Assembly: GCA_022824405.1 (NCBI GenBank)
Contig: JAJDZZ010000012.1
Span: forward strand, 1 to 64,000
Length of the DNA: 64,000 nt
Source: Opitutales bacterium
GTDB taxonomy: Bacteria > Verrucomicrobiota > Verrucomicrobiia > Opitutales > UBA2995
Direction of reading: 5' to 3'
The notes below the pieces were generated by a model. That model was not told where the DNA came from, made no database searches, and saw only the letters and a program-made list of their open reading frames with translations. The position numbers and the translations under genes were made by a program. Within the stretch, counting starts at the first letter, position 1; every line of letters starts with the position of its first letter. Below are positions 1 to 64,000 of this stretch, piece by piece.

Positions 1-21
1 AAGATATGGCATTCCAGAGCA

Positions 22-90
22 ATCGCGGGATAAACCCGCTCCTACAAACCTCCAACTGTTAAAATCGTAGGAGCGGCTTTACGTCGCGAT
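22..90. repeat. REP-like inverted pair
   Basis: Two 24-bp arms face each other at 22-45 and 67-90. Both carry ATCGCG at the outer end and CGCTCCTAC (or its complement) at the inner end, and differ only in the centre. This is the layout of paired REP elements, including the GTAGGAGCGG core common in REPs of other Gram-negative bacteria. The surrounding 1-130 holds no gene. Whether the family is repeated elsewhere in the genome cannot be seen here. Confidence 0.55.
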
Positions 91-134
91 TCTTCATTCT
101 ATATTTCCAAAAAAGAACGATTTGGGCAACAACC

Positions 135-202
135 CCTTGAACTTTGGTATCCTGATCCTTTGATTAGTAAACTTCGTCCGGTATCGATACCAAAGTTCAA
201 GG
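135..202. repeat. Perfect 17-bp inverted repeat upstream of the ABC permease
   Basis: The 17 bases at 135-151 are exactly complementary to 186-202, separated by 34 bases. The second arm ends 18 bases before the first permease codon. As RNA it would be a long stem with a large loop; as DNA it could be an operator pair. No T-run follows, so a simple intrinsic terminator is unlikely. Confidence 0.55.
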
Positions 203-220
203 CCGGACCCCTTTTTTCAA

Positions 221-1240
221 TTGGAAGTGGGATATCTGATCGACAGCTTGCGCAAGATCGGCGTCATTTTCGGGGTTTTCCTCGGTGGAAGCCTGGTTTT
301 GTTTACCATGATTCGCCTTTTGGAAGGGGATCCCGTTTCCTTGCGGCTCAAGAATCCCGATCCGGAGATGGTGGCGCTGGAGAGGGCCCGGTTGGGGTTG
401 GACGATCCTCTGCCGGTCCAATACCTCAATTACCTCGGTGGCTTCGTCACGGGGGATTGGGGACGCAGCCTGGTCACCCAGCGTCCGGTCATCGAGGACG
501 TTGCTTCCCGCCTCACCGCCACATTGGAACTCACCCTGGCCGCCCTTGCCCTGGGGGTGCTTTATGGAATACCCGTGGCCCTGCTGGCCAGTTCCGGAAA
601 GTCCTGGTGGATACGCAAGGCGAGTCACAGCCTTGGGGTCATCGGGGTGGTCATCCCGATTTTCTGGCTGGGATTCATCCTCATTGTAATGGGCAGTTTG
701 TGGCTGCAGGTGTTTCCGACCGAAGGCCGTTTCGATTTCACCTACGACAAGCCCCAGGTAACGGGCTTTTTGTTGCTGGACGTGGTCCTGACCGGAAGGC
801 TGGAATTGTTCGGGCTCGTTCTTCGCCATTTATTCCTCCCGGCCCTCTGCCTGTCGTTTTATCCGGCCGCGGTAGCTGTAAACGTAATACATCCCCGCTT
901 GCAGGACCCTCGGGTGCGAAACCTGACCGTCTCCCTCAAGGCCCGCGGTTTGAGTCCGGTCCGCCTGTGGGTAAAACACCTGCTCAAACTGGCCAGCCCT
1001 CCCCTGATTACCGCCTTGGGAACAAACTTTGGCGCCCTGTTGGGTGGAGCCGTGCTGACGGAAACGGTTTTTTCCTGGCCGGGCATGGGTAGTTACCTGA
1101 TCGACGCCATATTGGAAAAAGACCTCTTTGTCATCGAAAACGGGTTTTTGTTTGTGATTGTAATGGTATTTTCCACCGTATCCCTGGCCGACAGCCTCGC
1201 CCACAGGATGGATCCAACGCTGAAAAAGGAGGAGAGGTGA
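221..1240 (+). CDS. ABC transporter permease, OppB/DppB type
   Basis: Inner-membrane permease of an oligopeptide/dipeptide-type ABC importer, about 339 aa, which is normal for the family. The N-terminal membrane segment is followed by the periplasmic region typical of OppB, then the permease core. The EAA loop that contacts the ATPase is visible as KARGLSPVRLWVKHLLK near residue 245, and the TETVFSWPGMG motif follows. The start is TTG at 221; GTG at 227 is an alternative. It overlaps the next permease by four bases. No ATPase or binding protein gene follows, so those subunits probably lie upstream or elsewhere. Confidence 0.85.
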   Translation: MEVGYLIDSLRKIGVIFGVFLGGSLVLFTMIRLLEGDPVSLRLKNPDPEMVALERARLGLDDPLPVQYLNYLGGFVTGDWGRSLVTQRPVIEDVASRLTATLELTLAALALGVLYGIPVALLASSGKSWWIRKASHSLGVIGVVIPIFWLGFILIVMGSLWLQVFPTEGRFDFTYDKPQVTGFLLLDVVLTGRLELFGLVLRHLFLPALCLSFYPAAVAVNVIHPRLQDPRVRNLTVSLKARGLSPVRLWVKHLLKLASPPLITALGTNFGALLGGAVLTETVFSWPGMGSYLIDAILEKDLFVIENGFLFVIVMVFSTVSLADSLAHRMDPTLKKEER

Positions 1241-2013
1241 AGGCTTCCCGCATTTTCGACTGTGTTCTAGGGGCCGTGTTCCTGTGGGCAATTATCGGGT
1301 TGTTTCATACGCCCTTCGACCCACTGGCCCAGGCCTTTACGGCGGAGCGTCTGGCCGGCCCTTCCCCGGAACACTGGTTGGGGATAGACGGGCTCGGCCG
1401 CGACCTTTACAGCCGCATCTGGCTGGGAAGTGGAAATTCCATCTCGATGGGCCTCATCGCCATGGCGGGAAATCTCTTGCTGGCCGGGGCGCTCCTGCTC
1501 GTGGAGCAAAGGGCGCCGGGTTGGCTGAGCCGGTTCATTCTCTCCACCGTTTCCGGTTGGTTGGCCATTCCCGTATTGTTCATCGCCCTGATTTTGTTGA
1601 TCTATTGGGAGCAGGGTCCGGTTACCCTGATTTGCGCGGTGGCGCTGGGCAACGTGCCGTTTGCCTTCCGCCAGTTGCGGGTGCTCTGGTTGCACCAGAG
1701 AGAGACCCTCTACGTTCAAGCCAGCCGGGTCCTGGGATCGCGCTCCTGGATGCTGTTTCGCAAAACCATTTGGCCCAACCTGCAGCCCGACGTGGTCGGT
1801 TTGGCCAAACTGGCCTTTTCCTTTTCCGTCCTGGAAATAAGCGGCCTGGCATTTCTGGGCCTCATTGGGGATCCCGATTTTTCCGAACTGGGATCCATCC
1901 TGCGGCAAAACAAGAGCTACCTCCTGGCCGACCCCCTTCAGGTGGTGTGGCCGGGGGTATTTTTGTCGGGGATTCTATTGCTGGTGCAACTTTCGCGGAG
2001 CCGGACAATTTGA
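1237..2013 (+). CDS. ABC transporter permease, OppC/DppC type
   Basis: Second inner-membrane permease, 258 aa, pairing with the preceding OppB-type protein to form the importer channel. HWLGIDGLGRDLYSRIWLG near residue 47 is the OppC/DppC signature, and QASRVLGSRSWMLFRKTIWPN is the EAA loop. It is slightly shorter than typical DppC (about 280-300 aa). The start is GTG, inside a GTGA overlap with the upstream stop, with a good AAGGAGGAG ribosome-binding site just before it. Substrate is unknown; peptides are the family expectation. Confidence 0.82.
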   Translation: MKASRIFDCVLGAVFLWAIIGLFHTPFDPLAQAFTAERLAGPSPEHWLGIDGLGRDLYSRIWLGSGNSISMGLIAMAGNLLLAGALLLVEQRAPGWLSRFILSTVSGWLAIPVLFIALILLIYWEQGPVTLICAVALGNVPFAFRQLRVLWLHQRETLYVQASRVLGSRSWMLFRKTIWPNLQPDVVGLAKLAFSFSVLEISGLAFLGLIGDPDFSELGSILRQNKSYLLADPLQVVWPGVFLSGILLLVQLSRSRTI

Positions 2014-2085
2014 TTTTTCTCGTGGAATGCGCTGGTCATCTGCCAACCTTTCTTGCATTTCCCTATACCACTTCCATGATTCCCC

Positions 2086-3651
2086 ATGGCTATGAGCCGT
2101 TTTAAATCCCTTACCTTGCTCCTTCTGTCGATTGGATGGTGTTTCCAAAGCGGTTTGGCCGACGATGGCTCGAAGGAGGAAGGTTCCGATGAGGGAAACG
2201 AGCTGAAATCCCTCGAGGTCCGGGATATTTCCAAACTTTCCAAGCGGGACCTGATCCCACCGGTTCAGGGGTTTGTCCTTCCCGTGGATTCAGCCTTGCA
2301 GGTGGCGGTAATACCGGTGAGAAGCCAAATTGGCAAACCCAGCCTCTACGTGCTGCGGAGGAGTATGAAGGAGGCCATCGCCCAGGGCGCCCACATGGTC
2401 ATCCTCGACATGGATACCCCGGGGGGCCAGTTGGATTCCACGCTGGAAATGATGGAGATTCTGCACAATTTCAACGGGAACACCGTAACCTTTGTCAACG
2501 ATGAGGCCATCTCGGCCGGCGCGATTATCTCCTCCGTGACGGATCACATCTATTTTTCCCCGCTGGGGATCATGGGAGCGGCCGCCGCGGTGGCCGCGAC
2601 CGGGCAGGAAATTCCCGATACCATGCGCCATAAAATCCAGAGTTACCTGGATGCCCGCATTCGTTCCTACGCCCAGAACAAACGCTACCGTAGCGAAGTC
2701 CTTAAAGCCATGATGGATAAGGACTACGAACTGACCATCGAAAATACCGTCATCAAGAATAAGGACGCGTTGCTCTCGCTTACCGCGGCGGAGGCCATCG
2801 TTCCGTTCGGGGAGCCCCCTCAACCCCTGCTGGCAGTCGGAATCGCCCAATCCATCGATGAGATTCTGGAGTATGGTTTTGGCGCGACCGATGCCGTGGT
2901 CGAGAAATATGAAGTATCCTGGTCCGAGGAACTGGCATCATGGATTGAGATGATCACCCCGGTTCTTTTTGGCATCGGCATCATCATGTTGATAGTGGAA
3001 ATCAAAACACCGAGTTTCGGATTGTTGGGGATAATCGGGCTGGGATTGATATTGTTTGCCTTTTTTGGCCACACCGTTGCCGGCCTGGCCGGGTACGAGG
3101 CCCTGTTGTTGCTGTTGGGAGGGGCCGTCCTGATCGCGGTGGAGCTGTTTTTTCTACCGGGGACACTGGTCTTCGGATTTCTGGGGATCCTTTGTGTCAT
3201 GGGCGCCATGGTTTGGTCGCTGGCGGATGTCTGGCCGGTCGCTCCCGAGCCTGGAGCGGAGCCCTTGGACTGGAGGATCAACCCGGATTCCCTGGTGGCG
3301 GGGGTATACAACCTGTTTTGGAGCCTGGTTATTGCGGTGGGGGGCTTGGCCTTGATTTGGCGCTTCCTCCCGAAATCGAAATTTCTGCGCCGCGTCATGG
3401 TCGAGTCCACCGTGGCCGATCCCAGTCCGGTCACCGGGGTAGGGGGGAGCGTCATCGCTGGAGGCGGTCTGCCGGACGTGGGCAGTGTGGGGACTGTGAC
3501 GCGGGATCTCCATCCTCTCGGGGAGGTAGTCATCGAAGGACAGCTCTACGAAGCCAGCACCGCCGTCGGCACTTTGCGAAAAGGCGATCCCGTTGTTGTA
3601 ACCGGTTATAAAAGTTATTCGCTATTGGTGGAGAAAAGGACCCCGTCATAA
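2086..3651 (+). CDS. Long-form NfeD, membrane-bound ClpP-class serine protease
   Basis: 521 aa. A signal peptide (about residues 1-25) is followed by a ClpP-like protease domain (about 70-270) with DMDTPGGQLDS and EAISAGAII, placing the likely catalytic Ser at 143; Lys183 is a candidate for the dyad lysine. Four or five membrane segments (about 285-380) and a C-terminal NfeD OB-fold domain (about 460-520) follow. Long NfeD proteins sit beside stomatin/flotillin genes and are thought to cleave partner membrane proteins. The stop overlaps the next start by one base (TAATG), so it is translationally coupled to the short NfeD and FloA. Confidence 0.88.
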   Translation: MAMSRFKSLTLLLLSIGWCFQSGLADDGSKEEGSDEGNELKSLEVRDISKLSKRDLIPPVQGFVLPVDSALQVAVIPVRSQIGKPSLYVLRRSMKEAIAQGAHMVILDMDTPGGQLDSTLEMMEILHNFNGNTVTFVNDEAISAGAIISSVTDHIYFSPLGIMGAAAAVAATGQEIPDTMRHKIQSYLDARIRSYAQNKRYRSEVLKAMMDKDYELTIENTVIKNKDALLSLTAAEAIVPFGEPPQPLLAVGIAQSIDEILEYGFGATDAVVEKYEVSWSEELASWIEMITPVLFGIGIIMLIVEIKTPSFGLLGIIGLGLILFAFFGHTVAGLAGYEALLLLLGGAVLIAVELFFLPGTLVFGFLGILCVMGAMVWSLADVWPVAPEPGAEPLDWRINPDSLVAGVYNLFWSLVIAVGGLALIWRFLPKSKFLRRVMVESTVADPSPVTGVGGSVIAGGGLPDVGSVGTVTRDLHPLGEVVIEGQLYEASTAVGTLRKGDPVVVTGYKSYSLLVEKRTPS

Positions 3652-4112
3652 TGACCTACGTAGTTGCCTTGATTCTGTTGGCCTTGTTGCTCTTCTTTCT
3701 GGAAATTTTTGCCCCGGGAGGGATTTTGGGCATAATGGGAGCGATCGCTTTGGTCGTCGCGGCCATTCTCGCCTACGAGGATTGGGGTATGTTGGGGTCT
3801 ACCGCCATTCTTCTGGGAGGCGCACTGGCCGGGATCCTGCTCTTTTTCCTGGAAATCCGGCTTATTGCCCGCTCGCCCTTTGGAAAACAGTTTCAGCACC
3901 ACCACACTCAAAAGGCGCAAACCAAACCGGTGGGGAGAGACGATATGGTGGGGAAGCGAGGCAGGGTGTTGACCACGATGGCTCCTTCCGGCAAGGTCAT
4001 GATCGACAATAAATCTCTTGAAGCCGCTTCGGAGGGAGGGCTCATTAGGAAGGATGCCACCGTTGTTGTCATCCGATCCGAACATTTAAAACTCATCGTT
4101 AAAGAAATATGA
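3651..4112 (+). CDS. Short NfeD-family membrane protein
   Basis: 153 aa, of which the first 70 residues form two or three membrane segments and the last 70 the NfeD OB-fold domain ([20 protein letters not shown]). It lacks the protease domain of its neighbour. Short NfeD proteins are membrane partners of flotillin/stomatin proteins. It sits between long NfeD and FloA with overlaps of one and four bases, which points to one mRNA and one membrane assembly. Confidence 0.85.
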
Positions 4113-5149
4113 TACCAGTATTCGCAGTAGATTTACCCTTTATCGTAGCCATAATCCTCATCGTCTTTGGGGTAATTGTGGCCTTCATCTTCCTGTCCTT
4201 TATCAGCGTTTGGTTGAAGGCCTTGTCCTCCGGGGCGCCGGTTGGGCTGGTTAACCTCGTGTTCATGCGGTTTCTCAGGAAGCTGCCCCATGGACTTATT
4301 GTGGAAGCCCGCATTACCGCCGTGAAAGCGGGCATCGATCTTCCCATCGACCAGCTCGAGACGCATTACATGGCCGGAGGCGACATCATGCTGACCACCT
4401 TGGCCCTGATCAACGCCCAGAAAGCCGGGTTGCCCTTGGACTGGGATCAGGCCACTGTAATCGACCTCGCGACCAAGGGAACGGAAAAATCGGTGGTGGA
4501 AGCGGTGCGGACTTCCATCAACCCGAAAGTGATCGACTGCCCCTCCACCGACCAGGGCAAGTCCACTATCGATGGCGTAGCCAAGGACGGTATCCAGGTT
4601 AAGGCCCGCGCCCGGGTGACGGTGCGCAGTAATTTGGAACGCTACGTCGGCAGCGCCCAGGAAGAAACCATTATCGCCCGGGTGGGAGAGGGTATCGTGA
4701 CCACCATCGGGTCTGCCGAAACCTATAAATACGTGTTGGAAAATCCCGATACCATTTCCCAGAACGTGCTGAACCGCGGCCTCGACGTGGGAACCGCTTT
4801 TGAAATCCTGTCCATCGACATAGCCGACGTGGACGTCGGGGAAAATGTGGGGGCTCAACTTCAGACGGCCCAGGCCGAGGCCAATAAGAAAGTGGCTCAG
4901 GCCCAGGCGGAAATTCGGCGTGCCGCCGCCGTGGCGCAAGAGCAGGAAATGACGGCCAAGGTGGAAGAAATGAATGCCAAGCTGGTGGAAGCCCAGGCTC
5001 AGGTGCCCATGGCTATTGCCGAGGCTTTCCGCAGTGGAAACCTGGGCATTATGGATTATTACCGCTTGGAAAATATCCAATCCGATACCTCCATGAGGCG
5101 CTCCATCTCCGATAGCGACGAAAAAGGCCAGCCGAACCCGAACGAATAA
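4109..5149 (+). CDS. floA: Flotillin-like protein FloA
   Basis: 346 aa, close to the 320-340 aa of FloA/YqfA proteins. A hydrophobic N-terminal anchor (about residues 4-30) is followed by the SPFH/PHB region ([27 protein letters not shown]) and a C-terminal helical stretch rich in Gln, Ala and Glu (about 245-310) that resembles the flotillin coiled coil. FloA organises membrane microdomains in bacteria. The ATG overlaps the upstream NfeD stop (ATGA), giving the NfeD-FloA pairing known from many phyla. Confidence 0.93.
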
Positions 5150-5164
5150 GTAGGGGATACTCCC

Positions 5165-5812
5165 ATGGAATGGGTTCTCGACAACCTGGAAAACGTAATT
5201 GTCCCCATAATAATCCTGATCCTCTACGGATTGGGAAATGCGGCGCAGGGAAAGAAGAAAAAAGCCAAGCGCACGAAGGCCGCCCGCCGCGCCAAGAGGG
5301 GAACGGATGAAGCCCGTCGGGCCCAGGATATCAGAGAGGAAATCCAAAGAAAAATCAGGGAACGGATGGAGGGTCCCGCCGCCCCTCCCCCCCACGAGGA
5401 GCAACCTCAACCCGATTGGCCTTCCTCCCACCGCAAACCCCTTCCGGTCGGCCGGGAAATGTCGCCACACACCGGGGAACTCCCCGAGTACGTCCCTTCT
5501 CCCGCTGCCGAACCCGTTCCTCCCCCTCTAGTCCCTGTCCCCACGGCCCTGGATACCCAATTTCACCTGGAGGACATCGAGGCTGAATTGCGTCGGGTCC
5601 GGGCTCTCGAAGCCAACCTGAGGAAACGACCCGAGCCGGTTGCGACAAGCCCCGGAGTAGCGCCGCTCCTCTTGGCCGACAGTTCCCTGCGCGGTCAACT
5701 CTTCCGTGATTTGGCCCACCCCCTCGGGCAAAGGAAAGCCATACTTGTATCCGAAATCCTGGGAAAGCCGCTTGGGTTGAAGGGACCTGCCAACCGGCGG
5801 GCCAAATGGTGA
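5165..5812 (+). CDS. Single-pass membrane protein of unknown function after floA
   Basis: 215 aa. One N-terminal hydrophobic helix (about residues 8-26) is followed by a lysine/arginine-rich stretch, a proline-rich linker and a short helical segment with DIEAELRRVRALEANLR. The C-terminal end (LGQRKAILVSEILGKP) resembles a short conserved tail seen in small proteins after floA in related phyla; that is recollection, not a search. An AGGGGA ribosome-binding site lies seven bases before the ATG, and the gene starts 15 bases after floA, so it is probably the last gene of that operon. It ends 15 bases from the convergent RodZ-like gene. Confidence 0.75.
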   Translation: MEWVLDNLENVIVPIIILILYGLGNAAQGKKKKAKRTKAARRAKRGTDEARRAQDIREEIQRKIRERMEGPAAPPPHEEQPQPDWPSSHRKPLPVGREMSPHTGELPEYVPSPAAEPVPPPLVPVPTALDTQFHLEDIEAELRRVRALEANLRKRPEPVATSPGVAPLLLADSSLRGQLFRDLAHPLGQRKAILVSEILGKPLGLKGPANRRAKW

Positions 5813-5827
5813 CGACCCGAACACTTC

Positions 5828-6673
5828 TTAAGGCACCGTCATGCGGCCCAGGCCCTGGCTTTTGGGTTGAAAGCGTTGGCCCCCTTTTTCGTATTCCAGA
5901 AAAGCCCCCTCACTGAAAGCGATGGTCACGGGGCCGGTCTTGACGATTTCCACTTCATCGCCTTCGGCCAAGGGCCCTCGATAAAGTTGCTTTTCGGTAT
6001 TCTGTTCGATCACCAGAACGTCCACGTCTCCCGATGCCACCAGCAGGATAGTTTCCTCGGCTGGTTGGACGATCTCGGTTTCGGTAGTTTCCGGAGGCGG
6101 CGCCGGTGTCTCCACTGCTTGAGGATTGAGGTCCGGCCCCGGTTTGGTGATCACACTCCAAATGATGTAAATAAAGAGGACGACCACTGCAAATGCCGCT
6201 GCCCCCGCGAACCCGAATTTCCAGTATATGGAGTAATCCACCTTGGATTCAGGGTCCAAATCACTGGATGACTCTCCCATTTTAGGGCCGGTTGCCCCAG
6301 AGGGAAAGGCCCACGACGACGCGGCCTCTTCCGCCTCCGATTTTTCCTCGGAGGAGGGTTCCTCGGTCGTAGAACCGGGATCGGGAAGGTCCAGGCGTCC
6401 GAGCAATTCCCGGCGGTCCCGCTTGGCAAGCTTGCTTTCCCCCATTCTGTAGATACCGTAATCGTTCCTTATCCTGGCCGGATCGATCTCCAGAAATTTC
6501 GCGTAGTTGGTCAGGAACCCGCGCACAAAAATTTCGGGCAGTCCAATTTCGAAATGGTCGTTTTCAAAGCAATCCAGGATGTTCACACTGACCTTGAGCG
6601 AGTCGGCAGCCTCCCGAAGAGAAATACCTTTCCTATTGCGCGTCTCAGCAAGTCTTTCCCCTATGGATTGCAT
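5828..6673 (-). CDS. RodZ-like helix-turn-helix membrane protein
   Basis: 281 aa. The N-terminal 75 residues form the RodZ helix-turn-helix (IGERLAETRNRKGISLREAA; IFVRGFLTNYAKFLEID). An acidic linker and one transmembrane helix (about 152-175) follow, then a Pro/Glu-rich segment and a C-terminal periplasmic domain of the DUF4115 type. RodZ links MreB to the cell wall machinery. Length and order match the family. It lies downstream of ftsK on the same strand, separated by 108 bases without a clear terminator. Confidence 0.82.
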   Translation of the reverse strand: MQSIGERLAETRNRKGISLREAADSLKVSVNILDCFENDHFEIGLPEIFVRGFLTNYAKFLEIDPARIRNDYGIYRMGESKLAKRDRRELLGRLDLPDPGSTTEEPSSEEKSEAEEAASSWAFPSGATGPKMGESSSDLDPESKVDYSIYWKFGFAGAAAFAVVVLFIYIIWSVITKPGPDLNPQAVETPAPPPETTETEIVQPAEETILLVASGDVDVLVIEQNTEKQLYRGPLAEGDEVEIVKTGPVTIAFSEGAFLEYEKGGQRFQPKSQGLGRMTVP

Positions 6674-6781
6674 TGGAAACTAATCTGCGGGTTCAGATAA
6701 AAAATGCAAAGAAAATGATGGATCGGCCATGGAAAGGTGGGACATTTTTCGGGAATATTGCCGGAACTTGACCGAACCCGA

Positions 6782-9223
6782 CTAAATTGTTTCCAGGTCC
6801 ACCAGAATTTCCCTGGGTTGAGGGCCGTTTTCGGGCCCGACGATTCCGCGGGCTTCCATCAAATCCATAATCCTGGCCGCCCGGTTGTAGCCGATTTTCA
6901 ATCGCCGCTGCAGTATGGAAGTCGAGGCCCGGCGGGTCGACCGCAGCACTTCGATGGCGTTGGGAAACAACTCGTCCTCGTCTTCCTGCAGCGATTCCAA
7001 ATCGTCCCCATCGGACTTCAGGTGTTGTTGCACTTCCTTGGCAAACTGCGGCGGTCCGTTTTGTTTGAGAAACTCCACAATCTTATTGATTTCATCGTCG
7101 GAAACAAAACAACCCTGAGACCGGATCAGTTTTCCGGACCCGGGTGGATTGAATAGCATATCTCCCCGGCCGATCAGTTGTTCCGCCCCCATTTCGTCCA
7201 GAATGGTCCGGCTATCCACCTTTGAACTCACCTTGAAGGCGATTCTGCAGGGAAGATTCGCCTTGATGATGCCGGTGATGATATTGACCGAGGGCCTTTG
7301 CGTGGCGATAATCAAGTGAATGCCGGCGGCTCGGGCCAGTTGAGCCAGCCGCGCGATGGAGGTTTCGACGTCCTTTTGGGCCACCATCATCAGGTCGGCC
7401 AACTCATCGATGACACAGACGATGTAGGGGAATTTGTCGGGGATGTCGAGTTCCGCGTCGCGGGGGACCTCGATGTCCGGCGCCCGGGCGTCCGGAATGT
7501 CATTCATGCCCAGGGGATCCTCCGGGGGCTTGGCCCTCTTCTCGGCGGCCAGCTTTTCTTCCTCCTTGCGCTTTGCTTTTTGCTTATCGTTGAAACTGGC
7601 GATATTGCGCACTCCCGTCTTGGCAAACACCTGGTAGCGGCGTTCCATTTCCGCGATCAGCCACTTCAGCGCCCCGGGCACGCGTTTGGGCTCGGTCACC
7701 ACCGGGATCAACATGTGGGGAAGATCGTTGTAGACCTGCATTTCCACGATTTTGGGGTCCACCATGATAAACCGCACGTCCTCCGGGCTGGAATGGTAGA
7801 GAAGAGAGGCGATAATGGAGTTGATGCATACGGTTTTCCCCGATCCGGTGGCGCCGGCCACCAGCAAATGGGGCATCGAAGAAAGATCTGCGATGAGCGG
7901 CCGGCCGCTTACTTCCTTTCCCAGAGCTACGGGAATTTCCGCCTTGGAACTGGCCCAGGCCTCCGACTCGATGATGTCGCGCAGGTAAACGGACTCCGGC
8001 CTTTTATTGGGCACCTCGATCCCCACCGTTCCCTTTCCCGGAACCGGGGCCTGGATTCGAACCGCCATCGCCTTCAAGCCCAGGGCGATATCGTTGCCCA
8101 GGCCCAAAATCTTTCCCACCTTGACCCCCGTTTCCGGAACGACCTCGTAGCGGGTGATAACCGGACCGGCGAGGACTTCACTGGTAGTTACCTCCACATT
8201 GAAATTTTTCAGGGTCTGTTCAAGGGCGCTCGCCATTTCATCGTGCTCCGACTGGTCCAGCTCCGGGTCTTTTTCGGGCGGAACCGCCAGCAGTTCGAGG
8301 GTCGGAAAAATAAAATTCCCCCGTTTGCTGGGAATGGATTTTTTTCTCGCCTTGCGCGTCTTTTCCCCGGCTACGACTTTGAGTTTTAATCCTTTGTTAC
8401 CGGCGAGACCTTTGGATGTCGCCTTGCGCGTCTTCTCCCCGGTTGCGACTTTGAAAGGGCTGGACCGTTCGCCTTTTCCTTTTTTGGACTTCCTGGGGGG
8501 TTTGCCATTTCCCCCGTCGGACCGCTTGAGGGACTTCATCCGCATGGCTCGGGTCCCCTTGGAAGCGTCCTTTTCGAGCTTCCGGTCTTTCTTCCGCACG
8601 GTCTCCCGGGGCTTGCCGACACGCAGAGCCAAGCGCTCGAACAAGGCGCCCAAGTCGGACGTTAACAGGGTCAGGAGGCTGATCGACAGGACCGCCCCGA
8701 TGACGATGATAGTGCCAACCGGCCCCAGCCAGATTTTCAGCCCGTTCCAATAGAGCAGGTTTCCCGCCATTCCGCCCAACCCGTTGGCAAAGTTCAAGTC
8801 GTTGTGGATGATAGCGGCGCTATCCTGGAGAAACATCTCCTGGGCCAGGGTCCCGAAAATGGAAAAGGAGAAAGTGAACGCCATAAGGGATAACAGCCGG
8901 GGCCACTTCAATAGTTGGGATCGCCGAAAGAGATACAGGTAACCCACCAAGAGGAAGGATAATGCAACCACCCAGGCGGATATGCCGAAGCCCCACAGGA
9001 GGTAATAGGGGACATATTCGCCGAATTTCCCAAACAAGGAATCTCCCAAGGGCCCCTCGGAGGTTTTGAAAGGGCTCTGGTCGAGATCGAAGATGATGAG
9101 GGAGAGCAGGAGAAGCGTTCCCAAGACCAGGAAGAATATTGCGGAAAAGGGACGAGGTTTTCCCCGATAGGAGCCGAAGGTTGCCTTTGGCTCCGGTTCG
9201 GGAGCTTTTTTGGTTTTTGCCAT
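6782..9223 (-). CDS. ftsK: FtsK/SpoIIIE-type DNA translocase
   Basis: About 813 aa when started at the ATG at 9223; a TTG at 9250 would add nine residues, and neither has a clear ribosome-binding site. Four N-terminal membrane helices are followed by a lysine-rich linker, the FtsK core with Walker A GATGSGKT and Walker B CVIDELADLMM, and a C-terminal winged-helix gamma domain (STSILQRRLKIGYNRAARI) that reads KOPS-like sites. The protein pumps DNA at the division septum to resolve chromosome dimers. The linker contains a duplicated segment (GEKTRKA twice, 24 residues apart) matching a 72-bp DNA repeat. Confidence 0.93.
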   Translation of the reverse strand: MAKTKKAPEPEPKATFGSYRGKPRPFSAIFFLVLGTLLLLSLIIFDLDQSPFKTSEGPLGDSLFGKFGEYVPYYLLWGFGISAWVVALSFLLVGYLYLFRRSQLLKWPRLLSLMAFTFSFSIFGTLAQEMFLQDSAAIIHNDLNFANGLGGMAGNLLYWNGLKIWLGPVGTIIVIGAVLSISLLTLLTSDLGALFERLALRVGKPRETVRKKDRKLEKDASKGTRAMRMKSLKRSDGGNGKPPRKSKKGKGERSSPFKVATGEKTRKATSKGLAGNKGLKLKVVAGEKTRKARKKSIPSKRGNFIFPTLELLAVPPEKDPELDQSEHDEMASALEQTLKNFNVEVTTSEVLAGPVITRYEVVPETGVKVGKILGLGNDIALGLKAMAVRIQAPVPGKGTVGIEVPNKRPESVYLRDIIESEAWASSKAEIPVALGKEVSGRPLIADLSSMPHLLVAGATGSGKTVCINSIIASLLYHSSPEDVRFIMVDPKIVEMQVYNDLPHMLIPVVTEPKRVPGALKWLIAEMERRYQVFAKTGVRNIASFNDKQKAKRKEEEKLAAEKRAKPPEDPLGMNDIPDARAPDIEVPRDAELDIPDKFPYIVCVIDELADLMMVAQKDVETSIARLAQLARAAGIHLIIATQRPSVNIITGIIKANLPCRIAFKVSSKVDSRTILDEMGAEQLIGRGDMLFNPPGSGKLIRSQGCFVSDDEINKIVEFLKQNGPPQFAKEVQQHLKSDGDDLESLQEDEDELFPNAIEVLRSTRRASTSILQRRLKIGYNRAARIMDLMEARGIVGPENGPQPREILVDLETI
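8348..8455. repeat. 72-bp spaced direct repeat inside the ftsK linker
   Basis: A segment of about 35 bp starting CGCCTTGCGCGTCTT at 8348 recurs at 8420 with only a few changes. The period is 72 bp (24 codons), so the reading frame is kept. It encodes the lysine-rich GEKTRKA repeat of the FtsK linker, a region that tolerates length change. Confidence 0.6.
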
Positions 9224-9306
9224 AGGGGTTAATCGGATAGTGGGTTGCAATATCGCAGCATAGTAAGATTTTTTTCAATGAAAAGAACCTTATCCAATTG
9301 AGGCCG

Positions 9307-10269
9307 ATGTCCTATCCGATTTTTTGCAGGTCCATCTACATGGAACGGGTATGGGGTGGGAGAAGCCTGGAGTCGAAGCTGGGCCGCGGACTTCCTCCAG
9401 GCCAAATTATCGGAGAGAGTTGGGACCTTGCCGACCGCCCCGGGGCCCGGTCCGCGATCGAGACCGGTCCCTATTCGGGCAGGACGCTCCGTCAGGCTAT
9501 TTCGCGCCACGCCGAATCGATCATGGGGCCGGATTATCCGCCCGATTATCCGTTCCCGATTCTGGTCAAATGGCTGGATTGCCGGGAGACCCTCAGTTTG
9601 CAGGTTCATCCCCCTTCCGCAGTGGCCCGGCAGCTTGGAGGGGAACCAAAAACCGAGATGTGGTATATGGTCGATGTCGACCCTGGAGCAGAATTGATGG
9701 CGGGGTTGAAGGCCGGGGTTACCCGGGAGCAGTTTGAAGCGGCCCTGCTCAGGGACGAATTGGAACCGCTCATCCACACCGTTTCCGTGGCCGCAGGAGA
9801 TGCCCTGTTTGTCCCGAGCGGACGCCTCCACGCCATTGGGAGGGGAAACGTTATCCTGGAAATCCAGCAGAATTCGGATACCACCTACCGCGTTTACGAC
9901 TGGGGGCGGGTCGGACTCGATGGCATGCCCCGCCCGGTTCATGTGGACGAAGCCCTGCAGTCCATCGATTTTTTCGATTTCGAACCCGATCCCCAAAAGA
10001 ACGCGCGTTGCGGAAGTCTCCTGGCCGATTGCGAGGCGTTTCGCATCCGCAAAGAGGGTTTTGCCTGTGGAGAAATCCTGCGTTATCCTGCTAATTCCCC
10101 TCCGGTTCTGATCAGCGTTGTTTCGGGGACAATCCGGGTGCGAGGGTCGGAAACGCGGGATTATCCTCGGGGGACCAATTTACTGCTGCCCTACGATGGC
10201 GATTTTCAGGTCTCCGGGGACCGGGACGCGGAAATACTGGTAACGGACAGGTTTTCCCGAGTTTCATGA
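9307..10269 (+). CDS. manA: Mannose-6-phosphate isomerase, class I
   Basis: About 320 aa. It interconverts mannose-6-phosphate and fructose-6-phosphate in the cytoplasm, feeding GDP-mannose and glycan synthesis. The zinc-binding pattern is visible: SLQVHPP near residue 96, GGEPKTEMWYM near 112, and PSGRLHAIG near 173. The length fits the short type I isomerases. The ATG at 9307 is preferred over the TTG three codons earlier. It is divergent from ftsK with less than 85 bases between, so the two promoters must be compact. Confidence 0.87.
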   Translation: MSYPIFCRSIYMERVWGGRSLESKLGRGLPPGQIIGESWDLADRPGARSAIETGPYSGRTLRQAISRHAESIMGPDYPPDYPFPILVKWLDCRETLSLQVHPPSAVARQLGGEPKTEMWYMVDVDPGAELMAGLKAGVTREQFEAALLRDELEPLIHTVSVAAGDALFVPSGRLHAIGRGNVILEIQQNSDTTYRVYDWGRVGLDGMPRPVHVDEALQSIDFFDFEPDPQKNARCGSLLADCEAFRIRKEGFACGEILRYPANSPPVLISVVSGTIRVRGSETRDYPRGTNLLLPYDGDFQVSGDRDAEILVTDRFSRVS

Positions 10270-10330
10270 GCTGGAAGGGACCGCCCGGGCTCCTCCGTCT
10301 CACCGGAGGAAGAGAACCGGCCAACCTTTT

Positions 10331-10357
10331 CTTGAACTTGCAGAGAATACCCCTTTC
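10331..10357 (+). promoter_or_regulatory. Candidate heat-shock (sigma-32-like) promoter before grpE
   Basis: CTTGAA at 10331-10336 and CCCCTTTC at 10350-10357, separated by 13 bases, resemble the CTTGAA / CCCCAT pattern of sigma-32 promoters. It sits directly ahead of grpE-dnaJ. The distance to the first ATG (10375) is very short; the ATG at 10405 would leave a normal leader. No CIRCE-type inverted repeat was seen. Confidence 0.35.
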
Positions 10358-10374
10358 CTTAGACCGTTTAAAAA

Positions 10375-11007
10375 ATGATAGTCGAGGACACCGAAAACAA
10401 CAACATGGAAAAACCCCCCGAGGGAGAGATTGCCCAAAACGCGGCCGGGGCCGGGGAAGGCGATGGGAAGACCTCCACCGCAACCGTGGAACCCCCCGCC
10501 GAAGAGCTGTTGCGGAAATACCGCCAGGAGAGAGAAGAGTTGTACGAAAAAATTTTGCGGGCTGCGGCCGAATTTGAAAACTTTCGCAAGCGCAGTCTTC
10601 GGGAAAAGGAGGAACTTCGCAAATATGCCATTTCCGGGTTGATCGAAGATCTTCTGCCTGCGCTGGATAACCTGGAATTAGGGCTGAGAGCGGCGGAAAC
10701 ACATCCCGAAGCAAAGCCGATTGCCGAGGGATTCCGCATGGTTGCGGGCCAATTGGTATCCATTCTGAAAAACAACGGATTGGAAACGGTGGAACCCGAG
10801 GGAGAGGAATTCGATCCCAATTTCCATGAAAGTGTCGGATCTCAACCGAGCGATGAAGTTGAAGATCACAAAATCCTTCAGGTTGTGCGCAAAGGTTACG
10901 TCTTGAACGGCAGAATTCTCAGGGCTGCCAACGTCATAGTCTCCACGGGTCCGGCTGCGGAAGAAAAGACCGGGGACGATAGCGAGACCGGGAAGAAGGA
11001 GCAATAG
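10375..11007 (+). CDS. grpE: Nucleotide exchange factor GrpE
   Basis: 210 aa. GrpE drives ADP release from DnaK. The acidic, disordered N-terminus (about 1-45) leads into a long dimerisation helix (YRQEREELYEKILRAAAEFENFRKR split over residues 44-68) and the C-terminal beta domain (NFHESVGSQPSDEVEDHKI). The ATG at 10375 is used here; the ATG at 10405 is an equally possible start and fits better with the candidate heat-shock promoter. dnaJ begins two bases after the stop, so the two are co-transcribed; dnaK is not in the window. Confidence 0.9.
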   Translation: MIVEDTENNNMEKPPEGEIAQNAAGAGEGDGKTSTATVEPPAEELLRKYRQEREELYEKILRAAAEFENFRKRSLREKEELRKYAISGLIEDLLPALDNLELGLRAAETHPEAKPIAEGFRMVAGQLVSILKNNGLETVEPEGEEFDPNFHESVGSQPSDEVEDHKILQVVRKGYVLNGRILRAANVIVSTGPAAEEKTGDDSETGKKEQ

Positions 11008-11009
11008 AC

Positions 11010-12149
11010 ATGGAGGACAATTACTACGAGTTGTTGGGCGTTGGTCGCGATGTTTCGGATAAGGAATTGAAAAAGGCTTACCGCAAAAAAGCCCTTCAGT
11101 ACCATCCCGACCGAAATCCCGGGGACAAGCAGGCCGAGGAGCAATTTAAAAAGGTTTCCAATGCCTATGAAGTATTGAAGGATCCGGAAAAACGAGCCCT
11201 CTACGACCAGCATGGGCCCGAGGCATTCCGGCGAGGCATGCGTGGTGGCGGAGCCGGTGGATTTCACGATCCCGCCGATATTTTCCGGGAGGTATTCGGA
11301 GGCGGCGCGGGATTTGGCGGGATATTCGAGGATTTCTTCGGCGGCGCCCGCAGCCCGGGCCAGGCCGCCGCCCGTCCCGGGGCAAACCTGCAATACGATT
11401 TGGAACTCACCTTGGAGGAAGCGGCCCGGGGGGTGGAAAAGGAGATTTCCTTTCGCAGGGCTACCACTTGCGACCGCTGCCACGGAGATGGAGTGGAGCC
11501 GGGAACTTCCAAGAAGACCTGCCCTCCCTGCGGGGGCCTCGGGCAAGTAACCACTTCGCGGGGGTTTTTCCGCATTAAACAAACATGCCCAAAGTGCCGT
11601 GGAACAGGATTCATCGTGGAATTTCCTTGTAAGAAGTGCTCCGGGGAGGGGCGGGTGATGACCTCCTGCAATACAAACGTCAGGGTGCCCCCAGGGGTCG
11701 ATACGGGATCGCGGCTGCGCCTGGAGGGATTGGGTGAAGCCGGCATTGGAGGAGGGCCGACCGGCGACCTCATTATTCTCATCCACGTGCGTGAACACGA
11801 CATTTTCGACCGGAACGGAGACGATCTCTTTATCCAGGTCCCGATCAAGTTTACCCTGGCCGCATTGGGAGGGGCCGTCGAAGTGCCCACCCTGGCCGGT
11901 AAGGCTACCCTTAAGATCCCTGCCGGGACACAGTCGGGAACCCGATTCCGCATGCGTAAGAAGGGCTTGCGGTCCCTCCAGGGAGTCGATTTGGGCGACC
12001 AGTATGTAACCGTTTACGTGGAAGTTCCCCGAAAACTCAAACCCAAACAGAGAGAGTTGTTGGAGGCCTATGCGCGGGAATCGGGCGACGACCGGGACCC
12101 CGAAGAGAATTCCTTTTTCGAGAAGGCCAAGCGTTTTTTCGACGAGTAG
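11010..12149 (+). CDS. dnaJ: Chaperone DnaJ
   Basis: 379 aa, the standard length. The J domain (1-70) has the HPD motif at residues 32-34. A Gly/Phe-rich region (about 72-125), four CxxCxGxG-type zinc repeats (CDRCHGDG, CPPCGGLG, CPKCRGTG, CKKCSGEG; about 150-215) and the two C-terminal substrate-binding domains follow. It delivers unfolded protein to DnaK. A GAAGGAGC ribosome-binding site sits at the end of grpE. Its 3' end faces the Asp23-family gene across 33 bases. Confidence 0.95.
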   Translation: MEDNYYELLGVGRDVSDKELKKAYRKKALQYHPDRNPGDKQAEEQFKKVSNAYEVLKDPEKRALYDQHGPEAFRRGMRGGGAGGFHDPADIFREVFGGGAGFGGIFEDFFGGARSPGQAAARPGANLQYDLELTLEEAARGVEKEISFRRATTCDRCHGDGVEPGTSKKTCPPCGGLGQVTTSRGFFRIKQTCPKCRGTGFIVEFPCKKCSGEGRVMTSCNTNVRVPPGVDTGSRLRLEGLGEAGIGGGPTGDLIILIHVREHDIFDRNGDDLFIQVPIKFTLAALGGAVEVPTLAGKATLKIPAGTQSGTRFRMRKKGLRSLQGVDLGDQYVTVYVEVPRKLKPKQRELLEAYARESGDDRDPEENSFFEKAKRFFDE

Positions 12150-12182
12150 CGGCTTCCCGGCTCATTCTCCCGGTCCGAGGTT

Positions 12183-12623
12183 CTACGTTTTATTCTTTTC
12201 CTGCTCGGCCGGGTTCATAAATCCCTCCACTACCACCGTTACATCAGCGAGGTTTTTTATGCCCAGGTCATCCCGGATGGCCTGGGTGATCTGTTTTTGC
12301 AAGTGGCTGGAAATATCCGGTACCCGTGTTTTTACCCCCAGCATCAACCGCACCTTGATATGGATATAACCCTTGGACTGGCTCAGGTAGCTTCGGGCAC
12401 GGCCCACCTCGATAAACCGGTCGCAGGTGCGCTGCACCACTTTTTGAATGGCCGTCCTGGAAATTTCCACCCGTCCGTTCTCGTTGTTGAAAATCATGAG
12501 GGTGGGCTTTTTCCACCTGGAGAAGAGCATGACCGATCCGGCTGTAATGATGGCCAGGACGATTACGATCAGGAAAAGAATCGGAACCGGTGCGTCGGCC
12601 AGTTTATCGAAGCTGAATTCCAC
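12183..12623 (-). CDS. AmaP-like membrane protein related to the Asp23 family
   Basis: 146 aa. One transmembrane helix near the N-terminus (about residues 13-35) is followed by a domain with the Asp23/AmaP pattern (GRVEISRTAIQKVVQRTCD; ADVTVVVEGF). In Firmicutes, AmaP anchors the cytoplasmic Asp23 protein to the membrane and the pair affects envelope stress responses. Here an Asp23 protein is encoded 104 bases upstream on the same strand, which supports such a pair. Function in a diderm is unknown. Confidence 0.7.
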   Translation of the reverse strand: MEFSFDKLADAPVPILFLIVIVLAIITAGSVMLFSRWKKPTLMIFNNENGRVEISRTAIQKVVQRTCDRFIEVGRARSYLSQSKGYIHIKVRLMLGVKTRVPDISSHLQKQITQAIRDDLGIKNLADVTVVVEGFMNPAEQEKNKT

Positions 12624-12727
12624 TGCGGCAGGTTTTCCAGGTGTGCGTAATCATGCGCCTCCCTGGGGGTTGGGGAAGAGCGTGGAAGGGGATTGTTTTT
12701 CGCGTGCCACCGCCCGGCAGGGTCAGA

Positions 12728-13165
12728 TTACTCCTCATCCGACAGCGAACCATCGCTGAGCGCCCGTTCTTCCCCTGTTTTGACCCCGTCAATAACTACA
12801 TCGACGCGTTCGACTAATTTCCCCGTCATTTTTTCCACCCGGTCTTTTACCGATGCCTGCACCTGGTAGGCACACTTGGCCAATTCGACCCCGTAGTTTA
12901 AAATGAGCCGGATTTCGATCCGGTAGTACCCGCTTTCGCTTTCGGTTATGCGTACGCCGCGCTCCGAGGCCTCCTTTTTGGAAAAGATCTCCGTGATACC
13001 ATCGACAAAGCTCCCCCCTACGGCAAATACGTCGGAATTTTCCAGTGCGGCCAACCGCACGATGTTGGCCACCACGGAGTGGTTTATTTTTATTTCTCCC
13101 AGAGAAACGGTTTCTTCCGAGCCGATGGATGGCACCACCTTCCCGTCCTTTTTTTCGGTCTTCAT
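12728..13165 (-). CDS. Asp23/Gls24 family envelope stress protein
   Basis: 145 aa, the normal Asp23 size. The core shows [19 protein letters not shown], a central VGGSFVDGI loop and the C-terminal [13 protein letters not shown] strand typical of the family. It is cytoplasmic with no membrane segment. Its start overlaps the accC stop by four bases (ATGA), so it is translated with biotin carboxylase. The accB-accC-Asp23 order suggests coupling of envelope homeostasis to fatty acid synthesis. Confidence 0.85.
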
Positions 13166-14553
13166 AATGATTCCAGGTTATGGTTGGACTGAACGAGAAC
13201 ATCAAGGTTTGAGCGGGAAAAGAAATCTTCCACAAAGGAGGTTGAGGCCTTTCCGCTCCTGAAAACAGGATCTTGCATTATAGCCTTAGAAAAGGGAATG
13301 GTAGATTTGATCCCACTGATTATAAATTCACTCAAGGCGCGGGACATGCGGTCCAGGGCGTTGTCCCGATTCTTGCCGAAGGTGATGAGCTTCCCGATCA
13401 TGCTGTCGTAGTAAGGTGGGATGGCGTAGCCGCCATAAATGTGGGAATCGACCCGGACCCCATGTCCTCCCGGAGGATAGTACACATTGATAGTGCCCGG
13501 ACTGGGGGCGAAATTGCGGGATGGGTCCTCCGCGTTGATGCGGCATTCTATGGCGTGGCCGTTGATCCGTATATCCGATTGATCCAACCGAAGGGGCTCG
13601 CCCGCGGCGATGTGGATTTGTTCCTTGACCAGATCGGTCTCCGTAACTTCCTCGGTGACGGGGTGCTCCACCTGAATCCGCGTATTCATTTCAATGAAGT
13701 AGAAATTGCCCGCTTCATCGACCAGGAATTCTATGGTGCCGGCATTTTCGTAGCCGGCCGCCTGGGCGCAACGAATGGCGGCCGCACCCATTTTCCGGCG
13801 CAATTCCTCCGTCATGAAAGGGGAGGGCGCTTCTTCGATGAGTTTCTGATGCCGCCTTTGTACCGAACAGTCGCGTTCCCCGAGGTGGATGGTTTTGCCA
13901 TTCTTGTCGGCCAATATCTGGAACTCGATGTGACGCGGGTTTTCCACCAGTTTTTCCAGATAAACGGAAGGGTTTCCGAAGGCCTTCTCCGCTTCGCCTC
14001 TGGCCAAGTCGTATTCCTTGGCGAAGGCGACCCCGTTGCGGGCAATGCGCATCCCCTTGCCACCGCCCCCGGCCACGGCCTTGATCAAAACCGGGTATCC
14101 AATAGCTTCGGCCGCCTTGAGACCTTCCTTGACGGAATCCAACACCCCCTCGCTACCGGGAACGGTAGGGACACCGGCTTTTCTGACGGTTTCGATGGCC
14201 AGGGCCTTGTCTCCCATCTGCCGGATAACCGAAGATTTCGGGCCAATAAAATTGATCTTGCACGTTTCGCACTGTTCGACGAAATCGGCGTTTTCCGCCA
14301 GGAATCCGTACCCTGGGTGAATGGCATCCACGTCCGATATTTCCGCGGCGCTTATTATCCGGTCCGACTTCAGATAACTTTCCGAGGGTTGAGCCGGGCC
14401 GATGCAAATGGCTTCATCGGCCAATTGCACGTGCAGGGATTGTTCATCCGCTTCGGAATATACGGCCAGGGTCTTTATTCCCATTTCCCGGCAGGCGCGG
14501 ACGATGCGGAGGGCTATTTCGCCGCGATTGGCGATAAGGACCTTATTGATCAT
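13162..14553 (-). CDS. accC: Biotin carboxylase subunit of acetyl-CoA carboxylase
   Basis: 463 aa, about 15 longer than the usual 445-450. It carboxylates the biotin of AccB using ATP and bicarbonate, the first step of fatty acid synthesis. It begins [20 protein letters not shown], carries the glycine-rich ATP-grasp loop [13 protein letters not shown], and has [17 protein letters not shown] with the catalytic Arg. It lies 13 bases after accB. The carboxyltransferase genes accA and accD are not in the window. Confidence 0.96.
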
Positions 14554-14566
14554 AACCGAAACCCGA

Positions 14567-15058
14567 TCAGGTTTTTTTCACCTCGAAGAGGGGTTGCCCG
14601 TATTCCACCGACTCCCCGTTTTGGAGCAAAATTTGCACGATTTCTCCCGCTATATCAGCCGGGATCTCGTTCATGACCTTCATGGCCTCAATGATACAAA
14701 CCGTGGTCTCCTGCTCTATCGTATCCCCTTCATTGACGAAGGGCGGGCTTTCCGGAGAAGGGGAACGGTAAAAAGTTCCCACCATGGGTGATTTGATGAA
14801 GTGGAGATTTTCTTTATCCGCTTCTTCGGCCTTGGATTCGGAGGATGGCGAGGAGGGGGTTTCGGGCTGGGGTGAAAGGACTGGCGGAACCGCCCCGGGG
14901 TAGGTTGGCGCCGCCTGCACAACGGCCAGATTCCCATTCCCGTTCCCGTTGGGGCTACGGCAAATGCGTAATCTCAAGCCCTTCTCCTCGATCTCGAACT
15001 CCGTCAGCCCGGAGCGTTTCATGATCTCGATGATTTCCTTTATTTCGTTAAGATCCAA
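14567..15058 (-). CDS. accB: Biotin carboxyl carrier protein of acetyl-CoA carboxylase
   Basis: 163 aa. The N-terminal helix starts [20 protein letters not shown] as in other AccB proteins. A Pro/Ser-rich linker (about 50-85) leads to the biotinyl domain (about 88-163) with EAMKVMNEI, whose Lys is biotinylated by BirA (encoded at 23421-24419). It is the first gene of the accB-accC-Asp23-AmaP unit. The 223 bases upstream hold no other gene and should contain the promoter, but no convincing hexamers were identified. Confidence 0.95.
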
Positions 15059-15281
15059 ATTGAAGCCAGGTTCAGGTTAACGTGCGCCAACGGAATCGTT
15101 TTCAGGGGAAAACTCGATATCATTGGAATCATGCTCTTTTATCATTGAATTGCCAGATGGGCATTCGTTGAAGACCTATATGCAAAACGGTAGAATGCGA
15201 GGTTTCCCAAGGTTCCGGGGCGTTATTTACAAAAAGGAAAGCGAATAATGATGGATATTGTCGGCGTGGCAAGAACTTCGT

Positions 15282-18041
15282 TTACCGGCCGAAATCGTAC
15301 TCGAGGTTAATCGGCTCCAGTGGTTTCGGCTGAGGAACGGTTTTCGGGATGAAGGGGTTCAATGGATTGAGGGCCAACTGCCACTGAGGTTTGGTTAAAG
15401 TTCCCGTCAGGTTGACCTCCGCAATGTGGCTGAGAGGATCCAGTATGGGCATGACCAGTTGGGAAAGTACGGGAATTCCGGCCTCCCGCAATAAAAACAC
15501 CCGGACCTGAAAATCGAGAAGGGAACTGTCCGGATAGTAATCGCCTTCCCCCTCCAGCCTTGCCGTATTTCCGGTCATTACCAGATCCGGAAAGGTAATT
15601 TTGCCTCCATCCCATTGAAAGGAAGTGGAGGCATCGCCCAACTTCAGTTTGGTAAAGAACAATAAACTGGACAAGGGACCAAACAGGGGAATTTCGGCCA
15701 GGGTGCCCCCCCGAACCTCCAGATTGCCTTGGGCGAAAACCCTGTCCAATCCGAACCCAACCGGGGAAATGCCGGAAACCTGGATATCCAGAACCCCCTC
15801 GTAATCTTTTTCGCCCCTTCCCTGGCTCGGTTGATCCGCGCCGCTTTCGAGGCGGAATTGCCTCACCTTTTTCAGGGCTTGGCCGAGATTGGCTCCGGCC
15901 AACTCCAAGTCATAGAGCAGGAAGGCGTTCTCGTCCTGGCGGATATAGGAGGCGCTGCCCGTGCCCGATCCTTCGGCAAACTGAAATGCGATCTCATCCA
16001 AGTAGACGTCGCCCCTGTCGTAGCGACACCTCGCCTCCAGGCTGTCGACAGGGAACCCGTAGTAGGACAGGGGAGCGTCGGTGGAAATCCCGATATCCAA
16101 CTCCTGCCAAGGGGTTGGCTCGGAAAAGTTGAATTCTCCCCGCACCGTCAGGGTGGGGTGTCTTTCCCAGGTGTAGGGTTCAAGGATTTTCCGGCCTTCC
16201 TCTCCGAAGAGCGCCAGGGACGGTTTCAGGTCGAGATTGGAGGTGGCGTCGACGCGGATGTAATGCACGTCGCCGCCCTTCAATTCGCACTGGAATTGCC
16301 CCGAGGCCGAGCCTTCCGGCCTATGCGCCTTCAGTTCGAAAACGTCGATATAATTGGGGCGTATAAACATTTTCGAGGCAATCCGGTCGAAGCGCATGCC
16401 GTCCACCTCCACCTTCTCGCCGGCGGCGTACCCGTGAAGCGTCAGGCGTTTTTTGTAATAAAAGGAATTGCGGACGGCCAAGTCGATATAGGGAGGTCGA
16501 TCGACGATTTTCAGGTGTTGGAAGGTCTCCGTCCACCAGCTTCCCCACCAGGCGTTGACATCCTGCGGTCGAAAATTGCCCGCCATGGAAAACCTGAAAT
16601 ACTTCTCCCGCAGGTCCTGCCGGAAAGCGCATCGGAGGTCGTTGCCATGGCCGCCCACGTCGATTTGGTGCAAATCCAGCCGGGTTCCCTTCAGGTGGCC
16701 GCGCACACGGGCCCATTGGAAAGGAGCCTTTATCATCTCTACATCGCGCGTCTCCAGACGAAAACTTGCGGCCAAACCATCGAGGTTCCCGGGGTAACTG
16801 AAATCGATGTCGAAATAGGCGGGTTGATGCTGTTTCGACAAACGCAGCCGCCAAAGGCGATCGAATTCCGGTCGGGTGATGATCGCTTCGCCATTGAAAT
16901 GGCCGCGAACGGACCCTCTCGCCGCCATGGAGTTCAGATCGGCCCGTAAATGGGAGGTCAAAACTCCCTGAAGCGTTTCCGCGCCGATCGTGCCCTCGAC
17001 CGTTCCCCCGTCCAGGAGCGATCCGGATATACCCAGGTTGTCGAATGGGGTGTCCCTATAGGTCAAGGTGGAGGCGGTGGCTTCGAACCGAATGGGAAAG
17101 GGAGATTTCAAGTCCTCGATGCTGCCGTTTTTGAGGGCTGCGATGGAAACGTTCTTCAAACGGATTTCGGGATTTTCCATCGTTACGGTTCGGGCCCCGA
17201 TGCGAATCGGTTCCAAAATGCGAAAATCAGGCGCCAATTGAAAGGCCCCTGTGTGGGTGAGACCTTCGGCGGTGGGCCATGAGGTCAAAGAAAAGCGCGG
17301 CGCCGTGAGCCGGGAGGACACCGTGAATTGCCGGTTCCCGGGAGTGGCGAATTCAAGTTCCAGATGGGGGGCATGCAGGGCGTTCAGGGTATCGTAGGCT
17401 TCCATGGCCAAGCCGGACAGCTTGAGGTATTCCGGATAGAGGTCGGGTTTATCGGGCGCCCCTTTCCCGGCCGCCGACAAGTGGGGAACCAAGCCGGTAA
17501 GGTCACCGCTGGCCGATAATTGGAGGTGCCGGAAATTTCCGGTCAAAAAGGGCATGCTCCATCCACCCCAGTTCCTCCTGAGGGCGAAGTGCAGATCCTG
17601 CACCAGGTAGTCGGTGGCGCCCGATGGCGACACCATGGCAGGGCAGTACAAGGTGGCGTTGGAGACCCTGACCTTATCGATGGCCATCCGGCCCAGCATC
17701 AGGGACGGAATATTAAACTGCAGGTAGACCAGATCGGCCTCGAGGAAGGGTTCATCCGATCTGATGAAGGACAAGGCCATCTTGTGCCCCAATAGGTTGC
17801 CCTTGAAATCCATGGTGACTTTTTCGGATTGGAGATTCAGCCCCTGCCTTTCCAACTGCCGCTCGATTCGTTCCATCAGCCGCGGCGGAATGGGGATTTC
17901 CTCATAGAACATGCTCAACACCGCCACGGACGAAAGTAACATGAAGAAAAGGGCTAGGCCCAACAACGCCAAGTTGTGGCAGCCCATGAGGAACCGCTCG
18001 ACAAAGGATCGGTTCTTTTTTTTCAGGTAGGACATGGGCAT
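15282..18041 (-). CDS. AsmA-like inner-membrane-anchored envelope protein
   Basis: 919 aa. One N-terminal transmembrane helix (about residues 22-46) is followed by a very long beta-rich periplasmic region, a layout shared by AsmA/TamB/YhdP-type proteins that move lipids between membranes. The C-terminal part (LEGEGDYYPDSSLLDFQVRVF; DPLSHIAEVNLTGTLTKPQW) matches AsmA-like C-terminal regions. A TAAGGA ribosome-binding site precedes the ATG. It is the last gene of the co-directional run containing the Gld-type exporter; the precise lipid substrate is unknown. Confidence 0.72.
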   Translation of the reverse strand: MPMSYLKKKNRSFVERFLMGCHNLALLGLALFFMLLSSVAVLSMFYEEIPIPPRLMERIERQLERQGLNLQSEKVTMDFKGNLLGHKMALSFIRSDEPFLEADLVYLQFNIPSLMLGRMAIDKVRVSNATLYCPAMVSPSGATDYLVQDLHFALRRNWGGWSMPFLTGNFRHLQLSASGDLTGLVPHLSAAGKGAPDKPDLYPEYLKLSGLAMEAYDTLNALHAPHLELEFATPGNRQFTVSSRLTAPRFSLTSWPTAEGLTHTGAFQLAPDFRILEPIRIGARTVTMENPEIRLKNVSIAALKNGSIEDLKSPFPIRFEATASTLTYRDTPFDNLGISGSLLDGGTVEGTIGAETLQGVLTSHLRADLNSMAARGSVRGHFNGEAIITRPEFDRLWRLRLSKQHQPAYFDIDFSYPGNLDGLAASFRLETRDVEMIKAPFQWARVRGHLKGTRLDLHQIDVGGHGNDLRCAFRQDLREKYFRFSMAGNFRPQDVNAWWGSWWTETFQHLKIVDRPPYIDLAVRNSFYYKKRLTLHGYAAGEKVEVDGMRFDRIASKMFIRPNYIDVFELKAHRPEGSASGQFQCELKGGDVHYIRVDATSNLDLKPSLALFGEEGRKILEPYTWERHPTLTVRGEFNFSEPTPWQELDIGISTDAPLSYYGFPVDSLEARCRYDRGDVYLDEIAFQFAEGSGTGSASYIRQDENAFLLYDLELAGANLGQALKKVRQFRLESGADQPSQGRGEKDYEGVLDIQVSGISPVGFGLDRVFAQGNLEVRGGTLAEIPLFGPLSSLLFFTKLKLGDASTSFQWDGGKITFPDLVMTGNTARLEGEGDYYPDSSLLDFQVRVFLLREAGIPVLSQLVMPILDPLSHIAEVNLTGTLTKPQWQLALNPLNPFIPKTVPQPKPLEPINLEYDFGR

Positions 18042-18116
18042 GAATCCTTACGGCGAAATCTGGCGGAGCAACCGTAGCCAAATGTTATGCCAACCATCAA
18101 ACCGAGGGTTTTTTAT

Positions 18117-20030
18117 TCAGGGACCGGGCGGAGCATCAGGAGAGGGAGGTCCGGTTGAACGATCGCCTTGGGCGGATGCCGGCTCGGGTTCCGGCCCGGG
18201 ATCGAGCCTTGAAAAGGCAAGGCCGAAAAAAGCGTCGATAAAGCTCTGGGGCGCATAGAACACACGCCCTTGCGGGCGGAACCCCACGATGGCGCGGGTG
18301 CCGCTCAACCGCTCGCTTACCCATAGGCTTGTGGTCCAGGAATCCACCTCCGCCTCGCCCCCGCGCTCAAACTGAAAGTCGAGCCTGTACTTCCATTCGA
18401 TGGAGTCGAAAGCTTCATCGATATGGGATTTTGCTTCGATCATTTTGGCTTGGTCTACCAACGAAAGCAGGTCCTCCCGGGCGGCGCTTTCCTCTGCGCT
18501 TTCCGCCGCGATGGAAGCCCAGGTTGGCGTTTTCTCGTTCAAGGCCGCACCGTAAACCACCTGATCCCCATCGGCTTCATGTACGGTGAGTCCGACCAGC
18601 CTGGCTTCAGTCGGTTCCCGGTGAACGAGGCGGGCTCGATAATCCAGGGGCCGGGTATGAAACTCCTCCAAAAGGGATCGATCCACTTCGTAAATGAAGG
18701 GCTCGCTTTCCAATTTTGCGTAGGCGTGCCGGAGATTTCCGGCCACCAGATCGCCCACCTCCAGGACGATGTCCTTGTCGGCCTGGAGGTGTATCACGCG
18801 TTGGGGATCGGTGAAACCATAAACTTCCAGGTCTGCTATGGACGGAGCATCGGACACGAAATTCTGGGCCCGCAAGGTCTGCAGACTGCTGACCATGGAT
18901 GCGACAATAGCGGGGTCCGCCTCGTGCGCCACCATGCTTCCATCCTCCTCTCTGCTGAATACCTGCCATTCTCCGGTCTCCAATTTTTGCAGGGAAAGGG
19001 CCTCATTTCCCCGGCTGATTTCCAGGGCGCTGATGGCGCCGGGATCGAAAGGAACAAATCGCCTTTCTCGCAATTTCTCTTGCGCCTGGTTGAGATGGTC
19101 GTCGAAGAGGCCCACCGGAATGGTGAAAACGGTATCGTTTTCACTCAGTTTTGCATAGTAGTAGTATTCATCCCCTTCCTCCTCGGCAAACTTGGCCCCG
19201 ACCAGGATCGATTGGCGTTTGTCCTCCGCTTCCAAGGTCAAGCGCATTTGGGGATTGGTCAGGTTGTAAACACTCAGATCGGGGTCGGGATTGTCGATAA
19301 ACGAATGTACCGCCAAATGGTTTAATCCGTTTACCACAGTTTCCACTTCAGCCAGGTCCGCCCGCGTCTGAATGGGGGTTTCAAAACGCCACTGGCGGTC
19401 GATTTTCGAAATGCGGATACGCAATGGGGAGGGATAGGACTTTTGAATGCTGAGGGTTTTCAATTCGAACAGAGGGATTTCAAAGACCGATTGGCTTTGG
19501 AGATTTCCAAGATCCACCAACAGGCTGTCGTAGAGGCCGCGTTTAATGACCATGATTTCCTTCTGGTCGGGGGAAAGTATGTAGACGCGGTTGCCGATTT
19601 CGGTGGGCGCCCCAATGGCAATGGCCGTGCGTTTGGCGCCCTTTCCGAACTCCAGCCTGAGTTGGGGGTTATCCAGGCCGAAATTGGACAGGTCGCGTTC
19701 CGCAATCTTGAGCTCCTCCACCAGAAATCCCGTTTCCTTCTCCAGAAAGGTGATCTGATTGAGAATGCGGCTCACCGCAAAAATATTGGCAGGCCATTCC
19801 ATGGGGGAGGTCAACTCCCACTGGGTTTCCGTTTTTTTCAGGATGCGGTCGGGGCCTATCGAGTCTCCGGAGATCCGAATATAGTCGATATTCACCGCTT
19901 CCTCATGAAAAATTTTTTTATCTTTCCGGATAAATCGGTCCTCCTCCCGGATGCCTTTTTCAAACAGGTAGAAAACGGCCAGCACCACCAGGTTCATCAG
20001 AATGAGGATGAGGGTGAGTTGTTTTCTCAT
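18117..20030 (-). CDS. DUF4340 domain protein of the Gld-type ABC cluster
   Basis: About 637 aa from the ATG at 20030, chosen because MRKQLTLILILMNLVVLAV is a membrane anchor and because longer versions run into gldG. The rest is periplasmic and contains repeated DUF4340 modules (LDNPQLRLEFG; YNLTNPQMRLTLE; YGFTDPQRVIHLQ are three matching units). DUF4340 genes follow gldG in many Verrucomicrobiota, Planctomycetota and Spirochaetota. It probably forms the periplasmic part of the exporter. Length and repeats are seen; role is inferred. Confidence 0.8.
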   Translation of the reverse strand: MRKQLTLILILMNLVVLAVFYLFEKGIREEDRFIRKDKKIFHEEAVNIDYIRISGDSIGPDRILKKTETQWELTSPMEWPANIFAVSRILNQITFLEKETGFLVEELKIAERDLSNFGLDNPQLRLEFGKGAKRTAIAIGAPTEIGNRVYILSPDQKEIMVIKRGLYDSLLVDLGNLQSQSVFEIPLFELKTLSIQKSYPSPLRIRISKIDRQWRFETPIQTRADLAEVETVVNGLNHLAVHSFIDNPDPDLSVYNLTNPQMRLTLEAEDKRQSILVGAKFAEEEGDEYYYYAKLSENDTVFTIPVGLFDDHLNQAQEKLRERRFVPFDPGAISALEISRGNEALSLQKLETGEWQVFSREEDGSMVAHEADPAIVASMVSSLQTLRAQNFVSDAPSIADLEVYGFTDPQRVIHLQADKDIVLEVGDLVAGNLRHAYAKLESEPFIYEVDRSLLEEFHTRPLDYRARLVHREPTEARLVGLTVHEADGDQVVYGAALNEKTPTWASIAAESAEESAAREDLLSLVDQAKMIEAKSHIDEAFDSIEWKYRLDFQFERGGEAEVDSWTTSLWVSERLSGTRAIVGFRPQGRVFYAPQSFIDAFFGLAFSRLDPGPEPEPASAQGDRSTGPPSPDAPPGP

Positions 20031-20044
20031 GGGGAAGGGGTCGC

Positions 20045-21529
20045 TTAACTTCGACGGATCCAGTAGGTTATAATTCCCAAAATGGCCGCGCAACTTGGCA
20101 GGATCAACAATACAACCAACCTCAGCTCGATCATTTCCTCCCGGCTGAGAGTGATGTGCAGTCTTTCGATGGGTCTGGGCGCAATAGACAGAAGGTTGTT
20201 GCGGTCCAGGGCCCAGTTGATGGTGTTGAGGAAGAGGGTGAAATTGCCCAGTACCGTCAGGCGGCTATTGGTGATGAGATCGGAGGAGCCGAATACTACC
20301 ATCCGTCCGCCCGGGATCTCGATACCCAAATCGGAGGAAATACTTCGCTCCGAAACGGCAACTACGCTGACCGGTCCCTGCAGATCGACGTCCGAATCGA
20401 AGCCTATCTGGGATTCGTCCCGGTAAAACCGTTCTCCCCAACTGGTTTCGGAACCGCCCACGATGGGAGTGACGGACAGGCGGTCGTCCAAGGGGGCTCC
20501 GAGATCGGCCCGGACCGGACGGGAAAGGCCTACCAGCACGGACAGGTTGTTTTTAGCCAACGACTCGGTGATGGGATGCTCGGCGTCAAAACGCCGCAGG
20601 AGCAGGTCTCCCCCGTTCATCATGTAATCGGGCCCGCTGTCCAGGACCACCATGTCCTCAGCCAGGATTCCCCACTGAAAGAACAAGTCGTCCAGATTGT
20701 TTTTTATGGCGGGATCGATGAGGAGAATAAGGCGACCGGCCCGGTCCGCGAGATAGTCCTTCAAAGCGCTTATCTCGCGGGCCAGCAAGGGGTGTTGGGG
20801 CCCGGCCAGGATCAACAGGTCGGCGTCATCCGGAACGCGTGCGCCGGGGGAAGAAAGGTCCAGGGGGGACAATTCGAAATTTCGCTGGCGTAGTTCCTGG
20901 GCCAATTCCGACAACCCCAAAATGGGATCGACGCTTCTGATGTCGCGTTCCCCGTGCCCCGTCAGAAAGTAGACCGTATGACCTTTGGGGCTGGAAACAT
21001 CCAATAGCGCGGAGGTGAAGACCTGCTCGCCCCGGAAGGCGGTTCTCTCCAGACCTTCGGAAATGTAAACCTCCTCCGGGGTGATGACCCGGTGTTTGTT
21101 TTCCGAGGCGATGATGATGAGATTGGGCCGGTTGATACCGAATTCCTCCACCAATTCCTGGGCCAATCGCCGTTGCTGAAAAACGTTGATAAATTCAGAC
21201 TGAATGGGGCCGGACCCCATTTTCCGGGCAATGTATTCATACTCCTTCACCAGGTTGAGGAGATCGGATTCATAGGAACGAAACGCACCGTCCCCGTTGT
21301 CGGAACTTTTCGTGACAATGATGCGGATGGGTTCGGTCAATCTGGCAATATAGGAAACGGTTTCCGCGGACAGGGCATATTTGCGGTCTCCGGTCAGGTC
21401 GTATCGTTCGAAATGGGTCAGCCCAATCATGTTCAAACCCAAAAACAAGGTGACCACCAAGGAGAACTGGAAGAGGGAATGCCCCGCGTGGAACCAGCGG
21501 CTGAATTTGAAATCGTCCAGTTTCGACAT
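20045..21529 (-). CDS. GldG-family ABC exporter auxiliary protein
   Basis: 494 aa. An N-terminal helix (about residues 20-38) and a C-terminal helix (about 470-490) flank a large extracytoplasmic domain of the ABC-type auxiliary family (YFLTGHGERDI; LDSGPDYMMNGGDLLLRRF). GldG works with GldA and GldF; in Bacteroidota the trio is linked to gliding, but here no other gliding genes are present. It follows the permease by nine bases and precedes DUF4340 by 14. Confidence 0.86.
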   Translation of the reverse strand: MSKLDDFKFSRWFHAGHSLFQFSLVVTLFLGLNMIGLTHFERYDLTGDRKYALSAETVSYIARLTEPIRIIVTKSSDNGDGAFRSYESDLLNLVKEYEYIARKMGSGPIQSEFINVFQQRRLAQELVEEFGINRPNLIIIASENKHRVITPEEVYISEGLERTAFRGEQVFTSALLDVSSPKGHTVYFLTGHGERDIRSVDPILGLSELAQELRQRNFELSPLDLSSPGARVPDDADLLILAGPQHPLLAREISALKDYLADRAGRLILLIDPAIKNNLDDLFFQWGILAEDMVVLDSGPDYMMNGGDLLLRRFDAEHPITESLAKNNLSVLVGLSRPVRADLGAPLDDRLSVTPIVGGSETSWGERFYRDESQIGFDSDVDLQGPVSVVAVSERSISSDLGIEIPGGRMVVFGSSDLITNSRLTVLGNFTLFLNTINWALDRNNLLSIAPRPIERLHITLSREEMIELRLVVLLILPSCAAILGIITYWIRRS

Positions 21530-21538
21530 ACGCCTTGC

Positions 21539-22291
21539 CTATGTTTTATGGTCTACCGCCAGCACAGCCAGGCTGAGCGTCAAAAGGCTCCCGCTTCCAT
21601 AGAAGAAAAACGGTCGGGTATCCAGGACGCCTCGCGTGAAATCCTCTACGTGGTGGTATATCTGAACGTATTGGATAAGGGCGCGCAGGGTTGAGAAATC
21701 ATCCAGATGCACAATGGCCAGATCATTCAGGTACTTCCCTCCCGCAATCAGCCCAAACAACAGGGAAAAGCTGAAGATCCCCGCCACCAACTGGCTGCGG
21801 GCCATGGCGCTGGCAAAAATTCCGACGCTGATGAAAAGCCATCCGCTCAGGCAGATAAACGTGTACCCCCCGGTGAGGCTGGCCCAATCGACAATGCGTT
21901 GGTCGGGGAAATAGTAGTAGGTGATAGCGGGATAGGCCAGGGTCAGCAGGTAAAGGACGATGTAAAACAGGTAGGCGGCAAAAAATTTGCTGCCGACGAG
22001 TTCGATCGAATTGATCGGGGTCGCCAACACACTATCCATCAACCCCAGCCGACGTTCTTCCGCAATGCTGCGCATGGTCAGAAGGGGCACCAAAAAGAAA
22101 ACCGGAATGAAGAAAGCGTTGAGGAAAATATTGGAAGGGAGCAGTTCCTGGGGGTGCCGGTTGTAACTTTCCAGGACGAACTGGTAGAGGAAGCCCATCA
22201 CAATGAGAAAAAAGAAGGAGGCCAGGTAAGTCGCGGGGCTCAACAACAGGCTTCGCAACTCGTTCTTCAACAGTGTGAGAAAATGCTTCAT
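21539..22291 (-). CDS. ABC-2 type exporter permease, GldF-like
   Basis: 250 aa with six predicted membrane helices, the standard ABC-2 permease layout. The first cytoplasmic segment MKHFLTLLKNELRSLLLSP and the PLLTMRSIAEERRLGLMDS motif are typical of GldF. It pairs with the ATPase encoded just upstream, whose stop overlaps this start by four bases. The complex likely exports or moves a hydrophobic envelope component. Confidence 0.87.
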   Translation of the reverse strand: MKHFLTLLKNELRSLLLSPATYLASFFFLIVMGFLYQFVLESYNRHPQELLPSNIFLNAFFIPVFFLVPLLTMRSIAEERRLGLMDSVLATPINSIELVGSKFFAAYLFYIVLYLLTLAYPAITYYYFPDQRIVDWASLTGGYTFICLSGWLFISVGIFASAMARSQLVAGIFSFSLLFGLIAGGKYLNDLAIVHLDDFSTLRALIQYVQIYHHVEDFTRGVLDTRPFFFYGSGSLLTLSLAVLAVDHKT

Positions 22292-23346
22292 GCTCGATCC
22301 CCGGGGCTTGCTTCATCGCCGTTCCCCCCCTTCGCACTCGGGGGATTTTGAACGCCGTCATCCGAAAACTCCGACAATACTTCCCAGGACCGCTTGGTGG
22401 CTGCCAGGAAAATATCTTCCAAGGTGGGTTCCTGGTGAACGAGGGAGAAGAGTCGTATCTCGGGTTGGCCGGCCAAGTCGGCGATAAGGGTTTCCCCGAA
22501 ATTGCCGTCCCAGGGACCGGACAAGGTGATTTTCCGCAATCCTGTGAACTCGCAATTCCCCTCCGTCAGCAGGGAAAGTTTCGGATTGATCGATTTTATC
22601 TGGGCTCTCAGAGCCTCGATCGAGCCCTTCATTTCCAGGTGATATACGCTGTCCGGCAAGAATTCATCGCGCAGTTGGCGGGGGGTTCCCTTGGCCACTA
22701 TGAATCCCTGGTTGATGATGATTACCCGGTCGCAGGTGAGCTCGATTTCGGGAAGAATGTGGCTGGAAATTATTACACTCATGCGGCCCTTCAGGGTACC
22801 GATCAGGTCGCGTATTTTCAGTATCTGGTGAGGATCCAGCCCGATGGTAGGTTCGTCCATGATGGCGACTTCGGGATCCGACAAAATGGCTTCGGCTATA
22901 CCGATGCGCTGACGGTAGCCCTTGGATAAGGTTCCAATGACCCGCCTCCGAGCCCGGCCCAGTTCACAGAGTTCCAGAACGTAATCGATCCGCTGGCGCA
23001 ATTTCCGTCTGTAGATTTCCTTCAATTTGCCCCGGAAACGAAGGTATTCCCCTACCCGCATATCCAAGGGGAGGGGATTGTTTTCGGGCATGTAGCCGAT
23101 CTTGCGCTTGATTTCCTCGGGATGGGTGGAAACCGGGATGCCACATATGAAAGCTGAACCGCTGTTGGCCGTGAGCAGGCCCGTGAGGATCCTCATGGTC
23201 GTGCTTTTTCCGGAACCGTTGGGGCCCAAAAACCCGACAATTTCCCCTTTTTTCAGGGAAAAGGATACATCCTGGATAGCCGCTTTCCGCCCATAATATT
23301 TGGTGAGGTGTTTTACCTCGATGCTGTATTCAACTTCGGAGTCCAT
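22288..23346 (-). CDS. ABC exporter ATP-binding protein, GldA-like
   Basis: 352 aa. The ATPase domain has Walker A GPNGSGKST, a signature in TLSKGYRQRIGIA, and Walker B VAIMDEPTIGLDP. After residue 220 there is a C-terminal extension of the type found in GldA and similar ATPases. It powers the ABC-2 exporter encoded by the next genes (permease, GldG-like, DUF4340). It begins 74 bases after birA on the same strand. Confidence 0.9.
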   Translation of the reverse strand: MDSEVEYSIEVKHLTKYYGRKAAIQDVSFSLKKGEIVGFLGPNGSGKSTTMRILTGLLTANSGSAFICGIPVSTHPEEIKRKIGYMPENNPLPLDMRVGEYLRFRGKLKEIYRRKLRQRIDYVLELCELGRARRRVIGTLSKGYRQRIGIAEAILSDPEVAIMDEPTIGLDPHQILKIRDLIGTLKGRMSVIISSHILPEIELTCDRVIIINQGFIVAKGTPRQLRDEFLPDSVYHLEMKGSIEALRAQIKSINPKLSLLTEGNCEFTGLRKITLSGPWDGNFGETLIADLAGQPEIRLFSLVHQEPTLEDIFLAATKRSWEVLSEFSDDGVQNPPSAKGGNGDEASPGDRA

Positions 23347-23420
23347 TGGGGGCAGGCTTCAAAGACCTATGAAGGCAGGCCAGTAGATATTTGCAACGGC
23401 GATTTTGACCATCCCCTCGG

Positions 23421-24419
23421 CTAAACAGTTGTGGTAAGGCGCACGTTACCGGCATGCAAAGCGATGAGTTTTCCCGATCCCGTTTTGACGATGAGGGATC
23501 CCCCGTCATCCAATCCTGAGGCAATCCCCGAATAAACCTCCCCTCCCATCTCCGCTCTAATGGATCTTCCCCGTAGTGCATCCAGCCCGGGCCAAAGATC
23601 TTCGAACGGTCGTCGAATGGACCCGGCGGCAAAGTGGCCATATGCGGACCAGACAGACTCGATCAACCGGGCGTTGGCCCGATTGAGGTCCAAGGATTGT
23701 CCGATGATCTCCCGCAGGCTGGTGGCTGAGTCGCCCAGTTCCGCGGGCCAGTCCTTCCGGCGCTGGTTTACATTCAGGCCGATCCCGAAAATCAGTTGCC
23801 GCACGGTATCGGCATCGCCCCTGGTTTCGGTTAGCATGCCCCCCAGCTTTCTGCCCTCATAATAAAGATCGTTGGGCCACTTCAGCCCTATGTTCACCCC
23901 CAGCCATTGGCCCAGGTCACGGGCTATGCGCGCTCCCATCCACAAGGTAAAATGCCTTATGCGGTCCTGTTTGACGCGGGGGCGTGAAGCAAAGGACAGG
24001 TAGAGGTTTCGGGAGGGAGGGCTGTGCCATTTCCGCCCCATGCGGCCCCGGCCCTTTGTCTGTTCATTGGTAACCACAAAAAAGGGGGCGTCGTAGTTTT
24101 GAGCCAACAGGCGGGCGGCGTGATCATTGGTGCTGTCGATGGAGGAAAGGAATATCAACTCGGGGATTTCTTCTTGCCCAAGGAGGAAGGCGGCAGTTGC
24201 CCAGGCGTTCAGGGAAGTCGGTTTTTGCGTCAACCGATACCCGCGATTAGCGACCCGCTCGAAGCGGAATCCTTCGCTTTGCAATGGTTCCAACCGGCAT
24301 CGGACGTCCTCTCGGGCGCCGCCCGTTTGCCGGGCCAGTTCTCCGTCCGAGACATATCCGCCCTGCGCCGTCAGGAGCGCTTTTAAAAGGGCGGAGGTTG
24401 TGGGATCAGTCGCGGACAT
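23421..24419 (-). CDS. birA: Biotin-protein ligase with N-terminal helix-turn-helix
   Basis: 332 aa, the size of bifunctional BirA. The N-terminal winged helix (about 1-65) could bind DNA; the ligase domain has TNEQTKGRGRMGRKW, the biotinyl-5'-AMP loop, and LKWPNDLYYEGRKLGGML. A C-terminal SH3-like domain completes it. It attaches biotin to AccB and may repress biotin genes, none of which are in the window. It follows nadC by 27 bases. Confidence 0.93.
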   Translation of the reverse strand: MSATDPTTSALLKALLTAQGGYVSDGELARQTGGAREDVRCRLEPLQSEGFRFERVANRGYRLTQKPTSLNAWATAAFLLGQEEIPELIFLSSIDSTNDHAARLLAQNYDAPFFVVTNEQTKGRGRMGRKWHSPPSRNLYLSFASRPRVKQDRIRHFTLWMGARIARDLGQWLGVNIGLKWPNDLYYEGRKLGGMLTETRGDADTVRQLIFGIGLNVNQRRKDWPAELGDSATSLREIIGQSLDLNRANARLIESVWSAYGHFAAGSIRRPFEDLWPGLDALRGRSIRAEMGGEVYSGIASGLDDGGSLIVKTGSGKLIALHAGNVRLTTTV

Positions 24420-24446
24420 CGGCCTTTTCCAGGGGTGAACCCATCG

Positions 24447-25433
24447 CTATTCCGAGGTAGCCCCCGAATTCCAGTCCAGGCCGATATCCTTCCACACCGC
24501 TTTGTGCACAAGAGCCCCGGTCGATATGAAATCGAGCCCGATTGTCCCGAACTCGGTAAGGTTGTCCAAGGTCACCCCTCCCGTCGCTTCGGTACAAACC
24601 CGTCGGCCAATCATGGCAACCGCCCGCTTTAATTGGGGAATGGTGAAATTGTCCAACATCAACTTGTCGGGAGCCGCCTCCAAAGCGGCTGGGATCTGGG
24701 CCAAGTCGTCGACCTCCAATTCGAGCAAAAGTTCCGGATTTCGCCGACGGGCTCTGTCGACCAAGTCAATCAGAGCTTGGCCGGAGCGGGCGGAATTTGC
24801 CGCCAAGTGGTTGTCCTTCAACATGACCCGGTCGAATAATCCGAGCCGGTGGTTCCAACCGCCTCCACGGGCCACGGCATATTTTTGCAGCATGCGATAG
24901 CCGGGAGTCGTTTTGCGTGTGTCGAGTAAGCGGGTAGGGGAAGGACCCAGGGCATCGATATAACTTCGCGTCGTCGTCGCAACTCCCGACAAAAACTGCA
25001 GAAAATTCAGTAAAACCCGCTCGGACATGAGCAATTCGGGGACCGGCCCCGAGGCTCTTCCCAGGCTTTGACCCGCTCCGACCCGGTCCCCGTCCTCCAC
25101 CTCGGGTTGGAAGGAGAGTTCGTCGTGGTAGGCTTTCAGGATAATAGGTATCAGGGGAATCCCGCAGGCGACGAGGGATTCCCTGGCCACCAAAGTGGCT
25201 TCCCCCTCCAAGCCGGAGGGCAAAAGTTGCGACGTCACGTCCCCCGTGGTTCGGGGAGGATCGGACAAGCCGAACCCGGCCAAGTCTTCCCGGTGGGCCA
25301 TGACGACCAGTCGGTCCAAGTAATCCCGCGACAGGTCGGAGAATCTTATCTGCTGCGCGAACCGATGGGCAGAACAACGAGGGGGCGCCCCGGAAACATC
25401 CTTGGCCGAGGCAGGTTCGGGATCGAATTTCAC
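24447..25433 (-). CDS. nadC: Nicotinate-nucleotide pyrophosphorylase (carboxylating)
   Basis: 328 aa, with an N-terminal extension of about 35 residues over the usual 280-290. It converts quinolinate and PRPP to nicotinate mononucleotide in NAD synthesis. Diagnostic segments are REDLAGFGLSDPP, LNFLQFLSGVATTTR, DTRKTTPGYRMLQKYAV and GGWNHRLGLFD. The start is GTG, preceded by GGAGGAAAAAGGA. nadA and nadB are not nearby; birA and nadC adjacency is common in several phyla. Confidence 0.94.
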   Translation of the reverse strand: MKFDPEPASAKDVSGAPPRCSAHRFAQQIRFSDLSRDYLDRLVVMAHREDLAGFGLSDPPRTTGDVTSQLLPSGLEGEATLVARESLVACGIPLIPIILKAYHDELSFQPEVEDGDRVGAGQSLGRASGPVPELLMSERVLLNFLQFLSGVATTTRSYIDALGPSPTRLLDTRKTTPGYRMLQKYAVARGGGWNHRLGLFDRVMLKDNHLAANSARSGQALIDLVDRARRRNPELLLELEVDDLAQIPAALEAAPDKLMLDNFTIPQLKRAVAMIGRRVCTEATGGVTLDNLTEFGTIGLDFISTGALVHKAVWKDIGLDWNSGATSE

Positions 25434-25461
25434 TCCTTTTTCCTCCGTGTTGGGATCCGCA

Positions 25462-26244
25462 TCACCGGGTGTGATCGGCAGCAGTTCCGACAGGCCTGCG
25501 GGACGCTTCGGGAATCAGATCCAGGTAGGTGGAAGGGGTTCTGGTTTGCAGGGCTTCTTCAAGCAAAGCATAGATGCGATCTTCAACGGCGCGATACCTG
25601 AAGTCGCTCGGATGGACGGCCAGGCGCAGAATGGAAGCCTTTCGATTCCTGCGATGGAAGAACGGTATCCAGGCCCGCGAAATCGCTCTGTGGGGAACGC
25701 TTCGGGAGCTGTATACCAGGGTGGATGCTGGAACGCTCGACCCTGCCTGGAGCAACTCCACTCTTCCCCACAAGGTGTGATAAAGAAATCCCGACTCGAT
25801 CAGAACTTGCCTTGCCGCGTCGCTGATCAACCAGGCCGGGGCGGTGAAACCGTAAACCGGCAGCTTGGCTTGGTTCAATAAATGCAACCCGTCCGATACC
25901 CGTTGCTGGGCCGTTTTGGTGGAGAGTTGGTAAAATTCCCCTTCGCGGTTTGTATAGTATTTCGCCACCATGCGCTCCTTGAATCCCCCGGATATGTTCT
26001 CAGCTTTGTGATAGTAGCCGTGCAGGCAGATTTCGTAACCGCGATCGGAGACCTTGTTCAGCCACCTGACGAAGGCCCGGTTTTCGGTGAAAGGGGGCTG
26101 GCCGTGGTACCGGGGAACCAGCAGCAGGGACAAGGCATTGGCTCCGTAGCTTCGACAACGTTCCAGGAAGCGGCGGCAACATTCCCAGGACCCGGGATGA
26201 AGATCGTGAAAGGAAATTATCAACTTTCGCCGGCCCCCCTTCAT
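25462..26244 (-). CDS. DUF2334-type polysaccharide deacetylase-like protein
   Basis: About 260 aa from the ATG at 26244. It opens with KLIISFHDLHPGS, has the CLHGYYH motif, and so carries the Asp and His residues expected for metal binding in the deacetylase fold. DUF2334 proteins are relatives of carbohydrate esterase family 4; the substrate is unknown. The ATG overlaps the stop of the upstream acetyltransferase (ATGA). With the glycosyltransferase two genes upstream it suggests a small glycan or lipid-glycan modification unit. Confidence 0.82.
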   Translation of the reverse strand: MKGGRRKLIISFHDLHPGSWECCRRFLERCRSYGANALSLLLVPRYHGQPPFTENRAFVRWLNKVSDRGYEICLHGYYHKAENISGGFKERMVAKYYTNREGEFYQLSTKTAQQRVSDGLHLLNQAKLPVYGFTAPAWLISDAARQVLIESGFLYHTLWGRVELLQAGSSVPASTLVYSSRSVPHRAISRAWIPFFHRRNRKASILRLAVHPSDFRYRAVEDRIYALLEEALQTRTPSTYLDLIPEASRRPVGTAADHTR

Positions 26245-26918
26245 TCCATCTCGGGCATGGGATTGCCCTGTTCTTCGAATTCTCTGTAGACCGTGGCCAC
26301 CCACACCGGTTTATCCAGGTAGTCCTCGAATTTTGTTATTTGTCTCTTGTCCACAAATTTAAAGCCGTATCGGTTAAATGTCTTTTCCGCCCGCCTGCTT
26401 TCGTAGACTTGGATTTGGCCGTAAACCCCCTTGTGCCCCAGTTGAGCCAGGCGGTTTACGAAATGGAAAACCAACCGCCTGCCCGCGACCCCGGTCCGGT
26501 ATTTCTGCAGGAGGTTGACGTGAAAGTGGGCTGCGCCGGGAATGGACTTTGGAGTTTCCCTCGCCGCGCGAAAGAGAAACCAAGCCAGAAATTTGAGGGA
26601 AGGTTTATTGTAGCGAAGAGTCAGGATGCGGAAGGCTACTTTTGGGGCCGTTCGGGAAAGCAGGAGCCACCATTGTCTGCGCCCGCACCGATTAAAATCC
26701 AATGCCCCCAACAGGTACCCCACCACTTTTTCGCCATCCAAGGCGACCAAGGCGTTTTCCGGTTCCAAGTCGGTATAGTATCGCGAAAAAAAATCGGCAA
26801 AGGCATCCCGGTCACGGTAGATTGGATCGATCGGGCTTCCCATGAAGCCCGTATCGCAGCAAATATTCCGTACGGCTTGCCGGTCAGTTGGTGAATAAGG
26901 CCGGATTTGCAAGCTCAT
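26241..26918 (-). CDS. GNAT-family N-acetyltransferase
   Basis: 225 aa. The N-terminal half has the GNAT pattern (RPYSPTDRQAVRNIC; ALVALDGEKVVGYLLGAL), and the HFHVNLLQKYRTGVAGRRL segment is the acetyl-CoA-binding loop region. It starts within the last 35 bases of the glycosyltransferase gene and overlaps the DUF2334 gene by four bases. The acceptor is unknown; the neighbours suggest a sugar or lipid-linked amine. Confidence 0.8.
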   Translation of the reverse strand: MSLQIRPYSPTDRQAVRNICCDTGFMGSPIDPIYRDRDAFADFFSRYYTDLEPENALVALDGEKVVGYLLGALDFNRCGRRQWWLLLSRTAPKVAFRILTLRYNKPSLKFLAWFLFRAARETPKSIPGAAHFHVNLLQKYRTGVAGRRLVFHFVNRLAQLGHKGVYGQIQVYESRRAEKTFNRYGFKFVDKRQITKFEDYLDKPVWVATVYREFEEQGNPMPEME

Positions 26919-28137
26919 GCTTTCGGGGGTCTGCTGGCGCCTCTTTGTCGGTGAGGGTCAAGTAGAGTCGGTCGAGCTTTGAGAAGGTGGATTCCCAGGA
27001 AAAGTGTCGCTCCATGTTGCGCCGCCGCGCATTTTTTTCCACGATCGTTTCCTCGACTTCCCAGATTTGTCTCACCGCTTCGGCCAAGGCCCGGCCCGAA
27101 GTATCGCGCGCCATGATCAGGGGAACTTCGTACTGCAACCCCTCTTCCAGCCCACCGCCTTGGACCGCCAGCACGCGGGTGCCGCAGGCCAGAGCTTCCA
27201 GGGAAACCAAGCCAAATGTTTCACAATTCCCGGCGTGGACCAGTAAATCGGCCGCCGAGTAGAGGTCGGCCAATCGTTCGGGGGAATAGTTGAAAGGCAG
27301 CCAAGTCAGGTAATTCTCTTCCTTTGCCTTGCCATGGACCTCGTCGTGGAGTTCTCCATCCCCCACCAGTAAAAGGTGGTACCGGTTTTGACGGTCTTTC
27401 AGGTGGTCCATCATCCGGAACAGACTGCGAATGTTTTTCTCCCGGGCCAGGCGCCCGACGAAGAGAAGGAGCCGCGTGTCAGGGGGAAGGTCCAGTTCCT
27501 CTAGGATACGCGGCCTGCTGTCGCGCGGATAAAACACCTCCAGGTTCGTGCCCAGAGAAATGGTTTGGAGGTTGCGAATGCCCATTGCCTTGAGCGTTTC
27601 GCGACAGCGCCTGCTCGATACCACGGTGGCGGACATGCGGTTGTACAAACCGACCAGATACTTTTTGATGAGGGGAGAAACCTTGGATTCTATGAATTCC
27701 CCGCAGTATTTGCGCAACGTCCTGTCCAGGGCCCGGGGATAGTCCGAGTGGTAAAATGCGACGATGGGGATATTGTTTTGTCTGGCCGCCGACAGGCCGA
27801 TCCAGGCGGCGCGGTAGGGATCTCCCACTTCGATGATGGCCGGTTCTTCCCTCTTGATGGCGGCAAGGATCTTTCTTCGGTTCATCAGTATCCGGTAGCT
27901 GGCCGAACCGATCAGCTTGGGGCTCTTTATTTCGTAGACTGCGGTCCGGTCTGTCCGGCTGACGGCATCACGGTGGGAAGGAATGATTAGGCAATGGCTG
28001 TGAGGAGTGTGTTTGCGCAGGTATTCGATTTTTTCCTCAACGTAGCGCCTCACCCCACCGCTCATCGGGCTGTAAAATTGAACCACGTCACAGATTTTTA
28101 TCTCCGGGCAACCCATCGGTAGGAAAAGAACGGCCAT
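26884..28137 (-). CDS. Glycosyltransferase family 4 protein
   Basis: About 418 aa from the ATG at 28137. A longer frame runs upstream but has a composition unlike a real N-terminus and overlaps the amt gene region, so it was not used. The GT4 features are PMSGGVRRYVEEKI near the start, LLFVGRLAREKNIRSLFRM in the middle, and CETFGLVSLEALACGTRVLA with the E-x7-E pair. It transfers a sugar from a nucleotide donor, probably to a lipid or polysaccharide in the inner membrane. Confidence 0.87.
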   Translation of the reverse strand: MAVLFLPMGCPEIKICDVVQFYSPMSGGVRRYVEEKIEYLRKHTPHSHCLIIPSHRDAVSRTDRTAVYEIKSPKLIGSASYRILMNRRKILAAIKREEPAIIEVGDPYRAAWIGLSAARQNNIPIVAFYHSDYPRALDRTLRKYCGEFIESKVSPLIKKYLVGLYNRMSATVVSSRRCRETLKAMGIRNLQTISLGTNLEVFYPRDSRPRILEELDLPPDTRLLLFVGRLAREKNIRSLFRMMDHLKDRQNRYHLLLVGDGELHDEVHGKAKEENYLTWLPFNYSPERLADLYSAADLLVHAGNCETFGLVSLEALACGTRVLAVQGGGLEEGLQYEVPLIMARDTSGRALAEAVRQIWEVEETIVEKNARRRNMERHFSWESTFSKLDRLYLTLTDKEAPADPRKHELANPALFTN

Positions 28138-28211
28138 CTTTTTGAGATCATCTGACTGAGGCAATAGATTTTTCGGCCCTGCAGCCTCGCTCCCGGCGGG
28201 GGCTTCCCCCC

Positions 28212-29582
28212 TTAGATCTCGTCCTCTTCTTCCGGCATGAGCACAAATTCGGGGTAGGCGTCGATGCCCAACTCTCCGATATCCTGCCCCAATTGTTCCA
28301 CCTTTTTCGAAACGCGCACTTCGAGGGTCAAAGCCAGGATTTTCCAAAGCAGCCAGGAGGAGACGAAGACGAATACGCCCACCGCCACCACTCCGAGCAA
28401 TTGAACAACGGGATCACCTCCGCCTGCCAGGCAGACCGCCAGGGTGCCCCAGATCCCGGCGAAAAGGTGGGCCGGCACCGCCCCGACTACATCGTCCAGC
28501 TTCATCCTTATCATAAGCTTCATCCCCACCGTGCACAGAGCGCCGCCGATAGCGCCGATGATCACGGCCCAGTAGGGTTCGACCAAATCGGGGCCGGCTG
28601 TGATGGAAACCAAACCGGCGATGGCGCCATTCAGGCCGGTCACCAGATCGGTCTGCCCGAGGATAGGCCGCGAGCAGGCCAAGGCAGCCATGACGCCCGC
28701 CGCCGCGGCCAGGTTGGTATTGACCAGCACGTGGCTCATCCCCACGATGTCGGCCGCGCTTCCGAGGGCCAATTGAGATCCTCCGTTGAAGCCGAACCAA
28801 CCGAACCACAAAATGAAAACCCCCAGGGTTACCGCCAGTATGTTGGAGGGGGGCGTGGGTTTGACCGTGCCGTCGCGGCGAAATTTTCCCAAGCGCGGAC
28901 CGACGACCATGGCCCCCGCCAGGGCGGCCCAGCCACCGGTGCTATGCACGATGGTCGATCCGGCAAAATCCTTGAACCCCATCTGGTAGAGCCAGCCCTC
29001 GCCCCAGGTCCATGCCCCGACGATGGGGTAGATGATGGCGGTCAGCGCCAGAATAAAGAGGAAAAACGACCACATCTTGACCCGTTCGGCCAAGGTGCCG
29101 GAGACGATGGAAGCGGTGGTGGCCACAAAAACCATCTGGAAAAACCAGTCCGACATGGTGGAGTAGCCGTTCTCGATCACGGCCATCTTGGCTTCCGCAT
29201 TGCCCGCTACCAGGGCGATGTCATCGGGGGAGGGCCCGTAGAGGAAGGTGAACGAGCCCATTACTTTCCCCACGTCGACGTACATGAGGTTGTAACCGAG
29301 GAAGTAGTAGGCGAGCCCGGCGATCGAGTACAAACCGAGATTCTTGAGGCAAATCATGGATGCGTTCTTGGTGCGGACCGAACCGGCCTCGAGCATGGTG
29401 AAACCAGCGCACATCCACATCACCAGCGCCCCCCAAACCAGAAATGAGAAGGTGTTGAAGATGAATTGTACCTCCATGTCGACGGCGGCGTGCACGGTAG
29501 CCGTGCCGATAGTCAAGATACCGATTATGGCAAGGGCCCTCACTGCCAAGGGAACTCTATTCTTTTGCGGGAAGGCTTTCAT
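28212..29582 (-). CDS. amt: Ammonium transporter, Amt family
   Basis: 456 aa. A signal-like N-terminal helix is followed by the 11-helix Amt core. Landmarks are AGFTMLEAGSVRTKN, FKDFAGSTIVHSTGGWAAL and GAVPAHLFAGIWGTLAV, which includes the second pore histidine. It conducts ammonium across the inner membrane. The usual partner glnK is not adjacent. It lies 61 bases downstream of the histidine kinase gene on the same strand, so read-through from the sensor operon is possible. Confidence 0.94.
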   Translation of the reverse strand: MKAFPQKNRVPLAVRALAIIGILTIGTATVHAAVDMEVQFIFNTFSFLVWGALVMWMCAGFTMLEAGSVRTKNASMICLKNLGLYSIAGLAYYFLGYNLMYVDVGKVMGSFTFLYGPSPDDIALVAGNAEAKMAVIENGYSTMSDWFFQMVFVATTASIVSGTLAERVKMWSFFLFILALTAIIYPIVGAWTWGEGWLYQMGFKDFAGSTIVHSTGGWAALAGAMVVGPRLGKFRRDGTVKPTPPSNILAVTLGVFILWFGWFGFNGGSQLALGSAADIVGMSHVLVNTNLAAAAGVMAALACSRPILGQTDLVTGLNGAIAGLVSITAGPDLVEPYWAVIIGAIGGALCTVGMKLMIRMKLDDVVGAVPAHLFAGIWGTLAVCLAGGGDPVVQLLGVVAVGVFVFVSSWLLWKILALTLEVRVSKKVEQLGQDIGELGIDAYPEFVLMPEEEDEI

Positions 29583-29643
29583 GGGGGCTCATGTTTTTTG
29601 TCACATGGAGGGCAGATGTTCAATAAAAATTCTTATCCTCGGT

Positions 29644-31806
29644 CTAGGAAATAGGCTTCAGGGGCAATTCGACAATCATTTCGGTGAACTGGCCGGGTTC
29701 GGATTCAACCCGGATGGCGCCACCCTGCTCGCGCACGATGTCGTTGGACAACGCCAGACCGAGGCCGGTGCCCTGGTCCGTAGGCTTGGTGGTGAAGAAG
29801 GGGTTGAAAATTTTATCGACGACGTGAGGTGGAATCCCGGAGCCATTGTCCCGGACCATTACCTCGAGGCGGTTGTCCAAGCGCCGGGTGGCCATGGTAA
29901 GGGTGGGTTCGTAATCCTCCCCACCGCCGCCGGCGCGTCGTTTCTCGTCCGTGGCGTAGCAGGCGTTGCTCACCAGATTGAGAAAGACGCGGCCCATATC
30001 CTGGGGCACGACCTCGACCAGGCCAGCCTCCGGATCGAAATCCTTTTCGATAGTCAGGTTGAAATTCGGGTCGCTGGCCCGGGCGCTGTGGTAGGCGAGC
30101 CTGGCGTGTTCGTCGAGCAGGCGGTTGATATCGGTGGGTTGTCGGTCGCCCCCGCCACGGCCCATGGACAACATGGCGTGCACAATTGCGTTGGCCCGCT
30201 CCCCGTGTTGGCAGATGCGTTCGAGGTTTCCGGTGAGATCCTCACAAATTTCCTCAATTATCTCCTTTGGCTCCTCTCCCAACTTCACTTCGCTCTCGCC
30301 CAGGACTTCCTGCAATTCCTCCAGCAACTCGGTCGAAACCTCCGAGAAATTCTTCACAAAATTGAGGGGGTTCTTGATCTCATGGGCCACCCCCGCCGTA
30401 AGTTCCCCAAGGGCCGCCAGTTTCTCCCGCATGACGATCTGGTCCTGGGCCCGCCTCAAGTCGGCCAGCACTTTTTCGAGTTGCTCGTTTTTGCCCTGCA
30501 ACTCTTCAGCCAGTTTTTCCACCAGGTTCAGGCGCTGCACCTCCAGGGCGTGGCGGCGGAAGACTTCGAGGGCAGCAGCCATGTCGGCGACTTCGTCGCG
30601 GCCGCTGATATCGACCTCGGTCTCCAGATCGCCCGAGGCCATGCTTCGCATCCGACTGGAGAGCCGTTCCAAACGGCGCAAGAGGACCCGGCCGACGAAG
30701 AGATAAGCTATCAAAAGAGCTCCCACAATGCTGACAATGTTCAGAGCCAACAGCAGGCGTTGTCCCGTGAGGATGGCATCGGAGGAAGCGCGGGTGGCTT
30801 CCTCCGCCCTAATGCGGGCCGCCCCCACCAACCCCTCCACGTCGGCCAGCAAGTCGATGGCGAGACTGCGATTGCGCGCCAGCAGATCCTGTTGACGCGC
30901 GGCCAATTCGAGTTCGCGGCTGCGCAGGTTGAATCCGCTTTCCTGGCCCAACCCCATCTGGAAAAGCCGCTCGAAAGCCTGGGCGATCCGGGTGAGGGCG
31001 GGGGACGCTCCAATCACCGACTGTCTCTGCTCGACCCGGCCCGCAGCCGCTTCAAAGCGCTCCCGAAGAGGCTCGATCAAGGCTGCATCCGCCAAGTTGA
31101 AAGCGCTAGCCAGGAGCTGATTGGCGATAGTGGCGTCCCCGTGCAAATCGGCCAAGTGGCGGTAGCGGTCGAACTCCGCCTCGGAGAAGTGTTCCTGGCG
31201 CGGGCTGGCCTCTTCGTCCAGCGTCCGATAGCCTGTCATGGCGAAGAACAATTGATCGTCGATGGCAGGAATCAGGAGGTTGTCCATTTCGGCCCGCACC
31301 TCGGCCAATTCCACCCGCAGGGCGGCGCTTTGAGCGCTCAGGGCAAACCGTTCCGCCACCGAACGGTTAATGGACGCGATGTTCGCAATCAGCGCGGCGC
31401 CATTTGCGCGAATGTTGGCGAAAAGCTCCTCTTCTCCCCTTTGCCGGGTCAGGGCGGTCAACTGCGCTTCGAAAGCGGTCAGGGTCGTCAACTGCGCTTC
31501 GAAAGCGTCCTGCTCGGAGGCAATTTCCGCGGCCACCCTGGCAAAATCCTCCGGGGTAGCCGCCGCCGCCAAGCGTGGGGCCGCAGCGGTCAGGGCGCCG
31601 CTTCGCTGAGCGACGCCAAATGCGGCCGCCATCTCCGGAACGCTTTCTTCGTTGACGTGGCTTTGGGCCTCGCCCACCCGATTGAAGGAGTACCAGCCCA
31701 CCAGACTAGCGCCCATGGTGAGGACAACGGCGCCGCCTATGCCCATGTAGAGCTGAGCGGAAATACGGAAGCGATTTTCCAGCAGGCGTTTGAGTTGGCC
31801 GGTCAT
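29644..31806 (-). CDS. Sensor histidine kinase with large helical periplasmic domain
   Basis: 720 aa. Two membrane helices (about 18-40 and 352-372) enclose a long all-helical periplasmic sensor of the TorS type. A HAMP domain (about 372-425), a coiled coil and the kinase core follow, with His475 in LTAGVAHEIKNPLN, the N box NLVSNACYA, and G boxes DNGSGIP and GTGLGLAL. Its start overlaps the stop of the periplasmic binding protein gene by four bases, so that protein is the probable ligand receptor. The receiver partner is probably the REC-PP2C protein in the same operon. Confidence 0.92.
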   Translation of the reverse strand: MTGQLKRLLENRFRISAQLYMGIGGAVVLTMGASLVGWYSFNRVGEAQSHVNEESVPEMAAAFGVAQRSGALTAAAPRLAAAATPEDFARVAAEIASEQDAFEAQLTTLTAFEAQLTALTRQRGEEELFANIRANGAALIANIASINRSVAERFALSAQSAALRVELAEVRAEMDNLLIPAIDDQLFFAMTGYRTLDEEASPRQEHFSEAEFDRYRHLADLHGDATIANQLLASAFNLADAALIEPLRERFEAAAGRVEQRQSVIGASPALTRIAQAFERLFQMGLGQESGFNLRSRELELAARQQDLLARNRSLAIDLLADVEGLVGAARIRAEEATRASSDAILTGQRLLLALNIVSIVGALLIAYLFVGRVLLRRLERLSSRMRSMASGDLETEVDISGRDEVADMAAALEVFRRHALEVQRLNLVEKLAEELQGKNEQLEKVLADLRRAQDQIVMREKLAALGELTAGVAHEIKNPLNFVKNFSEVSTELLEELQEVLGESEVKLGEEPKEIIEEICEDLTGNLERICQHGERANAIVHAMLSMGRGGGDRQPTDINRLLDEHARLAYHSARASDPNFNLTIEKDFDPEAGLVEVVPQDMGRVFLNLVSNACYATDEKRRAGGGGEDYEPTLTMATRRLDNRLEVMVRDNGSGIPPHVVDKIFNPFFTTKPTDQGTGLGLALSNDIVREQGGAIRVESEPGQFTEMIVELPLKPIS
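31449..31508. repeat. 30-bp tandem duplication in the sensor kinase gene
   Basis: Two copies of a 30-bp unit (31449-31478 and 31479-31508) differ at very few positions. They encode the repeated FEAQLTTLTA / FEAQLTALT stretch (about residues 102-120) in the periplasmic helical domain. The in-frame duplication adds ten residues to a helix and looks recent. Confidence 0.75.
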
Positions 31807-32969
31807 GGCCGCATCGCGTCGCGTAGGGAATGGATGGGACGATAGGCGCCGTCGTTCCCGATTGCGGTCAGGAAAACCGCGTCTGAACCCTGATGATCAT
31901 CCTCGCCGTAACGGAGCGCGAAACCTCCGAGGTCGATGGGTTCGGCGCTGCGCAAACTCTCGAGAAATCGAGCCCGGTCGACCTCCGGGCCGCAGCGTTC
32001 CAAGGCGGAAATTGCCAACCGCCCCGCCAGATAGCCTTCCAAAGAGACAAACCCCGGGGTGGCCTCCGCATCGTAGTTTGCCAAGGCGTGACGGTAAGCG
32101 ACGACGACGGGGAGCGAATCATCGGCCGGGAAGGGCACCACTTGGGTGACAAAGACTCCCGTGCCGCCAGGGCCTAGTTCCTTGGCCAAGGCATTGCTTC
32201 CCACAAAGGAGATGGTAATAAAGACGGGGTCCCAGCCCGTGTGACGGGCCCAGGCGATGAAGGTTGCCACCGGCTTATAGGCCCCGACCAGGATCACTGC
32301 GCCGGGGTCCGCCGTCCAAAGGTCGAGCAAGGCCGTCTTTATCGCAGTGGTGTTGCGCGGATAAACCCCTATCGCCGCCGGCGCCATACCACGACGCTGA
32401 AGTGCTTTCAAGGCGCCCCGGTAACCGGCCCGGCCAAAGGAGTCGTCCTGGTACATGACTGCGATGCGCTCGATGCCCAGGTCCGCGGTCAAACGAGCTA
32501 CCATGGCCTCCGTTTCCTGGTCGTAGGAGGCCCGCAGGTTGATCACGTTGCGCCACGTCGGCTCGCGCAGAAAGGCCGCTCCCGTAAACGGGGCGATGTA
32601 GGGGACTCCGGCGGCGGCGGCTACCGGGGCGGCCGAACGCGAAGTGGGGGTGCCGACTGCCCCGATCAGGGCAAATACCTCATTCTGTTCGATCAGTTGC
32701 CGGGTATTGACAATGGCGGCCTCGGGTTCATAGGCGTCGTCCTTGGAGAGCAGTTCCAACTGCCGGCCGTGTATGCCGCCTCGCTCATTGGCTTCGGCAA
32801 AGGCAGCCTGGATCCCGAGCCTCATGTTCTTGCCCAGTTCCTGGGCGGGCCCGCTGAAGGCGGCCGATTGCCCGAAAAGGATTCGTTCTCCGGAAGGGGC
32901 GGACGTTCCCTCCAGGCCAACACCCGCAATGGCTGCCAGCCCGGCGAGGAAGGCGCCCGCGAGCCTCAT
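31803..32969 (-). CDS. Periplasmic ligand-binding protein, branched-chain amino acid type
   Basis: 388 aa. A signal peptide (about 1-25) precedes a Peripla_BP_6 fold: AFSGPAQELGKNMRLGIQAAF, then LIGAVGTPTSRSAAPVA, YIAPFTGAAFLRE and VMYQDDSFGRAGYRGAL. These proteins usually feed ABC importers, but no permease or ATPase of that family is adjacent. Instead it overlaps the histidine kinase gene, so it is probably the detachable sensing subunit. A related protein is encoded at 41872-43188. Confidence 0.88.
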   Translation of the reverse strand: MRLAGAFLAGLAAIAGVGLEGTSAPSGERILFGQSAAFSGPAQELGKNMRLGIQAAFAEANERGGIHGRQLELLSKDDAYEPEAAIVNTRQLIEQNEVFALIGAVGTPTSRSAAPVAAAAGVPYIAPFTGAAFLREPTWRNVINLRASYDQETEAMVARLTADLGIERIAVMYQDDSFGRAGYRGALKALQRRGMAPAAIGVYPRNTTAIKTALLDLWTADPGAVILVGAYKPVATFIAWARHTGWDPVFITISFVGSNALAKELGPGGTGVFVTQVVPFPADDSLPVVVAYRHALANYDAEATPGFVSLEGYLAGRLAISALERCGPEVDRARFLESLRSAEPIDLGGFALRYGEDDHQGSDAVFLTAIGNDGAYRPIHSLRDAMRP

Positions 32970-33388
32970 TTTTCCCTCCTCTTGATGAGGGTGAGGTGAT
33001 TTCGGCCCTGCTCCCGCCGATACTTGATTTCATCCATCAGGTGGTGGACCAGATAAATTCCAAGGCCTCCAATGGGCCGGTTTTCCAGCTTCGAGGTCAG
33101 ATCGGGTTCGGGGTTGTCCTTCAGGGGATTAAAAGCCGGGGCGTCGTCCACTATCTCTACGGTCAGCTTGTCGGCCTCCCAATTCAGATCGATTTCGATC
33201 TCGTGATTCGGGTCTCCCCCGTAGCCGTAGTTGATGACGTTGACGACCAATTCCTCCAGGACCAGGTTGACCTGATATACCAGGTCGGGAGGCCAATCCG
33301 CCTCTTTTTCCAATTCCTTGATCACGGACTGAATCCTCTCCAATTCCCGGAGGTCTGAGGCAAATCGCAGTGACCGTTTCAGGTTCAT
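32966..33388 (-). CDS. RsbW-like anti-sigma factor / serine kinase
   Basis: 140 aa HATPase_c protein. The N box is NLVLEELVVNVINYGY (Glu45/46, Asn50), the first G box is DDAPAFNP with Ala in place of the usual Gly, and the second is RPIGGLGIYLVHHLMDE. Such kinases phosphorylate a STAS antagonist and sequester a target such as a sigma factor. It overlaps the binding-protein gene by four bases downstream and the phosphatase gene by four bases upstream. No sigma factor gene is nearby, so the target is open. Confidence 0.9.
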   Translation of the reverse strand: MNLKRSLRFASDLRELERIQSVIKELEKEADWPPDLVYQVNLVLEELVVNVINYGYGGDPNHEIEIDLNWEADKLTVEIVDDAPAFNPLKDNPEPDLTSKLENRPIGGLGIYLVHHLMDEIKYRREQGRNHLTLIKRREK

Positions 33389-34560
33389 GGAGCACGCTCG
33401 CTGTGCCTGAGGGTCAAACAGGTGATATCGTCGAATTGGGGCCTTTCCCCGGCAAATGCGTGCACCGCCGCGAAAATAGCCTGGTTGGCCACGCGGGCAT
33501 TATGGGAGCCTGCCACTTCCAATACCTGCTGCAACCGGTCGAGCCCGAACTCCTCGTCGCTACTGTTCATCGCTTCAGTGACCCCGTCGGTGTAAAGCAC
33601 GAGGCTGTCGCCAGGGGACAAAGAAATCGTTTTCTCCTGGTAAGTCAGATTTGGGACTACCCCCAGCGCGATCCCGTCGGTGGAAGGCAAAAGGGTGGAA
33701 CGGCCGTCCGCATGGACCAGTAGCGGGGGATTGTGCCCGCCATTGGCATATACCAGGGTTCCCCTGGCCGGATCGAACACGGCAAAAAACATGGTGACGA
33801 ACAGCCCCGCCTGGTTGTCTTCTTCCAACAGTTGGTTTACAACGCCCAACACCTTGGCCGGGGATGGATCGCCGATGGCGGCCCCTTTCAGCAAGGTGCG
33901 GCAGGACATCATGAACAAGGCCGCCGGGACCCCTTTGTCCGAAACGTCGCCGATGGCCAACCCGAGGTGTCCCTTGTCCAGGTTTACAATATCGAAGAAA
34001 TCGCCTCCCACGTCGCGCGCCGGCTCCATGCTGCCATATATCTGGCAGCCGACTCTCTCGGGGAAAGTGGACGGAAGAATCGATTGCTGCATTTGATGGG
34101 CGACGTCCAACTCGTTTTGCAGCGACACCAGCTTGTCGCGGGAAGCCAAGGCTTCACGCCACAGGGTCAGGTGGTGTAACGTGCGGTCGATGGTAACCCT
34201 CAGGTCCTTGAAGTCGATCGGCTTGGTGACAAAGTCGAAAGCTCCCCGGTTCATGGCGGTGCGGATATTTTGCATGTCGCCATAGGCGGAGACGACCACG
34301 GAACGAATATTGGGATCTACTTTTGAAATCTGTTCCAGGAGGGTGAGGCCGTCCATTTTCGGCATGTTGATATCGGTCAGCACCATGTCGATTTCCGGGT
34401 CATCGTTCAATTTTTCGAGGGCTTCCACGCCGTTTTGGGCAAAGACGAAAAAAAAGCGGCCAGTCCGGACTTGGCGCCGCATGCGCTGCCGCACCAAATG
34501 TTCCAGGTCAGGTTCGTCGTCGACCACGAGGATCTTGTAAGGCGCTTGCGTCATTTCCAA
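33385..34560 (-). CDS. Response regulator fused to a SpoIIE/RsbU-type PP2C phosphatase
   Basis: 391 aa. The receiver domain (about 8-125) has Asp63 in VLTDINMPKMDG as the phosphorylation site, Ser91 and Lys113. A coiled linker leads to the PP2C domain (about 185-385) with metal-binding ARDVGGDFFDI and IGDVSDKGVPAALFM. A phosphorylated receiver would activate dephosphorylation of the STAS protein. It is the logical output of the histidine kinase encoded at 29644-31806. Confidence 0.92.
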   Translation of the reverse strand: MEMTQAPYKILVVDDEPDLEHLVRQRMRRQVRTGRFFFVFAQNGVEALEKLNDDPEIDMVLTDINMPKMDGLTLLEQISKVDPNIRSVVVSAYGDMQNIRTAMNRGAFDFVTKPIDFKDLRVTIDRTLHHLTLWREALASRDKLVSLQNELDVAHQMQQSILPSTFPERVGCQIYGSMEPARDVGGDFFDIVNLDKGHLGLAIGDVSDKGVPAALFMMSCRTLLKGAAIGDPSPAKVLGVVNQLLEEDNQAGLFVTMFFAVFDPARGTLVYANGGHNPPLLVHADGRSTLLPSTDGIALGVVPNLTYQEKTISLSPGDSLVLYTDGVTEAMNSSDEEFGLDRLQQVLEVAGSHNARVANQAIFAAVHAFAGERPQFDDITCLTLRHSERAP

Positions 34561-34663
34561 TTACTTCAGGATTGTCAGGTGGTGGAAGGTCCAAGTCCTA
34601 TCCATACGGGGATTCGGACCGGAAACATGCCGAATTTCCATGGGACTAGCGAAAAGCGCCCTC

Positions 34664-34990
34664 CTAATCCTCCATCACTTCCATCAGGGAGCCGTAAATC
34701 GGTATGATTTTGTCGAATCCGCTGATTTCAAAGACTTCCCGAATCGGATCGGACAGGGAGCACAGGGCGAATTCCGCGCCTTTGTTCCGAAGCGCCTTGG
34801 CTACCAGCAAGAGGACTCGCAGCCCGGAACTGCTGATATAGGAAAGCGCCCCGAGATCCAGGATTACCTTACTGTCGTCGCCGATGGCGCCGCTCAGGGC
34901 CTGCTCGAATTCGCGTGCGTTGGCGCTATCGACCCGGCCTGTTACCTTGGCAATTAAAGTTTCATTTTTTCGTTCGACATCAATGTCCAT
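34664..34990 (-). CDS. STAS-domain anti-anti-sigma factor
   Basis: 108 aa from the ATG at 34990; a longer frame to 35029 exists but the shorter matches family length. The STAS core reads KVILDLGALSYISSSGLRVLL, with Ser54 or Ser55 at the position phosphorylated by RsbW kinases in relatives. It would be the switch element acted on by the kinase at 32966-33388 and the phosphatase at 33385-34560. It is the first gene of the operon; 103 bases separate it from the phosphatase gene. Confidence 0.9.
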   Translation of the reverse strand: MDIDVERKNETLIAKVTGRVDSANAREFEQALSGAIGDDSKVILDLGALSYISSSGLRVLLLVAKALRNKGAEFALCSLSDPIREVFEISGFDKIIPIYGSLMEVMED

Positions 34991-35411
34991 TTTATCAAAG
35001 CGTCCCAGGGTTACTCCAAATTGTTCCAAGTCCTAAACCTTTATATCAATTTGACCAAAGGAAACATGAAGGTGGCTACGGGGCGAGGTCAAGGGATAAA
35101 TCCATGTCCTTGGCAGCCTTCCCTGCGTCCCGGACCGCTTGCCCCTATGCCGGAAAATCCGGTCTTGACCGTCAGGGCAATTCAATCTGGGTTGGTTCCA
35201 TCGACCAACACAAGACATGGAGCCCGTATTGACCATCTGCCATGCCTCGACACATCATTGACTTCCTTGGTGGAATCGGCCTTCATCGCAGCCGGTTCGA
35301 TAGACCCCGGGAAGGGGAAAGGACGAGAACGCGATCCGGGCAATCCGCCGAAAGAAGGGCGGGGTTTACGAACCCGACCGCCGTATCTCCCCCGAATCCG
35401 GTTATAGCAAA
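34991..35411. other. Divergent intergenic region between the STAS and ABC importer operons
   Basis: No gene is supported in these 421 bases. A TATAAA-like minus-strand -10 lies at 35040-35045 (rc) ahead of the STAS gene, with a weak -35. A short hairpin, GTTGGT at 35191-35196 paired with ACCAAC at 35204-35209, could be an operator half-site pair. The region must contain promoters for both operons. Confidence 0.4.
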
Positions 35412-36545
35412 ATGGCGATAGGGGTTTCCGCATCTGAGCCCAATAGGCGGGTCCATATAGCTTTCCACCACGTGGTAAAGAGCTATGACGGACGTACCCA
35501 GGTGGTAAAGGATCTCAATTTGGAAATCCGGCGCGGGGAGTTCCTGACCCTCCTCGGTCCATCCGGATCGGGTAAGACGACTTGCCTGATGATGCTGGCG
35601 GGGTTCGAGGCCATCACCTCCGGGAACATATCCATCGACGGTCGCCCCATTCACGACATCGCCCCCCATAAACGCGGTATCGGAATGGTTTTCCAACACT
35701 ATGCCCTCTTTCCGCATTTGACCGTGGGCAAGAACCTGGCCTTCCCCCTGGAAGTCAGAGGGATTGGCCCGTCGGAGCGGAAAAGCCGGGTGCGGCGGGC
35801 TTTGCAACTTGTTCGCCTTGAAGGGCTTGAGAAAAGGAAACCCGCCAACCTTTCCGGCGGCCAGCAACAGCGGGTAGCCATTGCCCGGGCTCTCGTCTTC
35901 GAACCGGAAATTGTCCTCATGGACGAACCCCTGGGCGCGCTGGACCGGCGACTTCGCGAGGAAATGCAGTACGAAATACGACGCATTCACCGGCAACTCG
36001 GCGTGACCATGGTATACGTGACCCACGATCAGCAGGAGGCCATGGTTCTGTCCAATAGAGTGGCTGTATTTCGAGATGGACGAATCGAGCAGATCGCCGC
36101 CCCGGAAACCCTCTACGAGGAACCTGGCGGCGTCTTTGTTTCATCCTTCATCGGAGACAATAACGTGCTTTATGGGGAAGTTACGGAAGTGCGGGGAAAC
36201 GAAATTTGTCACGTATCCATCGGGCAGGACCGCGACGTCGTGGCATTCGCCGGGGTGGCGACTCGACCGGGGGAACCGGTGTGGATTGCCATCCGGCCCG
36301 AACGGGTGGGAATTGCCACCTCGGACAATCAGTACTCCAACCAGTTCGATGCCACGGTTAACGACATCGTCTTTATGGGCGACCATTTGAGGCTCCACGT
36401 CGAAACCTGTGGTATCCCCAATCTCGTATTGAAAATTCCCAATATCGTCGGACACGGCGCCGTTCTGCCGGGAGACGACATTCAGATCGGATGGGCTGCT
36501 CTGGATTGCCGCGCCCTTTCCATGGAATCCAAAAACAACATATGA
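35412..36545 (+). CDS. ABC importer ATPase, PotA/FbpC type
   Basis: 377 aa. Walker A GPSGSGKTT, Q-loop VFQHYALFPHLTVG, signature NLSGGQQQRVAIARAL and Walker B IVLMDEPLGALD are intact. The C-terminal TOBE domain (about 285-370) fits the spermidine/putrescine group. It energises the importer formed with the two permeases downstream. No clear ribosome-binding site precedes the ATG. Its stop overlaps the binding-protein start (ATGA). Confidence 0.92.
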   Translation: MAIGVSASEPNRRVHIAFHHVVKSYDGRTQVVKDLNLEIRRGEFLTLLGPSGSGKTTCLMMLAGFEAITSGNISIDGRPIHDIAPHKRGIGMVFQHYALFPHLTVGKNLAFPLEVRGIGPSERKSRVRRALQLVRLEGLEKRKPANLSGGQQQRVAIARALVFEPEIVLMDEPLGALDRRLREEMQYEIRRIHRQLGVTMVYVTHDQQEAMVLSNRVAVFRDGRIEQIAAPETLYEEPGGVFVSSFIGDNNVLYGEVTEVRGNEICHVSIGQDRDVVAFAGVATRPGEPVWIAIRPERVGIATSDNQYSNQFDATVNDIVFMGDHLRLHVETCGIPNLVLKIPNIVGHGAVLPGDDIQIGWAALDCRALSMESKNNI

Positions 36546-37633
36546 AAACAAATCGCATTTTAAAAACTTTCCTTTGGGTTTCTGCTGTTTTTGTTTTGGC
36601 CGGTTGGGCCAGGGCCGAACAAACCCTGACCGTGGTTTCTTTCGGAGGATCCTATGCCAGGGCCTGTGTCGAAGGCTACCACAAGGCCTTTACCGAAGAA
36701 ACGGGCATAAGAATCAAGCTGGAAGACTACAACGGCGGGTTGGCCCAAATCCGCGCCCAAGTCGATTCCGGGGCAGTCCACTGGGACGTCGTCGACACCG
36801 AGAGCGCCCCATTGCTGACGGGTTGCGATGAGGGGTTGTTCGAGTATGTGGACGACCTGGAGCTTCCTCCCGGTCCGGACGGGACGCCCGCGTCTGAGGA
36901 TTTCTTTGACGGAATGTTGAACGACTGCGGGGTGGGCACCCTGATATATTCCACCGTCATTGCCTACAACCCCGAGTACATTGAAGGAGAGGCGCCGACT
37001 TCCATACGGGACTTCTTCGACCTGGAAAAGTATCCCGGGAGACGAGGCATGTTCCGGGCTCCGACAACCAATTTGGAATTCGCCCTGATGGGGGATGGGG
37101 TTCCCCCGGATAAGGTTTTTGAAGAACTTTCCACGGATGAAGGCATGGCGCGGGCATTCCGCAAATTGGACAGCATCAAGGAACAGGTGGTTTGGTGGGA
37201 AACCGGAGCGCAACCGCCCCAGATGCTGGCCGATGGCGAAGTCGTCATGTCCACGGCCTGGAATGGCCGGATATTCAATGCCCAAGTGTTGGAAAAACAG
37301 CCCTTTGTCATTATTTGGGACAGCCACATCCGGGACACTGGATTCATGGCCATCGTCGCGGGAGCTCCCAATCTGGAGAATGCCCGCAAGTTCGTGGCTT
37401 TTGCCACCAGCACTCGCGCCATGGTGGGAGTGGCCAACCGCATATCCTATGCCCCGGTGCGACGTTCCGGGCTCCCCCTCGTAGGCAAACACGTGGAAGC
37501 CGGAGTCGATATGCAACCGCACATGCCCACTTATCCGGACAACTCCAGGAATTTCCTTTGGAATGACGTCGAGTGGTGGAGCGAGCGCCAAGACGAGCTC
37601 ACGGAACGATTCAATGCCTGGCTTTCCAGATAG
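36542..37633 (+). CDS. Periplasmic binding protein, PotD/PotF type
   Basis: 363 aa. The signal peptide ends near GWARAEQ (about residue 25). The mature start TLTVVSFGGSYARACVEGYHKAF is characteristic of the spermidine/putrescine-type family (SBP_bac_8) common in Proteobacteria. The start at 36542 was chosen because it overlaps the ATPase stop and leads directly into the signal peptide. It captures the substrate for the permeases downstream; polyamine or a related organic cation/carboxylate is the family expectation, not proven. Confidence 0.88.
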   Translation: MKTNRILKTFLWVSAVFVLAGWARAEQTLTVVSFGGSYARACVEGYHKAFTEETGIRIKLEDYNGGLAQIRAQVDSGAVHWDVVDTESAPLLTGCDEGLFEYVDDLELPPGPDGTPASEDFFDGMLNDCGVGTLIYSTVIAYNPEYIEGEAPTSIRDFFDLEKYPGRRGMFRAPTTNLEFALMGDGVPPDKVFEELSTDEGMARAFRKLDSIKEQVVWWETGAQPPQMLADGEVVMSTAWNGRIFNAQVLEKQPFVIIWDSHIRDTGFMAIVAGAPNLENARKFVAFATSTRAMVGVANRISYAPVRRSGLPLVGKHVEAGVDMQPHMPTYPDNSRNFLWNDVEWWSERQDELTERFNAWLSR

Positions 37634-37696
37634 ACTCCGGAGGGGATCGTTCATGTCGCTCCGGGAGCTGTTATCCATGCCCTTGCGGATCGAGCC

Positions 37697-38905
37697 ATGA
37701 ATTTGCGGGGGCAGGGCAACGGGTTGGGGCAAAGGATCATCCCCGTGGGGTTGGTTCTGCCGTTGGTCGCGTTCATCCTGGTAACCTTCGTCATCCCTCT
37801 CGCCACCATGGTCGTGCAGAGCATTCACGACCCGGAGGTTGCCGATGCTTTTCCCCGGACCCTCGCCCTTTTGGCCGACTGGGAGGACTCGGACCTTCCT
37901 TCGCCGGATGTTTATGAAGCCATGGCGGTCGAATTGGTCCTTTCCAGGGAAAACCGATCCATTGGAAAAGTGGCAACCCGGGTAAACCGCATCGAGAGCG
38001 GCACGCGAAGCGTCTTTGCCAAGACGGCCCGTCGTCTGGAAGGAGCGGACACCACGGACATGCCCGCCGCCATGATCCAAATCGATACGAGGTGGGGGGA
38101 CGTAGCCCTGTGGAGGGCCATAAGCGAGGCCGGACAACGCTACACCGCGCGCCATTACCTTCAATCCATCGATCTCGAACGAGGATTGGACGGAGGAATC
38201 CGATCCGTCAGCGAAGACCGGAGGATCTACAATACGCTTTACCTGCGAACGGTCTACGTGAGCCTCGCCGTGACTTTGTTGTGTTTCCTGATCGGGTACC
38301 CCATTGCTTTTGCCATTTCCAGTGTATCCGACTCACTCGCCAAGATTCTTCTGGTAATCGTCCTCGTGCCCTTCTGGACCTCCCTGCTGGTTCGAACGAC
38401 CTCTTGGCTCGTCCTCTTGCAGAATCAGGGAGTCATCAATGATATCCTGGTTTGGATCGGCCTCGTGGATGACGGATCGAGACTCGCCCTGGTTCACAAT
38501 ATGACGGGCACTCTCATTGCCATGACACATGTCTTGTTGCCCTTCATGATCCTCCCTCTCTACGCCGTTATGCGTTCCATTCCACCCGTTTATATGCGGG
38601 CCGCGGCATCTTTGGGGGCAAACCCCTTGCAAGCCTTTGCCAGGGTCTACTTCCCTCAGTCTCTCCCGGGCGTTTCGGCCGGATGCCTGCTCGTTTTTAT
38701 CTTGTCCTTGGGTTATTACATCACCCCGGCTCTGGTCGGAGGGGCCAAGGGACAACTCATTTCCAACATGATCGCCTACCACATCCAGACTTCGCTGAAC
38801 TGGGGACTGGCCGCCGCCATTTCGGTTGTCGTGCTCCTGGGCGTATTCGTCTGCTACTTCCTCTTCGACCGATGGGTAGGCATTGACAAACTAAAGCTCG
38901 GCTGA
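37697..38905 (+). CDS. ABC importer permease, PotB type, with long periplasmic insert
   Basis: 402 aa, compared with about 285 for E. coli PotB. The first membrane helix (about 15-38) is followed by about 145 extra, largely charged periplasmic residues before the remaining five helices. The EAA loop is YMRAAASLGANPLQAFARVYFPQSLPG. Such long versions exist in some Proteobacterial polyamine-type importers. The stop and the next start share one base (TGATG). Confidence 0.87.
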   Translation: MNLRGQGNGLGQRIIPVGLVLPLVAFILVTFVIPLATMVVQSIHDPEVADAFPRTLALLADWEDSDLPSPDVYEAMAVELVLSRENRSIGKVATRVNRIESGTRSVFAKTARRLEGADTTDMPAAMIQIDTRWGDVALWRAISEAGQRYTARHYLQSIDLERGLDGGIRSVSEDRRIYNTLYLRTVYVSLAVTLLCFLIGYPIAFAISSVSDSLAKILLVIVLVPFWTSLLVRTTSWLVLLQNQGVINDILVWIGLVDDGSRLALVHNMTGTLIAMTHVLLPFMILPLYAVMRSIPPVYMRAAASLGANPLQAFARVYFPQSLPGVSAGCLLVFILSLGYYITPALVGGAKGQLISNMIAYHIQTSLNWGLAAAISVVVLLGVFVCYFLFDRWVGIDKLKLG

Positions 38906-39735
38906 TGCCAAACCTTGGATGGAAATGCGGGAAAGCCGCCTATGTCACGGTGGTCGCGCTGGGCTTCGGCTTTCTCATTCTGCCTTTGCTGGTGATTATT
39001 CCTTTGAGCTTCAACGTGGAGCCCTATTTCACCTTTACGGAAGGCATGCTTCGTTTGGATGGGGATGCTTATTCGCTACGATGGTATCGGTCCATCCTGG
39101 AAAACCCGGAGTGGCGGGCTGCCATCGGCAACAGCTTCTTCATCGGGTTCTTCGCAGCGGCCCTGGCCACCGTGCTCGGCACACTGGCCGCTATGGGGTT
39201 GAGCCATCCGAAGTTTCCCTTCCGCGAGCTTGTTTCCGCTTTCGTAATCTCGCCCATGGTGACCCCGGTGATCATCGTGGCGGTAGGGGTGTTCTTCTTC
39301 TACTCCGCCATCGGGCTGGGGCAGACTCGCCTCGGGCTTATCCTGGCTCATGCCATGCTCGGGGCGCCCTTTGTCGTCATTACCGTTTCCGCCACCCTGG
39401 CCGGGTTCGATCACACCCTGCTTCGGGCCGCGGCCAGCTTGGGAGCAGGCCCCCTTACGGCTTTCCGTCGCATTCAACTCCCCATTATCGCGCCCGGTGT
39501 CTTCACGGGAGCGCTATTCGCTTTTGCCGCGTCTTTCGACGAAGTCGTCATCGTACTGTTCCTGGGTGGAGTGGATCAGCGCACCATACCTCGCCAGATG
39601 TGGTCCGGGATACGGGAAGAAATAAGCCCGACCATCCTCGCTATAGCCACCTTGCTCATTGCCTTCGCCATCATGGTCCTCCTGGCCGTAGAACTGTTGC
39701 AAAAAAGGGGAAAAAAGATCCATGAAGGCAAGTGA
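38905..39735 (+). CDS. ABC importer permease, PotC type
   Basis: 276 aa with six membrane helices, normal for PotC. The EAA loop is LLRAAASLGAGPLTAFRRIQLPIIAPG. It partners the PotB-type permease. It ends 81 bases before the NCS2 permease fusion, on the same strand, and may be co-transcribed with it. Confidence 0.9.
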   Translation: MPNLGWKCGKAAYVTVVALGFGFLILPLLVIIPLSFNVEPYFTFTEGMLRLDGDAYSLRWYRSILENPEWRAAIGNSFFIGFFAAALATVLGTLAAMGLSHPKFPFRELVSAFVISPMVTPVIIVAVGVFFFYSAIGLGQTRLGLILAHAMLGAPFVVITVSATLAGFDHTLLRAAASLGAGPLTAFRRIQLPIIAPGVFTGALFAFAASFDEVVIVLFLGGVDQRTIPRQMWSGIREEISPTILAIATLLIAFAIMVLLAVELLQKRGKKIHEGK

Positions 39736-39816
39736 TGGCCGGGTCAAAAGGGGAGAGGTCCCGCTTTTCTCTCGATTGGTTTCGGCGGTCCGCTTAGAAA
39801 GGGGATTGGCTTTATA

Positions 39817-41547
39817 ATGGCGAAATTTAATCAGAATATCCGCTATGAACCGAACGAGCGCCCCCCTCACTCGGTCGCTTTTGGAGCCGGTTTTCAGGCC
39901 GCCGTTGTCATCATCACACCGGTGGTGATCGGCGCAGTCCTCATCGGCCGGGCAGCCAATCAGCCGGACAGTTACCTGAATTGGGTCGCTTTCGCGGCGT
40001 TGCTGATCAGTGGAGTGAGCACGGTTCTGCAAGCGGTCAGGGTTGGGCGGATCGGGGCCGGGCACGTGCTCGTAATGGGCACCTCCGGCGCTTTCATCGC
40101 GGTCTGCATCGCTGCATTGGTTCAGGGCGGACCACCCCTAATGGCCAGCCTTATCGTCGTCTCGGCTCTGTTCCAGTTTGCCCTGGCCGCGCGTTTGTCA
40201 CTCCTGCGCCGGATCCTCACCCCGGTGGTGGCCGGAACGGTGATCATGCTGATCGCCGTTACCGTCATGCCCATTGTTTTCGACCTTTTGGAGGATGTCC
40301 CCGCCGACACCTCTCCTCCCGCGAGCCCGATCGTGGCCGGGGCGACGCTGGCAACTCTCCTGGTTCTGACCTTGCGCGCCCCATTGTCGTGGCGGTTGTG
40401 GGCGCCGCTGATCGCGGTTGTGGTCGGTTGCGCGTTGGCCTCGCCCTTCGGACTTTTCGACTTTCAAGCGGTGATAGCCGCTCCCTGGATCGGATTGCCC
40501 GATTACGGGTGGCCGGGGTTGGACCTGACCTTCAGGCCGGAATTCTGGGGCCTGTTGCCGGCTTTTGTGGTCGTCACCCTGGTGGGCGCGATAGAGACCA
40601 TTGGCGACGGAATCGCCATTCAACGGGTTTCGCGCCGCCGGCCGCGGGCGACCGATTTTCGCCTGGTCCAGGGGGCTCTCAATGCCGATGGAATGGGCAA
40701 CCTGCTCTCAGGGCTCATTGGGACGCCCCCCAACACCACCTACTCGAGCAGTATAGCGCTGGCGGAACTCACCGGAGTTGCCGCCCGCCGCGTAGGGGTC
40801 TACGTGGGGAGCATCTTCGCCCTTCTGGCCTTATCCCCCAAGGTGTCTGCCCTCCTCATCGCCATTCCCAATCCCGTGGGGGCAGCTTATATAACCGTGC
40901 TGATCTGCCTGCTTTTCGTCCAGGGCCTGAAGATGGTTGTCCAGGACGGGCTCGATCACCGCAAAGCTGCGGTGGTGGGGCTTTCCTTCTGGCTCGGGGT
41001 GGGCTTCGAGAATAAGGTCATCTTCGCCGACATGTTGAGTGGGATGTGGGGCACCTTGCTCGGGAACGGGATGACTGCCGGGTGCATAACCGCTATTATA
41101 CTGACTGCATTCATGGAGCTGACGGCTCCCCGCCGCCGCCGTCTCGAAACCGAGGTGGCTCTGGCCTCGACACCCCAGATCGACAAGTTCCTCCGCGCCT
41201 TCGCCGCGAAAAACGGCTGGAACGAATCTGCCGCTGGGAGGCTTTGCGCCGCCGGGGAAGAGACCCTGACGATCCTGATGCAGGAAGCCGAGGTCGATGA
41301 AACCGCAAAGGGACGGCGGCTGATTCTCACCGCCCGGTCCGTGGAAGGGGCGGTAGAATTGGAGTTTTTTGCGGCCATAGCGGGAGACAATCTGGAAGAC
41401 CGGTTGGCCTATTTGAGTGAGCAGCCCGAGATACCGGATGAACAGGAGATATCCTTCCGCTTGCTGCGGCATTACGCCTCTTCCGTGCGCCACCAGAAAT
41501 TTCACGGGGTAGACATCGTCACCGTGCAGGTCGAGGGCGGGGCTTAA
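39817..41547 (+). CDS. NCS2 nucleobase/xanthine permease fused to an RsbW-like domain
   Basis: 576 aa. Residues about 15-435 form the UraA-fold transporter of the NCS2 family, with GAIETIGD (Glu260) and the TM10 motif GTPPNTTYSSSI (303-314). Residues about 450-574 do not belong to any transporter domain but follow the anti-sigma kinase (HATPase_c) layout: LRAFAAKNGWNESAAGRLCAAGEETLTILMQ corresponds to the N-box helix region, and ISFRLLRHYASSVRHQKF to the C-terminal helix and strand. The N-box Asn and Gly motifs are degenerate, so catalysis is unlikely. Fusion is clear; the fold of the tail is inferred from pattern. Confidence 0.85.
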   Translation: MAKFNQNIRYEPNERPPHSVAFGAGFQAAVVIITPVVIGAVLIGRAANQPDSYLNWVAFAALLISGVSTVLQAVRVGRIGAGHVLVMGTSGAFIAVCIAALVQGGPPLMASLIVVSALFQFALAARLSLLRRILTPVVAGTVIMLIAVTVMPIVFDLLEDVPADTSPPASPIVAGATLATLLVLTLRAPLSWRLWAPLIAVVVGCALASPFGLFDFQAVIAAPWIGLPDYGWPGLDLTFRPEFWGLLPAFVVVTLVGAIETIGDGIAIQRVSRRRPRATDFRLVQGALNADGMGNLLSGLIGTPPNTTYSSSIALAELTGVAARRVGVYVGSIFALLALSPKVSALLIAIPNPVGAAYITVLICLLFVQGLKMVVQDGLDHRKAAVVGLSFWLGVGFENKVIFADMLSGMWGTLLGNGMTAGCITAIILTAFMELTAPRRRRLETEVALASTPQIDKFLRAFAAKNGWNESAAGRLCAAGEETLTILMQEAEVDETAKGRRLILTARSVEGAVELEFFAAIAGDNLEDRLAYLSEQPEIPDEQEISFRLLRHYASSVRHQKFHGVDIVTVQVEGGA

Positions 41548-41871
41548 GGCGCTGTTGGCAACCGCAAAGGACACTCTCGGGGCATCCCGCTCCATCCTGC
41601 AGTGGAACCGGCCGCCAACTCCAATTGCTCAATTTTGGCGGTTGATCCAGGCGGTTCGTCCCTAGTAGCATGGGGGGAGTATGCGAACTGTGACTGCCTG
41701 TCTCGAAAACGACCCCCTAGCGCGGGCCGTTCGCGGGGCATCGAGATGGAAGGGCAGGACGGGAGCCGGGCCTTTTGCTTGGCGAAAACCTGATGGACTG
41801 GGGAGCCGATAATTGGAATGAATGTTCTTGACCCCGGCGGGGATAATGGAGAGGTGTGGAAAGGCTGGCCG
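41548..41871. other. Intergenic region before the second binding protein
   Basis: About 320 bases with no supported gene. An in-frame ATG at 41818 could add 18 residues to the following protein, but the twin-arginine signal peptide starts at 41872. No strong promoter hexamers, hairpin or riboswitch was recognised. Confidence 0.4.
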
Positions 41872-43188
41872 ATGGCCTTGACGCGGAGGTCGTTGCTCCG
41901 TCGTGGCGCCGCCGGGTTGCTGGCGATCTGCTGTTTGAATTGGAGATACGCGCGAGCCGAAATTGGAGGATTATTTGATATGATTTTAGGCGAAAACCTG
42001 GAAAGTGGGGCGGAGAGGGGAAGCCCCTCTGGCAATGAGATAACCTTGGGCGTGTCCGCCGCCTTTTCCGGTCCCTCCCGCGGGTTGGGTCGAGAACTCT
42101 ATCGCGGAGCCAAAGCCTACTTCGATCACGTCAATGAGAACGGCCTCCTCGGCCGCAGGATCGCCCTCAAGCTATACGACGATGGCTACCAGCCGGACCC
42201 GTGCGTTCGCAACACCATGAAGCTCATGCTGGAGGACCGCGTGTTCCTCCTCTTTGGTTATGTGGGGACCCCTACCGTAACCCGTGTGTTGCCGCTCTTG
42301 AAGAAATTCCAAAACGAGCGCGTCTACCTCTTCTTTCCCTTTACCGGCGCCCAGCCACAAAGGGAACCGCCCTATGGCGATTTTGCTTTCAATTTGCGGG
42401 CCTCCTATCGGCAGGAGACCAACGGTCTGGTGAAGAATTTCGTTCAGGTGGGGAGAAAGCGCATTGCCGTATTCTATCAGGCCGACGCCTACGGCCGGAG
42501 CGGATGGGCGGGCGTCAGGGCGGCCCTACGGGAACACGGCGGAGAATTTGTCGGTGAGGCAACCTACCGCCGCGGACAGCGGTTCACCAGCAGCATGAGG
42601 CCGCAGGTCGAAATCCTGAAGGCCAATTCTCCCGATGCCGTGATCTGCATCGGGTCGTATGCGGCCTGCGCCGCGTTCGCGCGCGATGCCGTGGATCTCG
42701 GCCTTAGCGTGCCCATAGCCAACCTCTCCTTTGTGGGAAGCGAAAACCTCCTCCAGCTCCTCACCGAGGGGCGCGAGAACCCAGACGCCTATACCCGGTT
42801 GCTGGTCAATTCCCAAGTTGTTCCCAGTTACGAGGACTTGTCCATTTCAGCCGTGCGGGAATATCGCGAACTAATGGCGCGGTACAACCCCCAGGTCCCC
42901 GCCGAACTCGCCGAGGAACCCTACGAACCCTTTCCGCAGAGCTTCGTCAGTCTGGAGGGCTTTCTCAACGCCAAGCTTTTGACCGAGATTCTGCGGCGCC
43001 TGGGATTGGATCCCAGCAGGTCCAGGTTGGAGGAAGCGGTCTTTTCGGTACAGGACTACGACCTGGGAATCGGGGAAAAGGTCTCTTTCGGGCCCAATCG
43101 GCGACAGGGGCTCCAAACCGTCTACTACACCATCGTTCGGGACGGCCGTTTTGTCACCCTGGACGACTGGGAAAGCTGGCTGGGTTGA
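41872..43188 (+). CDS. Periplasmic ligand-binding protein with Tat-type signal
   Basis: About 438 aa. The N-terminus ALTRRSLLRRGAAGLLAI is a twin-arginine signal, so the protein may be exported folded. The Peripla_BP_6 core reads AFSGPSRGLGRELYRGAKAYF, LFGYVGTPTVTRVLPLL, LFFPFTGAQPQREPP and VFYQADAYGRSGWAG, closely matching the protein at 31803-32969. No ABC permease of that type is adjacent; a membrane sensor begins two bases after its stop. It is probably a sensing rather than an uptake protein. Confidence 0.85.
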   Translation: MALTRRSLLRRGAAGLLAICCLNWRYARAEIGGLFDMILGENLESGAERGSPSGNEITLGVSAAFSGPSRGLGRELYRGAKAYFDHVNENGLLGRRIALKLYDDGYQPDPCVRNTMKLMLEDRVFLLFGYVGTPTVTRVLPLLKKFQNERVYLFFPFTGAQPQREPPYGDFAFNLRASYRQETNGLVKNFVQVGRKRIAVFYQADAYGRSGWAGVRAALREHGGEFVGEATYRRGQRFTSSMRPQVEILKANSPDAVICIGSYAACAAFARDAVDLGLSVPIANLSFVGSENLLQLLTEGRENPDAYTRLLVNSQVVPSYEDLSISAVREYRELMARYNPQVPAELAEEPYEPFPQSFVSLEGFLNAKLLTEILRRLGLDPSRSRLEEAVFSVQDYDLGIGEKVSFGPNRRQGLQTVYYTIVRDGRFVTLDDWESWLG

Positions 43189-43189
43189 A

Positions 43190-43933
43190 ATGAAAATCGA
43201 GAAACTGTTTCAAAAAACCCGGTTTGGCATCTTCGCCCTCTTCGGGATGATCGTCCTATCGACTTCACTGCTGTGCATTTACACCGTCGACACCCAGTTA
43301 TCGGCGGAGTATGAGACCAACAGCAGGAACATCGCCAAGAGCATTGCCGATTCCAGTGTAGACATACTTCTCAACCGGAACTTGGCCACCCTTCAGTCAT
43401 TGATCGACCAGTTCGTTGAGATTCAGGGCATCCGCTACATCTACATCACCAGCGAGAGAGGTGAGTATCTGGCCCATACCTTCGTTCCCGGCATCCCCAG
43501 ACAGATCCTCGAAAGTGATCCGTCCAGCACCGAGACGGTTGAACGGAGCATCCCGGGGATGGGCGATTTCATTGAGGTCGGAAGCCCGATTTTGGCCGGG
43601 GTCGCCGGCACCGTGCACGTGGGCATGGACATGGACATCGTCGGCCTCAAGATTCAGCGGGCCATCGGTCAGCAGATCATCCTGATCAGCATACTTCTCG
43701 TCCTCGGCGTTCTGGCTTCGATCTGGCTGGTCAACCTGGCCGCAAAACCCCTGGGGGGCCTTCTCGACTACGCAGTGGAATTGGCCGCCGACCGGGGGAA
43801 GGACAAGGAGCCGGACGACGAACTCCTGGCCCGCGACGATGAAGTAGGGGATCTGGCGCGCCTCTTCCGTTACGTGTCCGGCCGATCATCCGATTGGAAG
43901 AAGCCCGGGGCTTCATCGACGAGGGTTCCTTAG
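43190..43933 (+). CDS. Membrane sensor with periplasmic domain and HAMP, lacking an output domain
   Basis: 247 aa. Helix 1 (about 11-32), a periplasmic sensor segment of about 120 residues, helix 2 (about 158-182) and a HAMP domain (about 182-232) are present. The protein ends abruptly 15 residues after HAMP with a Ser/Arg-rich tail and no kinase or cyclase domain. One frame over, the bases after GRSSDW read LEEARGFIDEGSLEGG, which looks more natural. It therefore looks like a histidine kinase truncated when the MFS gene was joined behind it. It may still be a passive signalling subunit. Confidence 0.72.
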   Translation: MKIEKLFQKTRFGIFALFGMIVLSTSLLCIYTVDTQLSAEYETNSRNIAKSIADSSVDILLNRNLATLQSLIDQFVEIQGIRYIYITSERGEYLAHTFVPGIPRQILESDPSSTETVERSIPGMGDFIEVGSPILAGVAGTVHVGMDMDIVGLKIQRAIGQQIILISILLVLGVLASIWLVNLAAKPLGGLLDYAVELAADRGKDKEPDDELLARDDEVGDLARLFRYVSGRSSDWKKPGASSTRVP

Positions 43934-43948
43934 AGGGAGGATCGGCCA

Positions 43949-45256
43949 ATGCACCTTCCACGAAGCGCCATCGCACTCTTCTGCACCTTCCTGATGGTCT
44001 GCTTTGGCACGGTCTACGCTTGGAGTTTCTTCCAGACGATGCTGGTAAGGCAGGTCGGCTGGACCCATACCCAGTCGGCTTGGGCATTCAGTATAGCGAT
44101 TTTCTCGATAGGGGTATCGGCGGCTTGGGCGGGAAACATACTTCCCCGGTTGGGCCCGAGGTTTCTCGCGTTGACCGGAAGCATCCTGTTTTCGGGCGGT
44201 TATCTGATTTCCGGGGTGGCCTTGCACTTGGATGTCATCCCGCTATTTTATTTGGGTTACGGGGTTATAGGGGGCGTGGGAATCGGGCTGGGATACGTTA
44301 CCCCGGTCGCGACCGTGGCCAAGTGGTTTCCGGACCGCAAGGGGCTGGCCACGGGAATCGTGGTAATGGGCTTCGGCATCGGGGGCTTTCTCCTGAGCAA
44401 GGGACTGGCCCCATTCCTGATCGTGCAGACGGCCGGCGCCTTGCCCATGGTCTTCATCTGGCTCGGCATCATATTCGCCTGCATTCTGCTTCCCTGCAGC
44501 TTTGCCCTGAGCGATCCCCCGGCTGCCGCCACTCTGACTACTTCCGCCGCGGGCAAAGCCCCTGGGTTCGATGAGCCGGAATCCGCCCTTACCTACCTCC
44601 GGACCCCCCAATTCGTAATCATGTGGATCGTCTTCTTCTTCAACATCGCCGCCGGAATATCGGTGGTCAGCTTCCAGTCGGAAATTCTCCAGGAGATCTG
44701 GGGCTTGGCCGATGGGACGATCGAGCCGACCACGCTGGCGGAATACGGCGCCACCCTCATTGCGGTGAGTTCGATCTGCAACGGTTTGGGGCGCCTTTTC
44801 TGGGGATTGCTTTCCGACCGGTTCGGACGGGTCACAATTTTCAGGGTGCTTCTGGCCAGCCAGATGGTCGTCTTTGGCATTCTCATGACCGAAACCAACC
44901 CTTGGGTCTTCTCTGCTTTGGTCTGTTACGTCCTGCTCTGCTTTGGCGGCGGATTCGCTACCATGCCGCCCTTCGTTATCGACGTATTCGGCGCCAAAAA
45001 AATGTCCAAGATCTATGGGGTTGTTTTGACCGCATGGGCCGCCGCCGGTATCTGCGGACCACTTTATGTGGGCTACTTGAAGGATGTGTATCCCGACCGG
45101 GCCGTCATGTATTGCTTCCTCATCGGGATCTTCATGCTCGGCGCCGGCTACCTTTTCTCTTATCTGCTGAACGACGGAAGGATTCGTCTCGGCCGACCCA
45201 CATTGGAAAGCACGCTGCACCGGTATGGCATTGCGGCGGAGGAAGGGAAAAGTTGA
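43949..45256 (+). CDS. MFS permease, oxalate/formate antiporter (OFA) family
   Basis: 435 aa with 12 predicted helices. GLGYVTPVATVAKWFPDRKG followed by LATGIVVMGFGIGGF is the OFA signature, and the second half has RLFWGLLSDRFGRVTIF. OFA members exchange small carboxylates such as oxalate, formate, lactate or related acids. An AGAGGGAGGA ribosome-binding site precedes the ATG. It begins 15 bases after the truncated sensor. Confidence 0.88.
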   Translation: MHLPRSAIALFCTFLMVCFGTVYAWSFFQTMLVRQVGWTHTQSAWAFSIAIFSIGVSAAWAGNILPRLGPRFLALTGSILFSGGYLISGVALHLDVIPLFYLGYGVIGGVGIGLGYVTPVATVAKWFPDRKGLATGIVVMGFGIGGFLLSKGLAPFLIVQTAGALPMVFIWLGIIFACILLPCSFALSDPPAAATLTTSAAGKAPGFDEPESALTYLRTPQFVIMWIVFFFNIAAGISVVSFQSEILQEIWGLADGTIEPTTLAEYGATLIAVSSICNGLGRLFWGLLSDRFGRVTIFRVLLASQMVVFGILMTETNPWVFSALVCYVLLCFGGGFATMPPFVIDVFGAKKMSKIYGVVLTAWAAAGICGPLYVGYLKDVYPDRAVMYCFLIGIFMLGAGYLFSYLLNDGRIRLGRPTLESTLHRYGIAAEEGKS

Positions 45257-45316
45257 TGCCGCCGGAGGGGGATTCGGCCTGCCTCGTCGGAGGGGACTCG
45301 AACGGTTCGGGCCGCT

Positions 45317-47893
45317 TTATGGGTCGAAGGAGAATTTGAGGCTCAGGAACACCGTGCGTCCCCGGACGGAATCCCAGGTCTCAACCGCGCCTTCCTCGCC
45401 GGGTGCCGTATGGTCCAGGGATGGACCGCGGTCGGCCAGATTGAGAATACCTCCGGTGAGGGCAACCCCGCTCAGCCCGAACGGATCGCGCCACCTCAAA
45501 GTAACGTCGTGCCCCATCCAAGGCCTGTAACGGGCCGTTCGGCGTGTGTTTTGGTAACTGGAAACCGCGAGGACGTTCCAGCTCGCGGTGACGCTACCCC
45601 GAGTGGCGCGAAGGGATGCATGGACGCGGTTGCGCGGGAAGTCGCCCGGCTGGACCTCGCCGACGACCCTGCGCTGGTGCCGGGTCACGCGCGACCACCG
45701 GGTGTCGAATGCCATATCCGCCCAATCGGTTTCCCAATCGGCGCCAGCGTGCAAGTCGACTCCTGCGACATCGGTTTCCCCGCTGTTGACCCATGCGCCC
45801 TCGATCCGGGTGATGAGGTCTCCATCGCGTTCGATGTTCACACCTGGGGGCAACCGCCCTTCTGCTTCGAGGTCGACGGCGGACTGTGCGCTCAGTGCTG
45901 CCGGGACGTGAGACAAGTTGATCCAGAACAAATCCGCGCTCAGGGATAAGGGCCCCAGGCCGGTCACTGCGCCGAGGCTGAGGCTCTCGGCGTCATCCGG
46001 CTCCAGATTCGGATTACCACGGCTCACCCGCAATACCTGGTATTCGTCACAACCCTCCGAATCGGCGGCCAGGGTGCCAGGGTCGCAAATATAAGGATAG
46101 CCGATTGCCTCCTCCGCGTGCAGAGCGGTCAGGCTGGGCGCCCGGGAACCACCGCTCCAGGACCCACGGACCGCGAGGGCCTCGTGCAGGCGGTAGCGGC
46201 TCGCCACTTCGTAGACAAAAGCGTTGCCGACGTCGCTGTATTCATCGTGCCTTCCGAGGAGATCGACCTCCCAGTTGTCTTGCAAGGGAAGGGACAATTC
46301 CGAAAATGCCGACCAGTGACGGCGTTCGCCCGCGGCATCGACGCCGGCGGTCCCAAGCACGTCGCCCGCCTCGTGGGAACGTTCGAAAACGCTTAGATAG
46401 TCGTGGACGTGCAGCCAATCCTCGTATGCGAATTCGGCCCCCGCCGCCCACCGCGCGTCGCCCCCGCCAAGCGCAAAAGCCGTCCCGTCGAAGGAAACAT
46501 GGGCCGTCGTGTGGTACTCGTCCCGATCGCCGGTCAAGTCGAGCCCCGTCTCGCTAATCGCTTCCAGGTGCTCGGGCGCCATAGAGAATGGGTTTTCGAG
46601 ATCGTATCTCCCCTGCAGGATGGCCCATTGGACCGCGCTTTCGCTGACGAAAATTCCTCCCGATTCATCGACATCGTGAAGATAGTAGCGGAGGTAGGCG
46701 TCATAGCCGATGCCGCCCGCCAACTTCCCCTCAATTCCGAGCGTAAGGTCGTATTCCTCATGATCTTCAAGGAAGTCGCGGTTGCCATGGCTGACGAACC
46801 TGTGGGCTGCGAAGAGCCATGGCGGGACCCTATCGATTTCAGGATCTTCCAGCAGTTCCCCCCGGAGCCCTTCCGAAGGCACGAAGAGAAAGGTGCCGAC
46901 CGAGGGGGCGTAGCGATAAGCGGCGTCGCTCCGGGTCAGCCTGGCGTCGAAATACAGATCCGTATTGTCACCCAGCGGGTAATCGAAGTTGAGAAACAAA
47001 CTTTCCCGGTCGCGGCTCTCCCACGCCCACATGATGTCCGCGTAGGCGTAGCCGCAACCCGTGCCCGGGATGTTGTAGGGATCGGTCAGCATGCCGGTGT
47101 AGCCGCTTCCGCTGCAGTCGCCGATGGAACGGGAAATAAAGCCGTCGCCGGTGCGAATGAAGACGGTGTTGCCGCCCACCGATACGCCGGACGCATCGGA
47201 GAACGGGCCGCCCGGCGTCCACGAGGCGCGGCTGTAGTCCCGATCCGCGTAAAGGATCTCCTCCCTGCGAAAAAAGTCCACGCCGACGGTGAGGTGGCCC
47301 CGACCGATCGGACCGCCCCACAAGGCGCTGGCGTGCTCGGTATCGCCCCCCGCTCCGGTGGGATAGTCGGCCCCCACTCGAATCTCGGTCCCTTCGAAAT
47401 CGCGCTTGAGCACGATGTTGACCGCGCCTCCGATGGCGTACCCGCCATGAAGCGCGGTGGCGCTGTCGCTCAGGATCTCGATGTTCTCCACCGCCGAGAT
47501 CGGTATGGCGTCGAGATCGATTTCAGAGTCGGTAAAGTGGCGCCCGTTGACCAGAAATGCGAACCGTCCGGCCCCCAGAACCAATGGCCGGTAGAAGCCG
47601 AAGCTGTTGTAATGACGCCGTCCGGCCATCAAGTCCCAGAGATTCATCAGGCCGGACAACTCGATCTCCGTCCGGTCGATCACGGTAACGGGACGATCCG
47701 CGTCCACCGCCGCGCCGGGAATGTGGCTGGCCACCGAAAGTTCTCCGCCCGTCGCCCCGACGTGCGGGGAGGTCGCCAATGTGGCAAGGAACGCCATCAA
47801 GGCGGTCGCCGGACGCAGTTTGGAATGGGCGTGGGGTTTCCCAAACGGTAGAAGGATTGGCAAGGCAAGCGGGCCGATACGGGGTAATTTCAT
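45317..47893 (-). CDS. TonB-dependent outer-membrane receptor
   Basis: About 859 aa from the ATG at 47893 (MKLPRIG); a longer frame reaches 47956. After the signal region, the plug domain (about 55-165) shows RTEIELSGLMNLWDLMAG and PISAVENIEILSDSATALHGGYAIGGAVNIVLKR split over two strands, the standard plug end. The rest is a 22-stranded barrel ending in FLSLKFSFDP. It imports a large ligand such as a siderophore, cobalamin or glycan using TonB energy; the substrate cannot be told. It is convergent with the MFS gene and divergent from the squalene synthase gene. Confidence 0.92.
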   Translation of the reverse strand: MKLPRIGPLALPILLPFGKPHAHSKLRPATALMAFLATLATSPHVGATGGELSVASHIPGAAVDADRPVTVIDRTEIELSGLMNLWDLMAGRRHYNSFGFYRPLVLGAGRFAFLVNGRHFTDSEIDLDAIPISAVENIEILSDSATALHGGYAIGGAVNIVLKRDFEGTEIRVGADYPTGAGGDTEHASALWGGPIGRGHLTVGVDFFRREEILYADRDYSRASWTPGGPFSDASGVSVGGNTVFIRTGDGFISRSIGDCSGSGYTGMLTDPYNIPGTGCGYAYADIMWAWESRDRESLFLNFDYPLGDNTDLYFDARLTRSDAAYRYAPSVGTFLFVPSEGLRGELLEDPEIDRVPPWLFAAHRFVSHGNRDFLEDHEEYDLTLGIEGKLAGGIGYDAYLRYYLHDVDESGGIFVSESAVQWAILQGRYDLENPFSMAPEHLEAISETGLDLTGDRDEYHTTAHVSFDGTAFALGGGDARWAAGAEFAYEDWLHVHDYLSVFERSHEAGDVLGTAGVDAAGERRHWSAFSELSLPLQDNWEVDLLGRHDEYSDVGNAFVYEVASRYRLHEALAVRGSWSGGSRAPSLTALHAEEAIGYPYICDPGTLAADSEGCDEYQVLRVSRGNPNLEPDDAESLSLGAVTGLGPLSLSADLFWINLSHVPAALSAQSAVDLEAEGRLPPGVNIERDGDLITRIEGAWVNSGETDVAGVDLHAGADWETDWADMAFDTRWSRVTRHQRRVVGEVQPGDFPRNRVHASLRATRGSVTASWNVLAVSSYQNTRRTARYRPWMGHDVTLRWRDPFGLSGVALTGGILNLADRGPSLDHTAPGEEGAVETWDSVRGRTVFLSLKFSFDP

Positions 47894-48043
47894 GGGATTG
47901 GCAGGATTCGCGAGGTAAGGATGACCATCGAATGAGGAAGGGGAAGAAACATTCAAGCGTTAACCTACCACAACGTTCTCGTATTCGGTATGCAAGGCGA
48001 ACGAAATGACGTTCAGGGGTCCAGGGCGGTCCTGCCGAACGCC

Positions 48044-48072
48044 TTGACAGGACGGCGGCAACCCCCTATAGG
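48044..48072 (+). promoter_or_regulatory. Sigma-70-type promoter for the squalene/phytoene synthase gene
   Basis: TTGACA at 48044-48049 (perfect -35) and TATAGG at 48067-48072 (-10) are separated by exactly 17 bases. The start codon at 48109 follows an AGGAGGAA ribosome-binding site. It is the best promoter match found in the window. Confidence 0.7.
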
Positions 48073-48108
48073 GTCATGATTACTTTTGGATGGACTGAGT
48101 AGGAGGAA

Positions 48109-49188
48109 ATGAGATCGGGCATGGGGTCACCATCTGGCAGAGATTCGAGGGACGGCGATTTCGCCTACCAGGAGCACATCCTGGAGGGCGTTTCCCGCAC
48201 CTTTGCCCTCACCATTCCACAGCTCCCGCACCCGCTACGCGACGTAGTGGGCAATGCCTACCTCCTTTGCCGGATCACCGATACCATCGAAGATGAGCCC
48301 GCCCTGACCCCCCTTCAGAAACAGGCCTTCTCCGAGCGTTTCGCGGAAATCGTGGCCGGTCGCGAAGAAGCTGAGCCTTTCGCGCGCGAACTTGGCGCCT
48401 TGCTGTCGTCCTCGACCACCGAAAGCGAGCGGGACCTGGTGGCCCACACGGACCGGGTAATCCGGATCACCCGCCGCTTCAGCCCTACCCAGCAGAACGC
48501 GCTCGAACGCTGTGTCAGGATCATGTCCCGGGGGATGGCCGAATTCCAGCGGAATCAGACCCCCGACGGCCTCCACGACCTTCCGCATCTGGACCGTTAT
48601 TGCTACCACGTCGCCGGGGTGGTCGGCGAAATGCTGACCGAACTTTTCTGCGATTACTCCCCCGAAATCAACCGACGGAGGGAAGACCTTCTCGCCCTCT
48701 CCGTCTCCTTCGGCCAGGGGTTGCAGATGACAAATATTCTCAAGGACGTGTGGGACGATCGCCGCCGCGGCGCGTGCTGGCTGCCGCGGGATGTCTTCCT
48801 CCGCGCCGGATTCGAATTGGGTTCCCTGCCCGCGGGAAAAACCCACCCCGGTATGGCGGCAGGATTACTCGAACTGGTTGGAATTGCCCGGCGCCATCTG
48901 GCCAACGCCTTGCGCTTCATCCTGCTCATTCCCAGCCGTGAAACCGGAATTCGCCGCCACTGCCTGTGGGCCTTGGGAATGGCCGTTCTGACCCTCCGCC
49001 GTATTCACGCCACCCCGCGGTTCAGAGATGGGCAGGAAGTGAAGATTTCGCGCCGCAGTGTGTGGGCGGTCGCCTTCGTCACCAGCGCGGTGGCTCGCTC
49101 AAATTTCGCCCTCAAGGTTCTCTTCAACTTCTTCACCCGAAGCCTCCCCTGCCCGGGAGGGAAAATGCGCTATTGCCCGCACACTTGA
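48109..49188 (+). CDS. Squalene/phytoene synthase family protein
   Basis: 359 aa. The family joins two C15 or C20 isoprenoid diphosphates head to head. Here [13 protein letters not shown], the first Asp-rich motif DTIED (58-62) and the second DVWDD (213-217) within [18 protein letters not shown] resemble squalene synthase more than phytoene synthase. A hydrophobic C-terminal tail may touch the membrane. The ispH gene follows by 84 bases, placing a C5 precursor enzyme beside it. No squalene cyclase or carotenoid desaturase gene is present in the window. Confidence 0.88.
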
Positions 49189-49272
49189 CAGAAAATGCTA
49201 CCGGTGTTGAAGTTTGGCTAGACTGTTTGCCAATAATATCGTGCTAATCGAACAGGTTTGGAAGGAAATGCT

Positions 49273-50241
49273 ATGCGAGTCATATTAGCTCAACCACGCG
49301 GATTTTGTGCCGGTGTCGAACGCGCCATCGAGATCGTCGAAACGGCGCTGCAACAATACGGACCCCCGGTATACGTGCGCCATGAGATCGTCCACAACCG
49401 CCGGGTGGTGGATAAACTGAAAGCTAAGGGGGCCCGGTTCGTGGAACAAATCGAACAAATACCCAATGGAGCCATTACCGTATTCAGTGCCCATGGCGTT
49501 TCCAAAAAGGTCGAGCAGGACGCCTCGCTACGCCTACTTCAACCCATAGATGCCACCTGTCCTCTGGTCTCCAAAGTGCACAACGAAGGAAGGCGCTATG
49601 CTGCCAAAGGCCACGATATCATCCTTATCGGGCACAGGGGCCATCCCGAGGTTGAAGGCACCATGGGACAGATTCCGGGAAAGGTTTTCCTGGTCAGCGA
49701 CCTGGAAGACGTGGAAGCGCTGAAAGTGAGCGATCCCAACAAAGTCGCTTACATCACTCAGACGACTCTCTCGGTTGACGATACCCGCGAGGTGATCTCC
49801 GCTTTGCGTCGGCGATTCCCCCTCATCCATGGACCGGACGTGAAGGACATCTGCTACGCTACCCAGAACCGCCAGGCCGCGGTGCGTGCACTCGCCGCCC
49901 AAGTGGACCTGATGCTGGTGGTAGGGGCCCAAAACAGCTCGAACTCGAACCGCTTGCGCGAAGTCGGCAAGGACAGCGGCGTGCCGAGCTATCTGATCGA
50001 CGATCCTTCCAAGATCAATCCCGAGTGGCTGATGGGGAAAGAGAACATCGGCATTTCCGCCGGGGCCTCCACTCCCGAGGAACTCGTCCAGGAGTTGATC
50101 GAGAAGCTGCGCGAGTACGCCGAACTGGAAATTACCACTATGGATGGCATCGTCGAAAACGTTCGCTTCGGTCTTCCGGCCTCCTTGGACCAAATTCCCG
50201 CCACTGGGAAGTCCAAGCCTATCGGGGCTGAATCGGTCTGA
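49273..50241 (+). CDS. ispH: 4-hydroxy-3-methylbut-2-enyl diphosphate reductase
   Basis: 322 aa. IspH is a [4Fe-4S] enzyme that makes IPP and DMAPP at the end of the MEP pathway. The three cluster cysteines are Cys12 (GFCAGVERA), Cys96 ([11 protein letters not shown]) and Cys194 ([11 protein letters not shown]); His41, His74, His124 and Glu126 of the active site are also present. The ATG at 49273 is chosen because GGAAGGAAA precedes it and it matches the family start. It supplies precursors that the neighbouring squalene synthase would use. Confidence 0.95.
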
Positions 50242-50685
50242 TCTCCCCATTCTCCCCCCTCTGCCTTCCCTGCATGCTCTCCCAGAGTCACAAGCAATGA
50301 GAAAGGCTCGTCGGTTTGAGAACTTTTTCCTTCCGGAGTCCTTCAATAACCCGAAATTATTGCGGGTATTCCAACAACGGCTCAGAACCTTGAATACCTT
50401 TTTCTCAAATTTTTTTTAAGTGATTTTCAAAACTCAGGTGTTGTTTAAGTGAAGAAGGTGCATTCCGTTGCATTTTCTTCTCAATGAAAATTAAGGAAAC
50501 AGAGCCAGACATTATGAAGAAACTGAAACTAATTTGTCTTGTTGATTGGGGTAACCTGCTTTACCTCGTTTATTATTGGGGCACTCCTGGTTATCCGTCG
50601 TCTTAATTGCTTGTGCAGTGAAGGTATGGAATTGCAATTTAGCGGTCGGTAGTGAACTTTTTCTAAGATCGCCAATCCTGGAAAA
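50242..50685. other. AT-rich intergenic region with weak hairpin and possible broken peptide gene
   Basis: 444 bases without a firm gene. An imperfect hairpin (AATAACCCG ... GCGGGTATT, about 50345-50370) lies after ispH, and a T-rich stretch (about 50399-50418) follows some 30 bases on, so terminator function is weak. The AT content is clearly higher than in flanking genes. The possible small peptide gene at 50514-50652 is listed separately. Confidence 0.4.
50514..50652 (+). pseudogene. Possible frameshifted small membrane protein
   Basis: ATG at 50514 gives MKKLKLICLV, a lipoprotein-like start, but then reads into a poor sequence ending at a nearby TAA. Moving one base forward from about 50542 gives IGVTCFTSFIIGALLVIRR, a convincing membrane helix, ending at TAG 50650-50652. 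This suggests a small membrane protein with one frameshift, real or from sequencing. Alternatively it is chance. Confidence 0.2.
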
Positions 50686-51846
50686 ATGACATTTCCTCCG
50701 TCAGCCTATGTCGATGGTTATGCAAAGGCAAAAGCCCGCCTCTCCGACCGGGAAGCAGTCGACAACTATATCAAGCACACCGTCATAGGCGATCCTGAAC
50801 TCGATCCGGTGATGGAGGAACTCGCTTCCATGCCTCCCCATGACCTTCATCGGTTCATCGGGGCCGGAATAGAGCAACAGGATGAGGTTCTGAGCACGGC
50901 GCCGAAATCCCTGCGCGATTTTTTCAACAATCTCGAAGACCCACCCTGGCTCGACCGCGAAGCGTTTCGTCCGGGAATACGCGCTTTTCATGCAAACGTC
51001 GACCTTATGCTTACGGCTTTCGTTACGGGAGTGCTGGTGGAGGGATTTTCGACCCTGATCGCCAAATCCTTCTACCTTACGGGGCGAGTGGCGGCGACAA
51101 AAAGGCGTCTCCGGCAGAATAACCGCCAATTGCTGGAAATCTTTTACCCCGGGGGCTTGGAAAGAAACGGCGACGGCTGGAAGCTCTCCACCCGCGTGCG
51201 CTTCGTTCATGCCCGCATCAGGCACCTTCTGGCGAATTCCGATGACTGGAAACACGAAGCGTGGGGCACGCCGATAAGCGCGGCGCACCTGGGCTTTGCC
51301 ATTTCCGTCTTTTCCCAGCGCCTTTTGGAATACTCGATAGCGGTGGGCGCGAAGTTCAACGAGAAAGAAAGAGAGAGTGTGCTTGCGATATGGCGCTACA
51401 CCGGGTTACTCATGGGGATCCCCGAATCCATCCTCTACACCAACAGCGCGGAAGCGAAAAAAATATACCGGATCACCCCTATGTGCGAGCCGCCGCCGGA
51501 CGCCCATTCGTCAGCCATGGCGAATGCGTTGATCCAATCCATTCCTGGGATTGCGAATATAACGGATCCGGATGAAAAGGAAAATGTGATAAATTTGGCC
51601 TATCGTCTTTCACGGGGGTTTCTGGGAAACCGACTGGCCGATCAGTTCGAATACCCGAAGACCTCTACCATGGGCGTCCTGTTTCTTTACCGGATGAAGC
51701 AACGTTTTCAGCGATTCCTGAAGGATACCCAGTTGATTCGATCGGAAAATTTCACTCAGCTTCTCCAAATTTCGGTCTATGACGATATTGGAGTGAGCTA
51801 CAAGATGCCCGATCATTTCCGCCAGTCAAAATCGAGTGACTGGTAA
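50686..51846 (+). CDS. DUF2236 (MpaB/Lcp-like) putative heme oxygenase
   Basis: 386 aa. DUF2236 proteins include the latex-clearing oxygenase Lcp and MpaB, which cleave polyisoprenoid or meroterpenoid chains with a heme b. The segment VLVEGFSTLIAKSFYLTGRV, TRVRFVHARIRHLL (with the His expected for the heme ligand) and TPISAAHLGFAISVFSQR fit the family. No signal peptide is visible, so it is probably cytoplasmic or peripheral. It is followed three bases later by the RND exporter gene. The substrate is unknown; nearby isoprenoid genes make a terpenoid lipid plausible. Confidence 0.82.
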   Translation: MTFPPSAYVDGYAKAKARLSDREAVDNYIKHTVIGDPELDPVMEELASMPPHDLHRFIGAGIEQQDEVLSTAPKSLRDFFNNLEDPPWLDREAFRPGIRAFHANVDLMLTAFVTGVLVEGFSTLIAKSFYLTGRVAATKRRLRQNNRQLLEIFYPGGLERNGDGWKLSTRVRFVHARIRHLLANSDDWKHEAWGTPISAAHLGFAISVFSQRLLEYSIAVGAKFNEKERESVLAIWRYTGLLMGIPESILYTNSAEAKKIYRITPMCEPPPDAHSSAMANALIQSIPGIANITDPDEKENVINLAYRLSRGFLGNRLADQFEYPKTSTMGVLFLYRMKQRFQRFLKDTQLIRSENFTQLLQISVYDDIGVSYKMPDHFRQSKSSDW

Positions 51847-51849
51847 GCA

Positions 51850-54138
51850 ATGCCTGTGATGTTGGACCGTTACATCGCCGCCGTTCTGCGCTTCCGATGG
51901 CCGATCGTAGTCCTGGCCACGCTGGTCATGCTCGCCATGACGGCCGGTGTTCCCTTCATCGCCGTTACCAACGATTACCGGATTCTATTCAGCGAAGACA
52001 ATCCGCAGCTCGCCGCCTTCGACGCCCTGGAAAATACCTATTCCTCCTCCAATGCGGCGCTGATTGCCCTTGCTCCCCGAGATGGCTCCGTGTTTACCCG
52101 CAAGGCTCTGGGGGCGATTGAGGAATTGACCGAAGCCGCCTGGCGCTCGCCTTATTCCAGTCGTGTCAACTCCCTTACCAATTATACCCACAGCGAAGCA
52201 TTCGAGGATGACCTCATGGTCGCCCCGCTCGTCGAGGATGCGCATGAACTGAGCGATACCGAGGTGGCGCGCATCGAAGAAATCGCCCTGGGCGCGGTCG
52301 AAATCGCCGGACGTTTAGTCGCTCACGACGCCGCTACGGCCGGGGTAGCCATAAATTTTATCCTGCCCGAAAATCACGATCAGGCCGTGATTGAAATTAC
52401 CGATTATCTCAATTCAGTCCTCGACCGGGCCCGCGCCAATCACCCGGATATCGATTACTACATGACCGGTGATGTCGTAATGAATCGGACTTTCGCCGAT
52501 GTCACGCAGAGCGACATGCAGACCCTGACCCCCATCGTTTTTCTCATCATTGTCGGGGCCACAATTCTGTTCCTGCGTTCGGTTCTCAGCACGTTGGCTA
52601 TCGTTATCGTGCTCGTATTTGTCATAAATACGACTATGGGCCTGGCGGGCTGGAAGGGGGTAGTGTTCAGCCCGACCAACGCCGGAGTCCCGATCATTGT
52701 CATGGTCATAGCAATTGCGGACTCGATCCACATTGTCACCAGCGCTTTACTGGGATTGAGGCGCGGCCTGGACCGGAATGCCGCAATTGCACAATCGATT
52801 CGCATCAATGCCAATCCGGTATTTATCACCTCGGTTACAACGGCGATAGGATTTCTCAGCCTGAATGCCTCGGATTCACCGCCATTTCACGTCCTGGGCA
52901 ATTACGTGGCATTCGGGGTACTGTGCGCCCTCGTCTACTCCATGATGCTCCTTCCGGCATTGCTATCGATTTTGCCATTGCGACCGCCCCGTGCCAAGGC
53001 CCGGGGAACCGACTTTTTCGACCGCTTGGCGGACTTCGTCATCGCTCGGAACAAGCTCCTGCTTGGAGTCGTCTCCCTGTTTGTCGTCGTGCTGACGATC
53101 GGAATTCCCCGCATTGAGCTAAGCGACAACATGGCGCAGTACTTCGATGAGCGCTACGAGTTCCGTCAGGATACGGATTATGTCATTGATAACCTGACCG
53201 GCGTTGACAAACTGGAATATTCGCTGAGTGCGGGACGCGAAGGCGGCATTACCGATCCCGACTATTTGCGCGAGGTCGACGCGTTCGCCGAGTGGTACCG
53301 ACAGCAACCCGAAGTAACCCATGTCCAGGCGTTTCCAGATATCATGAAACGGCTTAACAAAAACATGCACGGGGATGATCCCGACTACTATCGCCTGCCC
53401 GAAGATTCGGATCTTGCGGCGCAGTACCTGTTGCTTTACGAGCTTTCCCTGCCCTTCGGGAGCGACCTCAACGACCGGATCGACGTCGCCAAATCCGCTA
53501 CCCGTCTGGTCGTTGTGACAAAAAATGCTTGGTCGCGGGATATACGCGAACTGGATAGGCGCGCCCAGGTCTGGCTTCGCGACAACGCACCCGCCTTTGC
53601 CCAGGAAGCATCCGGCCTGAGTGTGGTCTTTGCCCACCTGTCGCTACGCAATATCAAAAGCATGTTGCGCGGAACCATCCTGGCCATGGCCCTTATTTCG
53701 TTCATTCTGATCTGGATTTTCAAGAGCGTCCGGGTTGGGCTTCTCAGCCTTCTGCCCAATTTTATCCCCGCCATCATGAGCTTCGGTTTGTGGGGGTACC
53801 TCGTAGGCCACGTGGGTATTGCCTCCTCCGTGGTTATCGCCGTAGTCTTTGGAATTGTCGTGGACGATACCGTTCATTTTTTGAGCAAATACCTGAAAGC
53901 CCGGCGCGAGGGTCTTCCGGCGCCCGAGGCCGTGCGCTCCGCTTTCAAAATGGTGGGGCACGCCTTATGGACCACCACCGCGGTTTTGTCGGTAGGTTTT
54001 CTGGTGTTTGCCACATCGGGATTTGAGGTGAGTTGGGCGCTCGGACTTTTGGTTACGATCACGATTGTCTTCGCACTTGTGGCCGATTTTCTTCTTCTTC
54101 CCACCCTGTTGATTGCCCTAGACCGGAGGAATTCATGA
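51850..54138 (+). CDS. RND-superfamily (MMPL-type) lipid exporter
   Basis: 762 aa. Two repeats of one helix, a periplasmic domain and a five-helix bundle make 12 membrane segments. Conserved pieces are DYRILFSEDNPQLAAF, the first-repeat helix region GVPIIVMVIAIADSIHI and the second VVIAVVFGIVVDDTVHFL. Relatives such as HpnN and MmpL move hopanoids or other lipids to the outer membrane. It sits between the oxygenase-like gene and the LolA-like gene, overlapping the latter by four bases. Confidence 0.88.
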   Translation: MPVMLDRYIAAVLRFRWPIVVLATLVMLAMTAGVPFIAVTNDYRILFSEDNPQLAAFDALENTYSSSNAALIALAPRDGSVFTRKALGAIEELTEAAWRSPYSSRVNSLTNYTHSEAFEDDLMVAPLVEDAHELSDTEVARIEEIALGAVEIAGRLVAHDAATAGVAINFILPENHDQAVIEITDYLNSVLDRARANHPDIDYYMTGDVVMNRTFADVTQSDMQTLTPIVFLIIVGATILFLRSVLSTLAIVIVLVFVINTTMGLAGWKGVVFSPTNAGVPIIVMVIAIADSIHIVTSALLGLRRGLDRNAAIAQSIRINANPVFITSVTTAIGFLSLNASDSPPFHVLGNYVAFGVLCALVYSMMLLPALLSILPLRPPRAKARGTDFFDRLADFVIARNKLLLGVVSLFVVVLTIGIPRIELSDNMAQYFDERYEFRQDTDYVIDNLTGVDKLEYSLSAGREGGITDPDYLREVDAFAEWYRQQPEVTHVQAFPDIMKRLNKNMHGDDPDYYRLPEDSDLAAQYLLLYELSLPFGSDLNDRIDVAKSATRLVVVTKNAWSRDIRELDRRAQVWLRDNAPAFAQEASGLSVVFAHLSLRNIKSMLRGTILAMALISFILIWIFKSVRVGLLSLLPNFIPAIMSFGLWGYLVGHVGIASSVVIAVVFGIVVDDTVHFLSKYLKARREGLPAPEAVRSAFKMVGHALWTTTAVLSVGFLVFATSGFEVSWALGLLVTITIVFALVADFLLLPTLLIALDRRNS

Positions 54139-54947
54139 TTTTCACCCGATCCATGCTCCCGTATTTGTCCCTTTGTCTAATAATTTTGACTGGTCTCGGC
54201 CCTGGGCCCGTTTACTCGGAGAGCGCCACTCCCGAGGAAATGGGACTGAAAATCGCCCGGGAATCCCATGCCCGCGAGGATGGTTTTGGCAACTATACGG
54301 CCCGACAAACCATGGCGCTGCGCAATAAAAACGGGCAGGAGAGCCGCCGTCAGCTCCGGGTAAAGGTTCTGGAGGTCCCCGAGGATGGAGACAAGAGCCT
54401 GTTTGTGTTCGATGAACCGCGCGATGTCCGGGGGACGGCCCTTCTCATTCACGCGCATCGGGAAAGCGCGGACGATCAATGGCTCTATCTGCCTGCTCTG
54501 AAGCGGGTCAAACGCATCAGTTCGTCGAATCGCTCCGGCTCCTTCATGGGAAGCGAATTTGCCTATGAGGATCTCACCCCCCAGGCCGTAGAGAAATTTA
54601 CCTACCGTTACCTGCGCGAAGAGCCTTGCGGGGGCGGGACCTGCACGGTCACCGAACGCGTTCCGGTCGACAGGAAATCAGGCTATAGCCGCCAAGTGGT
54701 CTGGCGCGACAAAGACGAACTTCGGGTGTGGAAAGTGGAGTACTACGACCGCAAGGATTCCCATCTGAAGACGCTGACCCTGGGGAATTATGAGCAGTTC
54801 CTGGATCGTTACTGGCGCGCCGGCGAGATGACCATGGAAAACCATCTGACCGGGAAAAGCACCGTTCTGACCTGGACGGATTTTCAGTTCCGCACGGATC
54901 TTGATGACCGGGATTTCACCCAAACCGGGTTGAGGCGAGTTCGTTGA
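54135..54947 (+). CDS. LolA-like outer-membrane lipoprotein-sorting family protein
   Basis: 270 aa. A signal peptide (cleaved near GPVYSESA) is followed by a beta-rich domain of the COG2834 type: YTARQTMALRNKNGQ, DQWLYLPALKRVKRISSSN, GSFMGSEFAYEDL and the cysteine pair CGGGTC. Such proteins have a hydrophobic groove and accompany RND exporters, probably carrying lipid across the periplasm. The ATG overlaps the RND stop (ATGA) with a GGAGGA site, and its stop overlaps the barrel start. Confidence 0.85.
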   Translation: MIFTRSMLPYLSLCLIILTGLGPGPVYSESATPEEMGLKIARESHAREDGFGNYTARQTMALRNKNGQESRRQLRVKVLEVPEDGDKSLFVFDEPRDVRGTALLIHAHRESADDQWLYLPALKRVKRISSSNRSGSFMGSEFAYEDLTPQAVEKFTYRYLREEPCGGGTCTVTERVPVDRKSGYSRQVVWRDKDELRVWKVEYYDRKDSHLKTLTLGNYEQFLDRYWRAGEMTMENHLTGKSTVLTWTDFQFRTDLDDRDFTQTGLRRVR

Positions 54948-56200
54948 TGATACGCCGTTCCGTTCTTCGCTACGCTCTGTCCGGTGCCATCTGGATATTG
55001 TCCACGGTTTCCGGTTTCGTTGCAGGGGCCGGTAGCAAGATCGACCACCAGATTTCCGGAAGCTTCAGCATCGAAAGCCAATGGTTTCCGGAAAGCGCCG
55101 CTTATCCCGACCAGCGGGGGCATGCCACCGGGTTTGTCATGGAACCCGAGATCTACCTGGATAGCATCGAGGGGTGGAGCTTCATTTTGGCGCCGTTCCT
55201 TCGCTACGACAGCGCGGACCTGCACCGTACCCATGCCGACCTGCGTGAAGCCTATCTGCTGCTATTTGGCGACGTCGGCAATGATGAATGGGAATTGCGA
55301 CTGGGCATCGACCGGGTCTTCTGGGGGGTCGCTGAATCGCGCCACCTGGTCAATATCGTCAATCAGATCGACCTCGTCGAACATCCCTACAAAGAGTTGA
55401 AGCTGGGCCAACCCATGGCCCATCTCACCTGGTCGGGAGATTGGGGCATGGCGGAATTATTTGGCCTGACCTATCACCGTCCGCGCACCTTTCCCGGCCG
55501 TTCCGGACGCCTGCGCCTACCGCTCGTGGTGGACAATGACCAAGTCTCCTATGAGAGCGCCGCAAAGCAGTGGCACATGGACCTGGCTGCCCGATACAGC
55601 CACAGTTTCGGACTTTTCGATATTGGAATAAGCGCATTCGACGGTACCAGCCGGGAGCCTTTCCTGTTTCCCGGCACGGATTTCACAGGCGCGCCGATCC
55701 TGGCTCCTCACTACGAACAGATCCGCCAGGTTGGGCTCGATACCCAAATGACGGCCGGTTCCTGGTTGTTCAAGCTCGAGGCTATTCAGCGTCTCGATGC
55801 CCGAGACCGTCTCGGCAGAAAAGTGGATTATACCGCTTCCGTTTTTGGCGGTGAATACACGTTTTACTCCGTATTGGGCTCGACGGTCGATATCAGCCTT
55901 CTCGGTGAATGGAATTACGACGGGCGGGGCCATAATGCGACCAATGTCTTTCAGAAGGATCTCTTCCTGGCCGCGCGGTTTGCTCTCAACGATGTCCAAA
56001 GCACCGAGATTCTCGCCAGTGTTCTGGGAGACGCGGACAATTCTTCTCGTATACTGGCTTTCGAATTGAACCGGCGCCTCTCTGACCAGTGGTCTCTGAA
56101 TCTGGAGGCAATCGCTTTTCTCGATATCGATCCAGCGGACATCTCCTACGAGATACGGCGCGACAGCTTTATCGATCTGAACCTGATTTATAATTTCTAG
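54947..56200 (+). CDS. Outer-membrane beta-barrel protein of the RND export operon
   Basis: About 417 aa. A signal peptide (about 1-28) is followed by alternating amphipathic strands and a terminal aromatic residue (LIYNF), the outer-membrane insertion signal. A family name is not certain; it resembles DUF1302-like barrels often found beside RND/LolA-like gene pairs. The start is the ATG at 54947, sharing one base with the previous stop (TGATG). It is the outer-membrane component suggested for the export route. Confidence 0.78.
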   Translation: MIRRSVLRYALSGAIWILSTVSGFVAGAGSKIDHQISGSFSIESQWFPESAAYPDQRGHATGFVMEPEIYLDSIEGWSFILAPFLRYDSADLHRTHADLREAYLLLFGDVGNDEWELRLGIDRVFWGVAESRHLVNIVNQIDLVEHPYKELKLGQPMAHLTWSGDWGMAELFGLTYHRPRTFPGRSGRLRLPLVVDNDQVSYESAAKQWHMDLAARYSHSFGLFDIGISAFDGTSREPFLFPGTDFTGAPILAPHYEQIRQVGLDTQMTAGSWLFKLEAIQRLDARDRLGRKVDYTASVFGGEYTFYSVLGSTVDISLLGEWNYDGRGHNATNVFQKDLFLAARFALNDVQSTEILASVLGDADNSSRILAFELNRRLSDQWSLNLEAIAFLDIDPADISYEIRRDSFIDLNLIYNF

Positions 56201-56234
56201 CCCGCATTTCTACCAAAATTCGTCCCGAGTTATC

Positions 56235-56316
56235 GGCGCGGCAAGGATGCCATCGCCCTACCCACGTTATCGGCGCGGCAAGGCCCCAGGTAGGGCAAGA
56301 GCATCCTTGCTCTGCC
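56235..56316. repeat. REP-like hairpin repeats, GGTAGGGCA family
   Basis: A unit reading GGCGCGGCAAGGATGCC and ending CCCTACC lies at 56235-56262. A partial copy follows at 56272, and the opposite-strand version GGTAGGGCAAGAGCATCCTT lies at 56289-56316. Each unit has a small internal hairpin (for example AGAGCA...TGCTCT). The same family reappears at 57411-57468. Confidence 0.6.
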
Positions 56317-56427
56317 GTTGGATTCTCCCGTCATCCGGAATTGACCAAACGAAATGCCAAGCTTATAAGGGGTCGAATGGAAAGGGAAAGGGTAGCGTTT
56401 GCATACTGCTAAGAGAAAGGAGCGATT

Positions 56428-57342
56428 ATGAAGAAATCGATGATCTATTCCCCATCCGGATATCTCGCCCTGGCACTCGGTCTTTGCCTCCTCGCTTCCG
56501 CAGGTGCGGCTGATCCCGAAACGAGGCGCCAAGGATTCTATGCCGGTTTCGAAGTCGGGTTTGCCAATGCCGGGGACGTTGGGTCCGTCAATTCAGCGGT
56601 CAATCACCCGACGCCGTGCGACATATTGGTAGGAGGCGACCCCACCGGCCCGGGATGCTCCGACATGGTGGCAAGACCGTTATCGACCAACTCGTTTGAC
56701 CTGGGCGCCCGTTTCTCCGGTGGCATCGCTTATGGGTATGCCCTGAACGAATTTCGGGTGGAATTGGAATATTTCAACAGGCCTCAGGGGGGGATTACCT
56801 CGCTCTGGAAATTGCCAGGGGGAAATGAAGCCTTGCAGAGCAAATCATCCGAGGTGAGCGCGCTCGACCCGCCCTCAGAGAGGATATCGGACTTCAATTC
56901 CCGTCAATTTTTCCTGAACGCCTACTACGACTTCCTGAGCGACTCGAGGTGGACGCCATACCTGGGCGGGGGCGTTGGTTGGGCCCGCACCGATCTTAAC
57001 TACAGGGCCAGCTTTTTGCGCAGGACAATAGACCAAGGTTACCCTTCCGACAGGCCGGAGGCTGCCGCCGGTACGCTGAGTCTTCTGGATTCGGATTTCT
57101 CAGACACCCTCTTCGGGTATCAATTGCTGGGCGGCCTCGACTACGCCTTGACGGAGAAGGTATCCGTGGGAATCAAAGGCCGCTGGGCTTCTTTCGATGA
57201 TCTTGAAGGCGACACGGTGTGGGATCTCATCAGGAGTCACGCCCCGGTTCGGGCCGACGGTGTAACTCCCTTCGACAGCGCTCTCACCTTCAGCAATTTG
57301 CAATACTGGGCCATCACGGCAGGATTGAAGTACGCCTTCTAG
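56428..57342 (+). CDS. OmpA-type small outer-membrane beta-barrel protein
   Basis: 304 aa. The signal peptide ends around LASAGAADPE. GFYAGFEVGFANAGDVGSV and PYLGGGVGWARTDLNYR are typical strands of eight-stranded OmpA/Msp-type barrels, and the protein ends in Phe (LKYAF). It has GAGAAAGGAGCGATT before the ATG. It stands alone between repeat-containing spacers, so its role is unclear. Confidence 0.82.
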   Translation: MKKSMIYSPSGYLALALGLCLLASAGAADPETRRQGFYAGFEVGFANAGDVGSVNSAVNHPTPCDILVGGDPTGPGCSDMVARPLSTNSFDLGARFSGGIAYGYALNEFRVELEYFNRPQGGITSLWKLPGGNEALQSKSSEVSALDPPSERISDFNSRQFFLNAYYDFLSDSRWTPYLGGGVGWARTDLNYRASFLRRTIDQGYPSDRPEAAAGTLSLLDSDFSDTLFGYQLLGGLDYALTEKVSVGIKGRWASFDDLEGDTVWDLIRSHAPVRADGVTPFDSALTFSNLQYWAITAGLKYAF

Positions 57343-57363
57343 TGTGGTGTATCTTAAATAATC
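57343..57363 (+). repeat. TGTGG element after a stop codon (copy 1)
   Basis: TGTGGTGTATCTTAAATAAT begins at the base after the TAG stop of the barrel gene. It shares TGTGGY, five free bases and a TWAAATAA core with 60309-60330 and 60469-60490. Confidence 0.4.
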
Positions 57364-57410
57364 CATCACAAAAAACCCGGATATAAAAGAGGTTACGGCA
57401 TCGCGGGGAC

Positions 57411-57468
57411 GCGATTGCCCTACCATTTCAAAACGTAAGCGGTAGGGCAGCGGCATCCTTGCCGCGCC
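57411..57468. repeat. Second site of the GGTAGGGCA REP-like family
   Basis: GCGATTGCCCTACC at 57411-57424 faces GGTAGGGCAGCGGCATCCTT (start 57441, unit to 57468). The right unit has an internal GCGGCA...TGCCGC stem. Together they form an inverted pair like 56235-56316. Confidence 0.6.
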
Positions 57469-57489
57469 TGAAAAAAAGGCGCCGGGGGT

Positions 57490-57522
57490 GCCTCTTAGCG
57501 GTCTTTGCGAGAGGCTTTTCTT
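57490..57522 (+). terminator. Possible intrinsic terminator after the OmpA-type gene
   Basis: GCCTCT at 57490-57495 pairs with AGAGGC at 57510-57515 around a 14-base loop, followed by TTTTCTT. The stem is short. Confidence 0.35.
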
Positions 57523-57526
57523 AATT

Positions 57527-57614
57527 CGATCACGATCACGATCACGATTAATTTTCATCCTTCTTCCTTCATCCTTCTTCCTTCATCCTTTTCCCTTCAT
57601 CCTTTTTCCCCTCA
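57527..57614. repeat. Hexamer array and 14-bp pyrimidine array
   Basis: CGATCA is repeated about 3.7 times at 57527-57548. Then four 14-15 bp units beginning TCATCCTT run from 57555 to 57611. The TCA opening a fifth unit (57612-57614) is the stop codon of the sugar kinase gene on the minus strand, so the array begins exactly where that gene ends. Confidence 0.7.
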
Positions 57615-58526
57615 TGCCTTTAGTTGGGTGATGCGGAGCAATTCCGCGACCCGCTTTTCCATGGCTTCCCTTCCGGCCGTTTCCAGGCGGTCGCAACTGA
57701 AAGCTTCAACCGTCAGGCTGGCCGTCGCCGTGGCGTAAAAAAGAGCTTTTTTCAAACTGTCCAGGTCCGTCCGGCTGACCGAGGCAAGGTAGCCGATAAA
57801 AGATCCCGCAAAGGTATCCCCCGCTCCGGTGGGATCCCGAAGATCGACCACCGGGTAGGCGGGGACGACAAATAATCCCTCCGGATGAAACAGTATCGCC
57901 CCGGCTTCCCCTCTCGTGATAATGGCCATCTCCGGGCCCATTTCCATGAGTTTCCGGCCCGCTTCGACAATGTTGTGGTCACCCGTCAGTTGGGCGGCTT
58001 CTTCTCCGTTAATGACAAGGAGGGACAGGCGTTTGATCAGATCGAGTAAAATGCGCTTTTTCAGGTTGATCCATAGGTCGATGGTATTGGCAATTACAAA
58101 GGGACTTCCCTCCATCTGGTCCAAAACGTGACCTTGCAGTTCGGGGGCGATATTGCCCAGCATGACGAATCGGCTTTTTTTGTAATTGTCGGGAATGACG
58201 GGCTTGAAGGTTTCAAATACATTCAACTGAATTTCCAGAGTCTTGCGGGTTCTGAAATCTTCACTGTATTCCCCCGTCCAGAAAAATGACTTTCCGGTGG
58301 GGTCGATCTTCAACCCTTCCAGGTCCACCCCACGTTTTTCAAACCGCTCCAGATGGGCCGGATCGAAGTCATTTCCCACCACCCCAACCAATTGGGGGAC
58401 GGTAAAGTAACTGCAAGCCAGGCAACCGTAGGAGGCTGAGCCCCCCAATATGTTCTTCCCTGTAGAGAAGGGAGTTATGATATTGTCGTAGGCCACCGAA
58501 CCCACGATTAAAACAGGACTGCTCAT
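57612..58526 (-). CDS. PfkB-family sugar/nucleoside kinase
   Basis: 304 aa from the ATG at 58526; the longer frame lacks family-like sequence upstream. The N-terminal SVAYDNIITPFSTGKNILGGSASYGCLA and the C-terminal DPTGAGDTFAGSFIGYLA (catalytic Asp) are PfkB signatures. It phosphorylates a sugar or nucleoside in the cytoplasm; the substrate cannot be assigned. It is divergent from pyrG with a 174-bp gap. Confidence 0.9.
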   Translation of the reverse strand: MSSPVLIVGSVAYDNIITPFSTGKNILGGSASYGCLACSYFTVPQLVGVVGNDFDPAHLERFEKRGVDLEGLKIDPTGKSFFWTGEYSEDFRTRKTLEIQLNVFETFKPVIPDNYKKSRFVMLGNIAPELQGHVLDQMEGSPFVIANTIDLWINLKKRILLDLIKRLSLLVINGEEAAQLTGDHNIVEAGRKLMEMGPEMAIITRGEAGAILFHPEGLFVVPAYPVVDLRDPTGAGDTFAGSFIGYLASVSRTDLDSLKKALFYATATASLTVEAFSCDRLETAGREAMEKRVAELLRITQLKA

Positions 58527-58685
58527 AGGCCTAGAGGGGAAATGCGATAGACCGGGAGGGTCAACCGGATATTTCAGGGAATTGTTACGGGAAGATAAGC
58601 CTTCCCATACCAGCCGAAGCAACAAATTTCGAAATGGGCAGGATTTGGTTTGAGCTTTGGAAGCTTTTTCAGCATATCTTTTTAA

Positions 58686-60308
<1,623 letters not shown>

Positions 60309-60330
60309 TGTGGCGCCCGTAAAATAAACC
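60309..60330 (+). repeat. TGTGG element after a stop codon (copy 2)
   Basis: TGTGGC, five bases, then TAAAATAAACC, immediately after the pyrG TAG. It forms a direct repeat with 60469-60490; the two enclose the octamer array and the four-helix-bundle remnant. Confidence 0.45.
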
Positions 60331-60410
60331 GGCACAAAGGCACAAAGGCACAAAGGCACAAAGGCACAAAGGCACAAAGGCACAAAGGCACAAAGGCACA
60401 AAGGCACAAA
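60331..60410. repeat. Ten perfect tandem copies of an 8-bp unit
   Basis: GGCACAAA is repeated exactly ten times over 80 bases with no variation. The array lies between pyrG and kdsA. Perfect identity suggests recent slippage or expansion. Copy number may be unstable. Confidence 0.95.
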
Positions 60411-60422
60411 GCGGGCAGGGTT

Positions 60423-60482
60423 AAAGCATATCGAGATTTGATGGTTTGGCAAAAGGGAATCGACTTGGTGTGGCTTCTATAA
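60423..60482 (+). pseudogene. Remnant of a four-helix-bundle (23S rRNA intervening-sequence) protein gene
   Basis: The frame from 60423 reads KAYRDLMVWQKGIDLVWLL then a stop. YRDLMVWQKGIDLV is the hallmark N-terminus of the small four-helix-bundle proteins originally found in 23S rRNA intervening sequences (about 120 aa). No start codon is aligned and only about 19 residues remain. It lies just after the octamer array and runs into the third TGTGG repeat. Confidence 0.6.
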
Positions 60483-60490
60483 AATAAATC
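60469..60490 (+). repeat. TGTGG element (copy 3)
   Basis: TGTGGC, five bases, then TAAAATAAATC, the same spacing as at 60309-60330. It closes the 160-bp segment containing the octamers and the gene remnant. Confidence 0.45.
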
Positions 60491-60521
60491 ACCCCGGAAA
60501 ACACTGAGGACATGACTCTGA

Positions 60522-61331
60522 ATGCTCTATGATCCGGAAAAATTGTTGTTGGTAGCCGGGCCCTGTTCCCTGGAATCGATGGGGACTTGTCGACCCGTGG
60601 CCGAGCGTTTGGCTGAACTCGCCCAAAGGTGGCCGGACTTGAACATCGTGTTCAAAGGATCGTTCGATAAGGCGAATCGCACCTCCATTGAGGGAGCGCG
60701 CGGGACAGGTCTGGATGAGGGGTTGGCAATTTTGGCCCAAATAAAGGCCTCGTTCGGGTTTCCCATCTTAACCGATTTCCATGAATCCCACCAGGTGACG
60801 GCGGTATCGGAAGTGGTCGACGTATTGCAGATTCCCGCCCTGTTATGCCGGCAGACCGACCTGCTGCTGGCCGCGGCAAAAAGCGGGAAAGCGGTCAACG
60901 TGAAAAAGGGCCAATTCACCGCTCCTTCCGACATGACCCATGTGGCGGCCAAGCTGCAAAAAGGAAAGGCGGCGGAAATTTGGCTCACCGAGAGGGGTTC
61001 GACCTTCGGTTACCACAACCTGGTGGTTGACATGCGTGGGTTTTCCATCATGCGGCAAACGGGTCATCCGGTTGTTTTCGATGCCACACATAGCGTGCAG
61101 TTACCCAGCGCAGGCTCCGGTCGGAGCGACGGCCAGCGCGAATTCATCCTCCCATTGGGACGAGCCGCTCTGGCCGCTGGAGCGAATGGAATATTTCTCG
61201 AGACCCACCCCGCCCCGGATCGCGCCATATCCGATGGCCCCAGCATGGTGCCCTTATCGGAGTTGGCCGGGATGGTGGAATCTTTCTTGCAAGTCTGGCG
61301 TCTTTCCAAATCCTTGGCCGCTGAGAAATAA
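60522..61331 (+). CDS. kdsA: 3-deoxy-8-phosphooctulonate (Kdo-8-P) synthase
   Basis: 269 aa. It condenses phosphoenolpyruvate with arabinose-5-phosphate for lipopolysaccharide core synthesis. Motifs: [42 protein letters not shown]. The Cys in AGPC marks the metal-dependent class (the E. coli enzyme has Asn there). The gene ends 18 bases before the lipoyl-KASIII fusion, so the two are probably one transcript. Confidence 0.95.
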
Positions 61332-61349
61332 TTCCTGTTTTTCAGAACA

Positions 61350-62939
61350 ATGGAGAAATTTTTGGCCTTGATTCCCGTCCCCTCCATGGGAGCGACTGTC
61401 CATGAGCTTACCGTGATCGATCTCCACGTGGAAACGGGCGACGCGGTCGCCAAAGGGCAAACCTGTGCGGAATTCGAAAGCGATAAGTCCGCTTTCGATT
61501 TTGAGGCTCCCTGCGACGGGGTCATAAAAAATATTCTGGTGCGGGCCGGAGATATCGTAGATGCCAATGCCCCGTTTTTGGAAATCGAAACCGCCGATGA
61601 GACGCAAAAGCATCTCAAGATCGAGGGAGCGGTTCGTCCGGCTCCAACCTCCCAAGCCTGGACCGGGATGAGTCCAGCCGCGCCCGCCCCAGTCGGGCCG
61701 ATAACGTCCCCGGCTCCATCCCCCCCCCCTCGACCTGTCCTGAAGCCGGCCGGGGGGCGGAATGGTATCAAATGGACCCCCAAGGCTCTGCGCATCGCGC
61801 GTGAAGCGGGCTTCGATCCCTCGCAGCTAACCTCAATCGATGCAACCGGGCCGGGAGGGCGCGTCTCCGGGGATGACGTGCAAGCCTACATTAACAGCCA
61901 TTCCCAATCGATGACCGAGGCCGCTGCCACCATAGCGCCTGTTTCCGACAACAGCCGACAGACCGTATGTGTTGCCGGTATCGGTTATGCCGTTCCCGGA
62001 CGGGTTCGGACCAATGAGGAGATCCTGGAAAGATTTCCCGACAAATCGGCCGACGAGGTCGTAAAAACTACCGGAATTTCATCCCGTTACATCGCGGCGG
62101 AGGGGGAGGACGTGACTACCTACGCCTCCCGGGCAAGCGAGCATGCCCTGGCCATGGCGGGCATGGACGTTGCCAAAATAGATGGCATTATTCTGGCCAC
62201 CATTATTCCGGATCAACCCGTTCCCAGCGCCGCCAGCGCCTTGGCCAAGCATTTGGGCATTCCTCACGCCTTGGCTTTCGACTTGAATGCGGCTTGTTCC
62301 GGTTGGTTATACGCTTTGGAAATCGGCCGCACTTTCATTTTGTCCGGTAGCGCCCAAAATCTCCTGGTCGTGACGGCCGAATTATTGTCGCGCATTACCA
62401 ATTACGAAGACTACAGCACTGCCTTCCTCTTTGGCGATGGAGCCGGGGCCGCTGTTCTCACTGACAGCCCGGGCGGGACCCGGTTGCACCGTATGGGCCT
62501 AAGTGGCGACGCCACCCAATATGAAGCCATTCAACGATTGGGCGGCGGGGCCAAAAAACCCATAGCCCATTCCGGTTGCGACGTGTCGGATTTTTACCTC
62601 AGCATGAACGGGGCCGCCGTTTTCAAGTATGCCGTGGTCGCTTTTGCCGACATGATCGAACAGACTCTGCAACGAGAAAACCTCGCCGTGGAGGACGTGT
62701 CCTGGGTTGTTCCGCACCAGGCCAATGAGCGCATTCTACGGGCGGTTTCAAAAAGGGTGGGCATTTCCTACGAACGTTTCGTCGTCACCATCGGCAAGTA
62801 TGGAAATACCTCCGCCGCCTCGGTTTCCATGGCCTTGGGTTGGGCCGCGGAAGAGGAAATCTTCCAGAAAGGGGATAAAATCATCTTTTGTTCCGTGGGA
62901 GCGGGCCTCACCTACGCGGGCGGGCTTTTGGTCTGGTAA
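61350..62939 (+). CDS. E2-type lipoyl domain and subunit-binding domain fused to ketoacyl-ACP synthase III
   Basis: 529 aa. Residues 1-82 are a lipoyl domain with Lys46 in FESDKSAFDFEAP; a Pro/Ala-rich hinge (about 98-135) follows; residues 142-181 are a peripheral-subunit-binding domain (TPKALRIAREAGFD ... GPGGRVSGDDV). Residues about 205-529 are a complete KAS III with Cys316 (LNAACSGWLYAL), His456 (PHQANERIL) and Asn486 (GKYGNTSAAS). The order is that of a 2-oxoacid dehydrogenase E2 in which the acyltransferase core is replaced by FabH. It may pass acyl groups from dihydrolipoyl arms directly to malonyl-ACP; this is inference. It overlaps the convergent rsmE by 28 bases. Confidence 0.92.
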   Translation: MEKFLALIPVPSMGATVHELTVIDLHVETGDAVAKGQTCAEFESDKSAFDFEAPCDGVIKNILVRAGDIVDANAPFLEIETADETQKHLKIEGAVRPAPTSQAWTGMSPAAPAPVGPITSPAPSPPPRPVLKPAGGRNGIKWTPKALRIAREAGFDPSQLTSIDATGPGGRVSGDDVQAYINSHSQSMTEAAATIAPVSDNSRQTVCVAGIGYAVPGRVRTNEEILERFPDKSADEVVKTTGISSRYIAAEGEDVTTYASRASEHALAMAGMDVAKIDGIILATIIPDQPVPSAASALAKHLGIPHALAFDLNAACSGWLYALEIGRTFILSGSAQNLLVVTAELLSRITNYEDYSTAFLFGDGAGAAVLTDSPGGTRLHRMGLSGDATQYEAIQRLGGGAKKPIAHSGCDVSDFYLSMNGAAVFKYAVVAFADMIEQTLQRENLAVEDVSWVVPHQANERILRAVSKRVGISYERFVVTIGKYGNTSAASVSMALGWAAEEEIFQKGDKIIFCSVGAGLTYAGGLLVW

Positions 62940-63652
62940 TCCAGGAATTGGGTGGCCAGAGCCAGGGCGGAAACGGCCGCCGTTTCAGAGCGCAGGATAT
63001 GATCCCCCAGGGAAACCCCTACGGCTCCGCTATTGTGCAGAAGTTCGTACTCCTCTGTGGAAAAATCTCCCTCCGGTCCGATGATCAACGCGCAGGTGGC
63101 CGGGCCGGGATCGAGGTTTTGCCAGGGAGTGGGCCTTTCCCGCAGACTGGCCAACAGGGTCAAATCAAAATCGAGGTTTGCGAGAAAACGTTCCAGCGGA
63201 ACCGGGGCGGATAGATGTGGGAGCCACCCATTTCCGCTTTGCTTGCAGGCTTCGATACACTGCTGCTTCCATTTGTCCAATTTTCGGGGAAGGTTCTTCA
63301 ACCGAACCTGGATTCTTCGGGATATGAGAGGCTGAATCCTGAAGGCGCCCAGTTCCGTGGCCCGGCGCACGATGGAGTCCATGGTTTTTCCTTTGGTCAC
63401 GGCCTGGGCCAGGGTGATCTTTGTCCCCTTCCGGACCAGCCGGGCGCAGGTAAGTTTTTTCAGGCGGGAATTGCGATTGTCCGCCTCCACAATCCGGCAG
63501 GCGCATTCCATCCCCTTCCCGTCGAAGGCGATAGCTTCATCCCCGGAACGGGCACGGTTGGTTGTCACCAGATGGCGCGATTCAAAAGCATCGAGCTGAA
63601 AGGTTTCCCCCTCCGCGGCCAGGGAAGGGCAATAGGTACGGAAACGAGGCAT
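62912..63652 (-). CDS. rsmE: 16S rRNA (uracil-1498-N3)-methyltransferase
   Basis: 246 aa from the ATG at 63652 (MPRFRTYCPS), the usual start for the family. The PUA-like N-terminus (ESRHLVTTNRARSGDEAIAFDG) precedes the SPOUT domain with TKGKTMDSIVRRATELG and the knot segments IIGPEGDFSTEEYELL and SLGDHILRSETAAVSAL. It methylates 16S rRNA. Its last 28 bases overlap the convergent fusion gene. Confidence 0.93.
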   Translation of the reverse strand: MPRFRTYCPSLAAEGETFQLDAFESRHLVTTNRARSGDEAIAFDGKGMECACRIVEADNRNSRLKKLTCARLVRKGTKITLAQAVTKGKTMDSIVRRATELGAFRIQPLISRRIQVRLKNLPRKLDKWKQQCIEACKQSGNGWLPHLSAPVPLERFLANLDFDLTLLASLRERPTPWQNLDPGPATCALIIGPEGDFSTEEYELLHNSGAVGVSLGDHILRSETAAVSALALATQFLDYQTKSPPA

Positions 63653-63729
63653 GCCACACCCTGGCTTCGTTTCACCCCAGATGTCCAGCCCAGCCACGTC
63701 CCATTTATCCAACACAACCGGAATTTACC

Positions 63730-63884
63730 AAAAGCAAAGAAGCTCCGCTTTCGCGGAGCTTCCCTTGCTTAACAAACTACAAACTAGACTGAAACTATGA
63801 ACTTTACTCCAAAATAGCCTATGGGCTATGTAACGTATGACGAGAAACCGTCGTGTTCGTTCAAAATTTTTCAGATATCTCCCA
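63730..63884 (-). ncRNA. Candidate small RNA or structured leader of rsmE
   Basis: The 155 bases between the extended -10 promoter and the strong hairpin have no convincing protein gene and are AT-rich. The promoter-hairpin arrangement would give a discrete short RNA on the minus strand, or a regulated leader for rsmE, which starts 80 bases later. No known RNA family was recognised. Confidence 0.35.
63732..63770 (-). terminator. Strong hairpin with GAAA tetraloop upstream of rsmE
   Basis: On the minus strand a ten-base perfect stem (63753-63762 with 63739-63748) closes a GAAA tetraloop, and AAGCAA/TTGCTT (63765-63770 with 63732-63737) extends it past a small internal loop. TTTGCTTTT follows, so it could be an intrinsic terminator that ends a transcript before rsmE, or an attenuator in its leader. 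Confidence 0.6.
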
Positions 63885-63889
63885 AAAAA

Positions 63890-63898
63890 ATTATAGCA
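63890..63898 (-). promoter_or_regulatory. Extended -10 promoter on the minus strand
   Basis: Reading 63898 to 63890 gives TGCTATAAT, a perfect extended -10 element. The -35 region is weak, as is normal for this type. It drives toward rsmE. Confidence 0.5.
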
Positions 63899-63912
63899 GA
63901 GAGAATATGGCG

Positions 63913-63939
63913 TTGGACCAAAGGACCCTAGAGTATAAT
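63913..63939 (+). promoter_or_regulatory. Candidate promoter for rsmD
   Basis: TTGGAC at 63913-63918 and TATAAT at 63934-63939 with a 15-base spacer. The spacer is short, but the -10 is perfect and the rsmD ATG follows 17 bases later. Confidence 0.4.
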
Positions 63940-63956
63940 TAAATTGCGATGAATCC

Positions 63957-64000
63957 ATGAGGATTACCGGTGGAAAAGCGAGGGGAATCATATTGGATGC
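63957..64000 (+). CDS. rsmD: 16S rRNA (guanine-966-N2)-methyltransferase, 5' end only
   Basis: The last 44 bases read MRITGGKARGIILD from the ATG at 63957. This is the conserved RsmD N-terminus (MRIxGGxARGxxL). The gene runs off the window. It is divergent from rsmE, another 16S rRNA methyltransferase; the assignment rests on 14 residues. Confidence 0.75.
   Translation, partial: MRITGGKARGIILD

Follow-up and report, generated by a model that had tools for sequence, protein, structure and literature searches.

A lipoyl-PSBD-FabH fusion protein of Opitutales that may start fatty acid synthesis from a lipoyl arm without acyl-CoA

In bacteria, the passage of acyl groups from 2-oxo acid oxidation into the start of fatty acid synthesis is regarded as always going through coenzyme A. 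In priming of the Bacillus type, a branched-chain 2-oxo acid dehydrogenase (BCKDH) produces a branched acyl-CoA, which FabH then takes into fatty acid synthesis. The E2 proteins of such complexes (PDH, BCKDH) carry an N-terminal lipoyl domain, a Pro/Ala-rich swinging linker and a peripheral-subunit-binding domain (PSBD), followed by the 2-oxoacid_dh core (PF00198) that makes acyl-CoA. The closest described systems that avoid CoA are NapB/NapD of naphthyridinomycin and QncN/QncL of quinocarcin, in which an ACP receives its two-carbon starter from a dehydrogenase-type E1 acting with a lipoyl-type E2 domain. They belong to secondary metabolism, are not known to have a KAS III fusion, and the acyl group is moved to ACP, not condensed by the enzyme that bears the arm. 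A literature search for systems joining a lipoyl domain to FabH or another ketosynthase, conducted mostly outside subscription papers, found nothing relevant. Here we describe a gene of an Opitutales bacterium that has the first half of an E2 and, in place of its core, a KAS III.

The window, meaning the whole stretch of 64,000 nucleotides analyzed (the start of contig JAJDZZ010000012.1), contains an uninterrupted frame on the forward strand (61350..62939) that encodes 529 amino acids plus a stop and has full-length homologues; the features given below for this gene are all on the forward strand. An earlier note on this DNA had described it as the N-terminal half of an E2 joined in one frame to a FabH with an intact triad, and Pfam and NCBIfam searches confirmed both parts. 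The lipoyl domain (residues 8-79; 61371..61586) scored 55.9 bits to Biotin_lipoyl, PF00364 (cut-off 22.1), and includes the predicted lipoylation site Lys46 (61485..61487) within the sequence ESDKS, which fits the DK[A/S] lysine motif of E2 lipoyl domains. It is followed by a Pro/Ala-rich linker of the swinging-arm type (residues about 86-140; 61605..61769), which is variable in alignments, the PSBD (E3_binding, PF02817, 32.4 bits against a cut-off of 23.7; residues 142-178; 61773..61883), and a second flexible linker (residues about 183-203; 61896..61958). The remainder (residues 204-529; 61959..62936) is a KAS III domain that passed the cut-offs of both NF006829 (318.8 bits; cut-off 249) and TIGR00747, the NCBIfam fabH model (294.4; cut-off 292.1), with Pfam scores of 87 and 101 bits to ACP_syn_III and ACP_syn_III_C. 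The NCBIfam E2 models covered mainly residues 8 to about 198 of the protein, while the FabH models covered 204-529. The protein resembles E2 in the identity and order of its N-terminal parts; unlike E2, it gave no Pfam match to the CAT-like acyltransferase core, PF00198.

An AF2 model, for which 33 sequences were used, reached a mean pLDDT of 78.8. In it the lipoyl domain folds into a barrel that has residues 44-47, and hence Lys46, at a hairpin turn; the PSBD helices and a KAS III fold follow, and the parts are connected by two low-confidence linkers with pLDDT below 50 (101-137 and 187-200). The top-ranked Foldseek structures for this model were FabHs, with a target TM of about 0.9. ESDKS was present in 80 of 80 related loci. 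This context is that of lipoyl domains, while biotin domains typically have MKM, and the E2 models scored far above the biotin-carrier models; judged from the sequence, biotin on Lys46 is not favored. Compared with the nearest relative, dN/dS was 0.09 for the lipoyl domain and 0.06 for FabH, with the PSBD evolving faster (0.37).

Scanning named genomes (for the most part Opitutales, Opitutaceae, Pelagicoccus, strain DG1235, IMCC26134 and similar) gave at least 254 relatives, from which a subset of 80 loci was fetched. Full-length homologues were found in the same genus (91% identity), in the same family (71-68%) and in other families of the order. The earlier note had called for a search of the domain order lipoyl-PSBD-FabH across genomes, and in all 80 loci a lipoyl-PSBD precedes the same subfamily of FabH, here called FabH-II. 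The two parts are fused as one gene in 53 loci and exist as adjacent or overlapping genes in 27, several of the split pairs having a 4-base ATGA overlap. A single open frame runs from the lipoyl domain into FabH in 52 of the 80, one of which (L046) has a frameshift further on. Since the full-length gene was found again in other genomes at 91-58% identity, the fusion is not an assembly join, and a chance or assembly join is ruled out by the 80 loci and the low dN/dS. The related explanation that the gene is a sequencing or assembly artefact, or is decaying, could draw on the frameshift in L046 and on an in-frame TAA in the fused relative L039, but the frame is open in some 50 other fetched loci and in tens of independent genomes, and with the low dN/dS we give this explanation practically no weight. 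The TAA in L039 (G047:C65, about 10721-10723) is single, the fusion being otherwise intact, and represents either a sequencing error or a recent loss.

The FabH-II sequences of the 80 loci are 64-77% identical to that of the window, while ordinary FabHs are about 35-40% identical. The distribution of FabH-II was bimodal across 273 genomes of the order; 32 genomes (families f1, f13 and f24) had matches at E <1e-140, and the best match in the others was about 5e-78. Among 388 genomes sampled from the phylum, none outside Opitutales had FabH-II. A tree built from 101 FabHs placed FabH-II in one clade (support 100/100) and the 27 split forms in a single clade nested within the fused ones (100/98), which indicates that within FabH-II the fusion is older and that fission occurred once in this sample. 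The opposite order, with the split loci as the ancestral state, is contradicted by the tree, and fission is the simpler reading. One genome carries, in addition to the usual fusion, a second and more divergent lipoyl-PSBD-FabH fusion with 54% identity (L236; G235:C66:12458-13978). Three MAGs labeled as Sumerlaeota or Akkermansia muciniphila (L063, L084 and L089) also carry the fusion; their FabHs lie close to the Opitutaceae type in the tree, that of L063 is identical to that of L066, and the records are probably mislabeled or misbinned. Carriers with complete or isolate genomes include Verrucomicrobia bacterium IMCC26134 (L070) and strains of Pelagicoccus (L047, L061).

The usual gene order across the 80 loci, with names assigned by NCBIfam, is pyrG-kdsA-(lipoyl-PSBD-FabH)-rsmE. 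In the window, pyrG (58701..60308, forward strand; TIGR00337, 780 bits) and kdsA (60522..61331, forward strand; TIGR01362, 353 bits) are the syntenic upstream neighbors, and rsmE (62912..63715, reverse strand; TIGR00046, 140 bits) converges on the fusion from downstream. Elsewhere in the window, positions 2086-5149 encode an NfeD-like protein followed by the flotillin FloA (PF12127, 470 bits), a usual bacterial pair, and two long reading frames (15282-18041, 919 aa, and 54944-56200, 418 aa) had no Pfam match at E <1e-10.

The CoA contacts of FabH are known from the E. coli enzyme, where Thr28 forms a hydrogen bond to the adenine, Trp32 and Arg151 stack on it, and Arg36 contacts the phosphopantetheine (PMC4606726). 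The CoA-binding roles of these four residues are also stated in PMC9040583, which in addition names R36 as a likely ACP contact, so that loss of R36 is not purely a CoA signal. Our alignment contained 79 FabH-II domains, 21 housekeeping FabHs and the E. coli enzyme (its sequence checked against PDB 1hn9), and we examined 14 further housekeeping FabHs from genomes that have FabH-II or a standalone lipoyl-PSBD. All four residues are replaced in 79 of 79 FabH-II and kept in all 35 ordinary Verrucomicrobia FabHs (21 + 14), the additional 14 having T, W, R and R without exception. Position 28 is R, K or M in FabH-II. Trp32, which is W in 35/35 ordinary FabHs, is replaced by Glu236 (62055..62057; E in 79/79 FabH-II); Arg36 (R in 35/35) by Thr240 (62067..62069; L, V, I or T in 79/79); and Arg151 (R in 35/35) by Tyr355 (62412..62414), a position that is H in 69 of the 79 and never R. 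At the acyl-pocket gate, where E. coli has Phe87, the protein has Val291 (62220..62222), V in 77/79 FabH-II while 17 of the 21 ordinary FabHs have F. The CoA-site residues are lost in the second fusion paralogue (G235:C66) as well.

In contrast to these losses, the catalytic residues Cys316 (62295..62297), His456 (62715..62717) and Asn486 (62805..62807) are where the earlier note had placed them; they align with E. coli Cys112, His244 and Asn274 and are invariant in 79/79 FabH-II. Phe157, Phe213 and Asn247 are also kept, as are the basic residues on the ACP side: R249 in 79/79, K214 and K256 in 76/79 (R in the rest), and R or K at the position of K257 in 79/79. The domain is thus like FabH in its fold, triad, ACP-side basic patch and family scores, and unlike it in the four replaced residues, the Val at the acyl gate, the N-terminal lipoyl-PSBD and its separate clade. 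As a pattern of residues this would fit an enzyme whose acyl donor is no longer CoA, lipoate not being singled out by the pattern alone. FabH has an acetyl-CoA:ACP transacylase side activity, and the main alternative is that the KAS III domain is an acyltransferase, which would pick up the acyl group at lipoamide and hand it to ACP (or a different thiol), yielding acyl-ACP with no C-C bond formed. The retained ACP-side residues and the position of KAS III where the acyltransferase core sat would suit such an enzyme, but the His and Asn of decarboxylative condensation are invariant in all 79 and the general FabH fold is kept; we regard this alternative as unlikely.

In order to identify possible partners, we considered the host genome (G000), which is 96% complete in 92 contigs. 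Its one PSBD is that of the fusion, and its only strong Biotin_lipoyl matches are the fusion and a domain beside accC (C35:14582). No match to the E2 core (PF00198) was found in this 96% complete genome; given its completeness and its 92 contigs, an E2 could be missing from view. The genome encodes a fused E1alpha-beta of 686 aa (G000:C61:38745-40802), a lipoamide dehydrogenase, Lpd (G000:C15:58017-59396), and adjacent lipB and lipA, although LipA, LipB and Lpd may alternatively serve glycine cleavage. Apart from the fused E1, the search for E1 gave just one weak transketolase/DXS-like match and no E1 of PDH or OGDH type, and with the E2 core also missing, acetyl-CoA is probably made another way. 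The earlier note had asked whether genomes with the fusion lack a separate fabH or a branched-chain E2. For the host genome the second part was upheld, no E2 core having been found, and the first was rejected, as a separate, ordinary CoA-type fabH adjoins plsX.

These data also bear on the idea that the fusion is an ordinary acyl-CoA-dependent FabH, tethered through lipoyl-PSBD to a dehydrogenase complex so that acyl-CoA made nearby is channeled to it. The FabH fold is standard and most relatives also have E2-like proteins of normal length, as this idea would expect, but it is very unlikely given that the CoA-binding residues are absent from 79/79 FabH-II and that no E2 core was found in the host genome from which acyl-CoA could come.

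The fused E1 and the lipoyl-PSBD-FabH fusion are not neighbors in the host genome. The E1 gene is near kdsC and lptB (by NCBIfam) and rpoN (by eye) and the fusion adjoins kdsA, a faint hint that the two surroundings might be pieces of one ancestral kds/lpt neighborhood. Of the 32 FabH-II genomes of the order, 31 have the fused E1 (E <1e-120), versus 15 of the 241 others (Fisher p about 2e-28, a value uncorrected for shared ancestry), the one exception, G007, being 75% complete. Of the 15 E1-bearing genomes lacking FabH-II, two (G006 and G097) are fragmented assemblies. The other 13 belong to family f13 (Opitutaceae-family) and have the lipoyl-PSBD as a standalone protein (about 151-165 aa), encoded at the same locus with kdsA and rsmE on either side, in a search that covered 23 genomes. 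Two f13 genomes without the fused E1 (G040 and G227) also lack the lipoyl-PSBD. In the 13 genomes (L194-L204, L207 and L208; G069, G082, G153, G206, G143, G195, G247, G255, G259, G271, G180, G267 and G201) the lipoyl-PSBD is an E2 without any catalytic core, and since FabH-II is absent the arm must pass its acyl group to something else.

It might be argued from these 13 genomes, and from the 27 loci in which the two parts are separate genes, that FabH-II is fed by acyl-ACP or some donor other than CoA, and that the lipoyl-PSBD, left over from a docking or regulatory role, has no more than an operon and a frame in common with it. Binding of acyl-ACP is known among KAS III enzymes, for example in FabH C112Q with acyl-ACP (PDB 9ka6). 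We judge this quite unlikely: the invariant ESDKS and the dN/dS of the lipoyl domain point to strong constraint on Lys46 and on the fold of this domain, the split loci are a single derived clade inside the fused ones, and the E1 follows the module.

The fused E1 matched E1_dh (114 bits), Transket_pyr (107) and Transketolase_C (100). Its alpha half scored 85 bits to human BCKDH, 48 to human PDH, 42 to P. putida BCKDH and 60 to the bacterial PDH 1w85/3duf; its beta half scored 217 bits to the 3duf PDH and 206 to P. putida BCKDH. The alpha half is closer to the human BCKDH than to the human PDH, but taken together these scores are mixed. The fused E1 is retained as a third E1 by relatives that already have one of PDH type and one of OGDH size, and by elimination branched-chain 2-oxo acids are the likeliest substrate, with acetyl as the other candidate for the acyl group. 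In another genome of the same genus (L151:10184-12532; G001:C236), E1alpha and E1beta are two separate genes, and after them comes a lipoyl domain on its own (about 75-84 aa), without PSBD or E2 core; an apparent sugar transport cluster adjoins them.

Opitutales produce iso and anteiso acids, and so do relatives in other families that lack the system. Lacunisphaera limnophila has 48.6% iso-C15:0 (PMC5303756), and a genome that is apparently of this species (G227) has none of the three parts (E1, lipoyl-PSBD, FabH-II), so that making iso acids does not require the system in this case. The notion that branched fatty acids are confined to carriers is rejected, as non-carriers make them too.

The earlier note had proposed that E1 charges the lipoyl arm and that FabH receives the acyl group directly from it, with no part played by CoA. 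At the level of sequence this proposal is supported, three predictions that could have failed having held: that E1, Lpd, LipA and LipB would be present without an E2 core, that one particular fused E1 would track the module across the order, and that FabH would lack the CoA-adenine site but keep its triad and ACP patch. We infer the following route, from lipoylation through docking and direct transfer to the branched-chain substrate and the product. The fused E1alpha-beta would decarboxylate a 2-oxo acid, probably of the branched-chain kind, and reductively acylate the lipoate on Lys46, with the PSBD docking E1 and/or Lpd. The arm would then swing to the FabH active site, where Cys316 would accept the acyl group and, with His456 and Asn486, condensation with malonyl-ACP would give a beta-ketoacyl-ACP, starting fatty acid synthesis; Lpd would re-oxidize the arm. 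No acyl-CoA would be formed. The proposed overall chemistry, from 2-oxo acid to beta-ketoacyl-ACP, is like that of Bacillus-type priming, and differs in having no free acyl-CoA step and in the covalent link between E2 and FabH. The protein is probably, on this sequence evidence, a 2-oxo acid dehydrogenase E2 in which KAS III stands in place of the acyltransferase core, giving fatty acid synthesis an arm-fed start without acyl-CoA.

The family scores would suggest the label 'beta-ketoacyl-ACP synthase III', which alone would hide the fusion and wrongly imply the use of acetyl-CoA. The fusion offers a testable single-protein system for transfer from a lipoyl arm to a ketosynthase, and the carriers with isolate or complete genomes allow the question to be posed in an isolate. 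If the biochemistry holds, this is possibly a new kind of complex. On balance we favor the view that, across much of the order, a 2-oxo acid dehydrogenase complex ends in a C-C bond, with a KAS III that has lost its CoA site starting the synthesis of fatty acids, or of another ACP-based lipid, without acyl-CoA. If true, the CoA step would be removed and the supply of branched-chain (or other) 2-oxo acids would be coupled directly to lipid synthesis.
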